Source: Brevibacillus massiliensis
GTDB lineage: Bacteria > Bacillota > Bacilli > Brevibacillales > Brevibacillaceae
Length of the DNA: 64,000 nucleotides
Direction of reading: 5' to 3'
NCBI RefSeq assembly: GCF_000311785.1
Contig: NZ_HE978536.1
Span: forward strand, 178,287 to 242,286
Below are positions 1-64,000 of this stretch, piece by piece (the first letter of the stretch is position 1; the number at the start of each line of letters is the position of its first letter). The notes beneath the pieces are model-generated. The model ran no database searches and was not told the DNA's origin. It saw only the letters and a list, made by a program, of their open reading frames with translations. The position numbers and the translations under genes were made by a program.

Positions 1-1782
<1,782 letters not shown>

Positions 1783-1993
1783 GACTCCAAAAACTCCCTT
1801 CTCCCCGCTGCCTTTTTTTGTAAAAAACCGTTGACGTCTTTCATACATCATGGATGTGAACGCTTGCGATCAACAGGTCATGACCGTTTTCTTTCCATCC
1901 TATTCAAAACCGTTCGTCTCTGCGCCCATCCGCAACCAGGCTTTTGTACACGTAGCAAGAATACTAGATGACCCCGCGAATGACAAGAGCCGG

Positions 1994-2022
1994 ATGAAGC
2001 ACCTGGGATAAAAATGCTTCAT
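1994..2022. promoter_or_regulatory. Palindrome in front of the 2058 gene
   Basis: A perfect 8-bp inverted repeat, ATGAAGCA (1994-2001) and TGCTTCAT (2015-2022), is separated by 13 bases that include GGATAAAAA. It ends 35 bp before the ATG at 2058. It could be an operator overlapping the promoter or a leader hairpin. Only the symmetry is visible. Confidence 0.45.
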
Positions 2023-2057
2023 ACGATATAAGACAGACTTTGATGGAGGGATGCACT

Positions 2058-2549
2058 ATGCGGGACTACCTGGTGTTCTGCACCTACTGCTCTTCCTACA
2101 CGCTTCTGCATTCGTTTGACAAAGGGACAAACCAGTTCCTCGGAGAATACTCACTGCTGTACAACGATTATACGAAAAACAGCGCTGTACTGAACAAATT
2201 CCTGCTGAACCACCTCGGCCATACGCTGCGCACCATCCCGTCCCAAACGGATGAATACATGAACATCATCTGTACAGCGAACCGTTTTTTGGAAGACGAC
2301 ATCGACAAGTACGTCGAGGAAAGCAGGGAACAGCGCCAGCTCGTCGAACTGGACCGGCAGCGCGAACGAACGGTTGGCAGGGTGCAGCTCCACATAGCAG
2401 AGCACCTGCTGCAAACGGAATTGGACATCCTTGCAAAGGTAAAAGGGAACACACCGGCCGAAAGACAAGTGCTGCTGGGGAAAGAATTAGGCATCAAAAA
2501 AGCCTTGGAAGTCATTCGCGGCGTACTCGCCGACAAGCAGTTTGCGTGA
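2058..2549 (+). CDS. Hypothetical protein, 163 residues
   Basis: I do not recognise this family. The product begins MRDYLVFCTYCSSYTLLHSF, with two cysteines spaced CxxC at residues 8-11. The middle (about residues 85-125) is highly charged and looks helical, possibly coiled coil. No signal peptide or membrane span is visible. GGAGGG at 2046-2051 is well placed for the ATG at 2058, so I reject the upstream TTG at 2040. The gene stands alone on the plus strand. It ends one base before the stop of the converging PLP enzyme, with no clear terminator between them. Coding is supported by the good ribosome site and uninterrupted length; function is unknown. Confidence 0.7.
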   Translation: MRDYLVFCTYCSSYTLLHSFDKGTNQFLGEYSLLYNDYTKNSAVLNKFLLNHLGHTLRTIPSQTDEYMNIICTANRFLEDDIDKYVEESREQRQLVELDRQRERTVGRVQLHIAEHLLQTELDILAKVKGNTPAERQVLLGKELGIKKALEVIRGVLADKQFA

Positions 2550-2550
2550 A

Positions 2551-3906
2551 TCACGCAAGTCCGGCAAAAGCCGAACGCAGGATCGCCAGGGCATGGTCGA
2601 CTTCCCCCTGCTCAATGATTAACGGGGGAGACAATTGCAGCACATTCCCCTGGGATACCTTAAAGCTGAGTCCCTGCTCCAGGCAATGGTACATCACTCT
2701 TTCCGCTTCCTCAACAGCAGGCTCCTTGGAGATCCGGTCCTTCACCAGCTCCACCCCGAACAAGAGGCCAATCCCCCTGATATCGCCGATGAGCGGAACC
2801 TCTTCCATGAGCCCGGAAAGCTGCACACGGATATAAGGACTCATTTCCTCCACGCGGGCCAGCAGGTTTTCCATCTCCAGCACCTCCAGCATGGCCAGCG
2901 CTGCCGCAGCCCCTACGGGGGATTTTTCGTGTGTGTAGTGCCCCAGGGAGATGTGCTGCGCCAGATTGAGCTCCTCCTTGGCAATCAGGGCGGCGATGGG
3001 AAATACGCCCCCGCCCAGACCTTTTCCGACCACCACCATATCCGGGACGATGTCGTAGTGCTCGAACGCGAACATTTTTCCCGTCCTGCCAAAGGCAATC
3101 GCCGTCTCGTCCAGAATCAACAGGGCGCCATAGCAGTCGCAAAGCTCCCTTACCGCTTGCAAGTACTCCTTCGACGGGATCTGGACATCTGTATTTCTCA
3201 CCGTTTCGATGATGACCGCCCCGATCTCGCCGTCTTTTTCCATGACGTATTCCAGGTGCCTTGCAAAGATGATATCGTCGCAGACACTCTCCCCGAACAT
3301 GCCGCGGTAGGTGTTAACCGGCGGAACGTGTATCACGCCGGGCAAAAGCGGGCCCATCCCCCTGCGAAACACGGCCTCCCCGCCGACCGAAATGGCGTCC
3401 AAAGAAGCGCCGTGGAAGGAATCCCACATGGAGGCTACCTTGTATTTGCCCGTGGCGATCCGGGCAAGCTTGAGAGCCATTCCTACCGCCGATGTCGCAC
3501 CGGGAGCCAGCAGAACCCTGTTTAACGTCCCCGGGGCAAGTTCCGCAAGCCTCTTGGCCAGTTCAATCGCCTTCCGGTTAGTGTAGCGCCTGGTGGAAAA
3601 AGAGAGCTCATCCAACTGCTCCTTGACCGCCGCGATGACGTGAGGGTGGCCAAATCCGACTTGGTGTACATTGTTCCCGTGAAAGTCCATCACTTTTCTG
3701 CCCTGGGTGTCTGTCAGGTAAATCCCTTCGCATTTGGTGATGACGTTCAAACAGGGAGTAGACATCGACTGATGCAGAAAGTACTGCTCATCCTCTGCCA
3801 AAATCGCCCGGGTCTCCTCGTCTATGTGCCGGTCCTGCCACCCCTTTCGCACCGGTGACAGATTGATGTCGCCTTCGGTTCTAAGGGGGTCTGACTGCAT
3901 TTTCAT
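2551..3906 (-). CDS. Class III aminotransferase-fold PLP enzyme, atypical active site
   Basis: A 451-residue fold-type I PLP enzyme of the class III (omega-aminotransferase) family. The PLP lysine is visible in VVVGKGLGGG (Lys295) and the pyridine-binding Asp in LILDETAIAFGRTGK (Asp266). Two usually conserved places differ. The common DEVQTGFGR reads DETAIAFGR, losing the Gln that contacts PLP. The common SGTEAxE/GAEAVE segment reads APGATSAVGMALKLAR. This points to a lyase-like or otherwise specialised member rather than a standard GABA or ornithine transaminase. A phospho-lyase or hydroxy-aminoethylphosphonate ammonia-lyase is possible, but no phosphonate genes are nearby. Start at 3906 is supported by GGAG 9 bases upstream. 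The next gene upstream is a MATE exporter. Confidence 0.85.
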   Translation of the reverse strand: MKMQSDPLRTEGDINLSPVRKGWQDRHIDEETRAILAEDEQYFLHQSMSTPCLNVITKCEGIYLTDTQGRKVMDFHGNNVHQVGFGHPHVIAAVKEQLDELSFSTRRYTNRKAIELAKRLAELAPGTLNRVLLAPGATSAVGMALKLARIATGKYKVASMWDSFHGASLDAISVGGEAVFRRGMGPLLPGVIHVPPVNTYRGMFGESVCDDIIFARHLEYVMEKDGEIGAVIIETVRNTDVQIPSKEYLQAVRELCDCYGALLILDETAIAFGRTGKMFAFEHYDIVPDMVVVGKGLGGGVFPIAALIAKEELNLAQHISLGHYTHEKSPVGAAAALAMLEVLEMENLLARVEEMSPYIRVQLSGLMEEVPLIGDIRGIGLLFGVELVKDRISKEPAVEEAERVMYHCLEQGLSFKVSQGNVLQLSPPLIIEQGEVDHALAILRSAFAGLA

Positions 3907-4064
3907 GGATCACCACTCCACGTCTTATATTTTGAATTATCAGAATCATAATAGCCGTACCTGTATGTATTTTCAACCAGTGATTCACGATTGCTCCTCA
4001 GCTGCGGCCTATATCCTGCCAAGAAGTCGAACAGCCCCGGCTGAGCAGGGGCTGCCGCGTGTGA

Positions 4065-5612
4065 CTACGACGTCTTTGGCGGCGGATCGAACAGTCGACC
4101 GTGATCCTTGTTTTTCCAAAAGAGCCTGTAATATACATACTGCGCCAGCAAAGAGAAGCTGAATGAAATCGGATAAGCGAGCCAGATTCCCTCGATGCCG
4201 ATTTGCCGGGAAAGCAGGTAGGCAGCGGGCACCTCTACTCCCCAGATGGAAAAAATGGTGATCAGCATCGGCCACAGGACGGTTCCGCTCGAGCGCATCA
4301 TGCCCGAGATGATCATGCTGTTGCCGAAAAGCAGATAGGCCCACAGCGTAATGTTCAGCAGGGTCTTTGCCATAGCGGCTGTCGACGGTTCCGTCAAAAA
4401 CCAGGAAAGCACGTGTTCATTAAATAAGTAGACGATGCCGATCAGGATCACACCGATTACGTAATTGAGGACCACCGCGCCTTTGATCAGCTCATCCAGG
4501 CGGTCCTGCTTCCCCGCTCCGATCAGCTGCGCGCCGAAAATGCCTGCAGCGATCCCCAGGCTCATCGCCGGCATCTGGACGTAGTTGACGATTTGATTGA
4601 CCGCGCCGTAAGCGGCGGTTGCGTGGGCGCCGTACGCGTTGACGAAGACGATGACAGCGATTTCGGCCATCGAGACGAAGATCATCTGGACGCTGGTAGG
4701 CAGTCCGATCTTGATCAGCAGGGAAACAATTTGCCGATCGAGACGAAGCTTTTTCACGGTCTCCCGGTCCAGCGCCAGGGGATGCCGTATCCACCAAAGG
4801 TAGCCGATCAGTGCAAGAAAGGTCACCAGCGTCGCCAGCACAGTGGCCAGGGCCGCTCCATTCAAACCGAGGCTGGGCAGCCCGAGCCATCCCAGAACGA
4901 ATACCAGGCTAAGCGCGATGGTCAGCGCAGTGCTGATCACGAGGAAGTAAAACGGCGTCTTCGAATCCCCGGTCCCGCGCAAAAACGTGGTGTAATTGGT
5001 GTAAATAAACATGATCGGCAGCCCTGTAAAGATGATCCGGGCGTAGCCGATGGAACTGTCGATGATCGCAGGAGGCGTTCCGATCAGCAGCAGCAGTTCG
5101 CGGCAAAACAGGTTGCCGACAGCGGCTGCAAGCAGTCCAAGCAAAAGCGTAAAGGTGAGGGAGGTGCCGACCGTCGCCTTCATCCGTTCCGCCTGTCCGC
5201 TGCTGTATGCCTGTCCGATCAAGACCGAACTGGCGCTGCCGAGCCCAATGACAAAAGAAACGAGAAAAAACGTCACGGGAAAGACCGCGCTCGCCGAGGC
5301 CAGCGCCCCTTCCCCGACAGCTCGTCCCAGCAGCACCGAACTGACCGTCCCGCCGATCGACTGCAGGGTGTTGCTCAGCATCAGCGGGATCAGAAAGACG
5401 AGCATCGACTTCCAGATCGGGAGAGCGAAGTTGATCGTCCCTCTCCCTCTTCCTGAGGCACTCGACTTGGGAGCCTCGCTCGCTTTCACAGCCGTCCCCG
5501 CGTTTGCACTGAGCGGGGCCAGTTCCTCTGCCGCTTCCGTCTCTTTGTCCGGAATCTTTTGCGGTTTTGAATCCAATCCGGCAGGTTTCTGTGACTCGTC
5601 AATCGAATGCAA
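4065..5612 (-). CDS. MATE family multidrug/cation antiporter
   Basis: An integral membrane exporter of the MATE family (NorM/DinF-like), expected to expel drugs or metabolites in exchange for Na+ or H+. About 12 hydrophobic segments follow a polar N-terminal tail of roughly 60 residues rich in Ala, Ser, Glu and Lys, which most MATE proteins lack. Family features include PLMLSNTLQSIGGTVSS, GLGSASSVLIGQAYSSGQ and the repeat-like AAGIFGAQLIGAGKQDR in the second half. The longest frame starts with a GTG at 5621 that overlaps AGGAGG. The TTG at 5612 sits 8 bases after that site, so I use it (515 residues). It may be a single-gene unit. Confidence 0.88.
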   Translation of the reverse strand: MHSIDESQKPAGLDSKPQKIPDKETEAAEELAPLSANAGTAVKASEAPKSSASGRGRGTINFALPIWKSMLVFLIPLMLSNTLQSIGGTVSSVLLGRAVGEGALASASAVFPVTFFLVSFVIGLGSASSVLIGQAYSSGQAERMKATVGTSLTFTLLLGLLAAAVGNLFCRELLLLIGTPPAIIDSSIGYARIIFTGLPIMFIYTNYTTFLRGTGDSKTPFYFLVISTALTIALSLVFVLGWLGLPSLGLNGAALATVLATLVTFLALIGYLWWIRHPLALDRETVKKLRLDRQIVSLLIKIGLPTSVQMIFVSMAEIAVIVFVNAYGAHATAAYGAVNQIVNYVQMPAMSLGIAAGIFGAQLIGAGKQDRLDELIKGAVVLNYVIGVILIGIVYLFNEHVLSWFLTEPSTAAMAKTLLNITLWAYLLFGNSMIISGMMRSSGTVLWPMLITIFSIWGVEVPAAYLLSRQIGIEGIWLAYPISFSFSLLAQYVYYRLFWKNKDHGRLFDPPPKTS

Positions 5613-5678
5613 CAGCCGCACCTCCTGATGCCGAACAAGCTCTCTGGTATTATGCCCAAGCTTGGCCGGGAAGTGCCT

Positions 5679-6974
5679 CTATCTTCTGTCTCTCACCTCA
5701 AAAATAGCAAACTTCAGGTAGTGCCCCTCCTCTGCGCCGCTTATTTCCGGATGATCATTGCCGGCGCCGCGCCACTCCACCAGCCTCAGGATCTTTTTGG
5801 CATCGAAGGCAGCCGATTGGATGGTCTCCAAAAACAGCTCGGGCGACATGTGGTAGGAGCAGGACGCCGTCACGAGAAAGCCGCCCTCCCTGACCAGTTT
5901 CATCCCGTGCAGGTTGATGTCTTTGTAGCCCCGGCACGCCCCTTTCACGGCAGAGCGCGACTTGGCAAAAGCCGGAGGGTCGAGGATGACCACATCCCAC
6001 TGCTTGCCGGCCTCCGCACTCTCCCGCAAATAGTCAAAGGCGTTGGCTACGACGAACTCGACGCGGTGTAAAAACCCGTTCAGCGTAATATTCCGCTTGG
6101 CGGTGGCAATCGCATGTTCGGAGATATCCAGCGCCGTCACCTTTTTTGCCCCGTGTTTGCAGGCGTTTAGCGTGAAGGATCCGGTATGGGTAAAGCACTC
6201 CAGCACCTCGGCGCCGTCCCAGAAGGGGTTCTTCACGATCCTGCCGCGCCTGTCTACCGGTTTTACCGCCGGGCCGTCATCTGTCTCCACCTGCTGCAGG
6301 GTAATGCCGTGGGCCTCGCCCCAGCCCCGCATCAACGGGGCGATCGCTGCCCGGTTTTCCCGCTGATCGTAAAAAAATCCGGTCTTTTGTCCGTTTACGA
6401 TATCTACCACGTACGTCAGCCCGTTCTCTACGATCGTCACTTCCTCCGGACACTCCCCGTACAGCACTTCCTTGGTCTGGGCAAGTCCTTCCAGCTCCCG
6501 TACCGGGACGTCGTTGCGAAGGTAGATGCCTTTCGGCGCAAACACTTCGATCAAAGCCTGCTTGATCAGGTCTCGCCGGCACTCCATCCCGAGCGAAAGG
6601 ATCTGCGCCACGAGAATGTCGTTGTACCGATCGACGATCAAGCCCGGCAGGAAGTCGGCCTCGCCGTAGATCAACCGGCAGGCCTGCGGATTGTCCACAA
6701 AACGCCGGCGGTACTCTCCCGCCCGTTTCATTCGGCGGACAAAGAACGGCAAATCGATTTCCTCGTCAGGATTGTAAGTCAGGACTCGGACGATCATTTG
6801 CGAGCGGGGATTGATGTAGCCTTTTGCCAAAAAGTGTCCCTGATGGTTGACGACTTCCACGATGTCACCTGGTTGATACTCCCCTTTTATTTCCAGCACC
6901 TCTGATTGATAAATCCAGGGGTGCCCTGCTTCCAATCGCTTCTTTCGCTGTTTTTGCAAATAGACGGTTGCCAT
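5679..6974 (-). CDS. RlmI-like class I rRNA methyltransferase with PUA domain
   Basis: SAM-dependent methyltransferase of the RlmI/RlmK family, which puts m5C on 23S rRNA in E. coli; the exact target here is inferred. An N-terminal PUA-like domain (about residues 1-75, with HPWIYQSEV and GDIVEVVNHQGHFLAKGY) is followed by a catalytic domain. That domain carries GFFYDQRENR, ECFTHTGSFTLNA (SAM loop), VILDPPAFAKS and the second cysteine motif TASCSYHM. Between QRENR and the SAM loop there is an unusual polar insert (about residues 235-265, including DDGPAVKPVDRRGR). I use the ATG at 6974, where homology begins, with AGGAGG 12 bases upstream; the frame stays open to 7214. It is divergent from the Na/Pi-type gene. 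Confidence 0.88.
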   Translation of the reverse strand: MATVYLQKQRKKRLEAGHPWIYQSEVLEIKGEYQPGDIVEVVNHQGHFLAKGYINPRSQMIVRVLTYNPDEEIDLPFFVRRMKRAGEYRRRFVDNPQACRLIYGEADFLPGLIVDRYNDILVAQILSLGMECRRDLIKQALIEVFAPKGIYLRNDVPVRELEGLAQTKEVLYGECPEEVTIVENGLTYVVDIVNGQKTGFFYDQRENRAAIAPLMRGWGEAHGITLQQVETDDGPAVKPVDRRGRIVKNPFWDGAEVLECFTHTGSFTLNACKHGAKKVTALDISEHAIATAKRNITLNGFLHRVEFVVANAFDYLRESAEAGKQWDVVILDPPAFAKSRSAVKGACRGYKDINLHGMKLVREGGFLVTASCSYHMSPELFLETIQSAAFDAKKILRLVEWRGAGNDHPEISGAEEGHYLKFAIFEVRDRR

Positions 6975-7064
6975 TGGGCTGTCTTGCCTCCTCGTTGTCT
7001 GTGTCATGCTTGTCTTGGTACAGGCATAGCGTAGTAGTATCTGACGGAAATAAGGGGGGTGAAC

Positions 7065-8012
7065 ATGTTCATTGCTTCCACGATTCTTATTCCGTTTGTG
7101 CTTGGGCTTGGTTACTTCTTGCTTGGTCTGTATGCGATGCGCGTCGGTTTTCATCGCTTGGCCGGAGAAAAAATGGAGAAAGTGATGCAGCGGTTTACCA
7201 AAACGCCGATACACAGCTTTTTCTCCGGCCTGTTCTCCACCTTTGTCCTGCAGAGCTCAGGTGCCGTCACGGTCCTGACGATCGGCATGACTCAGGCCAG
7301 GATCATCGGCTTTGCCCAGACGGTCGGGATCATTTTGGGCACCAATGTCGGAGCGACGGTCACAACCCAGCTGATCGCCTTGTCACTGGGGGATTTTGCC
7401 GTCCCGATGCTGTTGATTGGCGTCGCTCTTTGGCTGCAGCCAAAGCCTGTGCTGCGCTGCACCGGGTTGATCATAGCCGGTTTTGGACTCATTTTTATGG
7501 GGATTGACACGATGAAAATCATGGCAAAACCATTGGAACAGTCGGAAACCTTTCGCGTGCTGTTTCTGGAAAGCCGCCATTCGATCTTGATCGGGCTCGT
7601 TACCGGGATGATCTTTACCGCACTCATTCACAGCGGATCGGCTACGACAGCGATTACGATGGGGCTGATGACCCATCAGATCCTGTCGATGGAAACGGCG
7701 CTGGCGATCGTGCTGGGGGCCAATATCGGCACTTGCGCCACCGCGCTGGTGGCCAGCATCGGCACCAACACTGCTTCCAAACAGGTAGCCTGGTGTCACA
7801 CCCTGTTCAATCTCGCCGGCGCGCTGGCGTTCCTTCCCTTCCTCTCTAGTCTTGCCTATGTATCGGGAATGTTGACAGCGGATCCGGCCATGCAGATCGC
7901 CCATTCCCAGACCATCTTCAACCTGGTCTGCTCGCTTGCCGCCCTGCCGTTCGCCTCCCGGATTGCGGCGGGGATCGAGTGGCTGATTCCCGATCGGTCC
8001 AGACGAGCCTGA
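7065..8012 (+). CDS. Na/Pi-cotransporter (PNaS) family membrane protein
   Basis: A 315-residue polytopic membrane protein of the PNaS family, predicted to move phosphate (or a similar anion) with Na+. The two inverted-repeat signature motifs are visible: FVLQSSGAVTVLTIG near residue 60 and ALIHSGSATTAITMG near residue 190. GTNVGATVT and GANIGTCATAL form the matching second pair. The C-terminal PhoU-like domain found in longer homologues is absent. AAGGGGGG at 7052-7059 precedes the ATG at 7065; the in-frame GTG at 7059 lies inside that site and is less likely. It converges with lrgB, whose stop is 8 bp away. Confidence 0.88.
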   Translation: MFIASTILIPFVLGLGYFLLGLYAMRVGFHRLAGEKMEKVMQRFTKTPIHSFFSGLFSTFVLQSSGAVTVLTIGMTQARIIGFAQTVGIILGTNVGATVTTQLIALSLGDFAVPMLLIGVALWLQPKPVLRCTGLIIAGFGLIFMGIDTMKIMAKPLEQSETFRVLFLESRHSILIGLVTGMIFTALIHSGSATTAITMGLMTHQILSMETALAIVLGANIGTCATALVASIGTNTASKQVAWCHTLFNLAGALAFLPFLSSLAYVSGMLTADPAMQIAHSQTIFNLVCSLAALPFASRIAAGIEWLIPDRSRRA

Positions 8013-8019
8013 GGCACGC

Positions 8020-8685
8020 TCACAGATACTGCAGCGGGATAAAGTAGACAGAGGTGATGATCCCGGATAAAATCATCGCCAGGGAGGAAGCCGCCGCCTG
8101 TTCCTGGGAATGGCGCAGAAGTCCCGCCGTGCCAATCGCATGAGAGCTGGTGCCGATCGCGATGCCCAAAGCCCAGTCGTCGGTTATGCCTGCCCCCTTC
8201 AACAGCGGGCGGGCGATGCTGATCCCAACAATCCCGGTCAATGCCGTAAACAGCCCGGCAAGCGAAGGATTGCCCCCGATGCCGGCGGTGAGCTCCACAG
8301 AAATCGGAGTCGTGACCGACTTTGACAGGATGCTGCGGGTAAGCGTCTCGCCCCCGTCAAGCAGCTTCATCAGCATCCAGGCGCTGAGCATGGATGCTGC
8401 GCTTCCGGCGGCGACTCCGGCGGCTACCGCCCGCCAGACTCGGGCCAGTTGACGCAGTTGTTTGGCGAGCGGCACCGCCAGCGCCACGGTAGCCGGACCC
8501 AGCCAAAAGCTGATGTAACTGCCCCCTTTCGCATAGCTCTGCCAGTCGCCACTAAACAGCCACCAGATCAGCCCGACACCGGCAGCGGCGATAAGGATTG
8601 GCTGGATCCGAAACAGCCGCTCAGACAGCGGGCGGGCGCAAATATACATAAAGATCGTTAAACAGATCGCCATCGCGCCAAGCAT
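8020..8685 (-). CDS. lrgB: LrgB/CidB family membrane protein
   Basis: The larger partner of the LrgA/LrgB pair. These membrane proteins affect murein hydrolase activity and lysis in Staphylococcus, and in several Bacillota transport pyruvate or glycolate. About six hydrophobic segments are present. Family signatures are LGPATVALAVPLAKQ, SKSVTTPISVELTAGIGG and GTSSHAIGTAGLL. I chose the ATG at 8685, ten bases after AGAAGG; a GTG at 8694 overlaps the end of lrgA with no room for a ribosome site. The lrgA stop (8687) lies next to this ATG, so the two are probably translationally coupled. Confidence 0.9.
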   Translation of the reverse strand: MLGAMAICLTIFMYICARPLSERLFRIQPILIAAAGVGLIWWLFSGDWQSYAKGGSYISFWLGPATVALAVPLAKQLRQLARVWRAVAAGVAAGSAASMLSAWMLMKLLDGGETLTRSILSKSVTTPISVELTAGIGGNPSLAGLFTALTGIVGISIARPLLKGAGITDDWALGIAIGTSSHAIGTAGLLRHSQEQAAASSLAMILSGIITSVYFIPLQYL

Positions 8686-8686
8686 G

Positions 8687-9052
8687 TTACGCACACCTTC
8701 TCTTCATTGATTCGCTTTGCTTTTTCTTTTGCAGCCGCTGTACGACTCCCCCTGCCGTGAGCATCACGAGCACCGGTCCGCTGACGAGCGCTATCACGAT
8801 CGGCAAGGGTTTTTGCATGACGGTTTCCAGCTGCGGCACCACACCGACGACGATGGGGATAAAAAACAGCAGCATGTGTTTCAACAAGAAAGAACTGGCG
8901 CCTTCCACCAGTTCCAACCGAATCCAGCCTGTCCCGAGTGCAACCGTTAGCAGCAGCATGCCGATCAAGCTTCCGGGCAGAGGCACACGAGCCCACTCGT
9001 GCAGTGCCGTGCCACATCCGTAAAATCCCAGTATGACGAGCCAACCGCGCAT
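8687..9052 (-). CDS. lrgA: LrgA/CidA family holin-like protein
   Basis: A 121-residue protein with four hydrophobic segments, matching CidA/LrgA: FYGCGTALHEWARVPLPGSL near the start, LIGMLLLTVALG, and FIPIVVGVV in the middle. The C-terminus is basic (KKKQSESMKRR). Together with lrgB it forms a two-gene unit. Known roles are control of autolysis and, in some species, pyruvate uptake; which applies here cannot be read from the sequence. No LytSR-type regulator is adjacent. The TnpB element lies just upstream of this unit and may have separated it from its original promoter region. Confidence 0.88.
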   Translation of the reverse strand: MRGWLVILGFYGCGTALHEWARVPLPGSLIGMLLLTVALGTGWIRLELVEGASSFLLKHMLLFFIPIVVGVVPQLETVMQKPLPIVIALVSGPVLVMLTAGGVVQRLQKKKQSESMKRRCA

Positions 9053-9095
9053 GCGACATGTCTCCTTTTCTATTTTATCTCATTTTCGCAGAAGA

Positions 9096-9116
9096 CTCCC
9101 ACCTCTAGGCGGTGAG
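9096..9116 (+). repeat. Left-end hairpin of the TnpB element
   Basis: CTCCCACC (9096-9103) pairs with GGTGAG (9111-9116), one base bulged, around TCTAGGC. The CTCCCACCTCTA core is repeated at the right end, which marks it as a transposon end rather than a local terminator. Confidence 0.5.
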
Positions 9117-9203
9117 ATGAATGCGATTTTTTTGCTTTTTGGCCACTGTTCAGAACATACATTCCCTTTCTGTGGTAAAATAAGGGGAAGGAGGTGAATC
9201 GAA

Positions 9204-10391
9204 ATGAAACGGGTCTACAAGTTGGTTCCCCGTTGGTCGGCACAGCAGCTTGCGATTCTGGAGGATTTGGCGTTTCACACGACCAAACTCTACAACATCG
9301 CCAATCACTTGTGCCGAGAAGTAGGGTTTCGTTCCTATGTAAAGTTGGAAAAGGAACTAAAGTCCAATTGGCACCGGGAGTACCTCCACTCTCATACCTA
9401 TCAGCATTGTCTCAAGATGGTGGAACAAAATTGGAAGAGCTACTTTGCCGCAAGCAAAGACTTCAAGAAGAATCCGCAGAAATACAGAGGGACACCTCAA
9501 CCTCCCGGATATAAGCATGGTGCCCGCCGCAAGAACGAAATCATTTTCACCAATTTTGCCATCCGAGTTCAGGAGAATGTGCTCAAGCTCTCGTTGTCCA
9601 AGAAGATGCAGGAACGTCATCGGGTTGACTGTTTTTCGATTGTCACCCACCCTGGCAATCTGCCGATTGACGTAAGCGCTCTTCAGCAGATCCGACTCCA
9701 ATGGCGCAATCGTATCCGGACGTGGGAGATGGTGATGATCTACCAAAAAGAAGAAAAGAAACTTCCTGCGACCTTTACCAACCTGATGTCCATTGATCTT
9801 GGCGTCAATAATCTGGCCGCCGTCACATTCCTGGAGGGTGATGACACCTATTTGATCAACGGAAGGCCTTTAAAGACCAAAAACAGCTATTATAACAAAG
9901 AGATCGCGCGGCTCACTTCCATCGCCATGAAACAAACCGGCAAGCGTGAGGACTTTGTTCGTACACACCGGATTCGGTCCCTGCAAGGAAAACGGAATCG
10001 CTATGTCCAGAACTTCCTGCATCAAGCGAGCCGGAAGATCGTGGATCTGGCGCTGAAACATCACATACAGATTCCCCATGCCCGTTTTGTGGATCTCATC
10101 ACCTACACGGCCAAACTCCTCGGGATCACCGTGGTCAAGCAGAATGAAGCGTACACCAGCGGTTGTTCTGCGCTGGATGAGGAGAAGATTTCGAAAAAAG
10201 CATATGCATCCAAGCGACGCATTCACCGCGGCCTTTTTTTGTTCAACGCAGGATTCAAGATCAACGCAGATGGAAACGGGAGCCTCAATATCTTGCGAAG
10301 GTACCTTAATGGAAAAGGTAGTCCTGTGCTGATCCAATCGGCAAGGGATAATGGGTGTTTGAAGCATCCGAAATGTATTCTTGTCGTATAA
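9204..10391 (+). CDS. tnpB: TnpB (OrfB) RNA-guided nuclease, probably decayed by an internal deletion
   Basis: Transposon-encoded TnpB, the ancestor of Cas12 nucleases. The RuvC-I aspartate motif is present as SIDLGVNNLAAVT and the RuvC-III motif as INADGNGSLNILRR. The region between LALKHHI and QIPHARFVDLITY is too short. Intact relatives carry about 25 more residues there, a segment normally running from VVGYN through WKQ to NQxFV. The conserved TEESYTSKCS reads QNEAYTSGCS. The frame remains open at 395 residues, so the deletion is in frame. AAGGAGG precedes the ATG at 9204. Nuclease activity is doubtful; the protein may still bind its RNA. Confidence 0.88.
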   Translation: MKRVYKLVPRWSAQQLAILEDLAFHTTKLYNIANHLCREVGFRSYVKLEKELKSNWHREYLHSHTYQHCLKMVEQNWKSYFAASKDFKKNPQKYRGTPQPPGYKHGARRKNEIIFTNFAIRVQENVLKLSLSKKMQERHRVDCFSIVTHPGNLPIDVSALQQIRLQWRNRIRTWEMVMIYQKEEKKLPATFTNLMSIDLGVNNLAAVTFLEGDDTYLINGRPLKTKNSYYNKEIARLTSIAMKQTGKREDFVRTHRIRSLQGKRNRYVQNFLHQASRKIVDLALKHHIQIPHARFVDLITYTAKLLGITVVKQNEAYTSGCSALDEEKISKKAYASKRRIHRGLFLFNAGFKINADGNGSLNILRRYLNGKGSPVLIQSARDNGCLKHPKCILVV

Positions 10392-10409
10392 GACGGAAAA
10401 CATTTGAAT

Positions 10410-10438
10410 CTCCCACCTCTAAGCGAAGGTGGCGGGAG
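10410..10438 (+). ncRNA. Right-end hairpin, likely 3' part of the omega RNA (reRNA) of TnpB
   Basis: Starting 19 bases after the tnpB stop, CTCCCACCT (10410-10418) pairs with AGGT and GGGAG (10427-10438) with a GGC bulge, followed by TCTTCAATTTTT. In studied IS605-family elements the guide RNA overlaps the 3' end of tnpB and ends at the right-end border. This position and fold match that arrangement; function is inferred from the family. Confidence 0.5.
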
Positions 10439-10472
10439 TCTTCAATTTTTCGGGAGATTCTGATTCAGAAGA

Positions 10473-10512
10473 CGACAAGGAACCCGGCCTGAAACCAGCC
10501 GAGGTCCTCGTC
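10473..10512 (-). terminator. Possible terminator after the Nudix-DeoC gene
   Basis: An imperfect hairpin, with GACGA...AAGGA...CCCGGC facing GCCG...GGTCCTCGTC, begins 11 bases after the stop at 10523. No clear T-run follows on the minus strand, so termination would be weak. Confidence 0.35.
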
Positions 10513-10522
10513 ATGATATAAG

Positions 10523-11623
10523 TCAGTATCTGCTGCCGGATGAAGCTTCTCCTTTGCAGATCGCTACGCCTGAACTGGTCCCGATGCGGGTGGCGCCCGC
10601 TTCGATCATCGCCAGTGCGGCAGCGCGGTCACGGATTCCTCCGGAAGCTTTTACGCCGATGTCAGGGCCGACAGTCTTGCGCATCAGAGCGATATCCTCC
10701 ACAGTTGCCCCCCCGGTGGAAAAACCGGTTGACGTCTTGACGTAATGGGCCCCTGCCTCCACGCTGAGCTTGCAGGCGGTCACTTTCTCTTGATCGCCAA
10801 GCAGGCAGGTTTCCAGGATGACTTTCACCAGTGCGCCATCTGCCGCTTCGACGACCGCGGCCACGTCCCGTTTTACCAGTTCGTAGTCGCCCGATTTGAG
10901 CGCCCCGATGTTCAGCACCATGTCAACTTCCGCAGCGCCGTTGGCGACGGCATCGCGGGTCTCGGCCGCCTTTGCCTCGGGTGTAGTCGCTCCGAGCGGA
11001 AAGCCGATGACCGTACATACCTTTACATTTGTCCCGGCCAGTTTTTCCGCTGACCGTTTTACCCATGTCGGGTTGACACACACGGATGCGAAGCCGTACT
11101 CTTTCGCTTCCGCACACAGCTGGTCGATCATCTCCGCCGTCGCCTCCGGCTTCAGCAGCGTGTGGTCAATGTACTTGTTCAGTTGCAGCATCCCTGACAC
11201 CTCGATTCCTAACTGGCGCAGCGCCGATTGGACTACGCTGTCGTTGTTGCCGTAGCCTTGCTCCCGTTGGCGCCGCCACGCTTCCTCCGGCTCGAGCCAA
11301 TAGACAGCGCTGATCTCCTCTTCCTGGGCAGCAAGCGCATCGGTAACGGCTTCGACAAGGTAGTAGTGGACTTCCTTGTCGATTTTTGTGCCGCTGACGG
11401 GATGAACGTACTGGTAGACGACCGTCTCCAGATGGCCGGCCAGCCGCCCCCGCACTCCCGTCTCCTCCGTAATTTCACGCAGGGCAGTCTCTTCCAGCGT
11501 CTCGCCAGGTTCCTGTTTTCCCTTCGCCAAGGTCCATTTGCCGAATCGGTCCTCGATCATCATCAGCGATACCTGACCGTTTTGTTTCCGGTAGACAACT
11601 CCGCCAGCCGAGATTTCCTTCAT
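10523..11623 (-). CDS. deoC: Nudix hydrolase fused to deoxyribose-phosphate aldolase
   Basis: One continuous frame of 366 residues holds two enzymes. Residues 1-143 are a Nudix hydrolase with the full box, [12 protein letters not shown] then [11 protein letters not shown]. Residues 145-366 are DeoC, which splits 2-deoxyribose 5-phosphate into glyceraldehyde 3-phosphate and acetaldehyde; its Schiff-base lysine lies in YVKTSTGF and the second lysine in VKVILETC. The DeoC half has its own ATG at 11191 with GAGGTG 6 bases before it, so separate translation is also possible. The gene overlaps the mtaB stop by ATGA, indicating coupling. Both halves look complete, so this is a fusion or lost stop codon rather than decay. 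Confidence 0.9.
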
Positions 11624-12978
11624 ACCACTTTTTCCTTGATCAATGGGAGTTTGCCGTCGTCCAAAACGCGGACGAACGTTCCGTGGCAGTACTCGGACCC
11701 CGGTTCATCGAGGCGCACCTTGCACACTTTGCCGATCATGTGGGGGGTTCCCGGGAAGACGACGTTCAAGTAGTTATCGGAGTACCCCATCAATAGGCCG
11801 CTTTCCGGGTCCTCTTTAAACGGCCGCTCCGGAATGACCTCCAGCACGTCGCCGACAAATTGCTTCGAGTAGTTGACGGTCAGCTCTGTATTCAGCTCCA
11901 GCAGCCGATCGACCCGCTCTTTTTTGATCTCGTCCGGGATCTGATCGGTCATCCGGGCCGCCGGAGTTCCTGTCCGCATCGAGTACGGGAAGACGTGCAG
12001 CTCGGAAAATCCGACCTCTTTAATAAAGTTGTAGGTATTTTGGAACTGCTCGTCCGTCTCGCCCGGGAAGCCGACGATCACGTCTGTCGTCAGCGCCACT
12101 CCAGGGAGCGCCTCCCGCACTTTTACCATGCGCTCGCGGAACTGGGCAGTGGTGTACTTGCGGCGCATCCGTTTCAGCACCTCGTCGTCACCCGCTTGCA
12201 GCGGCACGTGCAGATGGCGGCAAACCTTGTCGGAACCATCGATGACGGCGATCACTTCATCCGTGATCTGACTTGCCTCGATCGAACTGATGCGAATTCG
12301 CTTCAGTCCCTCTACCTGGTGCAGGTCTACGAGCAGCTTAGCCAGATTGTAGTTGTCCAGATCCTCGCCGTACCCGCCGGTGTGAATCCCCGTCAGGACG
12401 ATCTCCAGGTAACCGGCTTTGACCAGTTTTTCCGCCTGCTCGATGACGCTCTCCGGTTTGCGCGAACGCATCAGTCCGCGCGCCCATGGAATGATGCAGA
12501 ACGTGCAGAAGTTGTTGCAGCCTTCTTGAATTTTCAGGGAAGCGCGCGTCCGGTCGGTAAACGACGGCACGTCCAGCTCTTCAAATTCACGCGCTTTCAT
12601 GATGTTGCCCACCGCGTTGATCGGCTGTCTTTCCCGGCGGATTTGCTCCACGTATTCTACCAATTTTTCCCTTCCCTGGGTTCCAACGATAATATCGACA
12701 CCGGGAATTTCTGCGATTTCGTTTGGGGATGTCTGTGCGTAGCAGCCGGTCACGGCAATAATCGCCTCGGGATTGTGGCGTATCGCCCGCCGGATCACTT
12801 GGCGGCTCTTCTTGTCACCCGTGTTGGTCACGGTGCAGGTGTTGATCACGTAGACGTCGGCCGAATCCGCTTCAAAGTCGACACGCTGGTAGCCGTTTGA
12901 CTGGAACAACTGCCAAATCGCTTCCGTTTCATAACTGTTTACCTTGCAACCCAATGTGTAGAAAGCAACGCTAGCCAT
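11620..12978 (-). CDS. mtaB: tRNA (N6-threonylcarbamoyladenosine-37) methylthiotransferase MtaB
   Basis: Radical-SAM enzyme that turns t6A37 of ANN-reading tRNAs into ms2t6A. The N-terminal cluster domain starts [19 protein letters not shown] and includes VINTCTVTN. The radical-SAM CxxxCxxC is in [17 protein letters not shown] near residue 150. A C-terminal TRAM-like domain follows. I use the ATG at 12978, with GGAGGG upstream; the frame continues open but non-homologous to 13095. It overlaps rsmE by 8 bp and the Nudix-DeoC gene by 4 bp, consistent with the end of the dnaK-region operon as in Bacillus. Confidence 0.95.
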
Positions 12979-13741
12979 TGCTCTCCCTCCTTTCGCCGTT
13001 TGTCTGTTCAAAGTGATAAGAAACCGCCGCAAGCACGTACTGACTGGCCGTTTCGGTGCGCAGGATGCGCGGGCCAAGCGAGACGGCCACAGCACCGGCC
13101 GCTGTCGCCTGGGCCGCTTCCTCTGCCGAGAAGCCGCCCTCCGGACCGATCAACACGAGCAGGGAATCCCCTGGCCCAAGGCTGTCCAGTACAGCGTGCA
13201 GACCGAATCCGCTCGACTGCTCATAGGCAATCGCACAGGCCGTATAGCGCGGTATCTCCTCTATCGTCTGCTGAAAAGACCGCGCCGGCAGTACTACAGG
13301 CAGTCTCGTCCGGTGTGACTGCTCTGCCGCTTCCTTGACGATCTTCTGCCAGCGCTCCCGTTTTTTTGGTTCCTTTTTCTCATCCAGCTTGGCGACAGCC
13401 CGTTCTGATGAAAACGGGAAAAAGGCGGACGCTCCAAGCTCCGTCCCCTTCTGTAGAATCCACTCCCATTTGTCGCCCTTTGGCAGCCCCTGCGCAATCG
13501 TCACGTCAATCGGCAATTCGCGCTGTTCGTCGAGCCATTCGACGACCTCTGCCTGCACCAGATTGCGGCCAGCATCCAACTGAGAAAGCCGCGCCCTGGC
13601 TGTGCGCGACTGCCCATCACTGACCACAATTTCCTGCCCTGTACGACTTCGCATCACTTTGACGATATGGTGGACATCATCGCCCGTAATCGTCACGAGG
13701 TGGCCTGATATTTGATGAGGCTCGACAAAGTAACGCTGCAT
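12971..13741 (-). CDS. rsmE: 16S rRNA (uracil-1498-N3) methyltransferase
   Basis: SPOUT-class methyltransferase that modifies U1498 of 16S rRNA. It starts MQRYFVEPHQI and has an N-terminal PUA-like part with DDVHHIVKVMRSRTG. The trefoil-knot SAM site is visible as LIGPEGGFSAEE and SLGPRILRTETA, both diagnostic. I use the ATG at 13741 because homologues begin there. A GTG at 13756 has AAAGG 7 bases before it inside the prmA end, so a protein 5 residues longer is possible. It lies between prmA (20 bp upstream) and mtaB (8-bp overlap). Confidence 0.94.
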   Translation of the reverse strand: MQRYFVEPHQISGHLVTITGDDVHHIVKVMRSRTGQEIVVSDGQSRTARARLSQLDAGRNLVQAEVVEWLDEQRELPIDVTIAQGLPKGDKWEWILQKGTELGASAFFPFSSERAVAKLDEKKEPKKRERWQKIVKEAAEQSHRTRLPVVLPARSFQQTIEEIPRYTACAIAYEQSSGFGLHAVLDSLGPGDSLLVLIGPEGGFSAEEAAQATAAGAVAVSLGPRILRTETASQYVLAAVSYHFEQTNGERRESNG

Positions 13742-13760
13742 GAGTTGTAACCCCACTATT

Positions 13761-14696
13761 CTACCTTTTTTTTGCGATAATTGCTACCCAGTCGTCCATG
13801 TAAATCGTTTCAATTACTTCCAGTCCTGTCTGCTCAAGCTGCCGCTTGACATCGGCCTCTCTCGCACTGATAATCCCGGAAGCGATAAACGTGCCGTTCG
13901 GGGTGAGCACACCAGCTACATCGTCCGTGCAGCGAATGATCACTTCCGCCAAAATGTTGGCGACGACCAGCTCCGCCGGTTCAGACACGTTGTCGAGCAG
14001 ATTGTTCTGTTTGACGGTGACGATGCCGCCTACCTTGTTGATCTTTACATTCTCCTGGGCCGAACGGACCGCCACTTCGTCCAAATCAAAGGCAAGCACC
14101 CTGGATGCGCCCAATTTGGCCGCGGCAATACTGAGGATACCGGTGCCTGTGCCGACATCGTACACCCTGTCTCCCGTCTGCAGATACTTCTCGAGCGAAC
14201 GAATGCACAATACGGTGGTAGGGTGTGTGCCCGTACCAAACGCCATCCCCGGGTCCATCTCAATCACCAGTTCATCGCCTTCTGGGGAATACTCCTCCCA
14301 GATCGGCGTGATGGCGATCCGCTCGGAGACTTTGATCGGCTTGTAGTACTTTTTCCAGGCCGAGGCCCATTCGTCTTCGTGAATCTCCGTCAGCGTCACC
14401 GTTCCTTTTCCCAGATCGAGACCGTACAAGAGCAGCTGGTTGAGCTGGTTTTTAATCTCTTCCACCGTCTCGCCAAGGTAACTGTTGACGGGCAAATACC
14501 CTTTTACGTATACCCCTTCTGTCGGGAAATCGTCCGGGGAGAGCTGGTAGATCTCACCGTACGGCGTATCCCAGTCGCGAAACAACACTTCCGGGTCTTC
14601 GATCACAACCCCGTTGGCACCTGCTTCGTGCAAAATATTGGATACTGCCTCGACCGCCTCTGCAGTCGTATGGATGCAGATTTCGGACCATAACAT
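13761..14696 (-). CDS. prmA: Ribosomal protein L11 methyltransferase
   Basis: Methylates amino groups of ribosomal protein L11. The 311-residue product starts MLWSEICIHTTAEAVEAV and carries the N-terminal substrate domain. The SAM site follows as VYDVGTGTGILSIAAAKLG, with MAFGTGTHPTT just before it and VVANILAEVI as the NPPY-like motif, all standard for PrmA. I use the ATG at 14696 (GGGAG upstream) rather than one at 14738. It follows dnaJ closely, with a 38-bp gap, and belongs to the heat-shock operon tail. Confidence 0.95.
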   Translation of the reverse strand: MLWSEICIHTTAEAVEAVSNILHEAGANGVVIEDPEVLFRDWDTPYGEIYQLSPDDFPTEGVYVKGYLPVNSYLGETVEEIKNQLNQLLLYGLDLGKGTVTLTEIHEDEWASAWKKYYKPIKVSERIAITPIWEEYSPEGDELVIEMDPGMAFGTGTHPTTVLCIRSLEKYLQTGDRVYDVGTGTGILSIAAAKLGASRVLAFDLDEVAVRSAQENVKINKVGGIVTVKQNNLLDNVSEPAELVVANILAEVIIRCTDDVAGVLTPNGTFIASGIISAREADVKRQLEQTGLEVIETIYMDDWVAIIAKKR

Positions 14697-14734
14697 AAAA
14701 CTCCCACTCTCCCCTTGGCTCTCTTTACACGAAG

Positions 14735-15868
14735 TCACTCACCGCGAAAGGCCCGCTTCACTTTGTCAAAAAAACTCTCGTCGTTGTGCGGCACTTCCTG
14801 AGGTACACCGCTGCCGAGGTCGGCAAACTCGCGCAGCAGTTCCTTTTGCTTCTCGGACAGTTTGGTCGGCGTTACGACCCTCACCTTCACGTGCTGGTCG
14901 CCGCGTCCGCTGCCGCGCAGATGCGGCACGCCCTTGCCCCTCAGCCTAAAATACGTCTCCGTCTGCGTGCCAGCCGGAATCTTCAGCTTGACCCTGCCGT
15001 CCACGGTCGGCACCTCAATCTCGTCCCCCAGCGCCGCCTGGGCAAAATTGATCGGCATTTCGCAGTAGATATCGTTTCCTTCCCGCTCGAAGAACTCATG
15101 GGGTTTGACCCGCAGCACGACGTACAAGTCCCCGGGCGGTCCGCCGTTTACCCCCGGTTCGCCTTCTCCTGCTACGCGCAGTTGGGCGCCGTCGTCAACG
15201 CCAGCAGGGATGTTGAGGTGGATTTTCCGCCGCACCTTGACGCGGCCCGTACCGCGGCAATGGGCGCACTTTTCCTTCACCACTTTGCCTTTTCCCCCAC
15301 AGGTCTGACAGACGCGACGGTTGACGATCCGCCCGAAAGGCGTGTTCGCCACCACTTCCTGCTGTCCCGTGCCGTTGCATGTCTGACAGGTCTCCACGCC
15401 CGTTCCGGGTTTCGCCCCTGTACCGTGGCAGGTGCCGCATTCGTCCTCTTTGGGAATTTCGATCTCCGCTTCCTTGCCGAAGATCGCCTCTTTGAAGTCG
15501 ATCTTCAGCGCAAACTGCAGGTCGGCCCCTTTCCGCGGCGCATTCGGATTGGCGCGACGTCCGCCGCCGAAAAACATATCAAAAATATCGCCGAATCCGC
15601 CCATATCGGAGGCGTCGAATCCGCCAAAGCCGCCGCCACCAAAGCCCTGGCCCGGATCCTGGTGCCCAAACCGGTCGTAATTTGCTTTCTTTTGCGGATC
15701 GGACAATACGTCGTACGCTTCTTTTACTTCTTTAAACTTTTCCGCCGCATCCGGTTCTTTATTGACATCGGGGTGGTACTGGCGGGCCAACTTCCGGTAG
15801 GCCTTCTTGATTTCCTCCGGGCCGGCATCTTTCCCCAGGCCTAGCACCTCATAGTAATCCCGCTTCAT
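14735..15868 (-). CDS. dnaJ: Chaperone DnaJ (Hsp40)
   Basis: Co-chaperone that brings unfolded proteins to DnaK and stimulates its ATPase. The J domain occupies residues 1-70 with the HPD motif in [14 protein letters not shown] Gly/Phe-rich linker follows. Then come four CxxCxGxG zinc-binding repeats ([32 protein letters not shown]) and the C-terminal substrate domain. The ATG at 15868 gives [11 protein letters not shown], the usual start, with GGAGTGAT upstream. It is downstream of dnaK, but a strong terminator and a separate promoter lie between them (see those entries). Confidence 0.97.
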
Positions 15869-15906
15869 CGATAAAATCACTCCCGTATCGAAACAAATCA
15901 AAAGTA

Positions 15907-15935
15907 ACTATATCACGTCGATGGCGATGCTTCAA
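15907..15935 (-). promoter_or_regulatory. Predicted sigma-A promoter of dnaJ
   Basis: On the minus strand TTGAAG (15935-15930), a 17-base spacer and TATAGT (15912-15907) match the sigma-A consensus well. It starts 39 bp upstream of the dnaJ ATG and downstream of the dnaK terminator, so it could restart transcription of dnaJ-prmA-rsmE-mtaB without heat-shock control. Confidence 0.6.
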
Positions 15936-15954
15936 TGATTGGATTCGTCAGCGA

Positions 15955-15993
15955 AAAAAGTCAAAGTCAAGCAAACCCTGACTTTGACTTTTT
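15955..15993 (-). terminator. Intrinsic terminator between dnaK and dnaJ (works both ways)
   Basis: A perfect 15-bp stem runs from 15955-15969 to 15979-15993, with AGTCAAAGTCA next to the 9-base loop, flanked by A-run and T-run so that either strand gives a hairpin plus U tract. It lies 16 bp after the dnaK stop. Confidence 0.85.
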
Positions 15994-16009
15994 ACCTGCT
16001 GCATTCGGC

Positions 16010-17869
<1,860 letters not shown>

Positions 17870-17917
17870 TCAAACCGTTTCTTGGAAAACCAGGACCCGT
17901 GCCAAGCTTCATTCTGG

Positions 17918-17960
17918 CCGCAGCCAAGACAAGGCAACAGGCACACATGCCTGGCTGCGG
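17918..17960 (-). other. Stem-loop in the grpE-dnaK gap
   Basis: CCGCAGCCA (17918-17926) pairs perfectly with TGGCTGCGG (17952-17960). The loop holds a second small hairpin, GGCA-CACA-TGCC. There is no T-run, so this is more likely an mRNA processing or stability element than a terminator; it ends 2 bp from the grpE stop. Confidence 0.5.
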
Positions 17961-17962
17961 GT

Positions 17963-18541
17963 CTACGCGTTTACCTTTACCATCGCGGGACGAATGACCC
18001 TGTCTTTGAACAGATAGCCTTTCTGCAGTTCTTCCACGACGACACCTGATTCGAATTCAGGGTCTTCCACCTGCATCACGGCCTGGTGAACGTTGAGATC
18101 GAATGGCTTGCCGACCGACTCAATCGGGGACAGGCCTTCTTTCTCCAGCAGTTGCACCATCTGGCGGTAGATCATGTTTACTCCCTCTAATAGGGTATCC
18201 ACAGTCAGCGATTCTTTATCAACGGAAAGCGCACGCTCGAAATTATCCAGTGTCGGCAGCATGGCCTCTACCAGGTTCATGGAAGCGTATTTCGCCAGGT
18301 CTTCTTGTTCCTTGCGCATGCGGCGGCGCATATTGTCCATATCGGCCATTGCCCGCAGCAGCCGATTTTGGGTTTCTTCGGCCAGAGCCTTGTAGCGCTG
18401 AAGCTCGCTGGCCAGATCTGTTTGTTCCGCCGCTTCTTCAGCGGTTTCGGCGGCCTGGTTTGCTTCATCCGCTTGTGCTTCTGCCTTCTCTTCGGCAATC
18501 TGCTCCTCTTGGGCTTCTACTGTTGGTTCTTTTTCAGCCAC
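17963..18541 (-). CDS. grpE: Nucleotide exchange factor GrpE
   Basis: Releases ADP from DnaK. A low-complexity acidic N-terminus (Glu/Ala-rich, about residues 1-45) leads into the long dimer coiled coil. The beta domain carries VGKPFDLNVHQAVMQVED and ends VIRPAMVKVNA, as in GrpE. The start is the GTG at 18541, seven bases after AGGAGG. A longer frame from 18568 would place that ribosome site inside the gene. It lies between hrcA (38-bp gap) and dnaK. Confidence 0.96.
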   Translation of the reverse strand: MAEKEPTVEAQEEQIAEEKAEAQADEANQAAETAEEAAEQTDLASELQRYKALAEETQNRLLRAMADMDNMRRRMRKEQEDLAKYASMNLVEAMLPTLDNFERALSVDKESLTVDTLLEGVNMIYRQMVQLLEKEGLSPIESVGKPFDLNVHQAVMQVEDPEFESGVVVEELQKGYLFKDRVIRPAMVKVNA

Positions 18542-18579
18542 GATCTTACCTCCTATGTAAGCGGACAAGCGCCCGCTTT

Positions 18580-19611
18580 TTACTTTCCTTCAAACTGATT
18601 GGTCAGGATTTTGCTCAACCCTACAGCCAGATGGTCGAGAACCGTAAACACCTTTCCGTACTCCATCCGTGTCGGGCCGAGTATCCCCACCATGCCGACG
18701 GGCTTCCCATCCAGGTAGTAGGGGGTCGTAATGATAGTGCACTGCTTGACGGCATCAACGACATTCTCCTGGCCGATGCGGATCTGCGTACCAGTGTGAA
18801 CCTCGCCAAACAATCGGATCAGTTGATCGTTTTGCTCCAAGAGCTCCAGTATATCCTTCACCTTTTCCACGTCCCGAAACTCGGGCTGAGCCATGATCTT
18901 CGTCGCGCCGCTGAGGAAAACGCGATCGGTCGGTTCATTTTTGAACGTCCCTTCTAGGATGTGCAGCATTTCCTCATACTGTTCCACATTGCGCCGCATT
19001 TCTTGCGCGATTTCCTCGTACATGCGGCAGCGAAGCTGCCAAAGCGGCACGTCGATCAGCTTGCTGTTGAGGATGTTCACCAGCTTCTCAATCTCCGAGG
19101 CGGATATTCCGTGGGGCAGGTCTATCAGTTTATTTTCCACGTGCCCTGTGTTCGTCACGATGATCGCTACTGCTTGGGCATCACTCAGCGGAATGATCTG
19201 TACGTGTTTCAAGCGGTGCTCGAATATCTCCGGCCCGAGCACAACCGCCGTGTAGTTGGTCAACTGCGAAAGAATCGCCGCCGTCTCTTCGATCACGCGT
19301 TCGACGTGGCTGATTTGGTCCGTAAACAGCTGCTTCAGCTTGCCCATCTCTTCGCTGGTCAGCATCTGCTGCTTTACCAGGTGATCAACATAAAAACGGT
19401 ACCCCTTGGTCGAAGGCACCCGGCCCGCCGAGGTATGGGGCTGCTCAAGATATCCCAATTCTTCCAGATCGGCCATTTCATTGCGGATTGTGGCGGAACT
19501 GAATCCGATATCTTCGCGTTTTGAAATCGTCCGGGAGCCAACCGGTTCGGCGGAGCTAATGTAGTTATCCACAATCGCATTCAAAATCAAGCGTTGTCGT
19601 TCAGACAGCAT
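18580..19611 (-). CDS. hrcA: Heat-inducible transcription repressor HrcA
   Basis: Represses class I heat-shock genes by binding CIRCE; GroEL keeps it active. The product begins MLSERQRLILNAIVDNYISS and has a winged-helix segment with AEPVGSRTISK and SSATIRNEMADLEELGYL, typical of HrcA, followed by the GAF-like and insert domains. Length, 343 residues, is normal. The ATG at 19611 has GGGGG 9 bases upstream. A CIRCE element lies 124 bp upstream, so hrcA controls itself and the grpE-dnaK genes that follow. Confidence 0.97.
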   Translation of the reverse strand: MLSERQRLILNAIVDNYISSAEPVGSRTISKREDIGFSSATIRNEMADLEELGYLEQPHTSAGRVPSTKGYRFYVDHLVKQQMLTSEEMGKLKQLFTDQISHVERVIEETAAILSQLTNYTAVVLGPEIFEHRLKHVQIIPLSDAQAVAIIVTNTGHVENKLIDLPHGISASEIEKLVNILNSKLIDVPLWQLRCRMYEEIAQEMRRNVEQYEEMLHILEGTFKNEPTDRVFLSGATKIMAQPEFRDVEKVKDILELLEQNDQLIRLFGEVHTGTQIRIGQENVVDAVKQCTIITTPYYLDGKPVGMVGILGPTRMEYGKVFTVLDHLAVGLSKILTNQFEGK

Positions 19612-19734
19612 GCTGTTACGCCCCCTTTTGATGAAAACGTTCCAACGCTCACAAACACAATTCTCGGATGCGGCCGCTAAAACAACGGCAAACCATGAGC
19701 GTATCCAGGCAAGCAACATAGAGCGGCCGGTTTG

Positions 19735-19761
19735 TTAGCACTCCAAGCGATCGAGTGCTAA
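19735..19761. promoter_or_regulatory. CIRCE operator for HrcA
   Basis: TTAGCACTC (19735-19743), nine bases, then GAGTGCTAA (19753-19761) is an exact match to the CIRCE consensus. It is the only copy I see in the window and sits in the 5' leader of hrcA, just after its promoter. Confidence 0.97.
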
Positions 19762-19772
19762 ATATACTATAT

Positions 19773-19801
19773 AAATTATCAGCATATTGCGTGTTTGTCA
19801 A
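19773..19801 (-). promoter_or_regulatory. Promoter of the hrcA-grpE-dnaK operon
   Basis: A perfect -35 box TTGACA (19801-19796, minus strand) is followed at 17 bases by TAATTT, or at 15 bases by GATAAT. The start of transcription would fall at the edge of CIRCE, as in other HrcA-regulated promoters. The exact -10 is uncertain. Confidence 0.7.
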
Positions 19802-19840
19802 CTTCTTCAAACAGGGAAATGTATCGCTTCCGGGGTGCCG

Positions 19841-20986
19841 TCAGTCGCGCAGGAAGCGGGCGAACACCTCGTTGCCGAGCGGCAGGGCACGCTTGCTCAG
19901 CCGCAGATGGCTGGCCGTCTCCTCCAGCATGCCTTTGGCCAATTCCTCTGCAACGATGCTTCCGAACTCGGCTTCAATCGTCCGTCCAAACCGGGCGGCA
20001 AAACGCGCCTTGTCGACACCTTCGCGCAGCCGCAGGCCCAAAATCATCTGATCTTCCATCGCCTCGCTATCGCTCACGGCAAACCCCTCCACGCGCGGCA
20101 GCCCCTCATGGGCCATCCTGGTGTAGATGGCCAACGGTCCGGCGTTGACGTGCCGCCAGCCGTCCACATACCCGTGTGCTCCCGCTCCGAGCCCGTAGTA
20201 GTCGTTATTGAGCCAGTAGGTTTTGTTGTGCCGGCTTTCTTTTCCCGGCCTGGCGAAATTGCTGATCTCGTACATGTGCAGGCCGCTTTTCTCCATCGTG
20301 TCGATCAGGGTGAGGTACATCTCCAGTTCCACCTCTTCTGTCGGCAGGGGGAGCTGGTCTTTTTGATATAAAGTATGAAACAACGTATTTTCCTCTACCT
20401 TTAAACTGTAGACGGAGAGATGGGAGAGGGGCAGTTCCAGCGCCTTGCCCAGCGATTCGCGAAACATCTCTAGGGTCTGGTCCGGCAGGCCGAACATCAG
20501 GTCGATGGAAAGGTTGTCAAACCCGGCACGCACGGCGTTTTCCAGGCTGGCATAGACATCGCTGACGTCGTGGATCCGGCCGAGCCGCTTGAGCAGACGG
20601 TCATCAAACGACTGGACGCCGAAGCTGAGCCGATTTACCCCAAAAGAGCGCATCAGGGACAGCTTGTCGTAATCGGTCGTGCCGGGGTTGGCTTCCATGC
20701 TCCACTCGTAGCCTGGGGCCAGCCGATCGCCCAGGTGTGCCTGTACGATCTCCAAAAACGCTTGCATCTGTCTTTGGTCCAGGAAGGTGGGCGTACCGCC
20801 GCCGACGAAGATCGTCTCGATCTCCTCCGCCGGCGTCCGGGCAAATGTCAGCTCCATCTCTGCCCGCAAGGCATCCAGGTAGTCCCAGATGAGCTGCGGA
20901 TTGTTGGTCACAAAGGAGTTGAAGTCGCAGTAGTAGCACTTGTTGGTGCAAAACGGGATGTGAATGTAAACCGACTTGGGGGGCAT
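19841..20986 (-). CDS. hemW: HemW, radical-SAM heme chaperone (HemN-like)
   Basis: Binds heme and is thought to deliver it to respiratory proteins; often mislabelled coproporphyrinogen dehydrogenase. The radical-SAM motif is in YIHIPFCTNKCYYCDFNS, near the start. IFVGGGTPTFL and RLSFGVQSFDD follow. The N-terminal extension and extra cysteine of true HemN are absent, which supports HemW. I use the ATG at 20986 (AGGAGCGGAG upstream). Order lepA-hemW-hrcA is as in Bacillus. Confidence 0.93.
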   Translation of the reverse strand: MPPKSVYIHIPFCTNKCYYCDFNSFVTNNPQLIWDYLDALRAEMELTFARTPAEEIETIFVGGGTPTFLDQRQMQAFLEIVQAHLGDRLAPGYEWSMEANPGTTDYDKLSLMRSFGVNRLSFGVQSFDDRLLKRLGRIHDVSDVYASLENAVRAGFDNLSIDLMFGLPDQTLEMFRESLGKALELPLSHLSVYSLKVEENTLFHTLYQKDQLPLPTEEVELEMYLTLIDTMEKSGLHMYEISNFARPGKESRHNKTYWLNNDYYGLGAGAHGYVDGWRHVNAGPLAIYTRMAHEGLPRVEGFAVSDSEAMEDQMILGLRLREGVDKARFAARFGRTIEAEFGSIVAEELAKGMLEETASHLRLSKRALPLGNEVFARFLRD

Positions 20987-21028
20987 TGCACTCCGCTCCT
21001 TTCCGTTAAACAAAAACAGACGTACAAA

Positions 21029-21056
21029 GACCTGACGCCGTTTCGTTCGCCAGGTC
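21029..21056 (-). other. Weak hairpin between lepA and hemW
   Basis: GACCTG (21029-21034) pairs with CAGGTC (21051-21056), with extra CG pairs inside, followed on the minus strand by TTTG. It may attenuate read-through from lepA. Confidence 0.35.
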
Positions 21057-21065
21057 GCACCAATC

Positions 21066-22883
21066 CTATTTTTTGTCGTCCATCCGCAGGACAGCCATGA
21101 AGGCTTCTTGCGGCACTTCTACCGAACCGACTGCTTTCATCCGCTTTTTCCCCTCTTTTTGCTTTTCGAGGAGTTTGCGCTTCCGGCTGATATCCCCGCC
21201 GTAACACTTGGCCAGCACGTTTTTGCGCAGTGCGCTGATTGTCTCGCGAGCCACGATCTTATGGCCGATCGCCGCCTGGATGGGCACTTCAAACTGCTGG
21301 CGCGGAATCAGTTCCTTCAATTTCTCGCAGATGACCTTGCCGCGCCCGTATGCGCTGTCTTTGTGCACGATAAAGGAGAGGGCGTCCACAACTTCGCCGT
21401 TCAGCAGAATATCCATTTTCACCAGTTTCGACGGCTTGTAGCCCGCCATCTCGTAGTCAAAGGAAGCGTAGCCCTTGGTCCCTGATTTCAGCAGGTCGAA
21501 AAAGTCGTAGACGATCTCCGACAGCGGGATGTCGTACTTCAGCTGGACGCGGTTTTCGCCCAGGTACTGCATGTCCAGGAACTCTCCCCGCTTTCCCTGG
21601 CAGAGCTGCATGACGTCGCCTACGTAGTCCTTGGGCACCATCACGGTAGCCGTCACATATGGCTCTTCGATCTGCTCGATCTTCTGCACGGGCGGCATCT
21701 TCGACGGATTGTCGATCTCCAGCACCTCCCCGTTCGTCTGGGTGACGCGGTAGATGACACTGGGCGCCGTCGTGATCAGGTCGATGTTGAACTCCCGTTC
21801 GATCCGCTCCTGGATGATCTCCATGTGCAAAAGTCCCAGGAAGCCGCAGCGGAAGCCAAAGCCGAGCGCTTGCGACGTCTCCGGTTCGAACTGCAGCGAG
21901 GCATCGTTCAGCTGCAGTTTTTCCAGCGCCTCGCGCAGATCGTTGTACTCGCTCGTGTCGATCGGATACAATCCGCAGAAGACCATCGGGTTGATCTTCC
22001 GGTAACCGGGCAGCGGTTCGGCTGCCGGCCGGCTCGCATCGGTAATCGTATCGCCGACGCGGGTGTCGCCGACCGTCTTGATCGACGCGGCAACGTAGCC
22101 GACATCTCCCACCGTCAATTCTTCCACAGGCGTCTGGTGCGGAGTCGAGGTGCCTACTTCAGTGACCTCGAATGTCTTGTTCGTCGCCATCATCTTGATC
22201 TTCATGCCCTTGCGCATGGTTCCGTTGACGATCCGCACGGAAGCGATAACGCCGCGGTAAGGGTCAAAGTAAGAGTCGAAGATCAAAGCCTGCAGTGGGG
22301 CATCGGGATCGCCCTCTGGAGCAGGGATCTTCGTCACAACCGCTTCCAGTACGTCCTCGATGCCGATGCCGGCCTTGGCCGAGGTCAGGCAGGCGTCACT
22401 GGCGTCCAGGCCGATGACGTCTTCCACTTCCTGCTTGACGCGTTCCGGCTCTGCACTGGGCAGGTCGATTTTATTGATGATCGGGATGATCTCCAGGTTG
22501 TTGTCCAGCGCCAGGTAGACGTTGGCCAGGGTCTGCGCTTCGATCCCCTGCGCCGCGTCGACCACCAGCAGCGCGCCCTCGCAGGCTGCCAGGCTTCGGG
22601 AGACTTCATAGGTAAAATCGACGTGTCCCGGTGTGTCGATCAGGTGCAGGATGTACTCCTGCCCGTCTTTTGCCTTGTATTGCAAACGCACGGCATTCAA
22701 CTTGATCGTAATCCCGCGCTCTCGCTCCAAATCCATCGAATCAAGAAATTGCGCCTCCATCTCGCGTGACGAGAGAGCCCCCGTCAACTCCAGGATCCGG
22801 TCGGCCAACGTTGACTTCCCATGGTCGATGTGGGCTATGATAGAGAAGTTGCGAATGTGTTTTTGTCTTTCTCGGCGATCCAT
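21066..22883 (-). CDS. lepA: Elongation factor 4 (LepA)
   Basis: Ribosome-binding translational GTPase that can back-translocate the ribosome and affects initiation or assembly. The 605-residue protein has G1 [11 protein letters not shown]3 DTPGHVDF and G4 [10 protein letters not shown]. The LepA-specific C-terminal domain ends with [20 protein letters not shown]. The ATG at 22883 follows GGGAGGG. In Bacillus the gene directly upstream is yqxA/spoIIP; here those lie 23 kb away, behind a block of accessory genes. Confidence 0.98.
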
Positions 22884-22994
22884 ATGTCAATTCCCTCCCA
22901 CACGCTGTGGACAATAAGCTTTGCAAAAAATGCACTATGATCGATTATAACAAAGCAAAAAAATGACAGCAATATAAGCTTCCATACCGGAAGC

Positions 22995-23600
22995 CTAAGA
23001 TGGCGACAGAAACAGATTTTGCAGCGCTTTTCCATATAAATGAAGGGGCACACAGTCTTCACTAATATAAGAAAATATGGCCATACCATTTTCTAACGAA
23101 AGAATCGCCCATGCCATCTCATCTGCAGTCAAGTTTGACTCATGATTCTCTTTCGACCTCAATTTCTCAATGGCCTTGGAAATTTGTTCTACCGATTCTG
23201 TTATCATGTTAGACCATTTTTGGCGAACCGGTTCTTCACGCATCGCATAAAGAAGAAATTCCATGTTAAGCATGCTCCACGTTTGATTTTCCTGCCTGAC
23301 AGAAAGGAAGTATTCGTCCATTGTTTCGATAAAATGGGAAAGGGAATGCTGCTGCTCTATGATTTGATGGATTTGCTCCACATGCAGCCGCATTTGTTGT
23401 TCCAATATGGCCAGAAAGAGCTCTTCTTTGGAGTGAAAATGAGCATAAACCGCCCCTTTGCTAAATCCAGCGTTTTCAGCAATTTTATCAACAGAAGCTC
23501 CGTGAAAGCCTGACTCGGCAAAGGTCCTGGCAGCGGATTCCAAGAGCAACTGCCGTGTTTCCCTTTTTCGCTCCTCTTGGGTTAATCTTCGTCTGACCAT
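22995..23600 (-). CDS. TetR family transcriptional regulator
   Basis: A 201-residue TetR-type repressor. The N-terminal helix-turn-helix reads AARTFAESGFHGASVDKIAENAGFS in two parts around residues 20-50, followed by KGAVYAHFHSKEELF, a textbook TetR signature. The ligand domain is unlike any subgroup I can name. GGGAGG lies 7 bases before the ATG at 23600. It is divergent from a heme O synthase-like gene. The 107-bp gap contains overlapping promoters and repeated 14-bp sites, so it very likely controls both genes. The region is visibly AT-richer than its surroundings. Confidence 0.9.
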   Translation of the reverse strand: MVRRRLTQEERKRETRQLLLESAARTFAESGFHGASVDKIAENAGFSKGAVYAHFHSKEELFLAILEQQMRLHVEQIHQIIEQQHSLSHFIETMDEYFLSVRQENQTWSMLNMEFLLYAMREEPVRQKWSNMITESVEQISKAIEKLRSKENHESNLTADEMAWAILSLENGMAIFSYISEDCVPLHLYGKALQNLFLSPS

Positions 23601-23617
23601 GCTTCTTCCTCCCTCTC

Positions 23618-23669
23618 TTGACAATCATACCATATAGAATTAACATACCAAATAGTATATAAATTCTAT
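23618..23669. promoter_or_regulatory. Divergent promoters and likely TetR operators
   Basis: Plus strand: TTGACA (23618-23623), 17 bases, TAACAT (23641-23646), toward ctaB. Minus strand: TTGGTA (23651-23646), 16 bases, TATGAT (23629-23624), toward tetR. Two near-identical 14-mers, ATACCATATAGAAT (23627) and ATACCAAATAGTAT (23645), lie 18 bp apart within both promoters. An 8-bp inverted repeat (ATAGAATT 23634 and AATTCTAT 23662) overlaps them. Confidence 0.6.
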
Positions 23670-23707
23670 TCAGTATGAAAATTATCATTTAAGGAAAGAG
23701 GGGAATA

Positions 23708-24625
23708 ATGCGAAGGGAAGAAAACCTTGCTGCCCAGAAGCAGAGTTTGTCAAAAATTTTGTCGCAAACGGTTAAAACAGGGATTATTAAATCAAACCTT
23801 ATTCCGATGTTTGCGGGATTAACATTGGCATTATATACATATCAAATCAGCCTTGTTGAGAAGCTTTCAGAAATCATCTTTGCCTTGATTGGTTCGATTT
23901 TGGTAATGGGTGCAGCTGGAGCTTTCAACAACTTGTATGACCGAGATATAGATTCTCTCATGGAAAGAACCAAAAACAGACCAACCGTGACAGGAGAAAT
24001 AAAGCCCAAAGCAGTGTTATGGCTTGGGATCTTCACGTCTGTCTTCGGAATAGCAGCGCTTGCATTAACAACTCCTCTAGCAGCATTCCTGGGGTTTCTA
24101 GGTTTGTTTTTTTATGTTGTCCCCTATACGATGTGGAGCAAGAGAAGAACCATTTACAATACGGAGATTGGAAGTATTTCTGGAGCAATGCCGCCTCTCA
24201 TCGGATGGGCTGCTATTTATCCGGATATCACACATCCTGTCATTCTTGGCCTTTTTGTGATTACAGTCATTTGGCAAATGCCGCATTTCTATGCCATAGC
24301 GATTCGGAAGCACGACGAGTACAAGGCTGCAAAGGTTCCTATGCTTCCGGTAGTCAAAGGTGTGAGAAGAACATATAGACAAACGAACATGTATTTAATC
24401 GTTTTAATTGCCATAAGTTTTCTTTTTGGGACTTTAAGCCTCGGCCTTATGTTGGTAGCCCTGCTTTTAAGTGTTTCCTGGCTTCTTTTAAGCATTTTCG
24501 GTTATAAAAAGATGGATTCGGAGAAATGGGCAAGATCAATGTTTGTTTTCTCCCTCTTTCATATGACGGTCTTGTTTTCGACGGTCATTATCTATTCGCT
24601 TATGGGCGTTATTTTTCACGCATAA
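23708..24625 (+). CDS. ctaB: Protoheme IX farnesyltransferase (heme O synthase) paralogue
   Basis: Integral membrane prenyltransferase that attaches a farnesyl group to heme b to make heme O for terminal oxidases. The Asp-rich motif NNLYDRDIDSLMERTKNRP (from about residue 76) and the second loop with YTMWSKRRT are diagnostic of CtaB/CyoE. About eight to nine membrane spans are present. AGAGGGG precedes the ATG at 23708. The gene is AT-rich and divergently paired with tetR rather than with ctaA or cytochrome oxidase genes, so it is probably a second, acquired copy with inducible expression. Confidence 0.9.
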   Translation: MRREENLAAQKQSLSKILSQTVKTGIIKSNLIPMFAGLTLALYTYQISLVEKLSEIIFALIGSILVMGAAGAFNNLYDRDIDSLMERTKNRPTVTGEIKPKAVLWLGIFTSVFGIAALALTTPLAAFLGFLGLFFYVVPYTMWSKRRTIYNTEIGSISGAMPPLIGWAAIYPDITHPVILGLFVITVIWQMPHFYAIAIRKHDEYKAAKVPMLPVVKGVRRTYRQTNMYLIVLIAISFLFGTLSLGLMLVALLLSVSWLLLSIFGYKKMDSEKWARSMFVFSLFHMTVLFSTVIIYSLMGVIFHA

Positions 24626-24693
24626 AAAATTGATCTTCAAAAAACAGGAAAAAGGAGCCGGAACGTGCAAACCCGCTGCACGGCGGCTCCTTC

Positions 24694-25242
24694 TTAAAAT
24701 GAGGGAGGAGTGACTACCCAGATGCTGACGCAATCCGTATCCCCAATGTTCTTGTAATGGTGGGGAAGCGATGCGTCGTAGTAGATCGCATCCCCTGCTT
24801 CCAGCGTATACGTCGTCTGGCCGACGGTGTAGAGCAGCCTGCCGGTAATGATGTAACCGATCTCCTCTCCAGAGTGGGCGTGCGATTTTTTGCCCGATGC
24901 CGCACCCGGCTTCAGGGTGAGCAGCATCGCTTCCAGCGCTTTGTTCCGCGACGGGGAGAGCAATTCATAGAGGATCGAGTCGTCCTTTGCCCTGATCATC
25001 GCAACCCGCTCGTCCTTCCTGACGACGACGCCTTCTTCTTTTTCGTCATGCAGCAGGTCGACGAACGAAATAGAGAGGGCATCGACGATCTTCCTGAGCG
25101 ACTCGATCGTCGGACTGTTGATATTGCGCTCTACATTGCTCAGATATCCGGTGGACAAGCCTGTTTTTTTGGCCAGCTCGGAAAGGGTCATCCGCTGCCC
25201 CTGCCGAATCTCCTTCAACTTTGCTCCAATATCCATCACCAC
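24694..25242 (-). CDS. XRE-family regulator with C-terminal cupin domain
   Basis: A 182-residue transcription factor. The N-terminal HTH (residues 8-60) contains MTLSELAKKTGLSTGYLSNVERN. The C-terminal cupin (about 105-175) contains HAHSGEEIGYIITGRL and YYDASLPHHYKNIG, with histidines and Glu placed like a small-ligand or metal pocket. The architecture resembles PuuR-type regulators of amine and amino-acid catabolism. The GTG at 25242 has AAGGAT 8 bases upstream. It is just downstream of an amino-acid binding protein, hydrolase and SHMT-like gene on the same strand, which it may control. Confidence 0.88.
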   Translation of the reverse strand: MVMDIGAKLKEIRQGQRMTLSELAKKTGLSTGYLSNVERNINSPTIESLRKIVDALSISFVDLLHDEKEEGVVVRKDERVAMIRAKDDSILYELLSPSRNKALEAMLLTLKPGAASGKKSHAHSGEEIGYIITGRLLYTVGQTTYTLEAGDAIYYDASLPHHYKNIGDTDCVSIWVVTPPSF

Positions 25243-25324
25243 GGTACTTCATCCTTTGGTCTGGTTTCAACTTTATCTTCGCTCCTTATTTTATCAGAAT
25301 TGAGGAATTTTTTTACCGCCCTTT

Positions 25325-26551
25325 TTATTCCGCTTTGCCGACGAAGACCGATTTGTCCTTGTCATATCTGTAGATAAAAACATCGGAATACTTGTTGTCG
25401 CCCTTCTCGTCAAAAGTAACGGTGGTAAACTGGCCCTTGAAGTCCTTCGTCTGGTGCACGGCTTCCAACACCTGCTCCCGCGTCGGCTTTTTCCCGCCAT
25501 TTGCCTTGATCGCTTCCTTGAGACCATTCAGCAGCACGTTCATCGCGTCAAAGCCGTAGACAGAGATCGACTCCGGCTTTTTGCCCAGCGCTTTTCCGTA
25601 CTCCGCCACCCACTCTTTGCCCTCCTCCGTCTGCGTCACGTCGCCTGCTACCGATGTGAAGACGACCCCTTCCGCCGCCGGACCGGCGATCTTGATCATC
25701 TCCCCCGAGTCTATCCCGTCGCCGCCCATAAACACGCCTTGAAAGCCTTTATCGCGGGCCTGCTTGACCAGGATGCCGCCTTCCGGGTAAATCCCGCCAA
25801 AGTAGAGCAGATCGGGCCCTTTGGCGACCACCTGGTTGATCACCGCACTGTAGTCCTTTTCGCCCTGGGTGATGCCTTCGTAACCGAGCACCTCTACTCC
25901 CAGTTCCCCGAATGCCTTCTTTACCTCGTCGGCGATCCCCTGTCCGTAAGCCGATTTGTCGTGAATGAGGAAGGCGGTTTTTACGCCCAGTTGGTTTTGG
26001 GCGTACCTGGCTCCGCTGGGCCCTTGCGAATCGTCACGCGCACAGATGCGGTGGACGACCTTTTTCCCCTCCTCCGTCAGCTGCACGCTGGAAGCAGTTG
26101 GCGCAATCATCACCAGATTGGCCGAATCGTATTTGACCGAAGCGGCGATCGTGACACCCGAATTGTAGTGGCCGATGACGCCCAGCACATCCGGGTTGGA
26201 GACGAGCAGCTCCGCATTCGCCACGCCTTGTTTTGCATCGGCCTGATCGTCCTGGGGAAACAGCTGCAGATCAAACCCCAGCTCCTGAAACTCTTTTTTC
26301 TTCAGGTTCAGGGCAAATTCCGCCCCGGACTTGATGGCATCCCCAAGCGCCGCCTGCGGGCCGGACAGCGGACTTTGCGTGGCAATGAGAATTTTTTCGC
26401 CGCCGGCGGACGGGCTTTCGCTGTTTTCACTCGCTTGCGGGGGCGGTGCCGGGGAAGCTCCGCCGGCGTTGTCGGCTGTGCCCCCGCATCCTGCGAGCAC
26501 CAGCGCGGTTGAAAGGGCGGCTGCAACGAAAATCGCGACTTTCTTCCTCAT
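25325..26551 (-). CDS. Branched-chain amino-acid-type ABC transporter binding lipoprotein
   Basis: A 408-residue extracytoplasmic solute-binding protein of the LivJ/Peripla_BP_6 type. The lipobox is LVLAGC, with Cys at residue 22, followed by a Gly/Pro/Ser-rich tether. LIATQSPLSGPQAALGDAIKSG and IGHYNSGVTIAAS are family features of the ligand cleft. AAGGAG precedes the ATG at 26551. No LivH/M permease or LivF/G ATPase is nearby, so it is an orphan that must use a transporter encoded elsewhere or act as a sensor. The ligand, probably an amino acid or related compound, is not known. Confidence 0.9.
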   Translation of the reverse strand: MRKKVAIFVAAALSTALVLAGCGGTADNAGGASPAPPPQASENSESPSAGGEKILIATQSPLSGPQAALGDAIKSGAEFALNLKKKEFQELGFDLQLFPQDDQADAKQGVANAELLVSNPDVLGVIGHYNSGVTIAASVKYDSANLVMIAPTASSVQLTEEGKKVVHRICARDDSQGPSGARYAQNQLGVKTAFLIHDKSAYGQGIADEVKKAFGELGVEVLGYEGITQGEKDYSAVINQVVAKGPDLLYFGGIYPEGGILVKQARDKGFQGVFMGGDGIDSGEMIKIAGPAAEGVVFTSVAGDVTQTEEGKEWVAEYGKALGKKPESISVYGFDAMNVLLNGLKEAIKANGGKKPTREQVLEAVHQTKDFKGQFTTVTFDEKGDNKYSDVFIYRYDKDKSVFVGKAE

Positions 26552-26610
26552 AAACTACCAACTCCTTTTTAATTGTTAAAATTTTCAGTAAAATACAAAA
26601 CGTCCTCACC

Positions 26611-27390
26611 TCATCTGCTTTTGAAAATTTCGCTCAACCAATCAAGCGTTTGCCGGATGAGAAGCGACTCGCTGTGAAAACTGTCAAAGAGGTGGCCCGC
26701 GGCGGGATGCGGGAGCAGCCGGCTTTTCGGATGGCGAAACGCCCGCCCATAGGACAAGCCATTTGCAAACAAAACATCCCGGTCGTCTTCACCGTGAATG
26801 ACCAGAACGGGGGCGGGAAAACGGCTGATGCCGTCTACGGGGCGCAGGGAGGGAAGTTCTCGGATGAAGGCCGAGCTGATGATTTCCCCTTGAAATTCAA
26901 CAAATTCGCCGCGAAGTCCCCGGGTAATCCGCTCTTCCCCCAACAAATGCGTAAAATTATCCAAGGGATCGGAGACAGGTGCCCACAAAACGAGACCCGT
27001 CACGGGAATGGGCGCGGCGGGAGCAGCCAGGGAGGCAACACATCCCCCCAGGCTGTATCCGATCAGCCCAAGCTCCTGTACGCGGTACTCTTTCAGCACT
27101 GCCATATGCGAGATCGCATCGATCAGGTCGTTTACTTCACCGGTGATCGTCACCTCGGAGAAATCCCCTTCGGAATCCCCCGAGCCAATGTAGTCAAACC
27201 GCAGGCAGGCGATTCCCTGGCGGGTCAAGGCTCTCGCCATCTTGACGAACAACCGGTGGGGGGCAGACTTGACCCCCAAAAAACCGTGGGCAAAGACGAC
27301 AGCCGGTCCTGCTGCAGAGGCGTCAGGAAGATGCAGCACGCCGATCATCTTCTGCCCCTGCCTGTTTTCGATCGCGATAGGTGATTCCAT
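26611..27390 (-). CDS. Alpha/beta hydrolase
   Basis: Serine hydrolase of the alpha/beta fold, 259 residues. VVFAHGFLG is the oxyanion loop, GYSLGG carries the nucleophile Ser near residue 115, HGEDDRDVL the Asp and PAAGHLFDSF the His. It resembles esterase or acyl-peptidase-like members; substrate unknown. The ATG at 27390 lies 6 bases after GGGGGG; an ATG at 27396 abuts that site. It is 14 bp downstream of the SHMT-like gene and 59 bp before the binding-protein gene, so the three are likely co-transcribed. Confidence 0.85.
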   Translation of the reverse strand: MESPIAIENRQGQKMIGVLHLPDASAAGPAVVFAHGFLGVKSAPHRLFVKMARALTRQGIACLRFDYIGSGDSEGDFSEVTITGEVNDLIDAISHMAVLKEYRVQELGLIGYSLGGCVASLAAPAAPIPVTGLVLWAPVSDPLDNFTHLLGEERITRGLRGEFVEFQGEIISSAFIRELPSLRPVDGISRFPAPVLVIHGEDDRDVLFANGLSYGRAFRHPKSRLLPHPAAGHLFDSFHSESLLIRQTLDWLSEIFKSR

Positions 27391-27404
27391 CTGCATCCCC
27401 CCGC

Positions 27405-28733
27405 TTAAAAACAGTAGTGAACCTGCTGGAATGATTTCCGCAGCGTCATGACATCCTTCTTGATCTCTTCTTTGGGCCGGCGGCCGAAAACGGCATCTGC
27501 CGTCCACTCCGCGATCAGCTTCATTTCGTCCGCTTTCATGCCCCATCTGGTGACTTCCTGCACCCCGATGCGGATGCCGTTGATGTCTCCTGCCGCTTTT
27601 TCGCCGGGCAGTTCGATGCCGCTGAATAAAATCCCGGAAGGCTCCACATCCCGCGCCACCTTCCCGCCGCCGCCAAACGGACGGGCGTCAATCGCCACGT
27701 GATGAGTCTGTGTGTATTCGGCGACCGGCTGCAGAACCGGCAGCCCGTTGTCCGCCAGATGGGCTGCCAGCGACTGGGCGTTTTTAATGCATTCTTTCGC
27801 GTACGCCTGGCCGAACTCAGCGGTTTCCGCCAGAGAAATCGCCAGCGAACATACCCGGTTGGCATCGTAGTTGGCCACAAATCCGGGATAGGTGACGCGG
27901 TCGATTCGCCGGGCAACCTCTGGGTTTTTGGTTACAATCAGTCCTCCGGGCGGCCCTCCCAGGCTTTTATACGTGGACATGGTCATGACATCTGCCCCTT
28001 CTTCCAGCGGCAGCTGGTACTCCCTCCCGGCGATCAGTCCGGACAAGTGGGCCGCGTCGTACAGCAGAATCGCCCCCTGTCTCTGGCAGATTTCTTTCAT
28101 CTCCCTTACGGGGTAGCGGGTCAGAGCCAGGCTGCCGCCGACGATGACCAGCTTCGGCTGCACTTCCTTCACCTTGGCGGCAAACGCTGTGACATCGACA
28201 GTCATGTTGGCCGCATCGTAGGGTATCTCTTGAATGTCGAGCCGCATATGTCCCGCTACCCCAACCTGGTGATGGCTGGCATGGCCTCCTGCCCATTCCG
28301 GCAGCACCATGATCGATTCACCCGGCTTTACATACGAGAAAATCACCGCTGCATTGGCCAGCGTGCCGGAAAACAGGCGAAATTCGCCATGAACGGAGCC
28401 AAAGACCCGGTTGATCAGCTCATACGTGATGACTTCGACCTTCTCTGTGTGGGCGAGGCCGGTCTGGTACTTGTTTCCGGGATGTCCCATGCTGGGCAGG
28501 CTTCCGATCCGGGCCGACAGGGCGGCCTCTGCCGCCGGACTCATCACGTTGGTGCCGGCGTACAGCTGCAGGCTGTTCTGACTGATCTCCTCGGCAAAAC
28601 GCCGGATGCTGTGCTGCACTTCCCGGACGTAGTCCCGATTGGAAAAGCCGTGAATGGTTTGTTGAATCTGATCGGCATACGTTCTGGAGTCTTCCTCCAT
28701 CCAAAAAAAGCGCTTCGTCAATGCTGTATCCAT
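27405..28733 (-). CDS. Divergent serine hydroxymethyltransferase-like PLP enzyme
   Basis: A 442-residue fold-type I PLP enzyme of the SHMT family. The PLP lysine is in MTMSTYKSLGGPPGGL, where true GlyA has THKTLRGPRGG; the Arg residues of that loop are replaced. YDAAHLSGLIAG (PLP Asp and His) and SGTLANAAV are kept. The N-terminal tail (FFWMEEDSRTYADQ) is unlike GlyA. This suggests an aldolase or hydroxymethyltransferase acting on another beta-hydroxy amino acid rather than the housekeeping enzyme. GGGGGG precedes the ATG at 28733. It heads a unit with a hydrolase and an amino-acid binding protein. Confidence 0.85.
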   Translation of the reverse strand: MDTALTKRFFWMEEDSRTYADQIQQTIHGFSNRDYVREVQHSIRRFAEEISQNSLQLYAGTNVMSPAAEAALSARIGSLPSMGHPGNKYQTGLAHTEKVEVITYELINRVFGSVHGEFRLFSGTLANAAVIFSYVKPGESIMVLPEWAGGHASHHQVGVAGHMRLDIQEIPYDAANMTVDVTAFAAKVKEVQPKLVIVGGSLALTRYPVREMKEICQRQGAILLYDAAHLSGLIAGREYQLPLEEGADVMTMSTYKSLGGPPGGLIVTKNPEVARRIDRVTYPGFVANYDANRVCSLAISLAETAEFGQAYAKECIKNAQSLAAHLADNGLPVLQPVAEYTQTHHVAIDARPFGGGGKVARDVEPSGILFSGIELPGEKAAGDINGIRIGVQEVTRWGMKADEMKLIAEWTADAVFGRRPKEEIKKDVMTLRKSFQQVHYCF

Positions 28734-28853
28734 ACGTTCCCCCCATTACTAAAATGAAAATATTTTTACTATACTATAATTAATACAATACCTCTCTGAG
28801 GTAATCAACAAAATTTTTTGAAAATATAGAATAATACTTGAGAATAAAAAAAA

Positions 28854-28896
28854 CTGCACCCCCAAATGTTAGATATGTCTAACAAATGTGGTGCAG
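28854..28896 (-). terminator. Terminator of the murein-sugar operon
   Basis: CTGCACC (28854-28860) pairs with GGTGCAG (28890-28896), and inside it TGTTAGA (28867-28873) pairs with TCTAACA (28878-28884). On the minus strand eight T residues follow. It lies 160 bp after the murQ stop, with a dispersed repeat in between. The rest of the 28734-29056 gap is AT-rich, with no other feature seen. Confidence 0.8.
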
Positions 28897-28945
28897 TACA
28901 TAGCCCTGTGTCATTTTGGTTTGGATAACATTGTCCGTGGACCCG

Positions 28946-29034
28946 AGAAAAAATGGGCTCGCTCCGTTCGTGGCACGCCAAAAAGGAAGCTGAACTGTCC
29001 GTCTACACTCCAAGAAACGGCACGTCGCCCAAAA
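28946..29034. repeat. Dispersed repeat, single copy A
   Basis: About 89 bp running from AGAAAAAATGGGCTCGC to CACGTCGCCCAAAA matches the arm at 61754-61844. By hand alignment there are about 15 mismatches over 82 ungapped positions. This copy has no inverted partner beside it. It lies between murQ and the operon terminator. Confidence 0.7.
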
Positions 29035-29056
29035 TGAATATAGCGGATGCCCGCAA

Positions 29057-29980
29057 TCACCCCATCTTCGCCCACCTCTCCAACGCCTGGCGAACGCTTC
29101 CCCCGGACTGGAGCAACAGCTGACTCGCTTCCGATCTGCAAAGGCCCGTCTTGTGCATGACGATGGCCACGCGGGCATCCCCGTCCGCGGCATCTGCGAG
29201 CCTCTCCGCCTCGCGATAGCCAAGCTCGGTGACTTCCATCACGATGCGCTTGACCCGCTCCCTCAGCTTTCCGTTGGTCGCCTGGACGTTCACCATCAGG
29301 TTTCCGTAGACTTTGCCCAATTTGATCATCGCGGTGGTCGTCAGCATGTTGAGCACCATCTTTTGCGCCGTGCCTGCCTTTAATCGGGTCGAACCCGCAA
29401 CCACTTCCGGGCCGACGACAACGTTGATGCTGGCATCGACATCCTGATCGATCAGCGAGCCGCTGTTGCAGGAAAGCGAGATGGTAGCGGCTTGTCTTGC
29501 TTTCGCTTCCGTCAGTGCCCCGATCACATACGGCGTCCGGCCGCTGGCAGCGATCCCCACGACAACATCACCCGCCCGCACGCCGAATTTGCGTACGTCT
29601 TCCTGACCAAGGCTCCGGTTGTCTTCTGCCCCTTCGACTGCCCTGACCAGTGCTGACGGGCCGCCGGCGATGACTCCAGTGACTAGCGACGGGTCCGTGC
29701 CGAAGGTCGGCGGACACTCGGCGGCGTCAAGCACGCCCAACCGGCCGCTCGTGCCGGCGCCAAAGTAGAAGAGCCGGCCGCCGTTCTTGAGCGAAACCAC
29801 AATCAACTCGGCAGCCTTCGCGACATCTGGAAGCACTTTTTCCACTGCACCGGCCACCTTTTTATCTTCTTCATTCATCAGCTTTACGATTTGCGGTATA
29901 GACAGGTTGTCCAGATCCTCCGCCAGCTCGTTCTTCATCTCTGTCGTCAGTTCCTGCAGCTTTTCCAGCATATCCTTCAT
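29057..29980 (-). CDS. murQ: N-acetylmuramic acid 6-phosphate etherase
   Basis: Splits the lactyl ether of MurNAc 6-phosphate to give GlcNAc 6-phosphate and D-lactate, the key step in murein recycling. The SIS-fold protein has YFGAGTSGRLGVLDAAECPP, AGGPSALVRAVEGAEDN and GIAASGRTPYVIGAL, all diagnostic of MurQ, plus the C-terminal helical domain. The start at 29980 overlaps the kinase stop as ATGA; a later ATG at 29971 is also possible. It is the last gene of the operon regulator-binding protein-two permeases-kinase-murQ. Confidence 0.96.
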   Translation of the reverse strand: MKDMLEKLQELTTEMKNELAEDLDNLSIPQIVKLMNEEDKKVAGAVEKVLPDVAKAAELIVVSLKNGGRLFYFGAGTSGRLGVLDAAECPPTFGTDPSLVTGVIAGGPSALVRAVEGAEDNRSLGQEDVRKFGVRAGDVVVGIAASGRTPYVIGALTEAKARQAATISLSCNSGSLIDQDVDASINVVVGPEVVAGSTRLKAGTAQKMVLNMLTTTAMIKLGKVYGNLMVNVQATNGKLRERVKRIVMEVTELGYREAERLADAADGDARVAIVMHKTGLCRSEASQLLLQSGGSVRQALERWAKMG

Positions 29981-30951
29981 CCTTTCCCTTGTTTGGGCCA
30001 ACTGCACCTGATGCGCTCTCTGCACGCCTCGTCAACTGCCAGCCTGCGGCTCTTCAAGGCCATCACAAGCGCACCCGCCACCGGCGGAACAGACGGCAAA
30101 ACGACGGCGGCCATGGTCGACAGCCGCGCTTTCACCTGCCGCTGGAGCGGGTTGTCCGAGGAGAGCAGCCCGCCGGCGAGGACAACCGGCAGCGGCTCCG
30201 CCAGTTTGGCGAGGCAGGTCGAAGCCAACTCCGCCAGCGCGTCCGCCGCCTGCTCGACCAGCCTGCATGCCGCCTCGTCACCTTGTTCGGCCGCTGTCAG
30301 CAGCACGCGGCTTAACTCGCTGATTTGCTTCCGCTGATTTTCTGCACTGTATACCAGGTGAATCAGCTTGCCGGGGTCGCTTACGCCGTAGTGGCTAAGC
30401 AGCAGCTCTGTCAGCAGGGTCTTCGGGCCCCTTCCATCATAGTGGCGCAAGCAGGCGATCAGGGCATCCCGGCCCAGGGAAAACCCGCTCCCTTCGTCGC
30501 CCAAAAGGTAGCCCCACCCCCCCACGCGGCAGCGTTTTTCATCCCGTGACACACCGTATGCGATCGATCCGGTGCCGACGATCAGCACTACCCCCGGCTC
30601 CCCCCAGGTACCCGCGTACAGTGCCGTCATCGCGTCGTTGTCCAGCACCAGCCTGCCTTCGAACTCTGCGTCAAAAGCAGAGGCGATCAGCTCCTTCACC
30701 TCTTCACGATCGGCGCCCGCCAGGCCGAATACGATCGTCTCCACCTCTTCCCTCTGTCTGCCGGACGAAAGCAGCAGCCCTTCGATCAGCTGCCGCAGCG
30801 TCTGTTCAACATGCGACCACGGGCGGGAGAGTGGGTTGGATGCATCCGAAGTGGCGGCAGCCAAAATCTCTCCCTTTGCCGTACAGAGGGCGGCTGTCGT
30901 CTTCGTCCCGCCGCCGTCAATTCCAATAAACACACTGTTACTTGACTGCAC
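29977..30951 (-). CDS. BadF/BcrA-type amino-sugar kinase (MurNAc/GlcNAc kinase candidate)
   Basis: A 324-residue ASKHA-fold kinase. FIGIDGGGTKTTAALC is the phosphate-1 loop, VLDNDAMTALYAG and VLIVGTGSIAYGV the central motifs, and VLAGGLLSSDNPLQ the adenosine motif. The family includes human GlcNAc kinase and the clostridial MurK, which phosphorylates MurNAc and GlcNAc at O6. Location between ABC permeases and murQ makes MurNAc the best substrate guess, feeding MurQ directly. The GTG start overlaps the permease end by 14 bp. Confidence 0.88.
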   Translation of the reverse strand: MQSSNSVFIGIDGGGTKTTAALCTAKGEILAAATSDASNPLSRPWSHVEQTLRQLIEGLLLSSGRQREEVETIVFGLAGADREEVKELIASAFDAEFEGRLVLDNDAMTALYAGTWGEPGVVLIVGTGSIAYGVSRDEKRCRVGGWGYLLGDEGSGFSLGRDALIACLRHYDGRGPKTLLTELLLSHYGVSDPGKLIHLVYSAENQRKQISELSRVLLTAAEQGDEAACRLVEQAADALAELASTCLAKLAEPLPVVLAGGLLSSDNPLQRQVKARLSTMAAVVLPSVPPVAGALVMALKSRRLAVDEACRERIRCSWPKQGKG

Positions 30952-31762
30952 CTGCCGTCAGTCCTTCCATAAATTGTTTGGACGCCAGCAAGAAGACGAT
31001 GATCATCGGCAGCGCCGACAGGGTCAAACCGGCGAACAGCATGCTCCAATCGGTTTCGTATTCTCCAAACAGGCTGAGCATGCCGGCGGGGATCGTCTTC
31101 TTGACGTCTTCTTGGATAAAGATCAGCGGGAAAAAGAAGTCGTTCCACGCCTGAATAAAGTTAATGATCATCACCGTACCCAGGGCCGGTCTGATCAATG
31201 GCAGCAGCACCCGCCAAAAGACCTGAAAGTCGTTGCAGCCGTCGATTCGGGCCGCCTCTTCCAACTGTACGGGCAACGTGCGAAAAAAACCGGTCAGGAT
31301 AAAGACGGAAATGGGAATGCCGCCCGCTGTGTTGATGAGGATCAGTGACCACAGCGAGTTTAACAGCCCCAACTGTTTCATCAGTAGGAACAGCGGGACG
31401 ATCCCCAGCTTGATCGGAATCATCAAGCCGATCAGGAAGAAAAAGTAGAGCAGCCCGTTCCATTTGAAGGAATATCTCGCAAGGTAAAAGGCTGCCAGCG
31501 CGGAGAACAGCAAAATGAGCAGGACGGAAACGACGCTGACGAACACGCTGTTCCAGAAAAAATCGGCAAACGGCACGGATTCCCACAAGCTCACGTACGA
31601 CTCAAAGCCGAACGAAGCCGGCAGGCTGAGCGGAGCCGCAAGGATTTCCGCATTCGTCTTAAACGATGAGACGATCATCAGGAAGATCGGATAGATGGCG
31701 ATCAACCCAAACAAATAGGCGAAGAGGTACTGCAGAGACCTCGCCCCGACGCTCGTTTTCAC
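30938..31762 (-). CDS. Carbohydrate ABC transporter permease (MalG-like)
   Basis: One of two inner-membrane permeases of a CUT1-type sugar importer, with about six spans. The EAA loop facing the ATPase reads EEAARIDGCNDFQVFWRVLLPLIRPAL (split here over residues 190-216). The C-terminus ends QFMEGLTAGAVK, typical of MalG homologues. AAGGAGG precedes the GTG at 31762. No ATP-binding gene is in the cluster, so a shared MsmX-type ATPase encoded elsewhere is likely, as known in Bacillus for several CUT1 systems. Confidence 0.92.
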   Translation of the reverse strand: MKTSVGARSLQYLFAYLFGLIAIYPIFLMIVSSFKTNAEILAAPLSLPASFGFESYVSLWESVPFADFFWNSVFVSVVSVLLILLFSALAAFYLARYSFKWNGLLYFFFLIGLMIPIKLGIVPLFLLMKQLGLLNSLWSLILINTAGGIPISVFILTGFFRTLPVQLEEAARIDGCNDFQVFWRVLLPLIRPALGTVMIINFIQAWNDFFFPLIFIQEDVKKTIPAGMLSLFGEYETDWSMLFAGLTLSALPMIIVFLLASKQFMEGLTAGAVK

Positions 31763-31823
31763 TTTTGACCCTCCTTATCTCCGTTTCAACGGCAGATTGG
31801 GAACGGGAGAACGCGCCCCTGTT

Positions 31824-32774
31824 CTAATGCTGGATTTCCTTTTTGCGCAAGAGGAACACTGAGATGGCTGACACGGAGGCGACGATGAAGAACAAAATGA
31901 CGGACAGAGCCGAGCCGAGTCCGATCGCTACGGAGCCTGTGCCGCTTGGCCCGCCGAATGCCAGGCGGTAGAAATAGACGGCCAGTGTGTCGGTGGAACG
32001 GAACGGTTCCCCCTGTGAACCCTCCATCGCGTAAATCAGTTCGAACGCTTCAAACGCCTGGATGAACGTGAGAATCGTCATGATCGTCACAGACGGCATC
32101 ACCAGCGGGAGGATAATCTTGCGCAGCAGCGTCAAGCCGCTGGCACCATCCAGGCGGGCCGCCTCCACCAATTCCTCCGGTATGGATTGCAATCCGGCGA
32201 GGAAGATCAGCACGGCAAAACCGATGCCGAACCAACAGTTGATCAAGATAATGGTCATGAGTGCGGTATTGGGATCCCCCAGCCACGGCCGGGCCCACGC
32301 TTCCAGCCCCAAGTGGGTCAGCAGGGCATTAAGCGCCCCGAAATTGGGATTGAGGATCAGCTTCCACAAAAAACCGACGATGATGACCGACAGCAGCCTG
32401 GGCAGGAAATAAGCCGCCTTCAGCACTCCGGAACCCCTGATCTTCCGATAGATGACGTACGCAAGTCCAAAGGCGATCCCGTTTTGGACGACCATTTCCA
32501 CGATGAAGTAGACCAGGTTGTGCTTGATTGCATTCCAGAACATTTCGTTAAACGGCTCCACCGTAAACAGCGTGACGAAATTCTGGAATCCGGCAAACCC
32601 TTTGCGGGAGATCCCTTCCCAGTCGTACAGACTGTAAGTAAACGCGGAGAAGATCGGATAGATGACAAACGCCGCGTAGACGAGCAGGGCGGGGAGCGGA
32701 AACAGGTGGATGAGCCAGCGCCGTCTCGGCTTCGACCTGCCGGCTCGCTCCGTCGCTTTTTGCATGTGGTTCAC
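31824..32774 (-). CDS. Carbohydrate ABC transporter permease (MalF-like)
   Basis: Partner permease of the CUT1 importer, with about six spans and a short basic N-terminus. The EAA loop is visible in LVEAARLDGASGLTLLRKI near residue 210. LPALLVYAAFVIYPIFSAF is the first span. I chose the GTG at 32774, seven bases after AGGTG, over the TTG at 32777. It follows the binding-protein gene, with a perfect hairpin in the 61-bp gap. Confidence 0.92.
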   Translation of the reverse strand: MNHMQKATERAGRSKPRRRWLIHLFPLPALLVYAAFVIYPIFSAFTYSLYDWEGISRKGFAGFQNFVTLFTVEPFNEMFWNAIKHNLVYFIVEMVVQNGIAFGLAYVIYRKIRGSGVLKAAYFLPRLLSVIIVGFLWKLILNPNFGALNALLTHLGLEAWARPWLGDPNTALMTIILINCWFGIGFAVLIFLAGLQSIPEELVEAARLDGASGLTLLRKIILPLVMPSVTIMTILTFIQAFEAFELIYAMEGSQGEPFRSTDTLAVYFYRLAFGGPSGTGSVAIGLGSALSVILFFIVASVSAISVFLLRKKEIQH

Positions 32775-32797
32775 CAACTTTCACCTGTAGAATGGGA

Positions 32798-32825
32798 GGG
32801 GAGTAAAACAGATGTTTTACTCCCC
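32798..32825 (-). other. Hairpin after the sugar-binding-protein gene
   Basis: GGGGAGTAAAAC (32798-32809) pairs perfectly with GTTTTACTCCCC (32814-32825) around a 4-base loop. It follows the binding-protein stop by 10 bp and precedes the permease. Without a T-run on the minus strand, it is more likely a 3'-end protector or partial attenuator giving more binding protein than permease. Confidence 0.6.
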
Positions 32826-32835
32826 CTCGTCTGCT

Positions 32836-34143
32836 TTACTTTTTGAACGGCGCAAACCAGCTTTCAGCAGATTTTTGAACGGTCTCGGCCACTTGATCCG
32901 GCGTCATTTTATCCAGGTACATGCCCTGCAGGCTGTTCTCCAATTCCGCCTTGGTGGTCGGGTTCCCCTCCCCGAAATACACGAGAATCAGGTAGGGCGT
33001 CGCGTTCTTCTCCGTTCGTTCCGCCATTTTGTTGACCAGCGGATCGTCTACCTTGACGCCGGGGACAGCGCTGATTCGCTTGAACTCGTTCGCAAACATC
33101 TCGCCAAATTTTTGCGTCGCCATGAATTCCATGAACTTCAGCGCCGCTTCCTTATGAGGCGACTTGGCATTGACGCCCCAGGAACCGTCGACCCAGGTCG
33201 TGATCAGCGGATTGCCGTCTTGGCCCTGCAGCGTGAAGAAGTCGACATCAAGATTCGGATTCAGCTTGTGCATCGGGTCGAGGTCAAAGCTGCCGTGGAT
33301 GTACATCGCCGCCTTTTCCGTGGCAAACAGCGCCCGGGTATCGTTTTGATCCAGGCCGACGAAGTTATCCGGGAAGTAAGGCGCCAGTTCCTTCATTTGT
33401 TCGATCGACTTTTTGAACTCCGGACTGAGGAAGTTCGCCTCGCCTTTTTGCACTTTGTCGACGAACTCGTTGCCGCCGTATTCGGCAGGTGCGATGACGC
33501 CGTGGCTGAGCGACAGCAGCCAGGCTTCCTTGGCTCCGAAAGCGAATGGCGTAACGCCTTTGTCTTTAAGCGCCTTGGCCGTCTGGAGCAGTTCATCCCA
33601 GGTTTTCGGCTCCTGGATGCCCTGATCGACAAACATTTTCTTGTTGTAGTAAATTTGCGTCGAGTTGAGCGACAGCGGCACGCCGTATACCTTGCCGTCC
33701 TTGGCTGTCGCCGCCTTCAGCACATCCGGCGCAAAATGGTTGATGCCGGGCACAGAGTCAAGCGGTTCGAGGTAGCCGGAATCCGCGAGCGACATCCCCG
33801 CCTGGTACGGGCGGAGCTGCATGATGTCCGGACCGCTGTCTCCTTGCAGAGCGGTGTTCAAAATCGTGTTGTACTCTGTGGACTTAAACGCCTTGAATTC
33901 GATTTTGACGCCGGGGTTTGTCTGTTCAAACTCTTTGATGATCTTCTTGTAGCCATCCCCGTCCTCCACCCGCCAGCTGTGCATGCTGAGCACGACCTGT
34001 TCCTGATTTCCCTGGCTGCCCAGATTTTCTTTTCCCCCTTGGCTGCCGGTGTCAGGAGACGAGGTATTGCTGCTGCAGGCACCCAGCAGCGCCGATGCGA
34101 CCAGCAGCGTGGAAAGGAACACGGACACGCGTTTTTTCTTCAT
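32836..34143 (-). CDS. Sugar ABC transporter substrate-binding lipoprotein
   Basis: A 435-residue extracytoplasmic binding protein of the CUT1 (MalE-like) group. The lipobox is ALLGAC with Cys at residue 23, followed by a Ser/Gly/Gln linker. LSMHSWRVEDGDGYKKIIKEFEQ and GVKIEFKAF form the first lobe, and TTWVDGSWGVNAKSPHKEAA matches the usual hinge region. AAGGGGGAAG precedes the ATG at 34143. Linked to a kinase and murQ, so the ligand is probably MurNAc, a MurNAc glycoside or a muropeptide sugar. Confidence 0.92.
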   Translation of the reverse strand: MKKKRVSVFLSTLLVASALLGACSSNTSSPDTGSQGGKENLGSQGNQEQVVLSMHSWRVEDGDGYKKIIKEFEQTNPGVKIEFKAFKSTEYNTILNTALQGDSGPDIMQLRPYQAGMSLADSGYLEPLDSVPGINHFAPDVLKAATAKDGKVYGVPLSLNSTQIYYNKKMFVDQGIQEPKTWDELLQTAKALKDKGVTPFAFGAKEAWLLSLSHGVIAPAEYGGNEFVDKVQKGEANFLSPEFKKSIEQMKELAPYFPDNFVGLDQNDTRALFATEKAAMYIHGSFDLDPMHKLNPNLDVDFFTLQGQDGNPLITTWVDGSWGVNAKSPHKEAALKFMEFMATQKFGEMFANEFKRISAVPGVKVDDPLVNKMAERTEKNATPYLILVYFGEGNPTTKAELENSLQGMYLDKMTPDQVAETVQKSAESWFAPFKK

Positions 34144-34245
34144 CTCTTCTTCCCCCTTTTCATTTGGACAACCGCTAAGGTAGAGCCCAGTGGACTTTCG
34201 TCACATCACTTCCACGGCACGCAAATCGATTGCCCGGATGTGCGG

Positions 34246-35103
34246 CTACTCTGTGCCGCGCTTTCTGCGGCTGACGGCTCCCCTGGTCTTTTCCAAGAGC
34301 GGAATTACTTTTTCGTTCAGCTTGCTTACGATCGTGATGAACAGAATGTCGATCACATTCAATTGGGCAATGCGGGAGGCCATGGCGCCGCTGCGAATGC
34401 TCTTTTCGACGGAACTGGTATGGAGCCGGATATCCGCCAGGTCTGCCACTGGAGAAGGACCGAATTTGGTCAGGGTAATAATCAGGGCTCCTTGCTGTTT
34501 CGCTTCCGAAAGGGACTGGATCACATCTTCCGTCTGGCCCGAATACGAGATCCCAAAGGCGACGTCATCTTTGGTCAAATTGACGGCCGAGGTGAGCTGA
34601 GCGTGAAAATCGGAATGGGCCTCGCACCACATGTTGATGCGTGTAAGCTTTTGCTTCAGGTCGGACGCTATCACGGCAGACGCGCCGACTCCGTAGACGT
34701 CGATCTTGCGGGCAGCAGCCAGCGCGTCCGCCGCTTTCTTCACTTCCTCAACCGACAACACGCTGACCGTATCCTGTACCGACTGAATGTTGTTGGTGCT
34801 GACGGCCTGAACGATCGATTCGACTGACCCCCCGATCATAATTTCCTGATAGCTTCCAATCGCGACACTTCTCGTCAAATCTCCGGCAATCCGAAGCTTC
34901 AACTCCTGGTACCCTGCAAAGTTCAACAACTGGGCCAACCGGACCACTGTCGCTTCCGACACGCCGCTCCGTTTGGCCAATCTCTGCACCGACAGCGTGA
35001 CCACTTCCTCGGGGTGGGCCAATATGTATTCCGCTACTTTTTGCTGTGATGGCTTCAAGTCGTCAAGTATGGCCTGCAGGCTGGCAAGACACCCGTTCAG
35101 CAT
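34246..35103 (-). CDS. RpiR/MurR-family regulator with SIS domain
   Basis: Transcription factor with an N-terminal HTH_6 domain and a C-terminal SIS domain that senses phosphosugars. The HTH includes SVQRLAKRSGVSEATVVRLAQLLNFAGYQELK; only its pattern is given here over residues 40-70. The SIS part has VYGVGASAVIASDLKQKL and GISYSGQTEDVIQSL. MurR-like members respond to MurNAc 6-phosphate. The longest start (35127) would lie only about 5 bases from the predicted transcription start, so I use the ATG at 35103, where homology begins. It heads the murein-sugar operon. Confidence 0.9.
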   Translation of the reverse strand: MLNGCLASLQAILDDLKPSQQKVAEYILAHPEEVVTLSVQRLAKRSGVSEATVVRLAQLLNFAGYQELKLRIAGDLTRSVAIGSYQEIMIGGSVESIVQAVSTNNIQSVQDTVSVLSVEEVKKAADALAAARKIDVYGVGASAVIASDLKQKLTRINMWCEAHSDFHAQLTSAVNLTKDDVAFGISYSGQTEDVIQSLSEAKQQGALIITLTKFGPSPVADLADIRLHTSSVEKSIRSGAMASRIAQLNVIDILFITIVSKLNEKVIPLLEKTRGAVSRRKRGTE

Positions 35104-35137
35104 CGAAAACACCGCTTTCATCATCATTCATAGGCTC

Positions 35138-35166
35138 ATTTTATGAAACAATATTTCAAATGTCAA
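35138..35166 (-). promoter_or_regulatory. Promoter of the murein-sugar operon with operator in the spacer
   Basis: Minus strand: TTGACA (35166-35161), exactly 17 bases, TAAAAT (35143-35138). The spacer contains the palindrome TGAAATATTGTTTCA (35158-35144), of the kind bound by RpiR-family proteins. Binding there would block RNA polymerase, so autoregulation is likely. Confidence 0.75.
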
Positions 35167-35319
35167 TAAAAATCAGAAAATTTCGCTACATCATTTAACC
35201 TGATATTCGGGCCAATCGGCACATTTCTTGCGTATGTTTCGTCATGTAAGGAGGATTCAAGCACGGACTAATGGAATTTATTCATCTGAAAATTCTGATA
35301 TAACAAGGCAGTCTGCAGG

Positions 35320-35410
35320 CAAACCGTGGAACATTGCGTTTTTTCATCACATGCAACGCTGTAAGATTGGTCGGTTTGAGGGGGGAATCACAAAGTGTGG
35401 TTCCTTTTTT
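35320..35410 (+). promoter_or_regulatory. Structured leader with intrinsic terminator before a decayed gene
   Basis: CAAACCG (35320) pairs with CGGTTTG (35372) and, within it, GCGTT (35336) with AACGC (35355). Immediately after, GGAATCACA (35384-35392) and TGTGGTTCC (35396-35404) form a hairpin followed by six T, then AGGAGG and the start of the PAS gene remnant. The layout looks like a riboswitch or attenuator leader. I could not match it to a known class. The rest of 35167-35319 shows only short AT-rich sequence. Confidence 0.45.
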
Positions 35411-35424
35411 AGGAGGTGATTGCC

Positions 35425-35628
35425 GTGCTGAAAAAGGAAGAAAAACGGCCCAGCTTGTCGCCAGCGGATCTGATCCGTACTCTGGGTCAAGCGTCTGACG
35501 AGATCATGATTACCGACGGAGCTGGAACAATTCTCTGGTTGAACACCACACAGGAGACCTTGTACAGCATTCCTTCTACGAGCAGTGGTTGGGCCGCTCC
35601 GTATAAGCTCAGCGCTGCTTTTCCCTGA
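35425..35628 (+). pseudogene. Remnant of a PAS-domain regulator
   Basis: After a perfect AGGAGG (35411-35416) a GTG at 35425 opens a short frame containing SPADLIRTLGQASDEIMITDGAGTILWLN, split between residues 12 and 40, a typical start of a PAS domain in sigma-54-type sensors. About 55 residues in, the frame degenerates; shifting it yields FYEQWLGRSV, the expected continuation. It stops at once in either frame. The rest of the gene is gone, so this is a truncated, frameshifted relic with its leader still intact. Confidence 0.6.
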
Positions 35629-35632
35629 TTCG

Positions 35633-35658
35633 AACCCCCCGTGCCCAGCGGGGGTTTT
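35633..35658 (+). terminator. Intrinsic terminator after the PAS remnant
   Basis: AACCCCC (35633-35639) pairs with GGGGGTT (35650-35656), followed by a short T-run. It closes the remnant transcription unit. Confidence 0.7.
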
Positions 35659-35758
35659 GCCGGCGGCGGTCCTTGCGCATTTTTCGAAATTTTCCTATCC
35701 TTCAGGTCAAATGATGGTAGAATGATACCAGAGTCTTTGAGGATAGGAGATTTTACGG

Positions 35759-36538
35759 GTGAAGAGATGGATTACGTTTGACCTGGATGGAACCCTGATG
35801 CAAAATCCTTTCCAGGAATGGGTATTTCCTGAAATCGCTGCGGCTGTCGCGGCCAAGTCCGGCTCCGCGATTGCGTGCGACGCCAGGGGCGAGATGGTGG
35901 CCGAACATGAGCGGCGTCTGGCCCGGCACATGTACGTGGAGGCCTATGACTGGGATGACATCCTCTGCGGGCTGCTTGAGCGGCTAGGCCTTACGCTGGC
36001 CATCGACATCGAACAGTTGGTGATTAAGCACTCCTGCGCGCCAAAGGTTTACCTTTTGGAGGATGGCGTGCTGGACGTGCTGGCTGGGCTGAAAGCGGAA
36101 GGCTACGCTTTGGCTGCTGTGACCAACGGCTTTTTCAAGTTTCAGTATCCGGTGATGCAGGCGCTTGGGCTGGCAGACCTGTTTGACGCCGTCGTCACCC
36201 CTGATCGCGTCGGCTTTGCCAAGCCTGACGTGCGGATCTTTGAGACACTGCGCAGGCAAGGGGGCATCGCCGCCCACGTCGGCGACCGGATCGACCACGA
36301 TGTCTGTCTGGCAAATCGGTTTGGCACCTGCTCCGTGCTGATCGATCGGCGACTGCCGCCGGAGTTGGCAGACATGAACCCGGTTGTCCGGGCAAATTGC
36401 GAGGCCGGAAAACAGTATTGTGCAAGGAAGGCACAGGCTGAACTCACTTCCGCCAAAACCGGGCTGTCGGACCCGCTGCTTCCAAAAGCGGTAATCGGCT
36501 CGCTCAAGGAACTGGCAGATTGCATAGAGAAACAATAA
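35759..36538 (+). CDS. HAD-superfamily hydrolase
   Basis: A 259-residue HAD phosphatase. Motif I is FDLDGTL (residues 7-13), with cap-domain helices after it. Motif II is AVTNGF, motif III the lysine in FAKPDVRIFE and motif IV HVGDRIDHDV. The arrangement resembles YjjG/phosphoglycolate-type enzymes with a C1 cap. The last 40 residues are a less conserved tail. The GTG at 35759 follows AGGAGA. It is a lone plus-strand gene converging with the anti-sigma gene. Substrate is unknown. Confidence 0.87.
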   Translation: MKRWITFDLDGTLMQNPFQEWVFPEIAAAVAAKSGSAIACDARGEMVAEHERRLARHMYVEAYDWDDILCGLLERLGLTLAIDIEQLVIKHSCAPKVYLLEDGVLDVLAGLKAEGYALAAVTNGFFKFQYPVMQALGLADLFDAVVTPDRVGFAKPDVRIFETLRRQGGIAAHVGDRIDHDVCLANRFGTCSVLIDRRLPPELADMNPVVRANCEAGKQYCARKAQAELTSAKTGLSDPLLPKAVIGSLKELADCIEKQ

Positions 36539-36539
36539 A

Positions 36540-36566
36540 CAGGCAGGAGTTTCTCACTCCTGCCTG
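36540..36566. terminator. Hairpin between converging genes
   Basis: CAGGCAGGAGT (36540-36550) pairs perfectly with ACTCCTGCCTG (36556-36566) around TTCTC. T-runs are poor on both strands, but the position between two converging stops (36538 and 36582) suggests a shared terminator. Confidence 0.6.
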
Positions 36567-36581
36567 CATACCTTCATCACC

Positions 36582-37625
36582 TTACTTGCCCGATTCCACG
36601 CTTTGGCGGTACCTCTCTATATTCTGCTGGTGCAGATCTTCCACATTTCCTTGCCGCTCACTGATTTTGTCCAGGTATTTGGCCGGAAAGATCTGCTCGA
36701 TGCTGGACCAGTACAAATTCCCGTCTTTCGGCTCTTGGTGGCTCACTACCCGGTAATCGCTCCCCTTTGATGCCAGTTGGTAGCCGTATTCAATTTGAAA
36801 CGCCAGCGGCAGGCTTACACCCGCCTTCGAGACGTACTCATCTCCCTCTTTGCCGATCGACTCGACCAAAGCCCAGGCGTAGACCGTTTTTCGCTCGGCA
36901 TTGCCTTCCACACCGAAAATATCGACGCTGGCAAAGCGCGGCGAGCCAATCCAGTCAAATGCTTTGTCGCGTGTCAGGTATTGGATCAGCAGCGGTTCCA
37001 GCCACTCTTTTGAGGAGTCGCTAACCCCGCCCTTCACTTTGACAAACACGTGGCCGAGCGGCACACCGTCAGAGATCACCTCCAGCTTCCAGACGCCTGC
37101 GTCAGGCAGCGCGATGGATGACGGGAAGCTGCCGTCAGCATCGTAAACCGGCCCCCCTACACGCCAACTTCCCAGTTCCACCTTTTCTCCGGCAGCACTG
37201 GTGCCGACGATCTGTACGGACGATGCAAAACTACCGTTCAACAACCACAATACTTTCTGGGCCTGCCCTTCATACATCTCTCCGGCGATGATTCGGACCG
37301 GTTTTTCACCGACATAGCTGAATGGGTTGCCCTCGTATATGGCAGTGACGGACCGGGACGGCTGCCATGTTTCAGATGGCGAGCCCGCTGCCCGGCCGGA
37401 CTGCCCCAGCCACTCAGAGATGCTGCCAGAACCGGCCCAACCGATCAGACAAAGGAGGATCGCGGCAGCCGCTATCCACCCTCCGGAAAACCAGCCCCGC
37501 CTGCCGCCGGTTCTTCGCACCCGCTCAAGCACCTGCCTCTCCAAATCCGCAGAAAAGACGACGTCTTGCAGCAGTGTACGGTCTGCCGTGTCACGCAGCT
37601 GCTGCAGCGATTTGTCTACGTCCAT
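36582..37625 (-). CDS. Putative anti-sigma factor, single-pass membrane protein
   Basis: A 347-residue protein encoded directly after an ECF sigma gene and overlapping it by 10 bp, the usual place for an anti-sigma factor. About 45 cytoplasmic N-terminal residues (MDVDKSLQQLRDTADRTLL) precede one hydrophobic span (WIAAAAILLCLIGWAGSG, about 50-67). A 280-residue extracytoplasmic domain follows, with a beta-rich look and a probable stress-sensing role. No zinc HxxxCxxC motif is seen, so it is not of the ZAS type. GAGGAGGG precedes the ATG at 37625. The inference rests mainly on context and topology. Confidence 0.75.
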   Translation of the reverse strand: MDVDKSLQQLRDTADRTLLQDVVFSADLERQVLERVRRTGGRRGWFSGGWIAAAAILLCLIGWAGSGSISEWLGQSGRAAGSPSETWQPSRSVTAIYEGNPFSYVGEKPVRIIAGEMYEGQAQKVLWLLNGSFASSVQIVGTSAAGEKVELGSWRVGGPVYDADGSFPSSIALPDAGVWKLEVISDGVPLGHVFVKVKGGVSDSSKEWLEPLLIQYLTRDKAFDWIGSPRFASVDIFGVEGNAERKTVYAWALVESIGKEGDEYVSKAGVSLPLAFQIEYGYQLASKGSDYRVVSHQEPKDGNLYWSSIEQIFPAKYLDKISERQGNVEDLHQQNIERYRQSVESGK

Positions 37626-38143
37626 CCCAATCCCTCCTCGATGAGCAGCGGCTTCAGCTGCTGCCGTGCGCGATGAAGCCGGGTGCGCACCGTCCCTTCC
37701 GACACGCCAAGGACTTCGGCGGCCTCGGCGATCGACAGCCCTCCGTAATAGTACAAGAGGATCACTTCCCGATAGGCGGCAGGCAGGCTCATCACCAACT
37801 GGGCGACATTTTCCCTGCCCAGTTTTTCCAACGCCTCCGCTTCCACCGTGGTCTGGCTTTGCCTGAATACTCTAGAAACCGGAAACACCCGGCGAAGGGC
37901 CCACGAACGCAGATATCCCTTGGACTCGTTGACAGCAATCTTATACAGCCAGGTCTGGATGGCCGATTCCCCGCGAAATCCGTCCAGGCTGCGGTATACC
38001 TTGACAAATACATCCTGCGTAATGTCCTCCGCTGCGCTGCGGTCTCCGACCAGCAGGTAGACGAGCCGGAGCACTTTGGTCCCGTACTCCTGCATCAGCG
38101 CAGATAATCTTGCCTCCTTCGTCTGCTCCAATCGCGCTTCCAA
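37616..38143 (-). CDS. ECF-family RNA polymerase sigma factor
   Basis: Alternative sigma factor with regions 2 and 4. Region 2 is AAEDITQDVFVKVYRSLDGF with ESAIQTWLYKIAVNESK. Region 4 is LPAAYREVILLYYYGGLS with AEVLGVSEGTVRTRLHRAR. The open frame extends to a GTG at 38179, but a predicted ECF promoter would start transcription right there. The TTG at 38143 is nine bases after GAGAGGG and is my choice; other TTG or GTG starts nearby are possible. It is co-transcribed with the membrane anti-sigma gene. Confidence 0.88.
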   Translation of the reverse strand: MEARLEQTKEARLSALMQEYGTKVLRLVYLLVGDRSAAEDITQDVFVKVYRSLDGFRGESAIQTWLYKIAVNESKGYLRSWALRRVFPVSRVFRQSQTTVEAEALEKLGRENVAQLVMSLPAAYREVILLYYYGGLSIAEAAEVLGVSEGTVRTRLHRARQQLKPLLIEEGLGWT

Positions 38144-38185
38144 CCTGTTCAGCCCTCTCACTCCCTTCGAAGCCCTCACACTTTA

Positions 38186-38212
38186 GATGCGGCAGGCAGA
38201 GATTTGGTTACA
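38186..38212 (-). promoter_or_regulatory. Predicted autoregulatory ECF promoter
   Basis: Minus strand: TGTAACC (38212-38206), 16 bases, CATC (38189-38186). This fits the AAC-type -35 and CGTC/CATC-type -10 used by many ECF sigma factors and lies just upstream of the sigma gene. Confidence 0.5.
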
Positions 38213-38453
38213 GAAATGCAGAAATATCCCCCAACTTTTTGTATTGAGGGATGTACCTGTCAGCCTTTTGCCCGTTGCCAAAGCCACTCCAGCGGACCAA
38301 ACTGAAAGTAATGATGCTGCCAAATAAATGGAACAAGCGGCCGGCAATCCCGAGCAATGCAAAGCCCCTCAGGTAATCGGGCGTATCGATTGGCTTCTTT
38401 GTCTCGATCGGTTTCTCCGATATCCCCCAATACGGAGAAAAATCGGTTTTCAT
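38208..38453 (-). pseudogene. Short fragment resembling the N-terminus of a DUF418 membrane protein
   Basis: The 81-residue frame contains PIDTPDYLRGFALLGI, like the conserved LDxLRGFALLGI start of DUF418 proteins, then a short hydrophobic stretch (FHLFGSIITFSLVRW) and a polar end. Full DUF418 proteins are about 350-400 residues. AAGGGA precedes the ATG at 38453, so it may still be translated. Most likely it is a deletion remnant; a genuine small protein cannot be excluded. Confidence 0.5.
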
Positions 38454-38507
38454 TACATTTCCCTTACGTCTTTGCAAGGTTTGGGGAGACAGCCGATTAA
38501 CCGGAAA

Positions 38508-38554
38508 AGAGGCAGCTCCCGAATGGAAATAAAATCCATTTTGGAACTGCCTCT
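38508..38554 (-). terminator. Terminator after the M24 peptidase gene
   Basis: AGAGGCAG (38508-38515) pairs with CTGCCTCT (38547-38554). Inside, AATGGA pairs with TCCATT. The minus-strand copy ends in TTTT. It lies 44 bp after the peptidase stop. Confidence 0.65.
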
Positions 38555-38597
38555 GTCATTCAATTCTTCAATCGGCATGCCGCAATGCCGGCTGCCG

Positions 38598-39689
38598 TCA
38601 ACCGATCACGGTAAGCTCTTTCGGAAAACGGGTCAATACCTCTACTCCCTCGTCTGTCACCAGAACGTCGTCTTCGATGCGGACGCCGCCCACCCCGGGC
38701 AGGTAGATGCCGGGCTCGATGGTGAAGACCATCCCTGCCGATGTCAGTTCCTGGTTCTCCCCGTGAACAGACGGGTACTCGTGCACATCGATGCCAAGGC
38801 CGTGTCCCAGGCGGTGGATGAAGTATTCACCGTAGCCGCGTTCGGTGATGACATCGCGGGCTGCCTGATCCAGGCTGGCCAGCGTCACTCCCGGCCGGGT
38901 CGCTTCAATCGCCGCCAGATTTGCGGCAAGCACGGCGTCATAGATGGCTTTTTGCCGGTCATCCACATCGCCTACGGCAAACGTGCGGGAGATGTCGGAC
39001 GCATATCCGTCCACATACACGCCTAAATCGAACAGCAGCAGTTCGCCCTGCCGGATTTTCCGCTCTCCCGGGTTGCCGTGCGGCAGTGCCGCTTTTTCAC
39101 CCGCCAGCACCGTCGTAATAAACGACGGGCCGTCGGCTCCGAGCATTTTCATCTGGTACTCCAGCTCAGCGACGATCTCCAGTTCGCTTACCCCGGCTTT
39201 TACTTTTTGCAGTCCGCGGCGCAGCACCTCTTCGATCACTTCAATCGCCCGCTTGATGCGCTGTACCTCATCCGGGCTTTTTTTCAGCCGCATCGCCTGC
39301 AGCGGCGCCTCAACGTCGATGTAGGCATCCGCCCCGACTGCCGCGGCAATCGCTTCAAACCGCTTGACAGTCAGTTGGTTCTTTTCCACGCCCAACCGTT
39401 TTAGCCGATCAGGCAAAGCCTGTTTCAACACGGCATAGGGGTCTTGTGTATCCGTATGGGTCATGATCTTCTGAACGGAGGAGACAGCCGCTGCCGCTTC
39501 GCGCTCAAGCGCCGGCACGATCAGCACCGGCTCTCCCTCGCCCGGTATGACCAAACCCAAAAACCGTTCGTGCGGGTCTGTCAAAAATCCCGTAAGATAG
39601 TAGACGTGTCGCGGGTCTGTCACGACAGCCGCATCCAACCCATTTTGTTCCATCCATGATTGCAGCGTGAGAATCCGCTGTTCGCTCAT
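38598..39689 (-). CDS. M24-family Xaa-Pro aminopeptidase/dipeptidase
   Basis: Metallopeptidase that cleaves dipeptides or N-termini before proline. The pita-bread fold ligands are all present: Asp in LLFDLGVYVDGYASDISRT (two Asp), His in HRLGHGLGIDVHE, Glu in FTIEPGIYLPG and Glu in VRIEDDVLV. An N-terminal creatinase-like domain occupies residues 1-130. I use the ATG at 39689, six bases after AGGTGA. It follows the peptide ABC transporter in the same direction, so imported proline peptides may be its substrates. Confidence 0.93.
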   Translation of the reverse strand: MSEQRILTLQSWMEQNGLDAAVVTDPRHVYYLTGFLTDPHERFLGLVIPGEGEPVLIVPALEREAAAAVSSVQKIMTHTDTQDPYAVLKQALPDRLKRLGVEKNQLTVKRFEAIAAAVGADAYIDVEAPLQAMRLKKSPDEVQRIKRAIEVIEEVLRRGLQKVKAGVSELEIVAELEYQMKMLGADGPSFITTVLAGEKAALPHGNPGERKIRQGELLLFDLGVYVDGYASDISRTFAVGDVDDRQKAIYDAVLAANLAAIEATRPGVTLASLDQAARDVITERGYGEYFIHRLGHGLGIDVHEYPSVHGENQELTSAGMVFTIEPGIYLPGVGGVRIEDDVLVTDEGVEVLTRFPKELTVIG

Positions 39690-39758
39690 TTGCACTCACC
39701 TGTCTTTCTCCGTACTCACTTCGAGCATATCACGATCTTGCCCGGATGAGAAGTAAGG

Positions 39759-40652
39759 CTAGTTTTTCATGCGGGGATCGATGGCGTCGCGCAGCCCGTC
39801 CCCGACCAGGTTAAACCCGAGGACGGTCAGCATGATCGAAATTCCCGGGAAAATCATCGTCCAGGGCGCCTTTTGAATGTACTCTTTGGCATCTGACAGC
39901 ATTTTCCCCCACTCCGGCTCCGGCGGTTGGGCGCCCAATCCCAAAAATCCCAGGGCTGCCGCCTCGATGATGGCCGTCGCCACACACAGCGTCCCGGTTA
40001 CAATGATCGGCGCCAGGCTGTTGGGCAGCAGGTGATGGAAGATGATCCGGGCATCGGTCATCCCGAGCGCTTTGGCTGCCATCACAAATTCCTCTTCCTT
40101 CAAGCTCATCACCCTGGACCGGATCAACCGCCCAAACGTAGGCACATTGATGATGGCGATCGCCAGCAGGGCGTTTCGCAGGGAGGGCCCCAGGATCGCA
40201 ACGATCGCGATAGCGAGAAGAATGCTGGGGAAGGCCAGCATGATGTCAAAAATCCGCGAGATCAGCATGTCAATCCACCTGCCGTAAAATCCGGCGAGCA
40301 GCCCGAGCAGCGAGCCGACGACGATCGAGCCGATCACGGAGGATGTGCCTACCCAAAGGGAGATACGCGCTCCGTAGACGATCCGGGAAAACATGTCCCG
40401 CCCGTTGTAATCGGTCCCAAACCAATGTTCGGCGGACGGCGGCTTGTTGCGGTTCAGCAGTTCTCCTTCGTCATAGGGATACCTGGCGATAACGGGGGCG
40501 AGCAGGGCGACCGCCACAAAAAAAACGATAATTCCCAAACCGAGCATCGCCATCCTGTTTTTCCGCAGCGTGCGCCACGCGTCCCGCCACGGGGAAGATA
40601 CTTCCTCGGCTGCCCGGTTTAGCGGGACCGTCGTTGTTTCTACTTCGGCCAT
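39759..40652 (-). CDS. dppC: Peptide/nickel-type ABC transporter permease (DppC-like)
   Basis: Second permease of a dipeptide/oligopeptide importer. A cytoplasmic N-terminus of about 30 residues leads to FVAVALLAPVIARYPYDE and six spans. HWFGTDYNGRDMFSRIVYGARISL is the recognised DppC pattern (here around residues 75-98). The EAA loop is in VMAAKALGMTDARIIFHHLLPN. AGGAGG lies 6 bases before the ATG at 40652. It is 15 bp after dppB and is the last transport gene before the peptidase. Confidence 0.93.
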   Translation of the reverse strand: MAEVETTTVPLNRAAEEVSSPWRDAWRTLRKNRMAMLGLGIIVFFVAVALLAPVIARYPYDEGELLNRNKPPSAEHWFGTDYNGRDMFSRIVYGARISLWVGTSSVIGSIVVGSLLGLLAGFYGRWIDMLISRIFDIMLAFPSILLAIAIVAILGPSLRNALLAIAIINVPTFGRLIRSRVMSLKEEEFVMAAKALGMTDARIIFHHLLPNSLAPIIVTGTLCVATAIIEAAALGFLGLGAQPPEPEWGKMLSDAKEYIQKAPWTMIFPGISIMLTVLGFNLVGDGLRDAIDPRMKN

Positions 40653-40667
40653 GTCCATCCTCCTCCT

Positions 40668-41672
40668 TTACCGGTATTTAATGCGCGGATCGATGTAGGC
40701 GTACAGCAAGTCGACCACTAGATTGATCATGACGAAGATGGTTGCAATGACGAGGATCCCGGATTGGATCACGGTGTAATCGCGGTTGAGGATCGCCGAG
40801 TAGATGTACCTGCCGACGCCCGGCCAGCCGAAGATCGTCTCCGTCAGCACGGCGCCCCCCAGCAGCAGGCCCGTCTGCAATCCGATTACCGTGAGGACGG
40901 GAATAAAGGCATTCTTCAAGCCGTGCTTGTACACGACAAGGAATTGCCCGACCCCTTTGGCCCTCGCCGTGCGGATGAAGTCAGACCGCATCACCTCCAG
41001 CATGCTTGACCGGGTGATGCGGGCGATGATCGCCATCGGGATGGTTCCGAGCGCAACACCGGGCAGGATCAGGTGCTGGATCACATCTTTAAACTGGTCA
41101 AAGCGGCCGGCGAGAAGCGAATCAAGTAGATAAAAGTGCGTGACGGTGACAACCGGATCGCGCGGATTATCCCTTCCAATCGAAGGCAGCCATTTCAGCT
41201 CCTGGGCGAAATACCACTGTTCCATCAAGCCAAGCCAAAAGACCGGCATCGAGACGCCGATCAGGGCGATCAGCATGGCGATATAGTCAAACCATGAATT
41301 CTGTTTCCAGGCGGAAATGATGCCCGCATTCACGCCGATAAACACCGCAAAAAACATGCTGACCGCCGTCAATTCTGCGGTTGCGGCCAGGTATGGGACG
41401 ATTTCAGCGGAAATGGGCGCCTTCGTGTGCAGCGAGGTGCCCAGGTTTCCCGTCAAAATATCTTTGAGATAGGCGAAGTATTGAATGTACCAGGGGTTGT
41501 TCAAACCGAGGCTTTCCCGGAGTTCAGCGATTGCTTTTGGACTTGCTTTCTCGCCGAGAATGGTCAGCGCCGGATCTCCGGGGATGGCGTGAATGATCGA
41601 AAAAACGACGATGGACATTCCCAAAAGGACAGGGATCAACATCAGCAGCCGACGGGCTGTATACGCTAGCAA
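40668..41672 (-). CDS. dppB: Peptide/nickel-type ABC transporter permease (DppB-like)
   Basis: First permease of the importer, 334 residues and about six spans. YTARRLLMLIPVLLGMSIVVF is the classic start and PGDPALTILG follows. The EAA loop reads FIRTARAKGVGQFLVVYKHGLKN in two parts near residue 235. The start is a TTG at 41672 with GGAGATGG upstream. It follows the binding-protein gene after a 113-bp gap that contains a strong hairpin. Confidence 0.93.
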   Translation of the reverse strand: MLAYTARRLLMLIPVLLGMSIVVFSIIHAIPGDPALTILGEKASPKAIAELRESLGLNNPWYIQYFAYLKDILTGNLGTSLHTKAPISAEIVPYLAATAELTAVSMFFAVFIGVNAGIISAWKQNSWFDYIAMLIALIGVSMPVFWLGLMEQWYFAQELKWLPSIGRDNPRDPVVTVTHFYLLDSLLAGRFDQFKDVIQHLILPGVALGTIPMAIIARITRSSMLEVMRSDFIRTARAKGVGQFLVVYKHGLKNAFIPVLTVIGLQTGLLLGGAVLTETIFGWPGVGRYIYSAILNRDYTVIQSGILVIATIFVMINLVVDLLYAYIDPRIKYR

Positions 41673-41735
41673 GTGACCATCTCCTCGCTCTTATTTGCAT
41701 TGCTTCGTGTGAGAGATCGCCATGGGAAGCAATGG

Positions 41736-41764
41736 CGGGCAAGGAGAGGAACCCCCCTTGCCCG
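41736..41764 (-). other. Hairpin after the peptide-binding-protein gene
   Basis: CGGGCAAGG (41736-41744) pairs perfectly with CCTTGCCCG (41756-41764). It lies 21 bp after the binding-protein stop and before dppB, with no T-run on the minus strand. Same position as the hairpins in the sugar ABC and TRAP operons. Confidence 0.55.
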
Positions 41765-41785
41765 TCTCCCGCAGTTTTTACAGCC

Positions 41786-43453
41786 TTATTCCATATCCAC
41801 TTTTTTCAGGTACTCTGTTCCTTTCGGATGAGGAATGTAGTTTTTGACGCTCGCCTTTGCCGCTATACCCGGCTCCGCGTGTGCGATCGGAACGACCGGC
41901 ACCTCATCAAACAAGATCTCCTGCACCTTTTTGTACAGCTCGCTGCGCTTGGCCGGGTCCACTTCGGTCTGCGCTTTCAGCAGAAGCTGATGGACTTCTT
42001 CATTGGCGTAGCGGGTGCGGTTTCCGCCGCCGATGTTGTTTTTATCGAGCAGGACGTAAATGAAGTTGTCCGGGTCGCCGTTATCCCCGTTCCAGCCGAG
42101 GAGGTACATCTCCTGCTCGCCCTTCTTCGTCTTGTCGAGGTAGGTCGCCCAGTCCATCGTGACGATCTCGGTCTCAATGCCGATTTTTTTGAAGTCCTGC
42201 TGCATCGCTTCCGCCATCTTTTGCCCATTGGGTATATAGGGACGCGGAACAGGCATCGCCCAGAACTTCGTCTTGAATCCATCGGGATAACCCGCTTCGG
42301 CGAGAAGCTGCTTCGCCTTCTCGAGGTTGAATTCGCGGTCCTTGATCTGATCGTTGTACCCGAGCAGGATCGGCGGCATTATGTTGACCGCCGGCATAGC
42401 CAAGCCGGAGTAGAAGGCTTCGACCAGCGCCGGCTTGTTGACGGCATAGGCGATCGCTTGCCGGACCCGCTTGTCGTCAAACGGTTTCTTCTCTACGTTA
42501 AAGCTGAGGAAACCGATGTTCATCGGCGGCCGGGTCATCAGCTGCAGGTCGCTGTTCGCCTTGACCGTTTCGGCGTCTTCCGGGTTAAGGCCGTCCATGA
42601 CGTCAATTTCGCCTGATTGCAAGGCCGTCAAGCGGGCACTGTTGTCGGGGATGACCTTGAATACCACTTTGTCCAGCTTCGGAAGATCTTTGTTCCAGTA
42701 ATCCGGATTTTTCTCGATCGTGATGTGGTCGTTTCGCTGCCACTCGACGAATGTAAACGGTCCGGTGCCGACCGGATGCTCGCCAAACTTCTCCTTTTGC
42801 TCCTGCAGCGCCTTCGGCGAGGCGATCGCGAACGGAAACATGCCCAGGTTGGCCAGGAACGGCGCCTGTGAGCGGTTCAAATCAAATTCGACGGTGTATT
42901 CGTCGACGACCTTCACTTCTTTGATCACGTGATCGGGATCGCCCTTGTAGCCGCCAAACATGTCGTTGTAGTAGGCAAATCCTTCCGGGCTGTGCAGCGG
43001 GTTGTTCTTGTCCATCCAGCGCTCGAAGTTGAATTTGACAGCTTCGGCATTAAAATCGGTGCCATCGTGGAACTTTACGCCCTTGCGCAGGTGGAAGGTG
43101 TACTTGAGGCCGCTGGGATCAATATCCCATTTCTCGGCCAGCCCGGGAACGATCTCCATCGTACCGTCCGCGTATTCGACCAAGGTCTCCATGATGTTTT
43201 CCGTCACACGGGCGGATTCGCCGTCATCGATGGTAGCCGGATCGAGGCTGACGGTATCGCCGCCGCGGCCGTAGATCAGTACTTTTTCACCCGTTTTGCC
43301 TGTTTCGGCCGGCTGCTGTGGCTGCTTCTGCTCCGGCTGCCCTCCCTGGTTGTCGGACGGCTGGGCTGCCTGTTGGCTGCCGCTGCATCCGGCAAGGGCC
43401 AGCGCAAGGGCCAGCATTCCGGAAAATGCTGCGCTAAGAACTCTCTTTTTCAT
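41786..43453 (-). CDS. dppA: Peptide ABC transporter substrate-binding lipoprotein
   Basis: A 555-residue binding protein of the SBP_bac_5 family (OppA/DppA). The lipobox is LALAGC near residue 22, followed by a long Gln/Pro/Gly tether. LDPATIDDGESARVTENIMETLVEY and KGVKFHDGTDFNAEAVKFNFERW are the standard family segments (seen at about residues 75-170). AKQLLAEAGYPDGF is near the C-terminal lobe. AAGGGGG precedes the ATG at 43453. Ligand may be dipeptides, or nickel or glutathione in relatives; context with an M24 peptidase favours peptides. Confidence 0.93.
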   Translation of the reverse strand: MKKRVLSAAFSGMLALALALAGCSGSQQAAQPSDNQGGQPEQKQPQQPAETGKTGEKVLIYGRGGDTVSLDPATIDDGESARVTENIMETLVEYADGTMEIVPGLAEKWDIDPSGLKYTFHLRKGVKFHDGTDFNAEAVKFNFERWMDKNNPLHSPEGFAYYNDMFGGYKGDPDHVIKEVKVVDEYTVEFDLNRSQAPFLANLGMFPFAIASPKALQEQKEKFGEHPVGTGPFTFVEWQRNDHITIEKNPDYWNKDLPKLDKVVFKVIPDNSARLTALQSGEIDVMDGLNPEDAETVKANSDLQLMTRPPMNIGFLSFNVEKKPFDDKRVRQAIAYAVNKPALVEAFYSGLAMPAVNIMPPILLGYNDQIKDREFNLEKAKQLLAEAGYPDGFKTKFWAMPVPRPYIPNGQKMAEAMQQDFKKIGIETEIVTMDWATYLDKTKKGEQEMYLLGWNGDNGDPDNFIYVLLDKNNIGGGNRTRYANEEVHQLLLKAQTEVDPAKRSELYKKVQEILFDEVPVVPIAHAEPGIAAKASVKNYIPHPKGTEYLKKVDME

Positions 43454-43550
43454 CCATTTTCCCCCTTTTCACATGGCTATGGTTGAAACTCCCTCGCCTA
43501 CTTCCCGTTTGTCGCCGGCAACGCCTCCTTTGCTCATCTGCTCGCAGCAT

Positions 43551-44522
43551 TCATGATGTGTATAAATGGCAGGCCACGTGTTGTCCGTCCCCGATGTCGC
43601 GAAATTTTGGGGGAACACTGCGGCACACCTCCTTCACTTGGGGACAGCGGGTGTGAAACGTGCAGCCTGCCGGCGGCTCAGCCGGGTTTGGCACATCCCC
43701 CTGTAAAATGATCCGCTCCCGCTTCAGGTCCGGATCGGCGCTCGGAACGGCCGAAAGCAATGCCTGGGTGTAGGGATGGAGCGGTTTTTCGTACAGGCGG
43801 TCCTTGTCGGCGAGCTCAACAAGCCGACCCAGGTACATGACACCGACCCGGTCGCTGACGTGCCGAACGACACTCAAGTCGTGGGCAATGAATATGTACG
43901 TAAGGCCAAAATCCCGCTGCAGGTCCTGCATCAGGTTAAGCACCTGGGATTGGATCGACACGTCTAAAGCGGAGACCGGTTCATCGGCTATGATCAACTT
44001 GGGATGCAGCATCAGCGCCCTGGCAATGCCGATGCGCTGCCGCTGGCCCCCGCTGAATTGATGCGGATAACGGCTGGCGTGGTAGCTGGACAAGCCGACC
44101 ACCTCCAGCATCTCTTCCATGCGTTTTTTGCGTTCTTTGGCACTGCCGATGCCGTGGACGATCAACGGTTCTTCGAGGATTTTCTCAACGTTTTTCCGGG
44201 GATTGAGCGAGGCGAACGGATCCTGGAAGACGATTTGCATGTTGCGGCGGATCTGCCGCATGTCCGCCTTCCCCAGCTTGGTAATGGAGCGGCCTTCAAA
44301 GAGGATGTCGCCTTCGGTAGGTTCGATCAGCCTCAGGATCGTGCGTCCGATCGTCGATTTTCCGCAGCCGCTCTCCCCTACCAGCCCGAGCGTCTCACCC
44401 TGGTTTACGGCAAACGTAACCCCATCCACCGCCTTGACCTGTCCGACCTGTCGGCCAAACACGCCGCCGGTGATCGGGTAGTATTTTTTCAATTGCTGTA
44501 CGCTGAGCAGTTCTGCAGCCAC
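43551..44522 (-). CDS. oppF: Oligopeptide ABC transporter ATP-binding protein (OppF-like)
   Basis: One of the two ATPases of the peptide importer. Walker A is GESGCGKST, the ABC signature [15 protein letters not shown] and Walker [13 protein letters not shown]. The C-terminal oligopeptide/dipeptide extension has cysteines ([15 protein letters not shown]) that in OppD/F relatives bind an iron-sulfur cluster or act structurally. The GTG at 44522 lies 7 bases after AGGAG; a TTG at 44528 is too close to that site. It starts 18 bp after oppD ends. Confidence 0.93.
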
Positions 44523-44540
44523 TGACAAGCTCCTTTCCGC

Positions 44541-45509
44541 CTAGTTGTTCAACCAACAGCGGGACATATGTCCAGCCCCTGCCTGGGTCAATTCGGGCAT
44601 TTGTACGCAACACTTCTCCATCGCGGATTCGCAGCGAGGGGCAAAACGGCAGCCGGCAGCAAGCTCACCGGGAGTCGGAACATTCCCCGGTATCGAATAG
44701 AGGCGCTGTTTTTTTTCTTCCAGTTTGGGGATGGAATTGATCAGGCCGATGGTGTAGGGATGGGCCGGATGCTTGAGTATGGTGCGGACGTCGCCTTCTT
44801 CGACGATGTTTCCGGCGTACATCACGGCTACCCGGTCGCAAATTTCTGCGACGACTCCCAGGTCGTGCGTAATCAGCAGGATCGCCGTGCCCGACTCCCG
44901 GTTCAAAGCGCGCATCAAGTCGAGAATCTGCGCCTGGATCGTGACGTCCAGTGCAGTCGTAGGCTCATCGGCGATCAACAGCTTGGGATTGCATGCCATC
45001 GCCAACGCGATCATAACCCGCTGCCGCATACCGCCGGAAAGCTGGTGCGGATACTCATCCACAATCGCCTCCGCACGCGGGATTCCCACTTTTTTCAGCA
45101 TCTCGACGGAACGCAATCGGGCAGCCCGCTTCGTCGCCTTCGTATGGATGCGAACCACTTCGCTGATCTGGTCGCCAATCGTGTAGACGGGATTCAGAGA
45201 GGTCATCGGCTCTTGAAAAATCATCGCGATTTGATTTCCGCGAATCTTGCGCATTCGCCTCTCGCCTGCCCCGACCAGGTTTTCCCCTCTAAACCTGATC
45301 TGCCCGCCGACAATTCTTCCCGGAGGGCTTGGAATCAGCCCCATAATCGACAGGGAGGTAACACTTTTTCCGCAGCCGGATTCACCTACGAGTCCGAGGA
45401 TCTCGCCCTCGCTGATCGACAAACTGACGCGATCTACGGCAGGCACTTCACCGCGGTCGGTAAAAAAGTACGTCTGCAGGTTCTCTATTTCCAGAATCGG
45501 TTGTGTCAA
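44541..45509 (-). CDS. oppD: Oligopeptide ABC transporter ATP-binding protein (OppD-like)
   Basis: First gene of the peptide transport operon. Walker A is [13 protein letters not shown], the signature [16 protein letters not shown] and Walker [13 protein letters not shown]. The C-terminal extension again contains clustered cysteines ([15 protein letters not shown]). The frame can start with a TTG at 45527, but GAGTGAGGTG sits 8 bases before the TTG at 45509, which I prefer. A good promoter lies 49 bp upstream. Order oppD-oppF-dppA-dppB-dppC then the M24 peptidase. Confidence 0.93.
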
Positions 45510-45557
45510 AAAACGCACCTCACTCAATCACCGAAAATTCAAAATTGTATATATATT

Positions 45558-45586
45558 ATTATCACATTAAAAAAATTTCTGTTCAA
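45558..45586 (-). promoter_or_regulatory. Sigma-A promoter of the peptide transport operon
   Basis: Minus strand: TTGAAC (45586-45581), exactly 17 bases, GATAAT (45563-45558). The surrounding sequence is very AT-rich. Confidence 0.65.
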
Positions 45587-45623
45587 TAAAAAAAATTCGA
45601 CCATAACCGACAAAAATAGGCCG

Positions 45624-45639
45624 GCCAGAAAACTCTGGC
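45624..45639 (-). terminator. Likely terminator of spoIIP-yqxA
   Basis: GCCAG (45624-45628) pairs with CTGGC (45635-45639) around AAAACT, and the minus-strand copy runs into TATTTTTG. It lies 60 bp after the yqxA stop. Confidence 0.5.
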
Positions 45640-45699
45640 TGACCTCATCATGGGAATCCGAAAGATCCTTTGCGGAAGGAAGCCCCTGGATAAACTACT

Positions 45700-46014
45700 T
45701 TACGGTTCGAAAAAGCCGGATATCCACTTTGCGATCGCATTGGTGCTGTCCCGCAGCCACTCGCCCGTCATGTTGCCGATCTGACTGATGTAGTTGGCAC
45801 TCTCGATTTGATTCTGTTTGCCGCCTTGGTTCCCTACCGGAGCAACCTCGGTTTTCGCTTTGTCCACTTTTGTAATGTAGTAGGTCTGCTGTTTTTCAGC
45901 CGGCGTGCCGCCAACCTTGTGTATGCCCCGTTCGGCTGTTTGCAGTCCGAGGATGACCCCGACGAGGAGAAGAAAGAGCATGCCGGCCAGCTTCAGCGTC
46001 AGGTTCACCCGCAT
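45700..46014 (-). CDS. yqxA: YqxA-like DUF3679 protein
   Basis: A 104-residue protein with one N-terminal membrane span (LTLKLAGMLFLLLVGVILGLQ) and a polar outside part ending AIAKWISGFFEP. It matches the small DUF3679 protein found between spoIIP and lepA in Bacillus (yqxA), by size, span and location. Function is unknown. The spoIIP stop and this ATG overlap as TGATG, so the two are translationally coupled. The frame extends further upstream inside spoIIP, but that part is not conserved. In Bacillus lepA follows; here the peptide operon does. Confidence 0.75.
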   Translation of the reverse strand: MRVNLTLKLAGMLFLLLVGVILGLQTAERGIHKVGGTPAEKQQTYYITKVDKAKTEVAPVGNQGGKQNQIESANYISQIGNMTGEWLRDSTNAIAKWISGFFEP

Positions 46015-47186
46015 CACCCCTCGTTTGCCGCAGACGAAGCCGGAGCCGATACCGTCTCCGCTTGCCAGTAATAGTCGGCAAAGACCTCGGCAAATGCCTC
46101 GATGGCGTTCTTGCACTCTTGCAAATTGTTTTCCGTGCCGCCCACTTCGATCAGAATGCTGCCGGGTGAGACATGCTGATTGTACTCGCCGTTGCCCTCA
46201 TTTTCCCCTTTGTCATCCAAACCGCGCGACAAGCCGGGATACTTTTTCTCCAGCAGCGCGTTTAATTCGCTGGCGAACTTGCGGTTTTCCCGATAGTTCT
46301 CGTTGCGAGTCCCGACGACGAACATCAGGCGGGCATACGTCTTGCCGTTGATGGTGACCGTGGTTTTCTCGCGCGGAGAGTCGTCGCGATGAATGTCGAA
46401 AAAGTAATGCAAATCGCGGTTTTGCTTGGTGGCGGCGGTTATGACCTTCAGCGATTGGGCGTACGACAAGCCGTAGCTCTTCCCTTGATCCAACAGTTCC
46501 TGATAGATGTCGTGACCGCTAAACTGTGTGCCGATTCCCCGGTCATTCAGAACCTCGGCCAGATGCTTGCCCACTAGGGAGATGTTTTGGGTAGGGTGAT
46601 CGACAGCAGTGGAACCGGGTTTTCGCTCCGCTACGTCAAGCCAGGACTCCCGGTTGTGCGTATTGTACACAAAGACGACTTGCTTCTTCGGGTTTTTCGC
46701 TGCTGCCGAATCAGTCGGCTGTCCCGTCTCAGGCTGCTTCGTGCCATCGGCAGAATCGGCAGGCAGTGCAGCCGTTTCCCCTGCACCCAAAGGAGCCGCA
46801 GACTCTGCATACGCAAATGCCGGATCTTCGGCTGCCTCCGGCGTTTTCAACCCGGTCTGCTCGAGCGCCAGCATTCCCGGCAGCTCCCGTCCGATGACGG
46901 CGTGCAGATCGCCGGGGGAAATTCCCGTCAACACCTGAAAGACAGAGTGGGAGATACTGTTTCCCTCACCGCCCGCAGGGGCTTGTACTTTTTCACTCAA
47001 CAGCGGAATCTCCTTGCCCATCAACTGCAAAAAAGTCACCGTCGAAATCTCCGACACGGCGAGTTGTATGGTAGAAGAGCTGAGTACAGCACGATTTCCA
47101 TTGATCGCCAAAAACCCCGTTAGCAAGAACAGCAGGGCGGTACCGACTGACAGAATCGCAAATTGCCGCTGCAAAAGAGCTGCCAT
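46014..47186 (-). CDS. spoIIP: Stage II sporulation protein P
   Basis: Membrane-anchored amidase/endopeptidase that degrades septal peptidoglycan during engulfment together with SpoIID and SpoIIM. One N-terminal span is followed by a linker. The catalytic domain starts VVFVYNTHNRESWLD (zinc-ligand His), then FFDIHRDD, and ends with ILIEVGGTENNLQECKNA (catalytic Glu). I use the ATG at 47186 because GGAGGAG precedes it; the frame stays open to 47372 without homology. In Bacillus this gene follows gpr directly; here 15 kb of accessory genes lie between. Mother-cell (sigma-E) expression is expected. Confidence 0.95.
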   Translation of the reverse strand: MAALLQRQFAILSVGTALLFLLTGFLAINGNRAVLSSSTIQLAVSEISTVTFLQLMGKEIPLLSEKVQAPAGGEGNSISHSVFQVLTGISPGDLHAVIGRELPGMLALEQTGLKTPEAAEDPAFAYAESAAPLGAGETAALPADSADGTKQPETGQPTDSAAAKNPKKQVVFVYNTHNRESWLDVAERKPGSTAVDHPTQNISLVGKHLAEVLNDRGIGTQFSGHDIYQELLDQGKSYGLSYAQSLKVITAATKQNRDLHYFFDIHRDDSPREKTTVTINGKTYARLMFVVGTRNENYRENRKFASELNALLEKKYPGLSRGLDDKGENEGNGEYNQHVSPGSILIEVGGTENNLQECKNAIEAFAEVFADYYWQAETVSAPASSAANEG

Positions 47187-47388
47187 CTCTACTCCTCCTT
47201 TGGCGCTTGTCTGAAACATAAGGCAACGACAGCCCCGCCTGGCGCGATGCGGCGAAGCCTGGTTATCAATCTTATGTTTTAAGACTATGCAGCCGATAGA
47301 GTAGCTAGAACGGGGAACCTTTTCTCTTTTTCTACTTCTATCAAAACGGCCGGGCGTTGACTCGACAGTCACCGGCCGAGGCGCCGTT

Positions 47389-48072
47389 TTACGGCAGCGG
47401 CATCGCCGATTGCGCCGCTTCCGGCAGTGTCAGCGCGGGCACCCCGGCATCGCCGACCACTCTCGCAGTATACTCGATTTCCTGGCGGTTTTTGATGATC
47501 GAGGGCTTTAGCCGTGCGCGCAGAGTCAGCGTGTCCAGCCGCCCCGACCCTTCGTCCAGGCTGATGAGCATGTTGGCCTCAAGCACATCTTCCACGTGCA
47601 TTCCGTGAATGTCATCGCGAAACGGCCGCAGGGTTACCTCAAAACGTCCGCCGCCCCGGGCGCGCACTTCGCTGGCGTGAGCCAGCATTCTCAGCCAAAA
47701 CGCAAACGGATCGCGAAGCTCCTCCAATTCTGCCGCCGCAGGATGATTGTACGCCGCTCTGTTCCACACGCCGCTGTTCCTTGAGTAAATGTACAAAGCT
47801 TCTGGGGAGAAGTAGACTGCAAAGCGAATATCCTCGGAATCGGTCAACCGCACGCGGGATGTGACTCTCGCCAGACGCGGTGCGGCCTGTGCCACGGCGG
47901 ACAAGCTGACCTCCTCCCGCCCGTCTACCCGCAGCCGCTCTTCCAGTGCATAGGCTTCCCTGTTCTGGGCACTGACGAGGAGCCGGTGCAGCCGAAGCAC
48001 CTCCTCCTCCTGCCGGCTCGCGGTCCCCCAAAAAGCGAGGGCAAACAGGCAGGCCCAGACGCTTGCAAACAA
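47389..48072 (-). CDS. Hypothetical exported or membrane-anchored protein
   Basis: Unrecognised, 227 residues. A hydrophobic N-terminus (ASVWACLFALAFWG) could be a signal anchor, followed by a predicted outside domain with alternating charged and hydrophobic residues. There is no lipobox or known motif; one segment reads FAVYFSPEALYIYSRNSGVWN. The TTG at 48072 has AAGGAG about 11 bases upstream. The gene starts 15 bp after the cytochrome b-molybdopterin fusion and is probably co-transcribed with it, perhaps as an accessory subunit; that is context only. Confidence 0.65.
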   Translation of the reverse strand: MFASVWACLFALAFWGTASRQEEEVLRLHRLLVSAQNREAYALEERLRVDGREEVSLSAVAQAAPRLARVTSRVRLTDSEDIRFAVYFSPEALYIYSRNSGVWNRAAYNHPAAAELEELRDPFAFWLRMLAHASEVRARGGGRFEVTLRPFRDDIHGMHVEDVLEANMLISLDEGSGRLDTLTLRARLKPSIIKNRQEIEYTARVVGDAGVPALTLPEAAQSAMPLP

Positions 48073-48087
48073 GGCGATCTTCGCTCC

Positions 48088-49197
48088 TTACGCAATGTAG
48101 CCATTCAGGTCATACCCCTCTTTTTCTTCCCAGTAGCCCAGCCCGCGCTGCTGGGTGAATTCGATGCGGCTGAGCCATTTGATCGACTTGTAGCCGTACA
48201 TGTCGGGATGAACCAGCCGCAGCGGCGCTCCCTGCTGGGGCAGAAGCGGCTTGTCATCCAGTTCGTAGGCGAGCAGAACATTTTGCTGCAGCAATTGAGA
48301 GAGTTCATACGTCTCCGTATACATCCGGTCTGCGCTGTACATCTTGACATACGTCCCCGCTGCCTCCGGGTTTACCAGCTCCAGGAGGCTGGAAAACGGC
48401 ACGCCCTTCCACTTCACCTGTGTCACGCTCCAGCCTGTCGAGCAGTGAAAATCGCTGACGATCACATGGGACGGCAGACTGGTCAATTCCGCAAAGGTAA
48501 AGTCTCTCTTTTGCTCTACCAATCCGTCCACCGTCAATCGCCACTCGTCTGGATCAAAGGGCGGAATCTCGCTCGTCATCGAATAAATGCGGAAATACCC
48601 CCTGCGCTTGCCGGTGTCCAGCGAGGCCAGAGAAGAATCCGTCAACGGCCGGAACCAGCGCAACAGCCCGCCTGCCATCAGCGCGAGAAGCCCCCCGGCA
48701 AATAAAACCAGCACCTCCCGCCTCGTAAACAACTGCCCGCCCCGATCGTGCGGGCCCCGGAGCGCCCCTCTTTGTCTGATTTTTCCGACGTACCAAAGGG
48801 CGATATGGCCCAGTGCCCAGGGGATGATGAACAGGCTCAAGCCGCCGTGGATGGACGAGGCCAACTGGCGCAGCCGCAAGTACTCCGTATTGTTCCCCCA
48901 CAGATAGATGCCGGTGGCGATCCAGCCTGCCCCGAGCAGGTACTGGAGACAGACATGAAAGGTTTTCGTCCAGCGCCGGTCGCGGCGAAGGTATTGGACT
49001 GTGGGAACAACTGCGATGGCGAGCAGCAGCAGGTAACAAAGCCCGACGCCGATATGGGCGCTGCGCACCTGTCTGATCGATTCGCCAAACATGGTGCGCA
49101 GCGCCGGGACGTACAGACACGCCCCGGTCGCGAGCAAAACAGAGAGCACGGCTGCATGAATGCCATGCAGAGCCGCCAGCCAACGCCTATTTTTCAT
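48088..49197 (-). CDS. Cytochrome b-like membrane domain fused to a sulfite-oxidase-type molybdopterin domain
   Basis: A 369-residue two-part protein. The first 170 residues hold four to five membrane spans with several His placed like b-heme ligands (LHGIHAAVL, RSAHIGVGL, SIHGGLSLF, ALGHIALWY). The second half is a molybdopterin oxidoreductase domain of the sulfite oxidase/MsrP type, with the molybdenum-ligand Cys in DFHCSTGWSVTQVKWKGV. In most bacteria these are two genes (MsrP and MsrQ); here one chain could pass electrons between Moco and membrane quinones. The ATG at 49197 overlaps the dehydrogenase stop by 11 bp, tying it to the acid-sugar operon. Substrate unknown. Confidence 0.82.
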   Translation of the reverse strand: MKNRRWLAALHGIHAAVLSVLLATGACLYVPALRTMFGESIRQVRSAHIGVGLCYLLLLAIAVVPTVQYLRRDRRWTKTFHVCLQYLLGAGWIATGIYLWGNNTEYLRLRQLASSIHGGLSLFIIPWALGHIALWYVGKIRQRGALRGPHDRGGQLFTRREVLVLFAGGLLALMAGGLLRWFRPLTDSSLASLDTGKRRGYFRIYSMTSEIPPFDPDEWRLTVDGLVEQKRDFTFAELTSLPSHVIVSDFHCSTGWSVTQVKWKGVPFSSLLELVNPEAAGTYVKMYSADRMYTETYELSQLLQQNVLLAYELDDKPLLPQQGAPLRLVHPDMYGYKSIKWLSRIEFTQQRGLGYWEEKEGYDLNGYIA

Positions 49198-50170
49198 AGA
49201 CCACAGCGTTAACCGTATGCAGCAGCTTCTCGCCGGCAAGGCCGCGGAGAATGTTCTCGGCTGTCATCTGGGCCATCCTGGTGCGCGTTGCGATACTGGC
49301 ACTGCCAATGTGGGGGGCGACTACGACATTATCCAGGGTGAGCAGCGGATGATCGGCGCCGATCGGCTCTGTCTCAAACACGTCCAACCCTGCCGCCCAG
49401 ATCTGTTTTCGCTTAAGCGCTTGGTAGAGAGCTGCCTCGTCCACATTGGTACCGCGCGATGCATTGATAAAGATTGCGTCCGGCTTCATCAGCGACAGCT
49501 CCCGTTCGCCGATCAGCTTGTTCGTCTCTTTCGTCGCCGGTGCCATCAGCACCACGTAATCGGATTCGGCGAGCAGCTCATCCAATGGACGATACTGCGC
49601 GCCCAAGGCCTCCTCCGCCTCCGGCTTGCGGCTCCGGTTGTGGTAGAGGATGTTCATGTCAAACCCTTTGGCCCGCCTGGCCACCGCTTCTCCGATGCGT
49701 CCCATGCCGATGATGCCGATGGTCGCGCCATAAATGTCCTGTCCGGTCAGAAGCATCGGCGACCAGCTTTTCCATCTGCCTTCCCTCACGTACCGATCCG
49801 CCTCCGGAATGCGGCGTGCCGTCGCCATCAAGAGAGAAAACGTCAGATCGGCGGTAGTCTCAGAGAGCACGCCCGGGGTATGTCCGACGGGAATTCCCCG
49901 CCTTGTCGCTTCCGCTATGTCAATGTTGTCGAAGCCGACAGCCATCGTGGCGACCACGCGCAAATGGGGAGCGGCGTCAAATACCTCCCGGTCGATCTGA
50001 TCCGCCACGTTGGTAAAAATCGCTGCCGCATCCCGTACTTCCCTGAGCAGCACATCCCTTGGGATGATCTCTTCATCCGACTCCCAAACAAACACTTCCG
50101 TCCGTTCCTGCAGCATTTCCAACGCCCGCCGGGGGATGTTGCGCGTCACGACAACCTTTGCCTTCCTCAA
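49187..50170 (-). CDS. D-isomer 2-hydroxyacid dehydrogenase (glyoxylate/hydroxypyruvate reductase type)
   Basis: NAD(P)-dependent dehydrogenase of the GyaR/GRHPR group. The Rossmann loop is GIIGMGRIGEAVARRAKG, with the catalytic Arg in INASRGTNVDEAAL, Glu in DVFETEPIGADHPL and His in VVAPHIGSAS. VATMAVGFDNIDI is the usual N-terminal lobe motif. I use the TTG at 50170, which gives MRKAKVVVTRN; an ATG at 50188 is further from homology. It follows pdxA2 after an 89-bp gap holding a large hairpin. It could reduce hydroxypyruvate or glyoxylate formed from sugar acids. Confidence 0.9.
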   Translation of the reverse strand: MRKAKVVVTRNIPRRALEMLQERTEVFVWESDEEIIPRDVLLREVRDAAAIFTNVADQIDREVFDAAPHLRVVATMAVGFDNIDIAEATRRGIPVGHTPGVLSETTADLTFSLLMATARRIPEADRYVREGRWKSWSPMLLTGQDIYGATIGIIGMGRIGEAVARRAKGFDMNILYHNRSRKPEAEEALGAQYRPLDELLAESDYVVLMAPATKETNKLIGERELSLMKPDAIFINASRGTNVDEAALYQALKRKQIWAAGLDVFETEPIGADHPLLTLDNVVVAPHIGSASIATRTRMAQMTAENILRGLAGEKLLHTVNAVVYEK

Positions 50171-50210
50171 TTGAACATGCACCTCCATCTGCGTAAATCA
50201 GTTTTGTTTC

Positions 50211-50255
50211 ACGATGAGAAGAGACAGCCTGCGATCAGCCGTCTCTTCTCATCGT
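50211..50255 (-). other. Large perfect hairpin between pdxA2 and the 2-hydroxyacid dehydrogenase
   Basis: ACGATGAGAAGAGAC (50211-50225) pairs perfectly with GTCTCTTCTCATCGT (50241-50255), 15 bp, around a 15-base loop. The minus strand shows no T-run after it. It begins 4 bp after the pdxA2 stop, so it may protect the upstream transcript or divide expression within the operon. Confidence 0.6.
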
Positions 50256-50259
50256 ACCG

Positions 50260-51264
50260 TTATGAACGTTTGGGCGCCAGTTCAATGGCCTGGCGAATCG
50301 CTTCTTTCAAGCTGAGCTCGTCGGCGATCCCGGTTCCGGCGATGTCGAAAGCCGTGCCGTGGTCCACACTGGTGCGGATAATCGGCAGGCCGACCGTGAT
50401 GTTGACGCCTGCTTCCAATCCCAGCACCTTGACCGGTCCGTGACCCTGATCGTGGTACATGGCGACAACGATGTCAAAGTCGCCGCGAACCGTGCGGAAG
50501 AACAACGTGTCAGCCGGAAGCGGACCTACTACCTTGATGCCTTCCTGCTGTGCCTTTTCCACGGCGGGGACGATCTTCTCCTCCTCTTCGCCGTAGCCGA
50601 ACAAGCCGTTTTCGCCGGCGTGCGGATTGATTCCGCACACGCAGATTCTAGGTTCGCTGTACCCCGCTTTTTGCAGGGTTTCATGGGCCAGTTTGATTAC
50701 TTTATAGACGCGGTCCGGATTGATCTTTTTCACGGCATCGATCAAGCCGATGTGGGTCGTCACGTGAATCACTTTCAACTTGGGCGCGGACAACATCATC
50801 GAATAATCCTGCGTGCCCGTCAGCTCGGCGAGAATCTCCGTGTGACCCGGGAAAATATGTCCGCCCTTGTGCAGCGCTTCCTTGTTTAGCGGCGCTGTGC
50901 AGATGGCGTCAATCTGCTTGTCGTTTGCCAGCTGAATCGCTTTCTCCAGATAGCGGAAGGCCGCATTGCCCGCCTCCGCCGACACCTTCCCGAACGGCAG
51001 ATCGGCGGGCAGCAGGTCCAGATCCAGGCAGTCGATGCTGCCCGGCTGAAACACTGCTTCCTGGGCGGATTGGATCGAACGCACTGCAAGATCGGCACCC
51101 ACGATGCCCTTGGCGCGTTCCAGCATTTTGGCGTCGCCGATGACAAACGGACGGCAGCCCTCGTAGACGGTGCTGTCTGCCAGTGCCTTCACGATGATTT
51201 CCGGGCCTACTCCGGCGGCATCTCCCATCGTGATCGCGATGATCGGTCTGTGATTGGTTGTCAT
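50260..51264 (-). CDS. pdxA2: 4-phospho-D-threonate/erythronate dehydrogenase (PdxA2 type)
   Basis: A 334-residue PdxA-family enzyme: it oxidises the 3-hydroxyl of a 4-phospho sugar acid and decarboxylates it to dihydroxyacetone phosphate. ITMGDAAGVGPEI, HVTTHIGLIDAV (metal His), CGINPHAGENGLFG, VAMYHDQGHGPVK and TSVDHGTAFDIAG are all present. True PdxA works in vitamin B6 synthesis. The neighbours, a DUF1537 kinase and a TRAP transporter, instead match the known DtnK-PdxA2 route for threonate and erythronate. AGGAG precedes the ATG at 51264. Confidence 0.88.
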   Translation of the reverse strand: MTTNHRPIIAITMGDAAGVGPEIIVKALADSTVYEGCRPFVIGDAKMLERAKGIVGADLAVRSIQSAQEAVFQPGSIDCLDLDLLPADLPFGKVSAEAGNAAFRYLEKAIQLANDKQIDAICTAPLNKEALHKGGHIFPGHTEILAELTGTQDYSMMLSAPKLKVIHVTTHIGLIDAVKKINPDRVYKVIKLAHETLQKAGYSEPRICVCGINPHAGENGLFGYGEEEEKIVPAVEKAQQEGIKVVGPLPADTLFFRTVRGDFDIVVAMYHDQGHGPVKVLGLEAGVNITVGLPIIRTSVDHGTAFDIAGTGIADELSLKEAIRQAIELAPKRS

Positions 51265-51300
51265 ATCGACACTCCTGCCTTTCTATGGACAGCCTGGGGG

Positions 51301-52503
51301 TTACAGCGCTTTGCGCAGAAGCTCTTCCAGGCTCTTTTGATTTGGCACGCGCGGATTGTTGCGAATCAGCCGGTTGATTTCCAGGGTTTTTCGGGCAATC
51401 TCCGGTAGATCCTCTGCTTTAATGCCGATTTGCGACAATTTCGTCGGCAGGCCGATCGCTTCCACCAACTTGAACACTTCTTTGGATGCCGCTTCGGCCA
51501 GCTCTTTTTCCGTTTTGCCTGCTGGATTGACGCCAAAAGCCAAGGCGATCTTCGCCATTTTTTTCTGCTCTACATAGGTATTGTACTCCATCACGTACGG
51601 CAGAAGCAGTCCGGTTACTTCCCCGTGCGGAGATTTGACCAGTCCGCCGATCGGGTAAGCCAGGGCGTGTGCGGCGGCCGTACCGGCATTGGAGAAGGCC
51701 ATCCCCGCAAGCAGACTGCCGAGCAGCATATTGCTCCGGGCTTCCAGATTGCTGCCCTGCTGTACGGCCAGGACCAGGTTCTCTGCAACCAGTTCAATCG
51801 CCTTAAAGGCGAGTGCGTCTGCGAGCGGGAGCGAGCCTTTGAACAGCAGTTCCCCCTCTGCCTGAATGTAGCGGTAGTTCTTGGCCGTGTACGCCTCCAC
51901 GGCGTGAGACAGCGCGTCGATCCCGGAGCAGGCGGTGACGTACGGCGGCAGGCCGACCGTCAGTTCCGGGTCGAGCAGGGCGACGGCCGGACGCAGATAG
52001 TTGTCGGAGATGCCGATTTTCAGGTTGTTTTCCACGTCGGCCAACACGGCGACAGAAGTAACCTCCGATCCCGTTCCCGCTGTGGTGGGGATCGCGATCA
52101 GCGGCGCGATCGGCCCAGGCACGCGATGCTCGCCGAAGTAATCGGCCGGATGGCCGCCGTGGGCCATCAGCAGGGCCACCACCTTGGCCAAATCGATGCT
52201 GCTGCCTCCGCCAAGGCCGATGATCGCATCGGTGTCCATATGCGACTTGGCAAATTCGTAGCACTCAATCGCCGTCTGGATCGGCGGTTCCGGGACGGCC
52301 TGATCGTACACGACTACATTGTAACCGGCTCCCTGCAGCAAACTGATGATTCTGTCGGCAATGCCGGCCCCTTTGATGCCCGGGTCCGTGACCAGGAAGA
52401 TGTTTTTGGCCTTGAGGCGCTGCAAAATCTTGTCCAGTTCCTGGATCGATCCGTTACCGAAGACGATTCTCTCTGTAGAAAAAAACTCCCATGTGTTTTT
52501 CAT
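51301..52503 (-). CDS. Iron-containing alcohol dehydrogenase
   Basis: Group III dehydrogenase of the FucO type, 400 residues, reducing or oxidising a short aldehyde or hydroxy-acid with NAD(P). The nucleotide region is IIGLGGGSSIDLAK, followed by IPTTAGTGSEVT. Metal ligands are Asp and His in GIDALSHAVEAYTA and two His in AAAHALAYPIGGLVKSPHGEV. AGAGGAG precedes the ATG at 52503. It is 27 bp after the aldehyde dehydrogenase gene. In this operon it may act on glycolaldehyde, tartronate semialdehyde or a similar C2-C4 carbonyl. Confidence 0.9.
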   Translation of the reverse strand: MKNTWEFFSTERIVFGNGSIQELDKILQRLKAKNIFLVTDPGIKGAGIADRIISLLQGAGYNVVVYDQAVPEPPIQTAIECYEFAKSHMDTDAIIGLGGGSSIDLAKVVALLMAHGGHPADYFGEHRVPGPIAPLIAIPTTAGTGSEVTSVAVLADVENNLKIGISDNYLRPAVALLDPELTVGLPPYVTACSGIDALSHAVEAYTAKNYRYIQAEGELLFKGSLPLADALAFKAIELVAENLVLAVQQGSNLEARSNMLLGSLLAGMAFSNAGTAAAHALAYPIGGLVKSPHGEVTGLLLPYVMEYNTYVEQKKMAKIALAFGVNPAGKTEKELAEAASKEVFKLVEAIGLPTKLSQIGIKAEDLPEIARKTLEINRLIRNNPRVPNQKSLEELLRKAL

Positions 52504-52530
52504 CTATCCTTCTCTCCTCTCCACCCGCTC

Positions 52531-53973
52531 TTACAGGGTAATGACCACGATACGCTCTTCCGTCATCTCTTCCACTGCCCAGCGCGGCCCTTCCTTGCCG
52601 ATCCCGCTGTCCTTGACGCCGCCGTACGGCATGACGTCGGCGCGGAAGGTGGAAACATCATTGATGATGACGCCGCCGAATTCCAGCTCATGGACGGCAC
52701 GCATGGCCAATTGCAGATTGGAGGTGAACAGACCTGCCTGCAAGCCGAGGCGGCTGTCGTTTGCCATGCGGAAAGCATCGTCGATCTCGTCAAACGGGAT
52801 GATGCTGATGACCGGCGCGAACACCTCCTGGCAAACCACTTTCATCTCGGCCGTTACGCCCACCAGAACAGTCGGGTACAGAACGGCTCCTTCGCGCTTG
52901 CCGCCGCAGACTACTTTCGCGCCGCGTTCAACCGCTTCCTTGATCCACTCTTCGACCCGCTTCGCTTCCTTCTCGGAAATCATCGGACCTACATCGGTTG
53001 CGGAATCGGCAGGATCGCCTACCTTGATCGACTGCGCCACCTTCGCCGCCTTCTCCACAAACGCATCGAACACATCGCGATGGACATACACCCGCTGTAC
53101 GGAGATGCAGGCTTGACCCGCATTGGAGAAGCCGCGCGTCACGCACAGCTCTGCCGCTTTATCCAGATCTGGCGCATCGTGATGTACGATGTTGGGCGAG
53201 TTGTTGCCCAGCTCCAGCGTCACCCTGCGAATCCCGGTCGCGCTCTTGATATGGCGGCCTACCCCCGGACTTCCGGTAAAGGTAAACATCGCGATCCGAT
53301 CGTCTTCAAGCAGATATTGCCCGGTCTCTTGGCCAAAACCGTTGACCACATTGAGGAAACCGGCGGGAAGCCCTGCTTCCTCCATGATCTCCGCCAGCTT
53401 TAGCGCGATGATCGGCGTCACCTCCGCCGGCTTCAGCACCACCGTGTTGCCTGCGGCAATGGCCGGTCCCACCTTGTGCACCGTCAGATTGAACGGAAAG
53501 TTGAAGGGTGTGATCGCACCGATGACCCCTACCGGCACGCGAACCGTAAAAGCCAGCTTGCCGTCGCAGCCAGGCTGTCCGAGCGGCACCCCTTCGCCGG
53601 CAATGCGCTTCGCTTCTTCCGCGGATGCGATCAGGGTTTGAATGCCGCGGTCGATCTCTGCACGCGCGTCCTTGATGACTTTCCCCACCTCGCCGACCAT
53701 GATCATGGCCAGTTCTTCCTTGCGCTCGCTGACGATCTGGGCGGTGCGCATCAGAATCTCATAGCGCTGAACGGGGCTCAGTTTTTTCGTCTTGAAGGTA
53801 TGGAGAGCGCAGGTTACCGCCCGGTTGACGTCCTCTTTTGACGCCTTGCTGACGCGAGCCATCTCCTCTCCCGTATATTTGTTCAGAACGGGGAAGGTAT
53901 CCTCCGTAACTTGCCAATTTCCATCGATGTAATTTCCGTAAACAGCCGTCTTTTGTCCTGTCCCGTTTTGCAT
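52531..53973 (-). CDS. Aldehyde dehydrogenase family protein
   Basis: NAD(P)-dependent aldehyde dehydrogenase, 480 residues. Catalytic Cys is in GFSNAGQACISVQRVYV, general-base Glu in VTLELGNNSPNIV, NAD site in FTFTGSPGVGRHIK and the C-terminal TFRADVMPYGGVKDSGIG is typical. It resembles the lactaldehyde/glycolaldehyde and phosphonoacetaldehyde group, so a small hydroxy-aldehyde is likely. GGAGGAG precedes the ATG at 53973. It lies between the LarA-like gene (39 bp) and the iron dehydrogenase. Confidence 0.92.
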   Translation of the reverse strand: MQNGTGQKTAVYGNYIDGNWQVTEDTFPVLNKYTGEEMARVSKASKEDVNRAVTCALHTFKTKKLSPVQRYEILMRTAQIVSERKEELAMIMVGEVGKVIKDARAEIDRGIQTLIASAEEAKRIAGEGVPLGQPGCDGKLAFTVRVPVGVIGAITPFNFPFNLTVHKVGPAIAAGNTVVLKPAEVTPIIALKLAEIMEEAGLPAGFLNVVNGFGQETGQYLLEDDRIAMFTFTGSPGVGRHIKSATGIRRVTLELGNNSPNIVHHDAPDLDKAAELCVTRGFSNAGQACISVQRVYVHRDVFDAFVEKAAKVAQSIKVGDPADSATDVGPMISEKEAKRVEEWIKEAVERGAKVVCGGKREGAVLYPTVLVGVTAEMKVVCQEVFAPVISIIPFDEIDDAFRMANDSRLGLQAGLFTSNLQLAMRAVHELEFGGVIINDVSTFRADVMPYGGVKDSGIGKEGPRWAVEEMTEERIVVITL

Positions 53974-54012
53974 GGTTTCTCTCCTCCCGCTTCCTTTTAT
54001 CGTTTCACGTCT

Positions 54013-55278
54013 TTACATATGATGCATTTTCGGCAGATATCCGTGTTCGTCAAATTCAAAATCGTGTAATTCTCCCATCACTTCCACGCCGGGAAGGGCG
54101 GCTACCTCCGGCAGCAGGGCTTCCGATACGTACACGTACTCCAGATGGAGCGTGTTGGGAATGCGCATAATCCTCGCCTTGGCCGGCTCGACGCCCCAGT
54201 TGGCGCGCAGTGCGGCGGCAAGCGCGTCCCGATCGCTCGGCATCACGATAGGAATACTCGCCCGCGCCAGGAAGGTGCTGGTAATGACATTTTCATTCAT
54301 CGCCTTGAAGTCAATCTTGTCGAAGAATCGCTGCGTGGTCAGGTCGGCCAGGCCGATGCCCAGCGCGTTGCCGTGGGACGCTTCGGACAGGTCGCTCGCG
54401 ATAATATACTTGATGCGCGGCGAGTCCGGCTCCGGCGTTCCCTGGATCCGCAGACGCCCGATGATGTTCGTATCCATCCCCGTGCCGCTGTAGTTTTTGC
54501 CCACTTCATCCACCAGCAGGATGTCGATGTCCTCCGCCGGAAGCTTTGGCATCAAGGCAGCCGATTCACGGAGCAGCTCCCGCTCCCGCTCCTCGATCCG
54601 GGAAGTGGGGATCGCTTCAATGATCGCCGTCTGTTCGAAAGCATTCTCTACAATGCCGACGCCGCAAAGGATCTTGGTGTTGGCCAGCATGACTCTGGCC
54701 ACCTTCGGCATGATATCGCGAATGCCCGTTACCCCGTAACTGTGGATCAAGAGCGCCTGCTTGTGCTTGCCAAGACCGATGGCCGCCATCTTCATCAGGC
54801 CGCTCTCAATCCCGATCGGCGATTTGAAGTCGGTATGGACTTTGATGCGCCCCATCAGGATAATCCCGTCAGCAGCCAGTGCATTTTTGTCCACGTAGAC
54901 AGGCATTCCATCCTCGGTTGTCCCTACCTGCTCAACCTCCATCGACGATTTGATCGGAGCGCCGCAGAAGTCCTCTGTAACCCCGAGGCTTTCCAGGACT
55001 TCCACCTGTCCCTTGGCCGTTGCTCCGCCGTGGCTGCCCATGGTCGGCACAATATACGGTTCGGCACCCATGCGCTTTAACTCGCGGACGACGGCGCGGA
55101 TGATGATGTGGATGTTGGCGATGCCGCGGCTGCCGGCGGTAATGGCAACCGTCATCCCCGGCTTGATGCGTTCGGGCAGCTGCACGTTTTCCAGCTGGCT
55201 GCGGACGGTGGCGTCGATATCAGCCACAGCCGGCCCGGTAAAGCGCTGTTTGATTTTAACCATTTTTGGGAAATTCAT
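54013..55278 (-). CDS. LarA-like nickel-dependent racemase/epimerase family protein
   Basis: A 421-residue protein of the lactate-racemase domain family (DUF2088). Members use a nickel-pincer nucleotide to racemise or epimerise 2-hydroxy acids. GSHGGATAKGQVEVLESLG carries the active-site His and KVHTDFKSPIGIESGLMK plus IGLGKHKQA the cofactor and lysine regions. LarA homologues now include malate racemase and aldonate 2-epimerases. Its place among four-carbon acid genes suggests a C2 epimerase linking threonate-type and erythronate-type acids. Cofactor genes larB, larC and larE are not in the window. GGGAGG lies 14 bases before the ATG. Confidence 0.85.
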   Translation of the reverse strand: MNFPKMVKIKQRFTGPAVADIDATVRSQLENVQLPERIKPGMTVAITAGSRGIANIHIIIRAVVRELKRMGAEPYIVPTMGSHGGATAKGQVEVLESLGVTEDFCGAPIKSSMEVEQVGTTEDGMPVYVDKNALAADGIILMGRIKVHTDFKSPIGIESGLMKMAAIGLGKHKQALLIHSYGVTGIRDIMPKVARVMLANTKILCGVGIVENAFEQTAIIEAIPTSRIEERERELLRESAALMPKLPAEDIDILLVDEVGKNYSGTGMDTNIIGRLRIQGTPEPDSPRIKYIIASDLSEASHGNALGIGLADLTTQRFFDKIDFKAMNENVITSTFLARASIPIVMPSDRDALAAALRANWGVEPAKARIMRIPNTLHLEYVYVSEALLPEVAALPGVEVMGELHDFEFDEHGYLPKMHHM

Positions 55279-55315
55279 TGGACAAAAATTCGCCTCCCGA
55301 AGTGGATTCGCGTCG

Positions 55316-56590
55316 TTACTTTAAGAATCCCGGCAGCCAGGTGGAAATCGCCGGAACATACGTGATGATCAGAATGTCGATGATCAGCATCACGAAGAAC
55401 GGGATCAGTGCCTTGGTCAGCTCTTCCAGCTTGATGCCCGCTATCTGACAGGCGACGAACAGATTGACCCCTACCGGCGGCGTCACCATTCCCATCGCCA
55501 GGTTGACGATCATGATCATTCCAAAGTGAACCGGGTCAATTCCCAGTTGCACGGCAATCGGCGTCAACAGCGGCGCCAGGATAATGATCGAAGCAGAAGT
55601 CTCGAAGAACATCCCGACAAACAGCAGCAAGAGGTTAATGAGCAGCAGGAAGATCACCGGATTTTCGGAAAAGCTGGTGAACGCCGCGGCGATTTTTTGC
55701 GGAACCTGCTCGCGTGTCAATATCCAGCCGAACATCCCGGCAGCCGAAATGATGATCATGATGATCGATGTCGTGATCGCCGAACGGGAGAAAATCTCGA
55801 TGAGTTCCTTCCACTTCACTTCGCGGTAGACGAACACGCCGACGATCAACGCGTACACGACTGCGACGACGGCCGCCTCGGTCGGCGTAAAGAACCCGCC
55901 GTAAATGCCGCCGAGGATGATAACCGGCATCAGCAGGGCAAGCAGCGCTTCTTTAAAGGCCTTCAGGCGCGCTCCCCAGGTAATCCCCGGCTCGCCTTTG
56001 TATCCGCGCCGTTTGGAGATATACCAGCAGACAAAGATCAGCGAGCCGCCGATTAAAATGCCTGGCAAAAACCCGGCAATAAACAAATCGCCAATGGATA
56101 CCCCAGCCGAGATCCCAAACAGAATCATCGGAATCGACGGCGGGATGATGACGCCCAGTTCTCCAGATACCGCCTGTGTGGCGCCGGCGAACCGGATGTC
56201 ATATCCTTTTTTTACCATCGCCGGAATCAAAATGGAACCGATCGCGGCCGTCGTAGCGGCACTGGAACCGGAAATCGCGGAGAAGAACATGGCCGTTACG
56301 ACCGTCACGACCGCCAAACCGCCGGTCATCCCTCCTGCCAATGAGTTGGCAAAGTTGACCAACCGCCGGGAAATGCCGCCTGACTCCATCAAGGAGCCGG
56401 CCAAAATGAAGAAAGGTATCGCCATCAACGGGAACGAATCGAGAGCGGCAAACATCCGCTGAATCAACACCGTGAGCGGCATCGTGCCGTCGCTAAAAAA
56501 GGAAATCGTCGATGCCAGACCGATCGAGAGGGCGACTGGCACGCTCAAAAGCAGCAGTACCAAGAGCGAGATCATCATGATGGATGCCAC
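55316..56590 (-). CDS. dctM: TRAP transporter large permease (DctM)
   Basis: The 424-residue, 12-span ion-coupled subunit of a tripartite TRAP importer. Family signatures: AIPFFILAGSLMESGGISRRLVNFA in the N-terminal half, AISGSSAATTAAIGSILIPAM, and LNLAMGMVTPPVGVNLFVA-like NLAMGMVTPPVGVNLF near the end. The GTG at 56590 follows GGGGG and sits 2 bp after the dctQ stop. TRAP systems bring in organic acids by Na+ or H+ coupling; here probably a sugar acid. Confidence 0.94.
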   Translation of the reverse strand: MASIMMISLLVLLLLSVPVALSIGLASTISFFSDGTMPLTVLIQRMFAALDSFPLMAIPFFILAGSLMESGGISRRLVNFANSLAGGMTGGLAVVTVVTAMFFSAISGSSAATTAAIGSILIPAMVKKGYDIRFAGATQAVSGELGVIIPPSIPMILFGISAGVSIGDLFIAGFLPGILIGGSLIFVCWYISKRRGYKGEPGITWGARLKAFKEALLALLMPVIILGGIYGGFFTPTEAAVVAVVYALIVGVFVYREVKWKELIEIFSRSAITTSIIMIIISAAGMFGWILTREQVPQKIAAAFTSFSENPVIFLLLINLLLLFVGMFFETSASIIILAPLLTPIAVQLGIDPVHFGMIMIVNLAMGMVTPPVGVNLFVACQIAGIKLEELTKALIPFFVMLIIDILIITYVPAISTWLPGFLK

Positions 56591-56592
56591 GG

Positions 56593-57108
56593 TTATTCAG
56601 CCCCCTTAAAGAATTCTCGGTTCATTTTTCCGGTCATGACCTCGATCAGAACCGCAACCGCATTTATCAACATAAACAGACCGCCAACCGGCAAAGATGC
56701 ATACGGAATCGTCATGGGAATTTTCAATCCGGGAGAAAGCTGTTTTCCAACATGTCCGAGCATTTCAAAACCAAAAATAATGAGAACGACAAAAAAGACC
56801 ATCGAAATCACAAGCACGAGAATCCGCAGCAGCTTCTGCATGTTTTGAGGCAAACGCTCCGCAATCGCCTCCACCCCAATCAGGGCATTGTAGCGAACTG
56901 CCAGGGATGTGCCGATCAAGACAGACCAAATCATGCAATAACGGGCCAATTCCTCCGTCCAACGGGGAATATCAAAATCAAGATAGCCGCTTAACAGCCG
57001 GGCAACCACCTGATACACGATCAGAGCGGTCATAACGGCAAGCAGTACAGCAATCACATAGCGCAAAACCTTGTTGAAACCATCAATTACCTTGACAATA
57101 CCCTGCAA
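56593..57108 (-). CDS. dctQ: TRAP transporter small permease (DctQ)
   Basis: A 171-residue, four-span DctQ subunit. The second half of the first span is VIAVLLAVMTALIVYQVVAR, followed by PRWTEELARYCMIWSVLIGTSLAVR, the diagnostic DctQ motif (residues about 45-69). The start is a TTG at 57108 with GAGG a few bases upstream. It follows dctP after a 66-bp gap containing a perfect hairpin, and dctM follows at once. Confidence 0.92.
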   Translation of the reverse strand: MQGIVKVIDGFNKVLRYVIAVLLAVMTALIVYQVVARLLSGYLDFDIPRWTEELARYCMIWSVLIGTSLAVRYNALIGVEAIAERLPQNMQKLLRILVLVISMVFFVVLIIFGFEMLGHVGKQLSPGLKIPMTIPYASLPVGGLFMLINAVAVLIEVMTGKMNREFFKGAE

Positions 57109-57132
57109 ATGACCTCACCCCACTTTAAGAGT

Positions 57133-57159
57133 CGGCGGATAGGTTCGTCCTATCCGCCG
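57133..57159 (-). other. Hairpin after the TRAP binding-protein gene
   Basis: CGGCGGATAGG (57133-57143) pairs perfectly with CCTATCCGCCG (57149-57159) around TTCGT. It lies 15 bp after the dctP stop. No minus-strand T-run follows, so it likely stabilises the dctP message or partly stops transcription before dctQM. Confidence 0.6.
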
Positions 57160-57174
57160 TTTTCAGCACTGCTT

Positions 57175-58206
57175 TTATTGCGTGTTGCGAATTTTTCCAA
57201 TCAGCTCTTTGCCGAATTTCGGCTCGTATTTTTCGTAAACAGGTTTTACCGCATCCACGAACGACTGAATATCGGGCTCGATGATTTCCATGCCCTTGGC
57301 TTTCAGTTCTTCCAGATACTGCTTTTCCATCTCGGCGACAGTATCGCGTTCAAATTTGCCCGCTTCGATCGCTGCTTCTTCGATCACTTTCTGTTGGTCC
57401 GGAGTCAGCGCGTCAAATTTCGCCTGGGCCATCATCAACAGCGACGGAGAGTAGAAGTGGCGAGTCATGCTCAGATACTTTTGCACTTCGTAGAAACGGG
57501 AAGTCATGATGATCGGCACCGGATTTTCTTCGGCGTCAATCGTTCCTTGCTGCAGTGCCGTAAACAGCTCTGTAAAGGCCATCGGCGTCGGTTGTGCGCC
57601 CAGTGCCTTGAAAGTATCCATATGGATGTCGTTTTCCATGGTGCGGATTTTAAACCCTCTCAAATCTTCCGGTTTTGTGACGGGATGGGAGTTGTTGGTG
57701 ACGTTGCGGTAACCGTTTTCCCACCAACCCAGGGTTTTTACGCCCATCGTCGATTCAACCTTGTTGCGCAGTTCCGTACCGATTTCGCCGTCAAGCACCT
57801 TGTGGGCATGATCGGCATCGCGGAACAGGAACGGCAGGTCGACGACCGTCACTTCCGGTACGAATCCGCTCATCGGTCCCGTAGAGGTAAGCACCATATC
57901 GATGCTGCCTACGTTCAAGCCTTCGATCATGTCGCGCTCGCCGCCCAGCGAGCCGTTCGGGAAGGTCTCGATTTTGATTGCGCCATTTGTCTTGGCCTCC
58001 ACCAGTTCCTTGAATTTCTCCAGGCCCTTCTGGTAGTGTGAGGTGTCAGCCAGCGTGTGGCCCACCTTCAAGGTAATCGACCCGCCGGCAGATGCAGCGG
58101 ATTGCTGCTGTCCGCCATTATCCGCAGGCTTCACCTCGTTCCCGCCGCCGCACGCGGTCAGAAGAACCATGGTCGAGACAACCAGTGTACTGAACAATTT
58201 CTTCAC
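57175..58206 (-). CDS. dctP: TRAP transporter substrate-binding lipoprotein (DctP)
   Basis: A 343-residue binding protein of the DctP family. VSTMVLLTACGGG holds the lipobox (Cys about residue 19). KVGHTLADTSHYQKGLEKF, GGERDMIEGLNVGSIDM and the conserved Arg in FKIRTMENDIHMDTFKALGAQPTPM (residues about 165-189), which contacts the ligand carboxylate, are all present. Start at 58206 has GGGGG upstream. It follows the sugar-acid kinase and starts the transport part of the operon. Confidence 0.94.
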   Translation of the reverse strand: MKKLFSTLVVSTMVLLTACGGGNEVKPADNGGQQQSAASAGGSITLKVGHTLADTSHYQKGLEKFKELVEAKTNGAIKIETFPNGSLGGERDMIEGLNVGSIDMVLTSTGPMSGFVPEVTVVDLPFLFRDADHAHKVLDGEIGTELRNKVESTMGVKTLGWWENGYRNVTNNSHPVTKPEDLRGFKIRTMENDIHMDTFKALGAQPTPMAFTELFTALQQGTIDAEENPVPIIMTSRFYEVQKYLSMTRHFYSPSLLMMAQAKFDALTPDQQKVIEEAAIEAGKFERDTVAEMEKQYLEELKAKGMEIIEPDIQSFVDAVKPVYEKYEPKFGKELIGKIRNTQ

Positions 58207-58222
58207 GTCGAAATTCCCCCTC

Positions 58223-59539
58223 TTATGGTTCGTATGTGTTTATTTTTTCCACGGCTTTCGCCAAGGAAAAGCGATTTCCAAATGCACCCGCCTTCGTGAC
58301 GACAGGCAGCTTGTCCGCCGGTCCGCCAATGATGACCGACAGCGGAATTCCTTCTTCCACTTCACTGACGATTTGAAGCGCTTTTACTTGCAGGTGAAGG
58401 CACGTGCGGTACGCAATATCTCCGCCGGTGAGAACAAAGCCCCGGAGCTTTCGCTTCGCCTGCACATTCACACCCAGCATCCCCAGGCAGTCGGCAATCG
58501 CGTTGCCTGCGGCAAGACCGCTGGTTCCTGTCTGCTTCATCCAGTTTGCCACCGCCTGCCTCATCTGTTCAGACGAATCAGTGACAAGTACGGGAGAATA
58601 ACCTCCGTCAATGATGTCCAGCGTCTCCTGCAGGGCACGTTCCAGTTCCTGGTGAACCGTTTCTCGCTGCAGGAGTCGAAGCGGATCGGCCATCACGATC
58701 CGAAACTGCGGCCGCTCTTTGAGCACCTCAATCTGCCCTGCCGTAATAGCGCTTACACTACCGGCAATAACAAAAACTGGATCGCTTGAACCCTCTCTCT
58801 CCCTCTTGCCCCTGCCCGCCGAATGTGCTCCAGCGTCCGTGACAAGCTCATCAGACAGCGCATCAGCCAATCCGGCTGAACCTACCCACAAGACGCGCAT
58901 ACGAGTGTCCAGCAGCGCTTGCGTTGCTTTTTGCAGATCTGGTTGATCATAGCCGTCAAAGACGATCAGACGCGTCCCGCTCTCATGCTGGCGTACAATC
59001 TCGCGGGCCAAAACGCTTTTATCTCGTCGTATCGTCTTCAGGTCAATGTGACCGACCGTTTGCTTTGCCTGTTCCCGCAAGAGTGTAGGCAGATGCGACT
59101 CGTTGACTGGCGATTTGGGATCGCGAGCAATCTCTGAATCCTCAAGCAGAACTTGATCGATGATGTGGTACCCCCCTACTGTCGTGCGCCTGTTGACCGG
59201 GTACGCGGGAATGACTGCCGCCACATCAAACGGGCAGCTGTCCAAGAGCGCATTGATCTCGCTCCCGATGTTTCCTCTCATCGTGGAATCGATCTTTTTG
59301 TACACGTAAGGGATCTCGGCCAAATTCATGCCCTCAGCTATCGCCTTGTTCTTTTCGTACGCGTCCTTGCGATCAAGCGACCGGGTTTCCGCATTGATGA
59401 CCCAAACATCTGCGTCTTGGGCGCTTTCTTGATGGACAGGATCCAGCAATGACACGGTACAAAAGCCTTTTTTCGCAAACTGCAAGCCTGTGTCATTCGC
59501 TCCTGTTAAATCGTCAGCGATAACGACTATCCTAGCCAA
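58223..59539 (-). CDS. Four-carbon acid sugar kinase (DUF1537, DtnK/OtnK type)
   Basis: Phosphorylates D-threonate, D-erythronate or a similar acid at O4, giving the PdxA2 substrate. The N-terminal domain starts RIVVIADDLTGANDTGLQF, the DUF1537 hallmark, with KKIDSTMRGNIGSE and IPAYPVNRRTTVGGYH. The C-terminal nucleotide domain has VIAGSVSAITAGQIE, VLTGGDIAYRTC and VIIGGPADKLPVVTKAGAFG. The TTG at 59539, eight bases after GAGGTGA, gives MARIVVIADDL. It is the first gene of the operon and sits behind a region full of TTGCA repeats. Confidence 0.92.
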   Translation of the reverse strand: MARIVVIADDLTGANDTGLQFAKKGFCTVSLLDPVHQESAQDADVWVINAETRSLDRKDAYEKNKAIAEGMNLAEIPYVYKKIDSTMRGNIGSEINALLDSCPFDVAAVIPAYPVNRRTTVGGYHIIDQVLLEDSEIARDPKSPVNESHLPTLLREQAKQTVGHIDLKTIRRDKSVLAREIVRQHESGTRLIVFDGYDQPDLQKATQALLDTRMRVLWVGSAGLADALSDELVTDAGAHSAGRGKREREGSSDPVFVIAGSVSAITAGQIEVLKERPQFRIVMADPLRLLQRETVHQELERALQETLDIIDGGYSPVLVTDSSEQMRQAVANWMKQTGTSGLAAGNAIADCLGMLGVNVQAKRKLRGFVLTGGDIAYRTCLHLQVKALQIVSEVEEGIPLSVIIGGPADKLPVVTKAGAFGNRFSLAKAVEKINTYEP

Positions 59540-59573
59540 TAAATCAATCACCTCTTCGGCAACGTTCATGATG

Positions 59574-59660
59574 TTGCATTAGTAGAGTACATGAAAGCGT
59601 TGCAAAATTCAATATGAAAAACCCATTCTGACTGTTTAATTTTGCAACGATTTTTTGCAA
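59574..59660. promoter_or_regulatory. Operator region of the sugar-acid operon
   Basis: A perfect 12-bp inverted repeat, CGTTGCAAAATT (59598-59609) and AATTTTGCAACG (59638-59649), is 28 bases apart. A further TTGCAA follows at 59655-59660 and a TTGCAT at 59574-59579. A weak sigma-A promoter (TTGAAT, 17 bases, TACTCT, minus strand) lies in the same stretch. I found no GG-N10-GC sigma-54 promoter. These repeats are the best candidate sites for the PrpR-type regulator upstream. Confidence 0.6.
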
Positions 59661-59682
59661 TTTATTATTTGCGTACAAAAAA

Positions 59683-59706
59683 GCAACAAGCATCTCCGCT
59701 TGCTGC
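59683..59706 (-). terminator. Terminator after the PrpR-type regulator
   Basis: GCAACAAGC (59683-59691) pairs with GCTTGCTGC (59698-59706) with one mismatch, followed on the minus strand by six T. It begins 10 bp after the regulator stop and separates it from the operon. Confidence 0.75.
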
Positions 59707-59715
59707 TTGCCTGTT

Positions 59716-61599
59716 TTATTCGCGAATCGACTGCTTCAGTTTCCGCCAGAGCGTTGAACGGTTGATTCCCAGCCGTTTGGCCGCTTCCGACTGATTTTGT
59801 CCTTCCTCCTCCAGCACTCTCCAGATGATTTCCCGTTCGATCTCCTCCAGCGTTTTGCCGCTGATATCGATCCCCGCGCCGGATGGAGCGCGGCCTGCTT
59901 CGTTCATTACCTCGAGCAAAATATGCTCCGCTTCCGCCCGGTCAATGAAGGGCCCCTCGGCGGCCAGGCACATTTTTTCCACCGCGGTTTTCAATTCCTG
60001 AATGTTGCCCGGCCAATCCGCCTCTTTCAACATGGCCAGCACATTCTGCCGGACGCCGACGATCTGCTTGCCAAAACGAGCGTTAAACGAGGCGATGAAC
60101 CACCGCACCAGATCTTCAATATCTTCTTTCCGCTCGCGGAGCGGGGGAATAAACAGCGTGTACCCATTGATCAAATGGTATAAATCTTCGCGAAACTCTC
60201 CCGCTTCGACGCGTTCTTTCAAGCTCTGGGCGTTGGCGGCAATGATCCGCACATCGGTCTCAATCGGCGCAGTGCCGTTCAGACGGCTGACCTTTTTCTC
60301 CTGTAAGACGTTGATCAGCATCGCCTGTACGGTTGGCGGCAGCTTGCCGATTGCATCGATAAACAGCGTTCCGCCGTGGGCCAGCTCAAAGACCCCGCGC
60401 TTTACAAGGCTCCCTTCACTGCCGAACAGCTCCAGCATCAACTGCTCCTCGCCAAACGCCTCGCAGTTGATGAACACGAACGGAAAATCCCGGCGGCGCC
60501 CGGCATTGTGAATGGCCTGTGCGACACTTTGCTTGCCAGTGCCCGGTTCGCCGTACAGAAGCAGCGGCAGTTCTGTTCGGCTTGCCTGCTTCGCCAGCTT
60601 CAGCATTTTTTTCATCCCGTCCGAAGTGGTTACCAGCTGGTTAAAATGCATGCTCGCCCGGGACTCCTGGCCGGCAAGCGACTGGCGCAGCCGGGACTCC
60701 GCCTTTTGAATGTGGCGAGCCGGCTGTATCACCGCAAAGCCGCCTTCCTGTTTCTCTTCTACGATCAGCGGCAGTTTTTGGATCAGGACTTTTTCTCCGT
60801 TCAGCGAAATGACTTCCTCGCCGGAGGCTTGGCTCGTCTTCAGCACGCTGTCGAGATTCAGGAGCGGGTGCAGCTGCTCAAACGGTTTGTCCAGCGCGTA
60901 TCCCGCCTGGATGCCAAGCACTTCTTCCGCCTGATGGTTAAAAGCAAACACGCGTCCATCGCCTGCGGCGGCAATCACTCCGACTGGCAGGCTTTGCACC
61001 AGCGCCTCCATGCGCTGCCGCATTTCCTTCTCCCGCCGCGTGTAATAGGCCATGTGCTCCGCTTCGGAGATCGACTCCAGCACGGCTTCCTTGCCCGACG
61101 TGATCAAGATGGCCTGCATCCCCAAGCGGGTGGCGACAGAAGTGGAGATCACATCGCCGATGATTACCTGGATGCCTTGTGCCAGCGCCTGCTTCAAGCC
61201 CTGCTCGATCTCCTGCTCTTCTCCGATCGGAAAGAAGGTCAAATTCATGTCCAACAGCGTTCCGATCGCATCGGCGCCCTGGATTGTGTTCAAATAGCTC
61301 ATCAGTCCGATGTTGCCGGTAAAACCTTTGACCAGCGTCAGGGTGCGCAAAATGTCGTAGCCGGAGATTTTCACTTCCACCACCGGCAGATTGCAGTGCT
61401 TGCGCAGCAAACGCGCAGTCGCCCCCCGGCTGATAATCACGTCGTACCCTTTGTCCTCAAGACTTTTCGCCAGGGCCAATCCCTTGTACAAATCGCCTAC
61501 CTCGACATCAATTGCAACATCATGGTTTGTTTCCGCCTTGATCTCTAGAAAAATATCCCGCAGCCCCTGATATGGGGCAATCACCAGAATGCGCGCCAC
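59716..61599 (-). CDS. PrpR-type regulator with a degenerate sigma-54-activator AAA+ domain
   Basis: A 627-residue regulator: PrpR_N sensor domain (about 1-185), PAS (195-300), AAA+ (315-555) and Fis-type HTH (595-620, with SEAAKRLGINRSTLWRKL). Walker A, GEPGTGK (349-355), is intact. Three features needed for sigma-54 activation are missing. The GAFTGA loop is deleted (FGSEGSLVKRGVFELA, 391-406). Walker B reads LFIDA instead of DE (Ala415). The arginine-finger position is Leu475 in FREDLYHL. It therefore probably works with the housekeeping polymerase, like TyrR-type proteins. GTG start at 61599 follows GAGGGG. It sits directly upstream of the sugar-acid operon. Confidence 0.9.
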   Translation of the reverse strand: MARILVIAPYQGLRDIFLEIKAETNHDVAIDVEVGDLYKGLALAKSLEDKGYDVIISRGATARLLRKHCNLPVVEVKISGYDILRTLTLVKGFTGNIGLMSYLNTIQGADAIGTLLDMNLTFFPIGEEQEIEQGLKQALAQGIQVIIGDVISTSVATRLGMQAILITSGKEAVLESISEAEHMAYYTRREKEMRQRMEALVQSLPVGVIAAAGDGRVFAFNHQAEEVLGIQAGYALDKPFEQLHPLLNLDSVLKTSQASGEEVISLNGEKVLIQKLPLIVEEKQEGGFAVIQPARHIQKAESRLRQSLAGQESRASMHFNQLVTTSDGMKKMLKLAKQASRTELPLLLYGEPGTGKQSVAQAIHNAGRRRDFPFVFINCEAFGEEQLMLELFGSEGSLVKRGVFELAHGGTLFIDAIGKLPPTVQAMLINVLQEKKVSRLNGTAPIETDVRIIAANAQSLKERVEAGEFREDLYHLINGYTLFIPPLRERKEDIEDLVRWFIASFNARFGKQIVGVRQNVLAMLKEADWPGNIQELKTAVEKMCLAAEGPFIDRAEAEHILLEVMNEAGRAPSGAGIDISGKTLEEIEREIIWRVLEEEGQNQSEAAKRLGINRSTLWRKLKQSIRE

Positions 61600-61616
61600 G
61601 TGAACCCCTCATTTTC

Positions 61617-61651
61617 GCAACAATATCTGCATTTTGAATGTTGCATTTTGA
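61617..61651. promoter_or_regulatory. Possible autoregulatory sites of the PrpR-type gene
   Basis: GCAACA (61617) and TGTTGC (61639) form an inverted repeat, and TGCATTTTGA occurs twice as a direct repeat (61628 and 61642). The TTGCA core matches the repeats before the sugar-acid operon. Confidence 0.5.
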
Positions 61652-61748
61652 TACATATAGTGTACTGATCTGCTTTTCTTTTTTCAATAGGTGGGTGGGT
61701 GGCTTTGGAAAAAACGCGTTCTATTTGCTTTGGTGTACATTGATGAAG

Positions 61749-61955
61749 GAAACAGAAAAAAATGGGCTCGCTTCGTCTGTGGCGCGCCTGCCGGGAAGCT
61801 GGACTGGCCGTCTCCACTACAAAAAACGGCACGTCGACCAAAAAGTACTGTAAGTATTTCAACGTAGAATTTGGTCGACAAGCGTGTGCCGTTTTTTTCC
61901 GTTCCGACTGGGTGGGCGTGCCAAGGACTGCGCTCGCTCCATTTTTTTCTGTTTC
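61749..61955. repeat. Dispersed repeat as a 207-bp inverted pair (copies B and C)
   Basis: GAAACAGAAAAAAATGG (61749-61765) pairs perfectly with 61939-61955. Nearer the centre AAAAAACGGCAC (61821) pairs with GTGCCGTTTTTT (61886), and GTCGACCAAA (61833) with TTTGGTCGAC (61870), around a 27-base loop. The left arm (61754-61844) is about 82 percent identical to the single copy at 28946-29034; the right arm is more diverged in the middle. It fills the 61600-62064 gap together with the gpr terminator. It has no gene. Type of element is unknown. Confidence 0.75.
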
Positions 61956-62001
61956 TCGGACTTTTGCTCATCGTTTATGACGGTTATCTCCGACCTTACT
62001 G

Positions 62002-62032
62002 AAAAAGCCCACCTGATTGATTCAGGTGAGCT
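62002..62032 (-). terminator. Terminator of gpr
   Basis: AGCCCACCTGA (62006-62016) pairs with TCAGGTGAGCT (62022-62032) with one mismatch, around TTGAT. The minus strand continues with five T. It is 33 bp after the gpr stop. Confidence 0.8.
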
Positions 62033-62064
62033 GTGAAGTCTCAAAGTCAAATGAATTGACGATC

Positions 62065-63186
62065 TTAATGGGTGTAGGCGCCGACGTTTTCGTGTTCTAC
62101 GGCGCGATGGAGGGCGTTGTTCAGACCGCCGGCCACGACGTTGGCGATCCCCTCCATGAAATCGTCAATCTCTTTCGGGGTGACGACCAGGTTTTGTCCC
62201 AGCGGTTGCAGCACCTCTTGGATCAGCTGCATTTTTTCGTTCTCAGCCAATTGTCCGACCAGACCCATAAATGTTTTCCGCGCCTCCATCCCGGGCAGAT
62301 CGGCTTCGGTGTACGGCGTTTTGCGCTCGGGCAGGTTCCTGCCCTCTGGCACCAGCCGATTAAACGCCCGTTTGCTCTCTTTCATCGACTGGCCGAAGTG
62401 GCCAAGCAGGTAGGTGATGGCATCGCTTATGATCGTGGCGGCGAATACGACTGTCGGTACGCCAACCGAGATGACCGGGATTCCCAGGGTCTTGTAATCG
62501 ATCGCCTTGCGTTTATTGCCCACGCCCGATCCGGGCTGGATGCCGGTATCGGCGATTTGGATGGTCGTATTGACTCTCTCCAGTGCCCGGGATGCCAGTG
62601 CGTCGACAGCGATGACAAAATCGGGATTGCTCTGCTTCACCACTCCGTAGACGATCTCGCTCGTCTCAATCCCGGTAATCCCCAGCACCCCCGGCGACAG
62701 GGCACTCACTTCGCGGTATCCCTCTTCCACTGAATCGGGAGCCAGCTTAAACAGATGCCGGGTGACGAGCAGGTTCTCCACCACCATCGGCCCGAGTGCA
62801 TCAGGTGTCACGTTCCAGTTGCCAAGACCGATCACCAGCACCTTTTTGTCTTCCGTCAGGCCGAGGTCTTGGAGAAACTGCCGCATTTCCCTGGCAAAAC
62901 GCTTCATCACGGCGTCTTCCAGCTTCGTGTCGTTATCCCGCAGCTTCGGCACCTCAATCGTGATGTAGTTGCCAGGCAGCTTGCCGATTTTGCGCCCCGC
63001 TTCCTCATGTTCAACCCGCAGCCGTGTCACCTTGATTCCCGGCTCGCTGTCATCTGTAGTCAGCGTTATTCCCGGGATGCTCTCACTCTTCGTCTCTTCG
63101 GCGGCCAAGGCGATTTCGTGGGCTTCCAAAGCCAGGTCAGTGCGGATCGAAAATGCCGACATGTCCACGTTGTGTTGTTCCAGCAT
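62065..63186 (-). CDS. gpr: Germination protease GPR
   Basis: Aspartate-type endopeptidase made in the forespore. It degrades small acid-soluble spore proteins during germination. The 373-residue zymogen starts MLEQHNVDMSAFSIRTDLALEAHEI; the propeptide ends near this point. VLVIGLGNWNVTPDALGP, DFVIAVDALASR, IQIADTGIQPGSGVGNKRK and GVPTVVFAATI are characteristic. I use the ATG at 63186 (GGAGGAG upstream). It is divergent from rpsT, as in Bacillus. Normally spoIIP follows; here it is 15 kb away. Confidence 0.97.
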   Translation of the reverse strand: MLEQHNVDMSAFSIRTDLALEAHEIALAAEETKSESIPGITLTTDDSEPGIKVTRLRVEHEEAGRKIGKLPGNYITIEVPKLRDNDTKLEDAVMKRFAREMRQFLQDLGLTEDKKVLVIGLGNWNVTPDALGPMVVENLLVTRHLFKLAPDSVEEGYREVSALSPGVLGITGIETSEIVYGVVKQSNPDFVIAVDALASRALERVNTTIQIADTGIQPGSGVGNKRKAIDYKTLGIPVISVGVPTVVFAATIISDAITYLLGHFGQSMKESKRAFNRLVPEGRNLPERKTPYTEADLPGMEARKTFMGLVGQLAENEKMQLIQEVLQPLGQNLVVTPKEIDDFMEGIANVVAGGLNNALHRAVEHENVGAYTH

Positions 63187-63350
63187 GTCATCTCCTCCTC
63201 GACGCTCAATCGTGTTATCCATAGCTTGCATGGATGTGGAAATATTATTCGGAAACCTTTCTTGCATTCGGATACGCGGCATGCTAGAATATTTCTTGTT
63301 GTATTTACTAGTTTTTTTGCAGTTCTGATCGTTTTAAGGAGGTGACATAC

Positions 63351-63626
63351 ATGCCAAATATCAAATCCGCTATCAAGCGTACGAAGCAGATCGAAAAACG
63401 CCGCTTGCAGCGCGCTTCGCAAAAATCCGACCTGCGCACTGCAGTGAAAAACTTTGAAAAAGCAGTTGCCGCTAATGATCTGGAGCTAGCGAAATCTACC
63501 CTTCTGGTGGCAGTCAAAAAGCTGGACAAAGCCGCTACGAAAGGACTTATCCATAAAAACGCAGCGAATCGCAAAAAATCCCGCCTGACGAAGAAACTGA
63601 ACGCACTCTCTGCGCCAGTCGCGTAA
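63351..63626 (+). CDS. rpsT: 30S ribosomal protein S20
   Basis: Binds 16S rRNA early in small-subunit assembly. The 91-residue, Lys/Arg/Ala-rich helical protein starts [20 protein letters not shown] and ends with [18 protein letters not shown], the S20 hallmark. AAGGAGGTGA precedes the ATG at 63351; an upstream start at 63342 lies within that leader. It lies between holA and gpr on the opposite strand, as in Bacillus. Confidence 0.98.
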
Positions 63627-63633
63627 TGCAGGC

Positions 63634-63666
63634 AAAAACCCCCGGATTGATGCCCGGGGGTTTTTT
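63634..63666. terminator. Bidirectional terminator of rpsT and holA
   Basis: AAAACCCCCGG (63635-63645) pairs perfectly with CCGGGGGTTTT (63654-63664), flanked by A-run and T-run. It serves rpsT (plus) and holA (minus), whose stops face it. Confidence 0.9.
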
Positions 63667-63670
63667 CAAT

Positions 63671-64000
63671 TTAACCGCCTGCCTTTGCCGACTGAAGCTG
63701 GGCAGCTACCTGGGTCATGAATACCTCCAGGGCAATCTGCTTGTCCACCTGTCCCGACTTCATCCGAAAATCTTCCTCAGCCAGAATCCCCAGCAAACGG
63801 CGCAAACCTGTTTCATCAAAATGCCTCGCCTGCTCCATTGCCTTCTTTACAGCGTACGGGTGCACCTTGAGCATGCCGGCCAGCTGCTGCTGTGTATAAC
63901 CGCGAGGGGCCCACAGCTTGACGTGCAAAAGCAGCCGGACCTGCCGCGCCAACAGCGCCAGCATCCGGATGGGCTCTTCTCCTGTTTTGAGACAATCGTA
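63671..64000 (-). CDS. holA: DNA polymerase III delta subunit, C-terminal part (gene runs off the right edge)
   Basis: Clamp-loader subunit that opens the beta clamp. The frame is open to the last base of the window and reads YDCLKTGEEPIRMLALLARQ onward, then KLWAPRGYTQQQLAGMLKVHPYAVKK and ends with QVDKQIALEVFMTQVAAQLQSAKAGG, as in the C-terminal collar domain of HolA (YqeN). The N-terminal two thirds lie outside. The holA-rpsT-gpr neighbourhood is the usual Bacillus order. Confidence 0.92.
   Translation of the reverse strand, partial: YDCLKTGEEPIRMLALLARQVRLLLHVKLWAPRGYTQQQLAGMLKVHPYAVKKAMEQARHFDETGLRRLLGILAEEDFRMKSGQVDKQIALEVFMTQVAAQLQSAKAGG

Follow-up and report, generated by a model that had tools for sequence, protein, structure and literature searches.

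A PrpR-like class of sigma-54 activator homologues in Bacilli that lost its motor and probably moved to sigma-A promoters of an acid-sugar operon

Introduction

Homologues of sigma-54 activators (EBPs) without the GAFTGA loop include R. capsulatus and Caulobacter NtrC, HupR, DhaR, VpsR, and B. subtilis YplP, and those studied experimentally act at sigma-70 promoters, some of them without ATP hydrolysis (PMC3162934, PMC10274813). GAFTGA loss together with a switch to sigma-70 has been documented for TyrR, DhaR, HupR, and R. capsulatus NtrC, and VpsR and YplP have been noted as motif-less (PMC3162934, PMC10274813, PMC1173090). Phylogeny ties TyrR to a sigma-54 ancestor (PMC1173090), and the TyrR boxes are palindromic, TGTAAA-N6-TTTACA, with strong and weak versions (PMC4374768).

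PrpR of E. coli and Salmonella (TIGR02329) has the same sensor-AAA+-Fis architecture as the regulator described here, which in contrast to PrpR lacks GAFTGA and lies beside the DUF1537 and PdxA genes of an acid-sugar operon rather than beside propionate genes. In the open-access literature we found no description of a PrpR_N/DUF1537 regulator or a GAFTGA-less PrpR class, nor of the class operator and its link to the operon, an absence that carries little weight.

Results

The window, by which we mean the whole 64-kb stretch of DNA analysed, encodes a regulator on its minus strand, a detail absent from the initial annotation, and Pfam confirmed the sensor, PAS, AAA+, and Fis HTH domains that had been assigned to it (Table 1). 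The PrpR_N match exceeded the curated PF06506 cut-off (177.8 against 29.1 bits), with 2q5c and 2pju as solved relatives of this domain, and the homology to Sigma54_activat (residues 323-481), AAA_lid_14 (488-557), and HTH_8 (583-623) places the protein in the NtrC/EBP homology family. Scores against the propionate PrpR model TIGR02329 (289 bits; cut-off, 499, placing it below the equivalog threshold) and the TyrR model NF008085 (198.8 bits; cut-off, 576) both fell short. In an AlphaFold model, the AAA+ core was confident (most ten-residue blocks at 77 to 92), and the AAA+ domain matched NtrC1 1ny6 with a TM score of 0.90 by target length; VpsR structure 7v2b was also among the structural matches of the model, the AAA+ domain being the common part. 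An Rfam scan of the window returned no matches.

Table 1. Features of the regulator locus and target operon, in window coordinates
Feature	Position	Strand	Basis
Converted PrpR_N-PAS-AAA+-Fis regulator, 627 aa, GTG start	59716..61599	(-)	ORF, Pfam, alignment
PrpR_N ligand-sensor domain, residues 26-190	61030..61524	(-)	Pfam PF06506, 177.8 bits
PAS domain, residues 196-241; fastest-evolving part	60877..61014	(-)	Pfam, domain divergence
Walker A GEPGTGKQ, residues 350-357, kept	60529..60552	(-)	Alignment
L1 region, GAFTGA deleted, residues 390-410, 7 residues shorter than canonical	60370..60432	(-)	Alignment
Walker B D415-A416, catalytic Glu lost	60352..60357	(-)	Alignment
Leu476 at PspF R168 (arginine finger) position	60172..60174	(-)	NtrC1 alignment
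Fis-type HTH, residues 583-623, nearly invariant in class: NQSxAAKRLGINRSTLWRKL	59731..59853	(-)	Pfam HTH_8, alignment
Predicted sigma-A -35 of regulator gene, TTGAAA	61682..61687	(-)	Promoter prediction
Predicted sigma-A -10 of regulator gene, TACACT, 17-bp spacer	61659..61664	(-)	Promoter prediction
Operator in regulator's own promoter, ATGTATCAAAATGCAACAT, 19.6 bits, centre about +5	61638..61656	(-)	PWM
Intrinsic terminator-like stem-loop after regulator, parting it from operon	59681..59708	(-)	Sequence
Operator O1, TCGTTGCAAAATTAAACAG, 19.5 bits, centre about -64 of operon promoter	59632..59650	(-)	PWM
Operator O2, ATATTGAATTTTGCAACGC, 12.5 bits, centre about -29, overlaps -35	59597..59615	(-)	PWM
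Predicted sigma-A -35 of operon, TTGAAT, inside O2	59607..59612	(-)	Promoter prediction
Predicted sigma-A -10 of operon, TACTCT, 17-bp spacer	59584..59589	(-)	Promoter prediction
DUF1537 four-carbon acid-sugar kinase, first operon gene	58223..59569	(-)	ORF, Pfam, NCBIfam
TRAP transporter DctP	57175-58206	(-)	Pfam
DctQ-size ORF of TRAP transporter	56593-57108	(-)	Inferred from ORF size and position
DctM-like ORF of TRAP transporter	55316-56590	(-)	Inferred from ORF size and position
LarA-like nickel-pincer isomerase, group 22	54013..55278	(-)	Pfam; NCBIfam NPN_iso_grp_22 over cut-off
Aldehyde dehydrogenase	52531..53973	(-)	Pfam, NCBIfam
Iron-containing alcohol dehydrogenase	51301..52503	(-)	Pfam, NCBIfam
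PdxA-family dehydrogenase	50260..51264	(-)	Pfam, NCBIfam
2-hydroxyacid dehydrogenase	49187..50188	(-)	Pfam, NCBIfam

Alignment of the AAA+ region with NtrC1, including the PspF R168 position, upheld all three motif losses behind the earlier claim that the sigma-54 machinery is gone. As that claim had it, Walker A is intact and Walker B ends in DA; the GAFTGA loop is deleted, leaving ELFGSEGSLVKRGVFELAHGG, 21 residues, against 28 in canonical PrpR_N proteins (ELFGYEEGAFTGA...FELAHGG). The arginine finger is replaced by leucine as stated, but the residue is Leu476 when the GTG start is counted as 1, position 475 being His. The R162 equivalent is kept as R470. A sequencing or assembly error was ruled out, as the orthologues in G004, G022, G034, and G036 carry all three losses; the same triple loss was found in a Brevibacillus MAG protein (L025) and other family members. 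The window genome has rpoN and about 40 activator domains, so the loss is specific to the window regulator, apart from the protein described next.

A second GAFTGA-less activator-like protein was observed in the window genome (L018, 631-2403; contig C2, about 68630-70402). Its AAA+ domain is present, the loop is replaced by IEQEGRISPGLFELA, and Tyr occupies the R168 position; the N-terminal sensor is of an unrecognised type, the C-terminus has a weak winged-helix match, and a homologue, L223, occurs in G206. L018 possibly represents another converted class. Activator genes broken by TGA or split across frames were also seen in this genome (C1:209159-209491 and C1:12835-13334).

Searching 39 family genomes and 399 Bacilli genomes with PF06506, and counting added relatives with one duplicate dropped, we obtained 50 PrpR_N proteins without GAFTGA, hereafter the class, and 47 with it. 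The P-loop Lys, Walker B Asp and Glu, and both arginines were invariant in 46 GAFTGA-bearing proteins. Among 49 aligned class members, the P-loop Lys was kept in 45 and replaced by Arg in the other 4, and the Walker B Asp and Glu were kept in 11 and 6, respectively. This decay of the AAA+ domain is graded: L154 (genome G088) has lost the loop and finger and keeps Walker B DE, most Brevibacillus-like members have DA, Walker B is unrecognisable in some other members, and the AAA core of the g33 genus can hardly be made out. For the strongly decayed L030, the structure model was poor in the AAA+ part (pLDDT <50). At 25-35% sensor identity, AAA+ identity was 0.20 in the class versus 0.61 in the canonical group and HTH identity was 0.66 versus 0.41; because the first is lower and the second higher at equal sensor divergence, constraint has, by these identities, moved from the motor to operator recognition. 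Values of dN/dS in the class were well below 1 in all domains, mostly 0.02-0.3 where synonymous sites were unsaturated. The systematic class of converted activators anticipated by the initial annotation was thus found.

Trees were built on the PrpR_N sensor domain alone and are thus independent of the AAA+ trait. One branch separated all 50 class rows from the rest (SH-aLRT, 99); with GAFTGA-intact proteins of other Bacillota classes added there was still one change (SH-aLRT, 100), and when the longest branches were left out of a carefully built tree, support for the class was 100/100. These trees are unrooted, and rooting on distant canonical rows nested the class inside GAFTGA-bearing proteins. 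As the trees have it, the motor was lost once in the ancestry of the sampled Bacilli members, and the class is a single clade. Since all 25 inspected best matches from other classes carried GAFTGA or a close variant, the conversion seems, within this sampling, to be limited to Bacilli.

The rpoN gene was present in 51 of the 53 carrier genomes. The two with a missing Sigma54_DBD match, G199 and G290, belong to the same genus, are both 100% complete, and nevertheless each retain an intact class member (L147, L143). No canonical activator was found in either genome, their Sigma54_activat matches being GAFTGA-less (L216, L217) or weak (at most 36 bits). L216 of G199 and L217 of G290 are GAFTGA-less PAS-AAA+-HTH-like proteins with a sensor unlike the class sensor.

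Taking a -24/-12 matrix match of at least 14 bits near a gene as a sigma-54 promoter, we found one at 1 of 50 class genes (shuffles, 1.6) versus 30 of 47 GAFTGA-bearing genes (shuffles, 2.0). Consistent with the reported lack of a sigma-54 promoter before the target operon, the best match near the window gene scored about 9 bits, against 14-20 bits beside GAFTGA-bearing relatives. The rpoN-less carriers, the lack of sigma-54 promoters, and the operators over predicted sigma-A promoters described below support the earlier proposal of action through sigma-A, as far as sequences can tell.

An unsupervised count found the 7-mer TGTTGCA/TGCAACA in 33 of 50 operon-side regions (4.6 expected), while the GAFTGA group lacked this enrichment and showed TGGCACG, the sigma-54 -24 element, instead. 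The class operator spans 17 bp, TGTTKCA-WWW-TGMAACA. A symmetric PWM matched 46/50 operon regions and 28-29/50 own-gene regions, with about 1 in shuffles; it was trained on the loci scored, and independent checks come from the word count, which was unsupervised, and from the GAFTGA-intact orthologues, which played no part in the training. It also matched 11 of 47 GAFTGA-bearing loci, as expected if the operator is ancestral. Only three sites of at least 11 bits occurred in the window, all at the regulator locus, and the degenerate palindrome with one mismatch occurred at ten places in the window genome, two of them at this locus.

Several of the predicted sigma-A promoters are weak, the operon -10 of the window matching at 3 of 6 positions. 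In the control for operator-promoter geometry, operators were held fixed and the remaining sequence was shuffled, because the operator's own TTGCA resembles a -35 element; a scan of -10 offsets without fixed operators gave signals inside the operator itself. At the own promoter, the operator lay at +3 to +13 in 22 of 29 loci (shuffled mean, 1.4; maximum, 4). At the operon promoter, it lay at -31 to -27 in 20 of 38 loci (mean, 4.5; maximum, 10) and at +28 to +36 in 14 of 38 (mean, 2.7; maximum, 7), often as one of a pair whose other site is near -64, -80, or -91.

Within the target operon, the best NCBIfam model for the kinase was D-threonate kinase, at a score below cut-off, and the LarA-like isomerase suggests an epimerisation step of a sugar acid. 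The kinase probably starts at a TTG near 59539, behind GAGGTG, rather than at the ATG at 59569 (window 59531-59569), which leaves space for a leader between the predicted start site and the kinase. Across the class, a DUF1537 kinase lay within 4 kb of the class gene in at least 42 of 50 loci, a count in which loci cut by contig ends score as failures and the window's own adjacent kinase falls outside the counted locus. Near the GAFTGA-bearing PrpR_N genes of the sample, such a kinase was found once in 47 (Cloacimonadota L026). PdxA usually follows the kinase in class loci, and a KdgT permease (PF03812) often precedes it. With one mismatch allowed, cre-like (CcpA) sites were observed in 12 of 50 class operon regions, for example at L158 (shuffles, 0.4), a pattern in keeping with sigma-A promoters subject to carbon catabolite control.

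In a set of 20 GAFTGA-intact loci from other Bacillota classes (L264-L283) plus the Cloacimonadota MAG locus L026, unused in matrix training but picked as best matches to the class profile, the kinase was present in 18/21, a -24/-12 promoter in 15/21, and the class operator in 15/20. Like the class, these PrpR_N activators have this operon type, the operator, and the closest sensor domains; unlike the class, they have an intact motor and a -24/-12 promoter. Their operator typically sits where an enhancer would be expected, some 90-170 bp ahead of the -24 element, and almost none of these loci has an own-gene operator. They apparently represent the pre-conversion state, and the comparison indicates a conversion that altered the type of promoter, the place of the operator, and autoregulation but retained the regulator, its operator, and the operon.

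Discussion

We consider it likely that a PrpR-like sigma-54 EBP lost its contact loop and ATP hydrolysis once and was redeployed on sigma-A promoters of the same operon. Judged from its sequence, the window regulator is most probably an autorepressor, with a sugar-acid ligand as the signal that lifts repression. In the mechanism that we infer, including repression, ligand, nucleotide binding, and oligomeric state, a dimer or higher oligomer would bind TGTTKCA-WWW-TGMAACA via the Fis HTH. At the own promoter, where the operator covers the start site, binding would cause autorepression. At the operon promoter, where the operator lies over the -35/-10 spacer or near +32, often with an upstream partner, it would block or hold sigma-A RNA polymerase until ligand arrives, and binding of the sugar acid or its catabolite by PrpR_N would relieve repression.

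The acid-sugar ligand proposed in the initial annotation is plausible from the operon content, and the one sign of the proposed use of ATP as a switch is the conserved P-loop. The AAA+ domain would survive as a scaffold, probably still nucleotide-binding, and the kept P-loop together with precedent suggests ATP binding without hydrolysis (PMC10274813). More tentatively, it is possible that the class AAA+ domain is a non-hydrolysing nucleotide sensor, in which the ATP/ADP level would gate sugar-acid binding and so control the repressor oligomer on paired operators, a reading that stems from retention of the P-loop Lys (or Arg, in the four exceptions) even where the AAA+ core has decayed.

The main rival to an autorepressor is dual regulation of the TyrR type through sigma-A, in which the ligand-bound protein at the upstream operator (-64, -80, or -91) would activate by contacting RNA polymerase and the promoter-overlapping site would repress. 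Strong upstream sites are paired with weaker promoter-overlapping ones: seven Brevibacillus-like loci have the pair at -64/-29, and other loci have it at -80/-29. The -64 operator of the Brevibacillus-like group also occupies a classical activator position. Similarly, TyrR activates ipdC from a strong box whose centre is 33 bp upstream of the -35 and represses akr from a weak one that overlies a -10 (PMC4374768). However, activation is hard to picture at L128, L142, L135, and L149, which have a +32 site only, and the own-promoter site is purely repressive by position; dual regulation is, in our judgement, unlikely.

Far less probable is continued service to sigma-54, in which the protein would perhaps join an intact activator in mixed hexamers as a passive subunit. 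The prevalence of rpoN among carriers and the many activator domains of the window genome would permit it, and hydrolysis-defective PspF E108Q is reported as still able to remodel (PMC4132715), but the GAFTGA contact is gone, class loci lack a sigma-54 promoter, class members live in rpoN-less genomes, and the operators sit on sigma-A-like promoters, not at enhancer distance from a -24 element. The least credible reading is a pseudogene in progress, with the class as the remains of a sigma-54 activator that has lost its function and is decaying. The broken AAA+ motifs and the state of the AAA core in the g33 genus would fit decay, yet the listed class members have open frames, the low dN/dS extends to every domain, the HTH and operator are almost invariant, the operon is conserved, and the class spread across many families after one origin.

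With redeployment on sigma-A promoters as the preferred reading, the same regulator, operator, and operon would be extant both in a sigma-54 state, in other Bacillota classes, and in a sigma-A state, in Bacilli, and the graded intermediates (such as L154 of G088) and rpoN-less carriers allow the succession of steps in promoter conversion to be tested. The class also warns that a protein annotated through its sigma-54 activator domain can in fact regulate through sigma-A, and its operator is ready for use with a family of possible acid-sugar biosensors.

How a regulator can switch sigma factors has mostly been learned from single examples, TyrR being one. TyrR of E. coli and its relatives, which derives from the sigma-54 activator PhhR, resembles the class as an EBP homologue that lost GAFTGA; it acts on sigma-70 promoters, usually as a repressor, and its box geometry is similar to that of the class operator. 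The operator-promoter geometry of the class is consistent with its working like a TyrR-type converted EBP. TyrR differs from the class in its sensor, phylum, and operator, and in E. coli TyrR both Walker B DE and the arginine finger are retained; the class, unlike TyrR, kept its operon and operator across the conversion, and its AAA+ decay went much further. NtrC, HupR, DhaR, VpsR, and YplP, unlike the class, are reported as single genes or narrow clades, and to our knowledge none of these GAFTGA-less proteins carries PrpR_N. GAFTGA loss with a switch to sigma-70 is known, with TyrR as the precedent; what is new here is a larger, PrpR_N instance of it.
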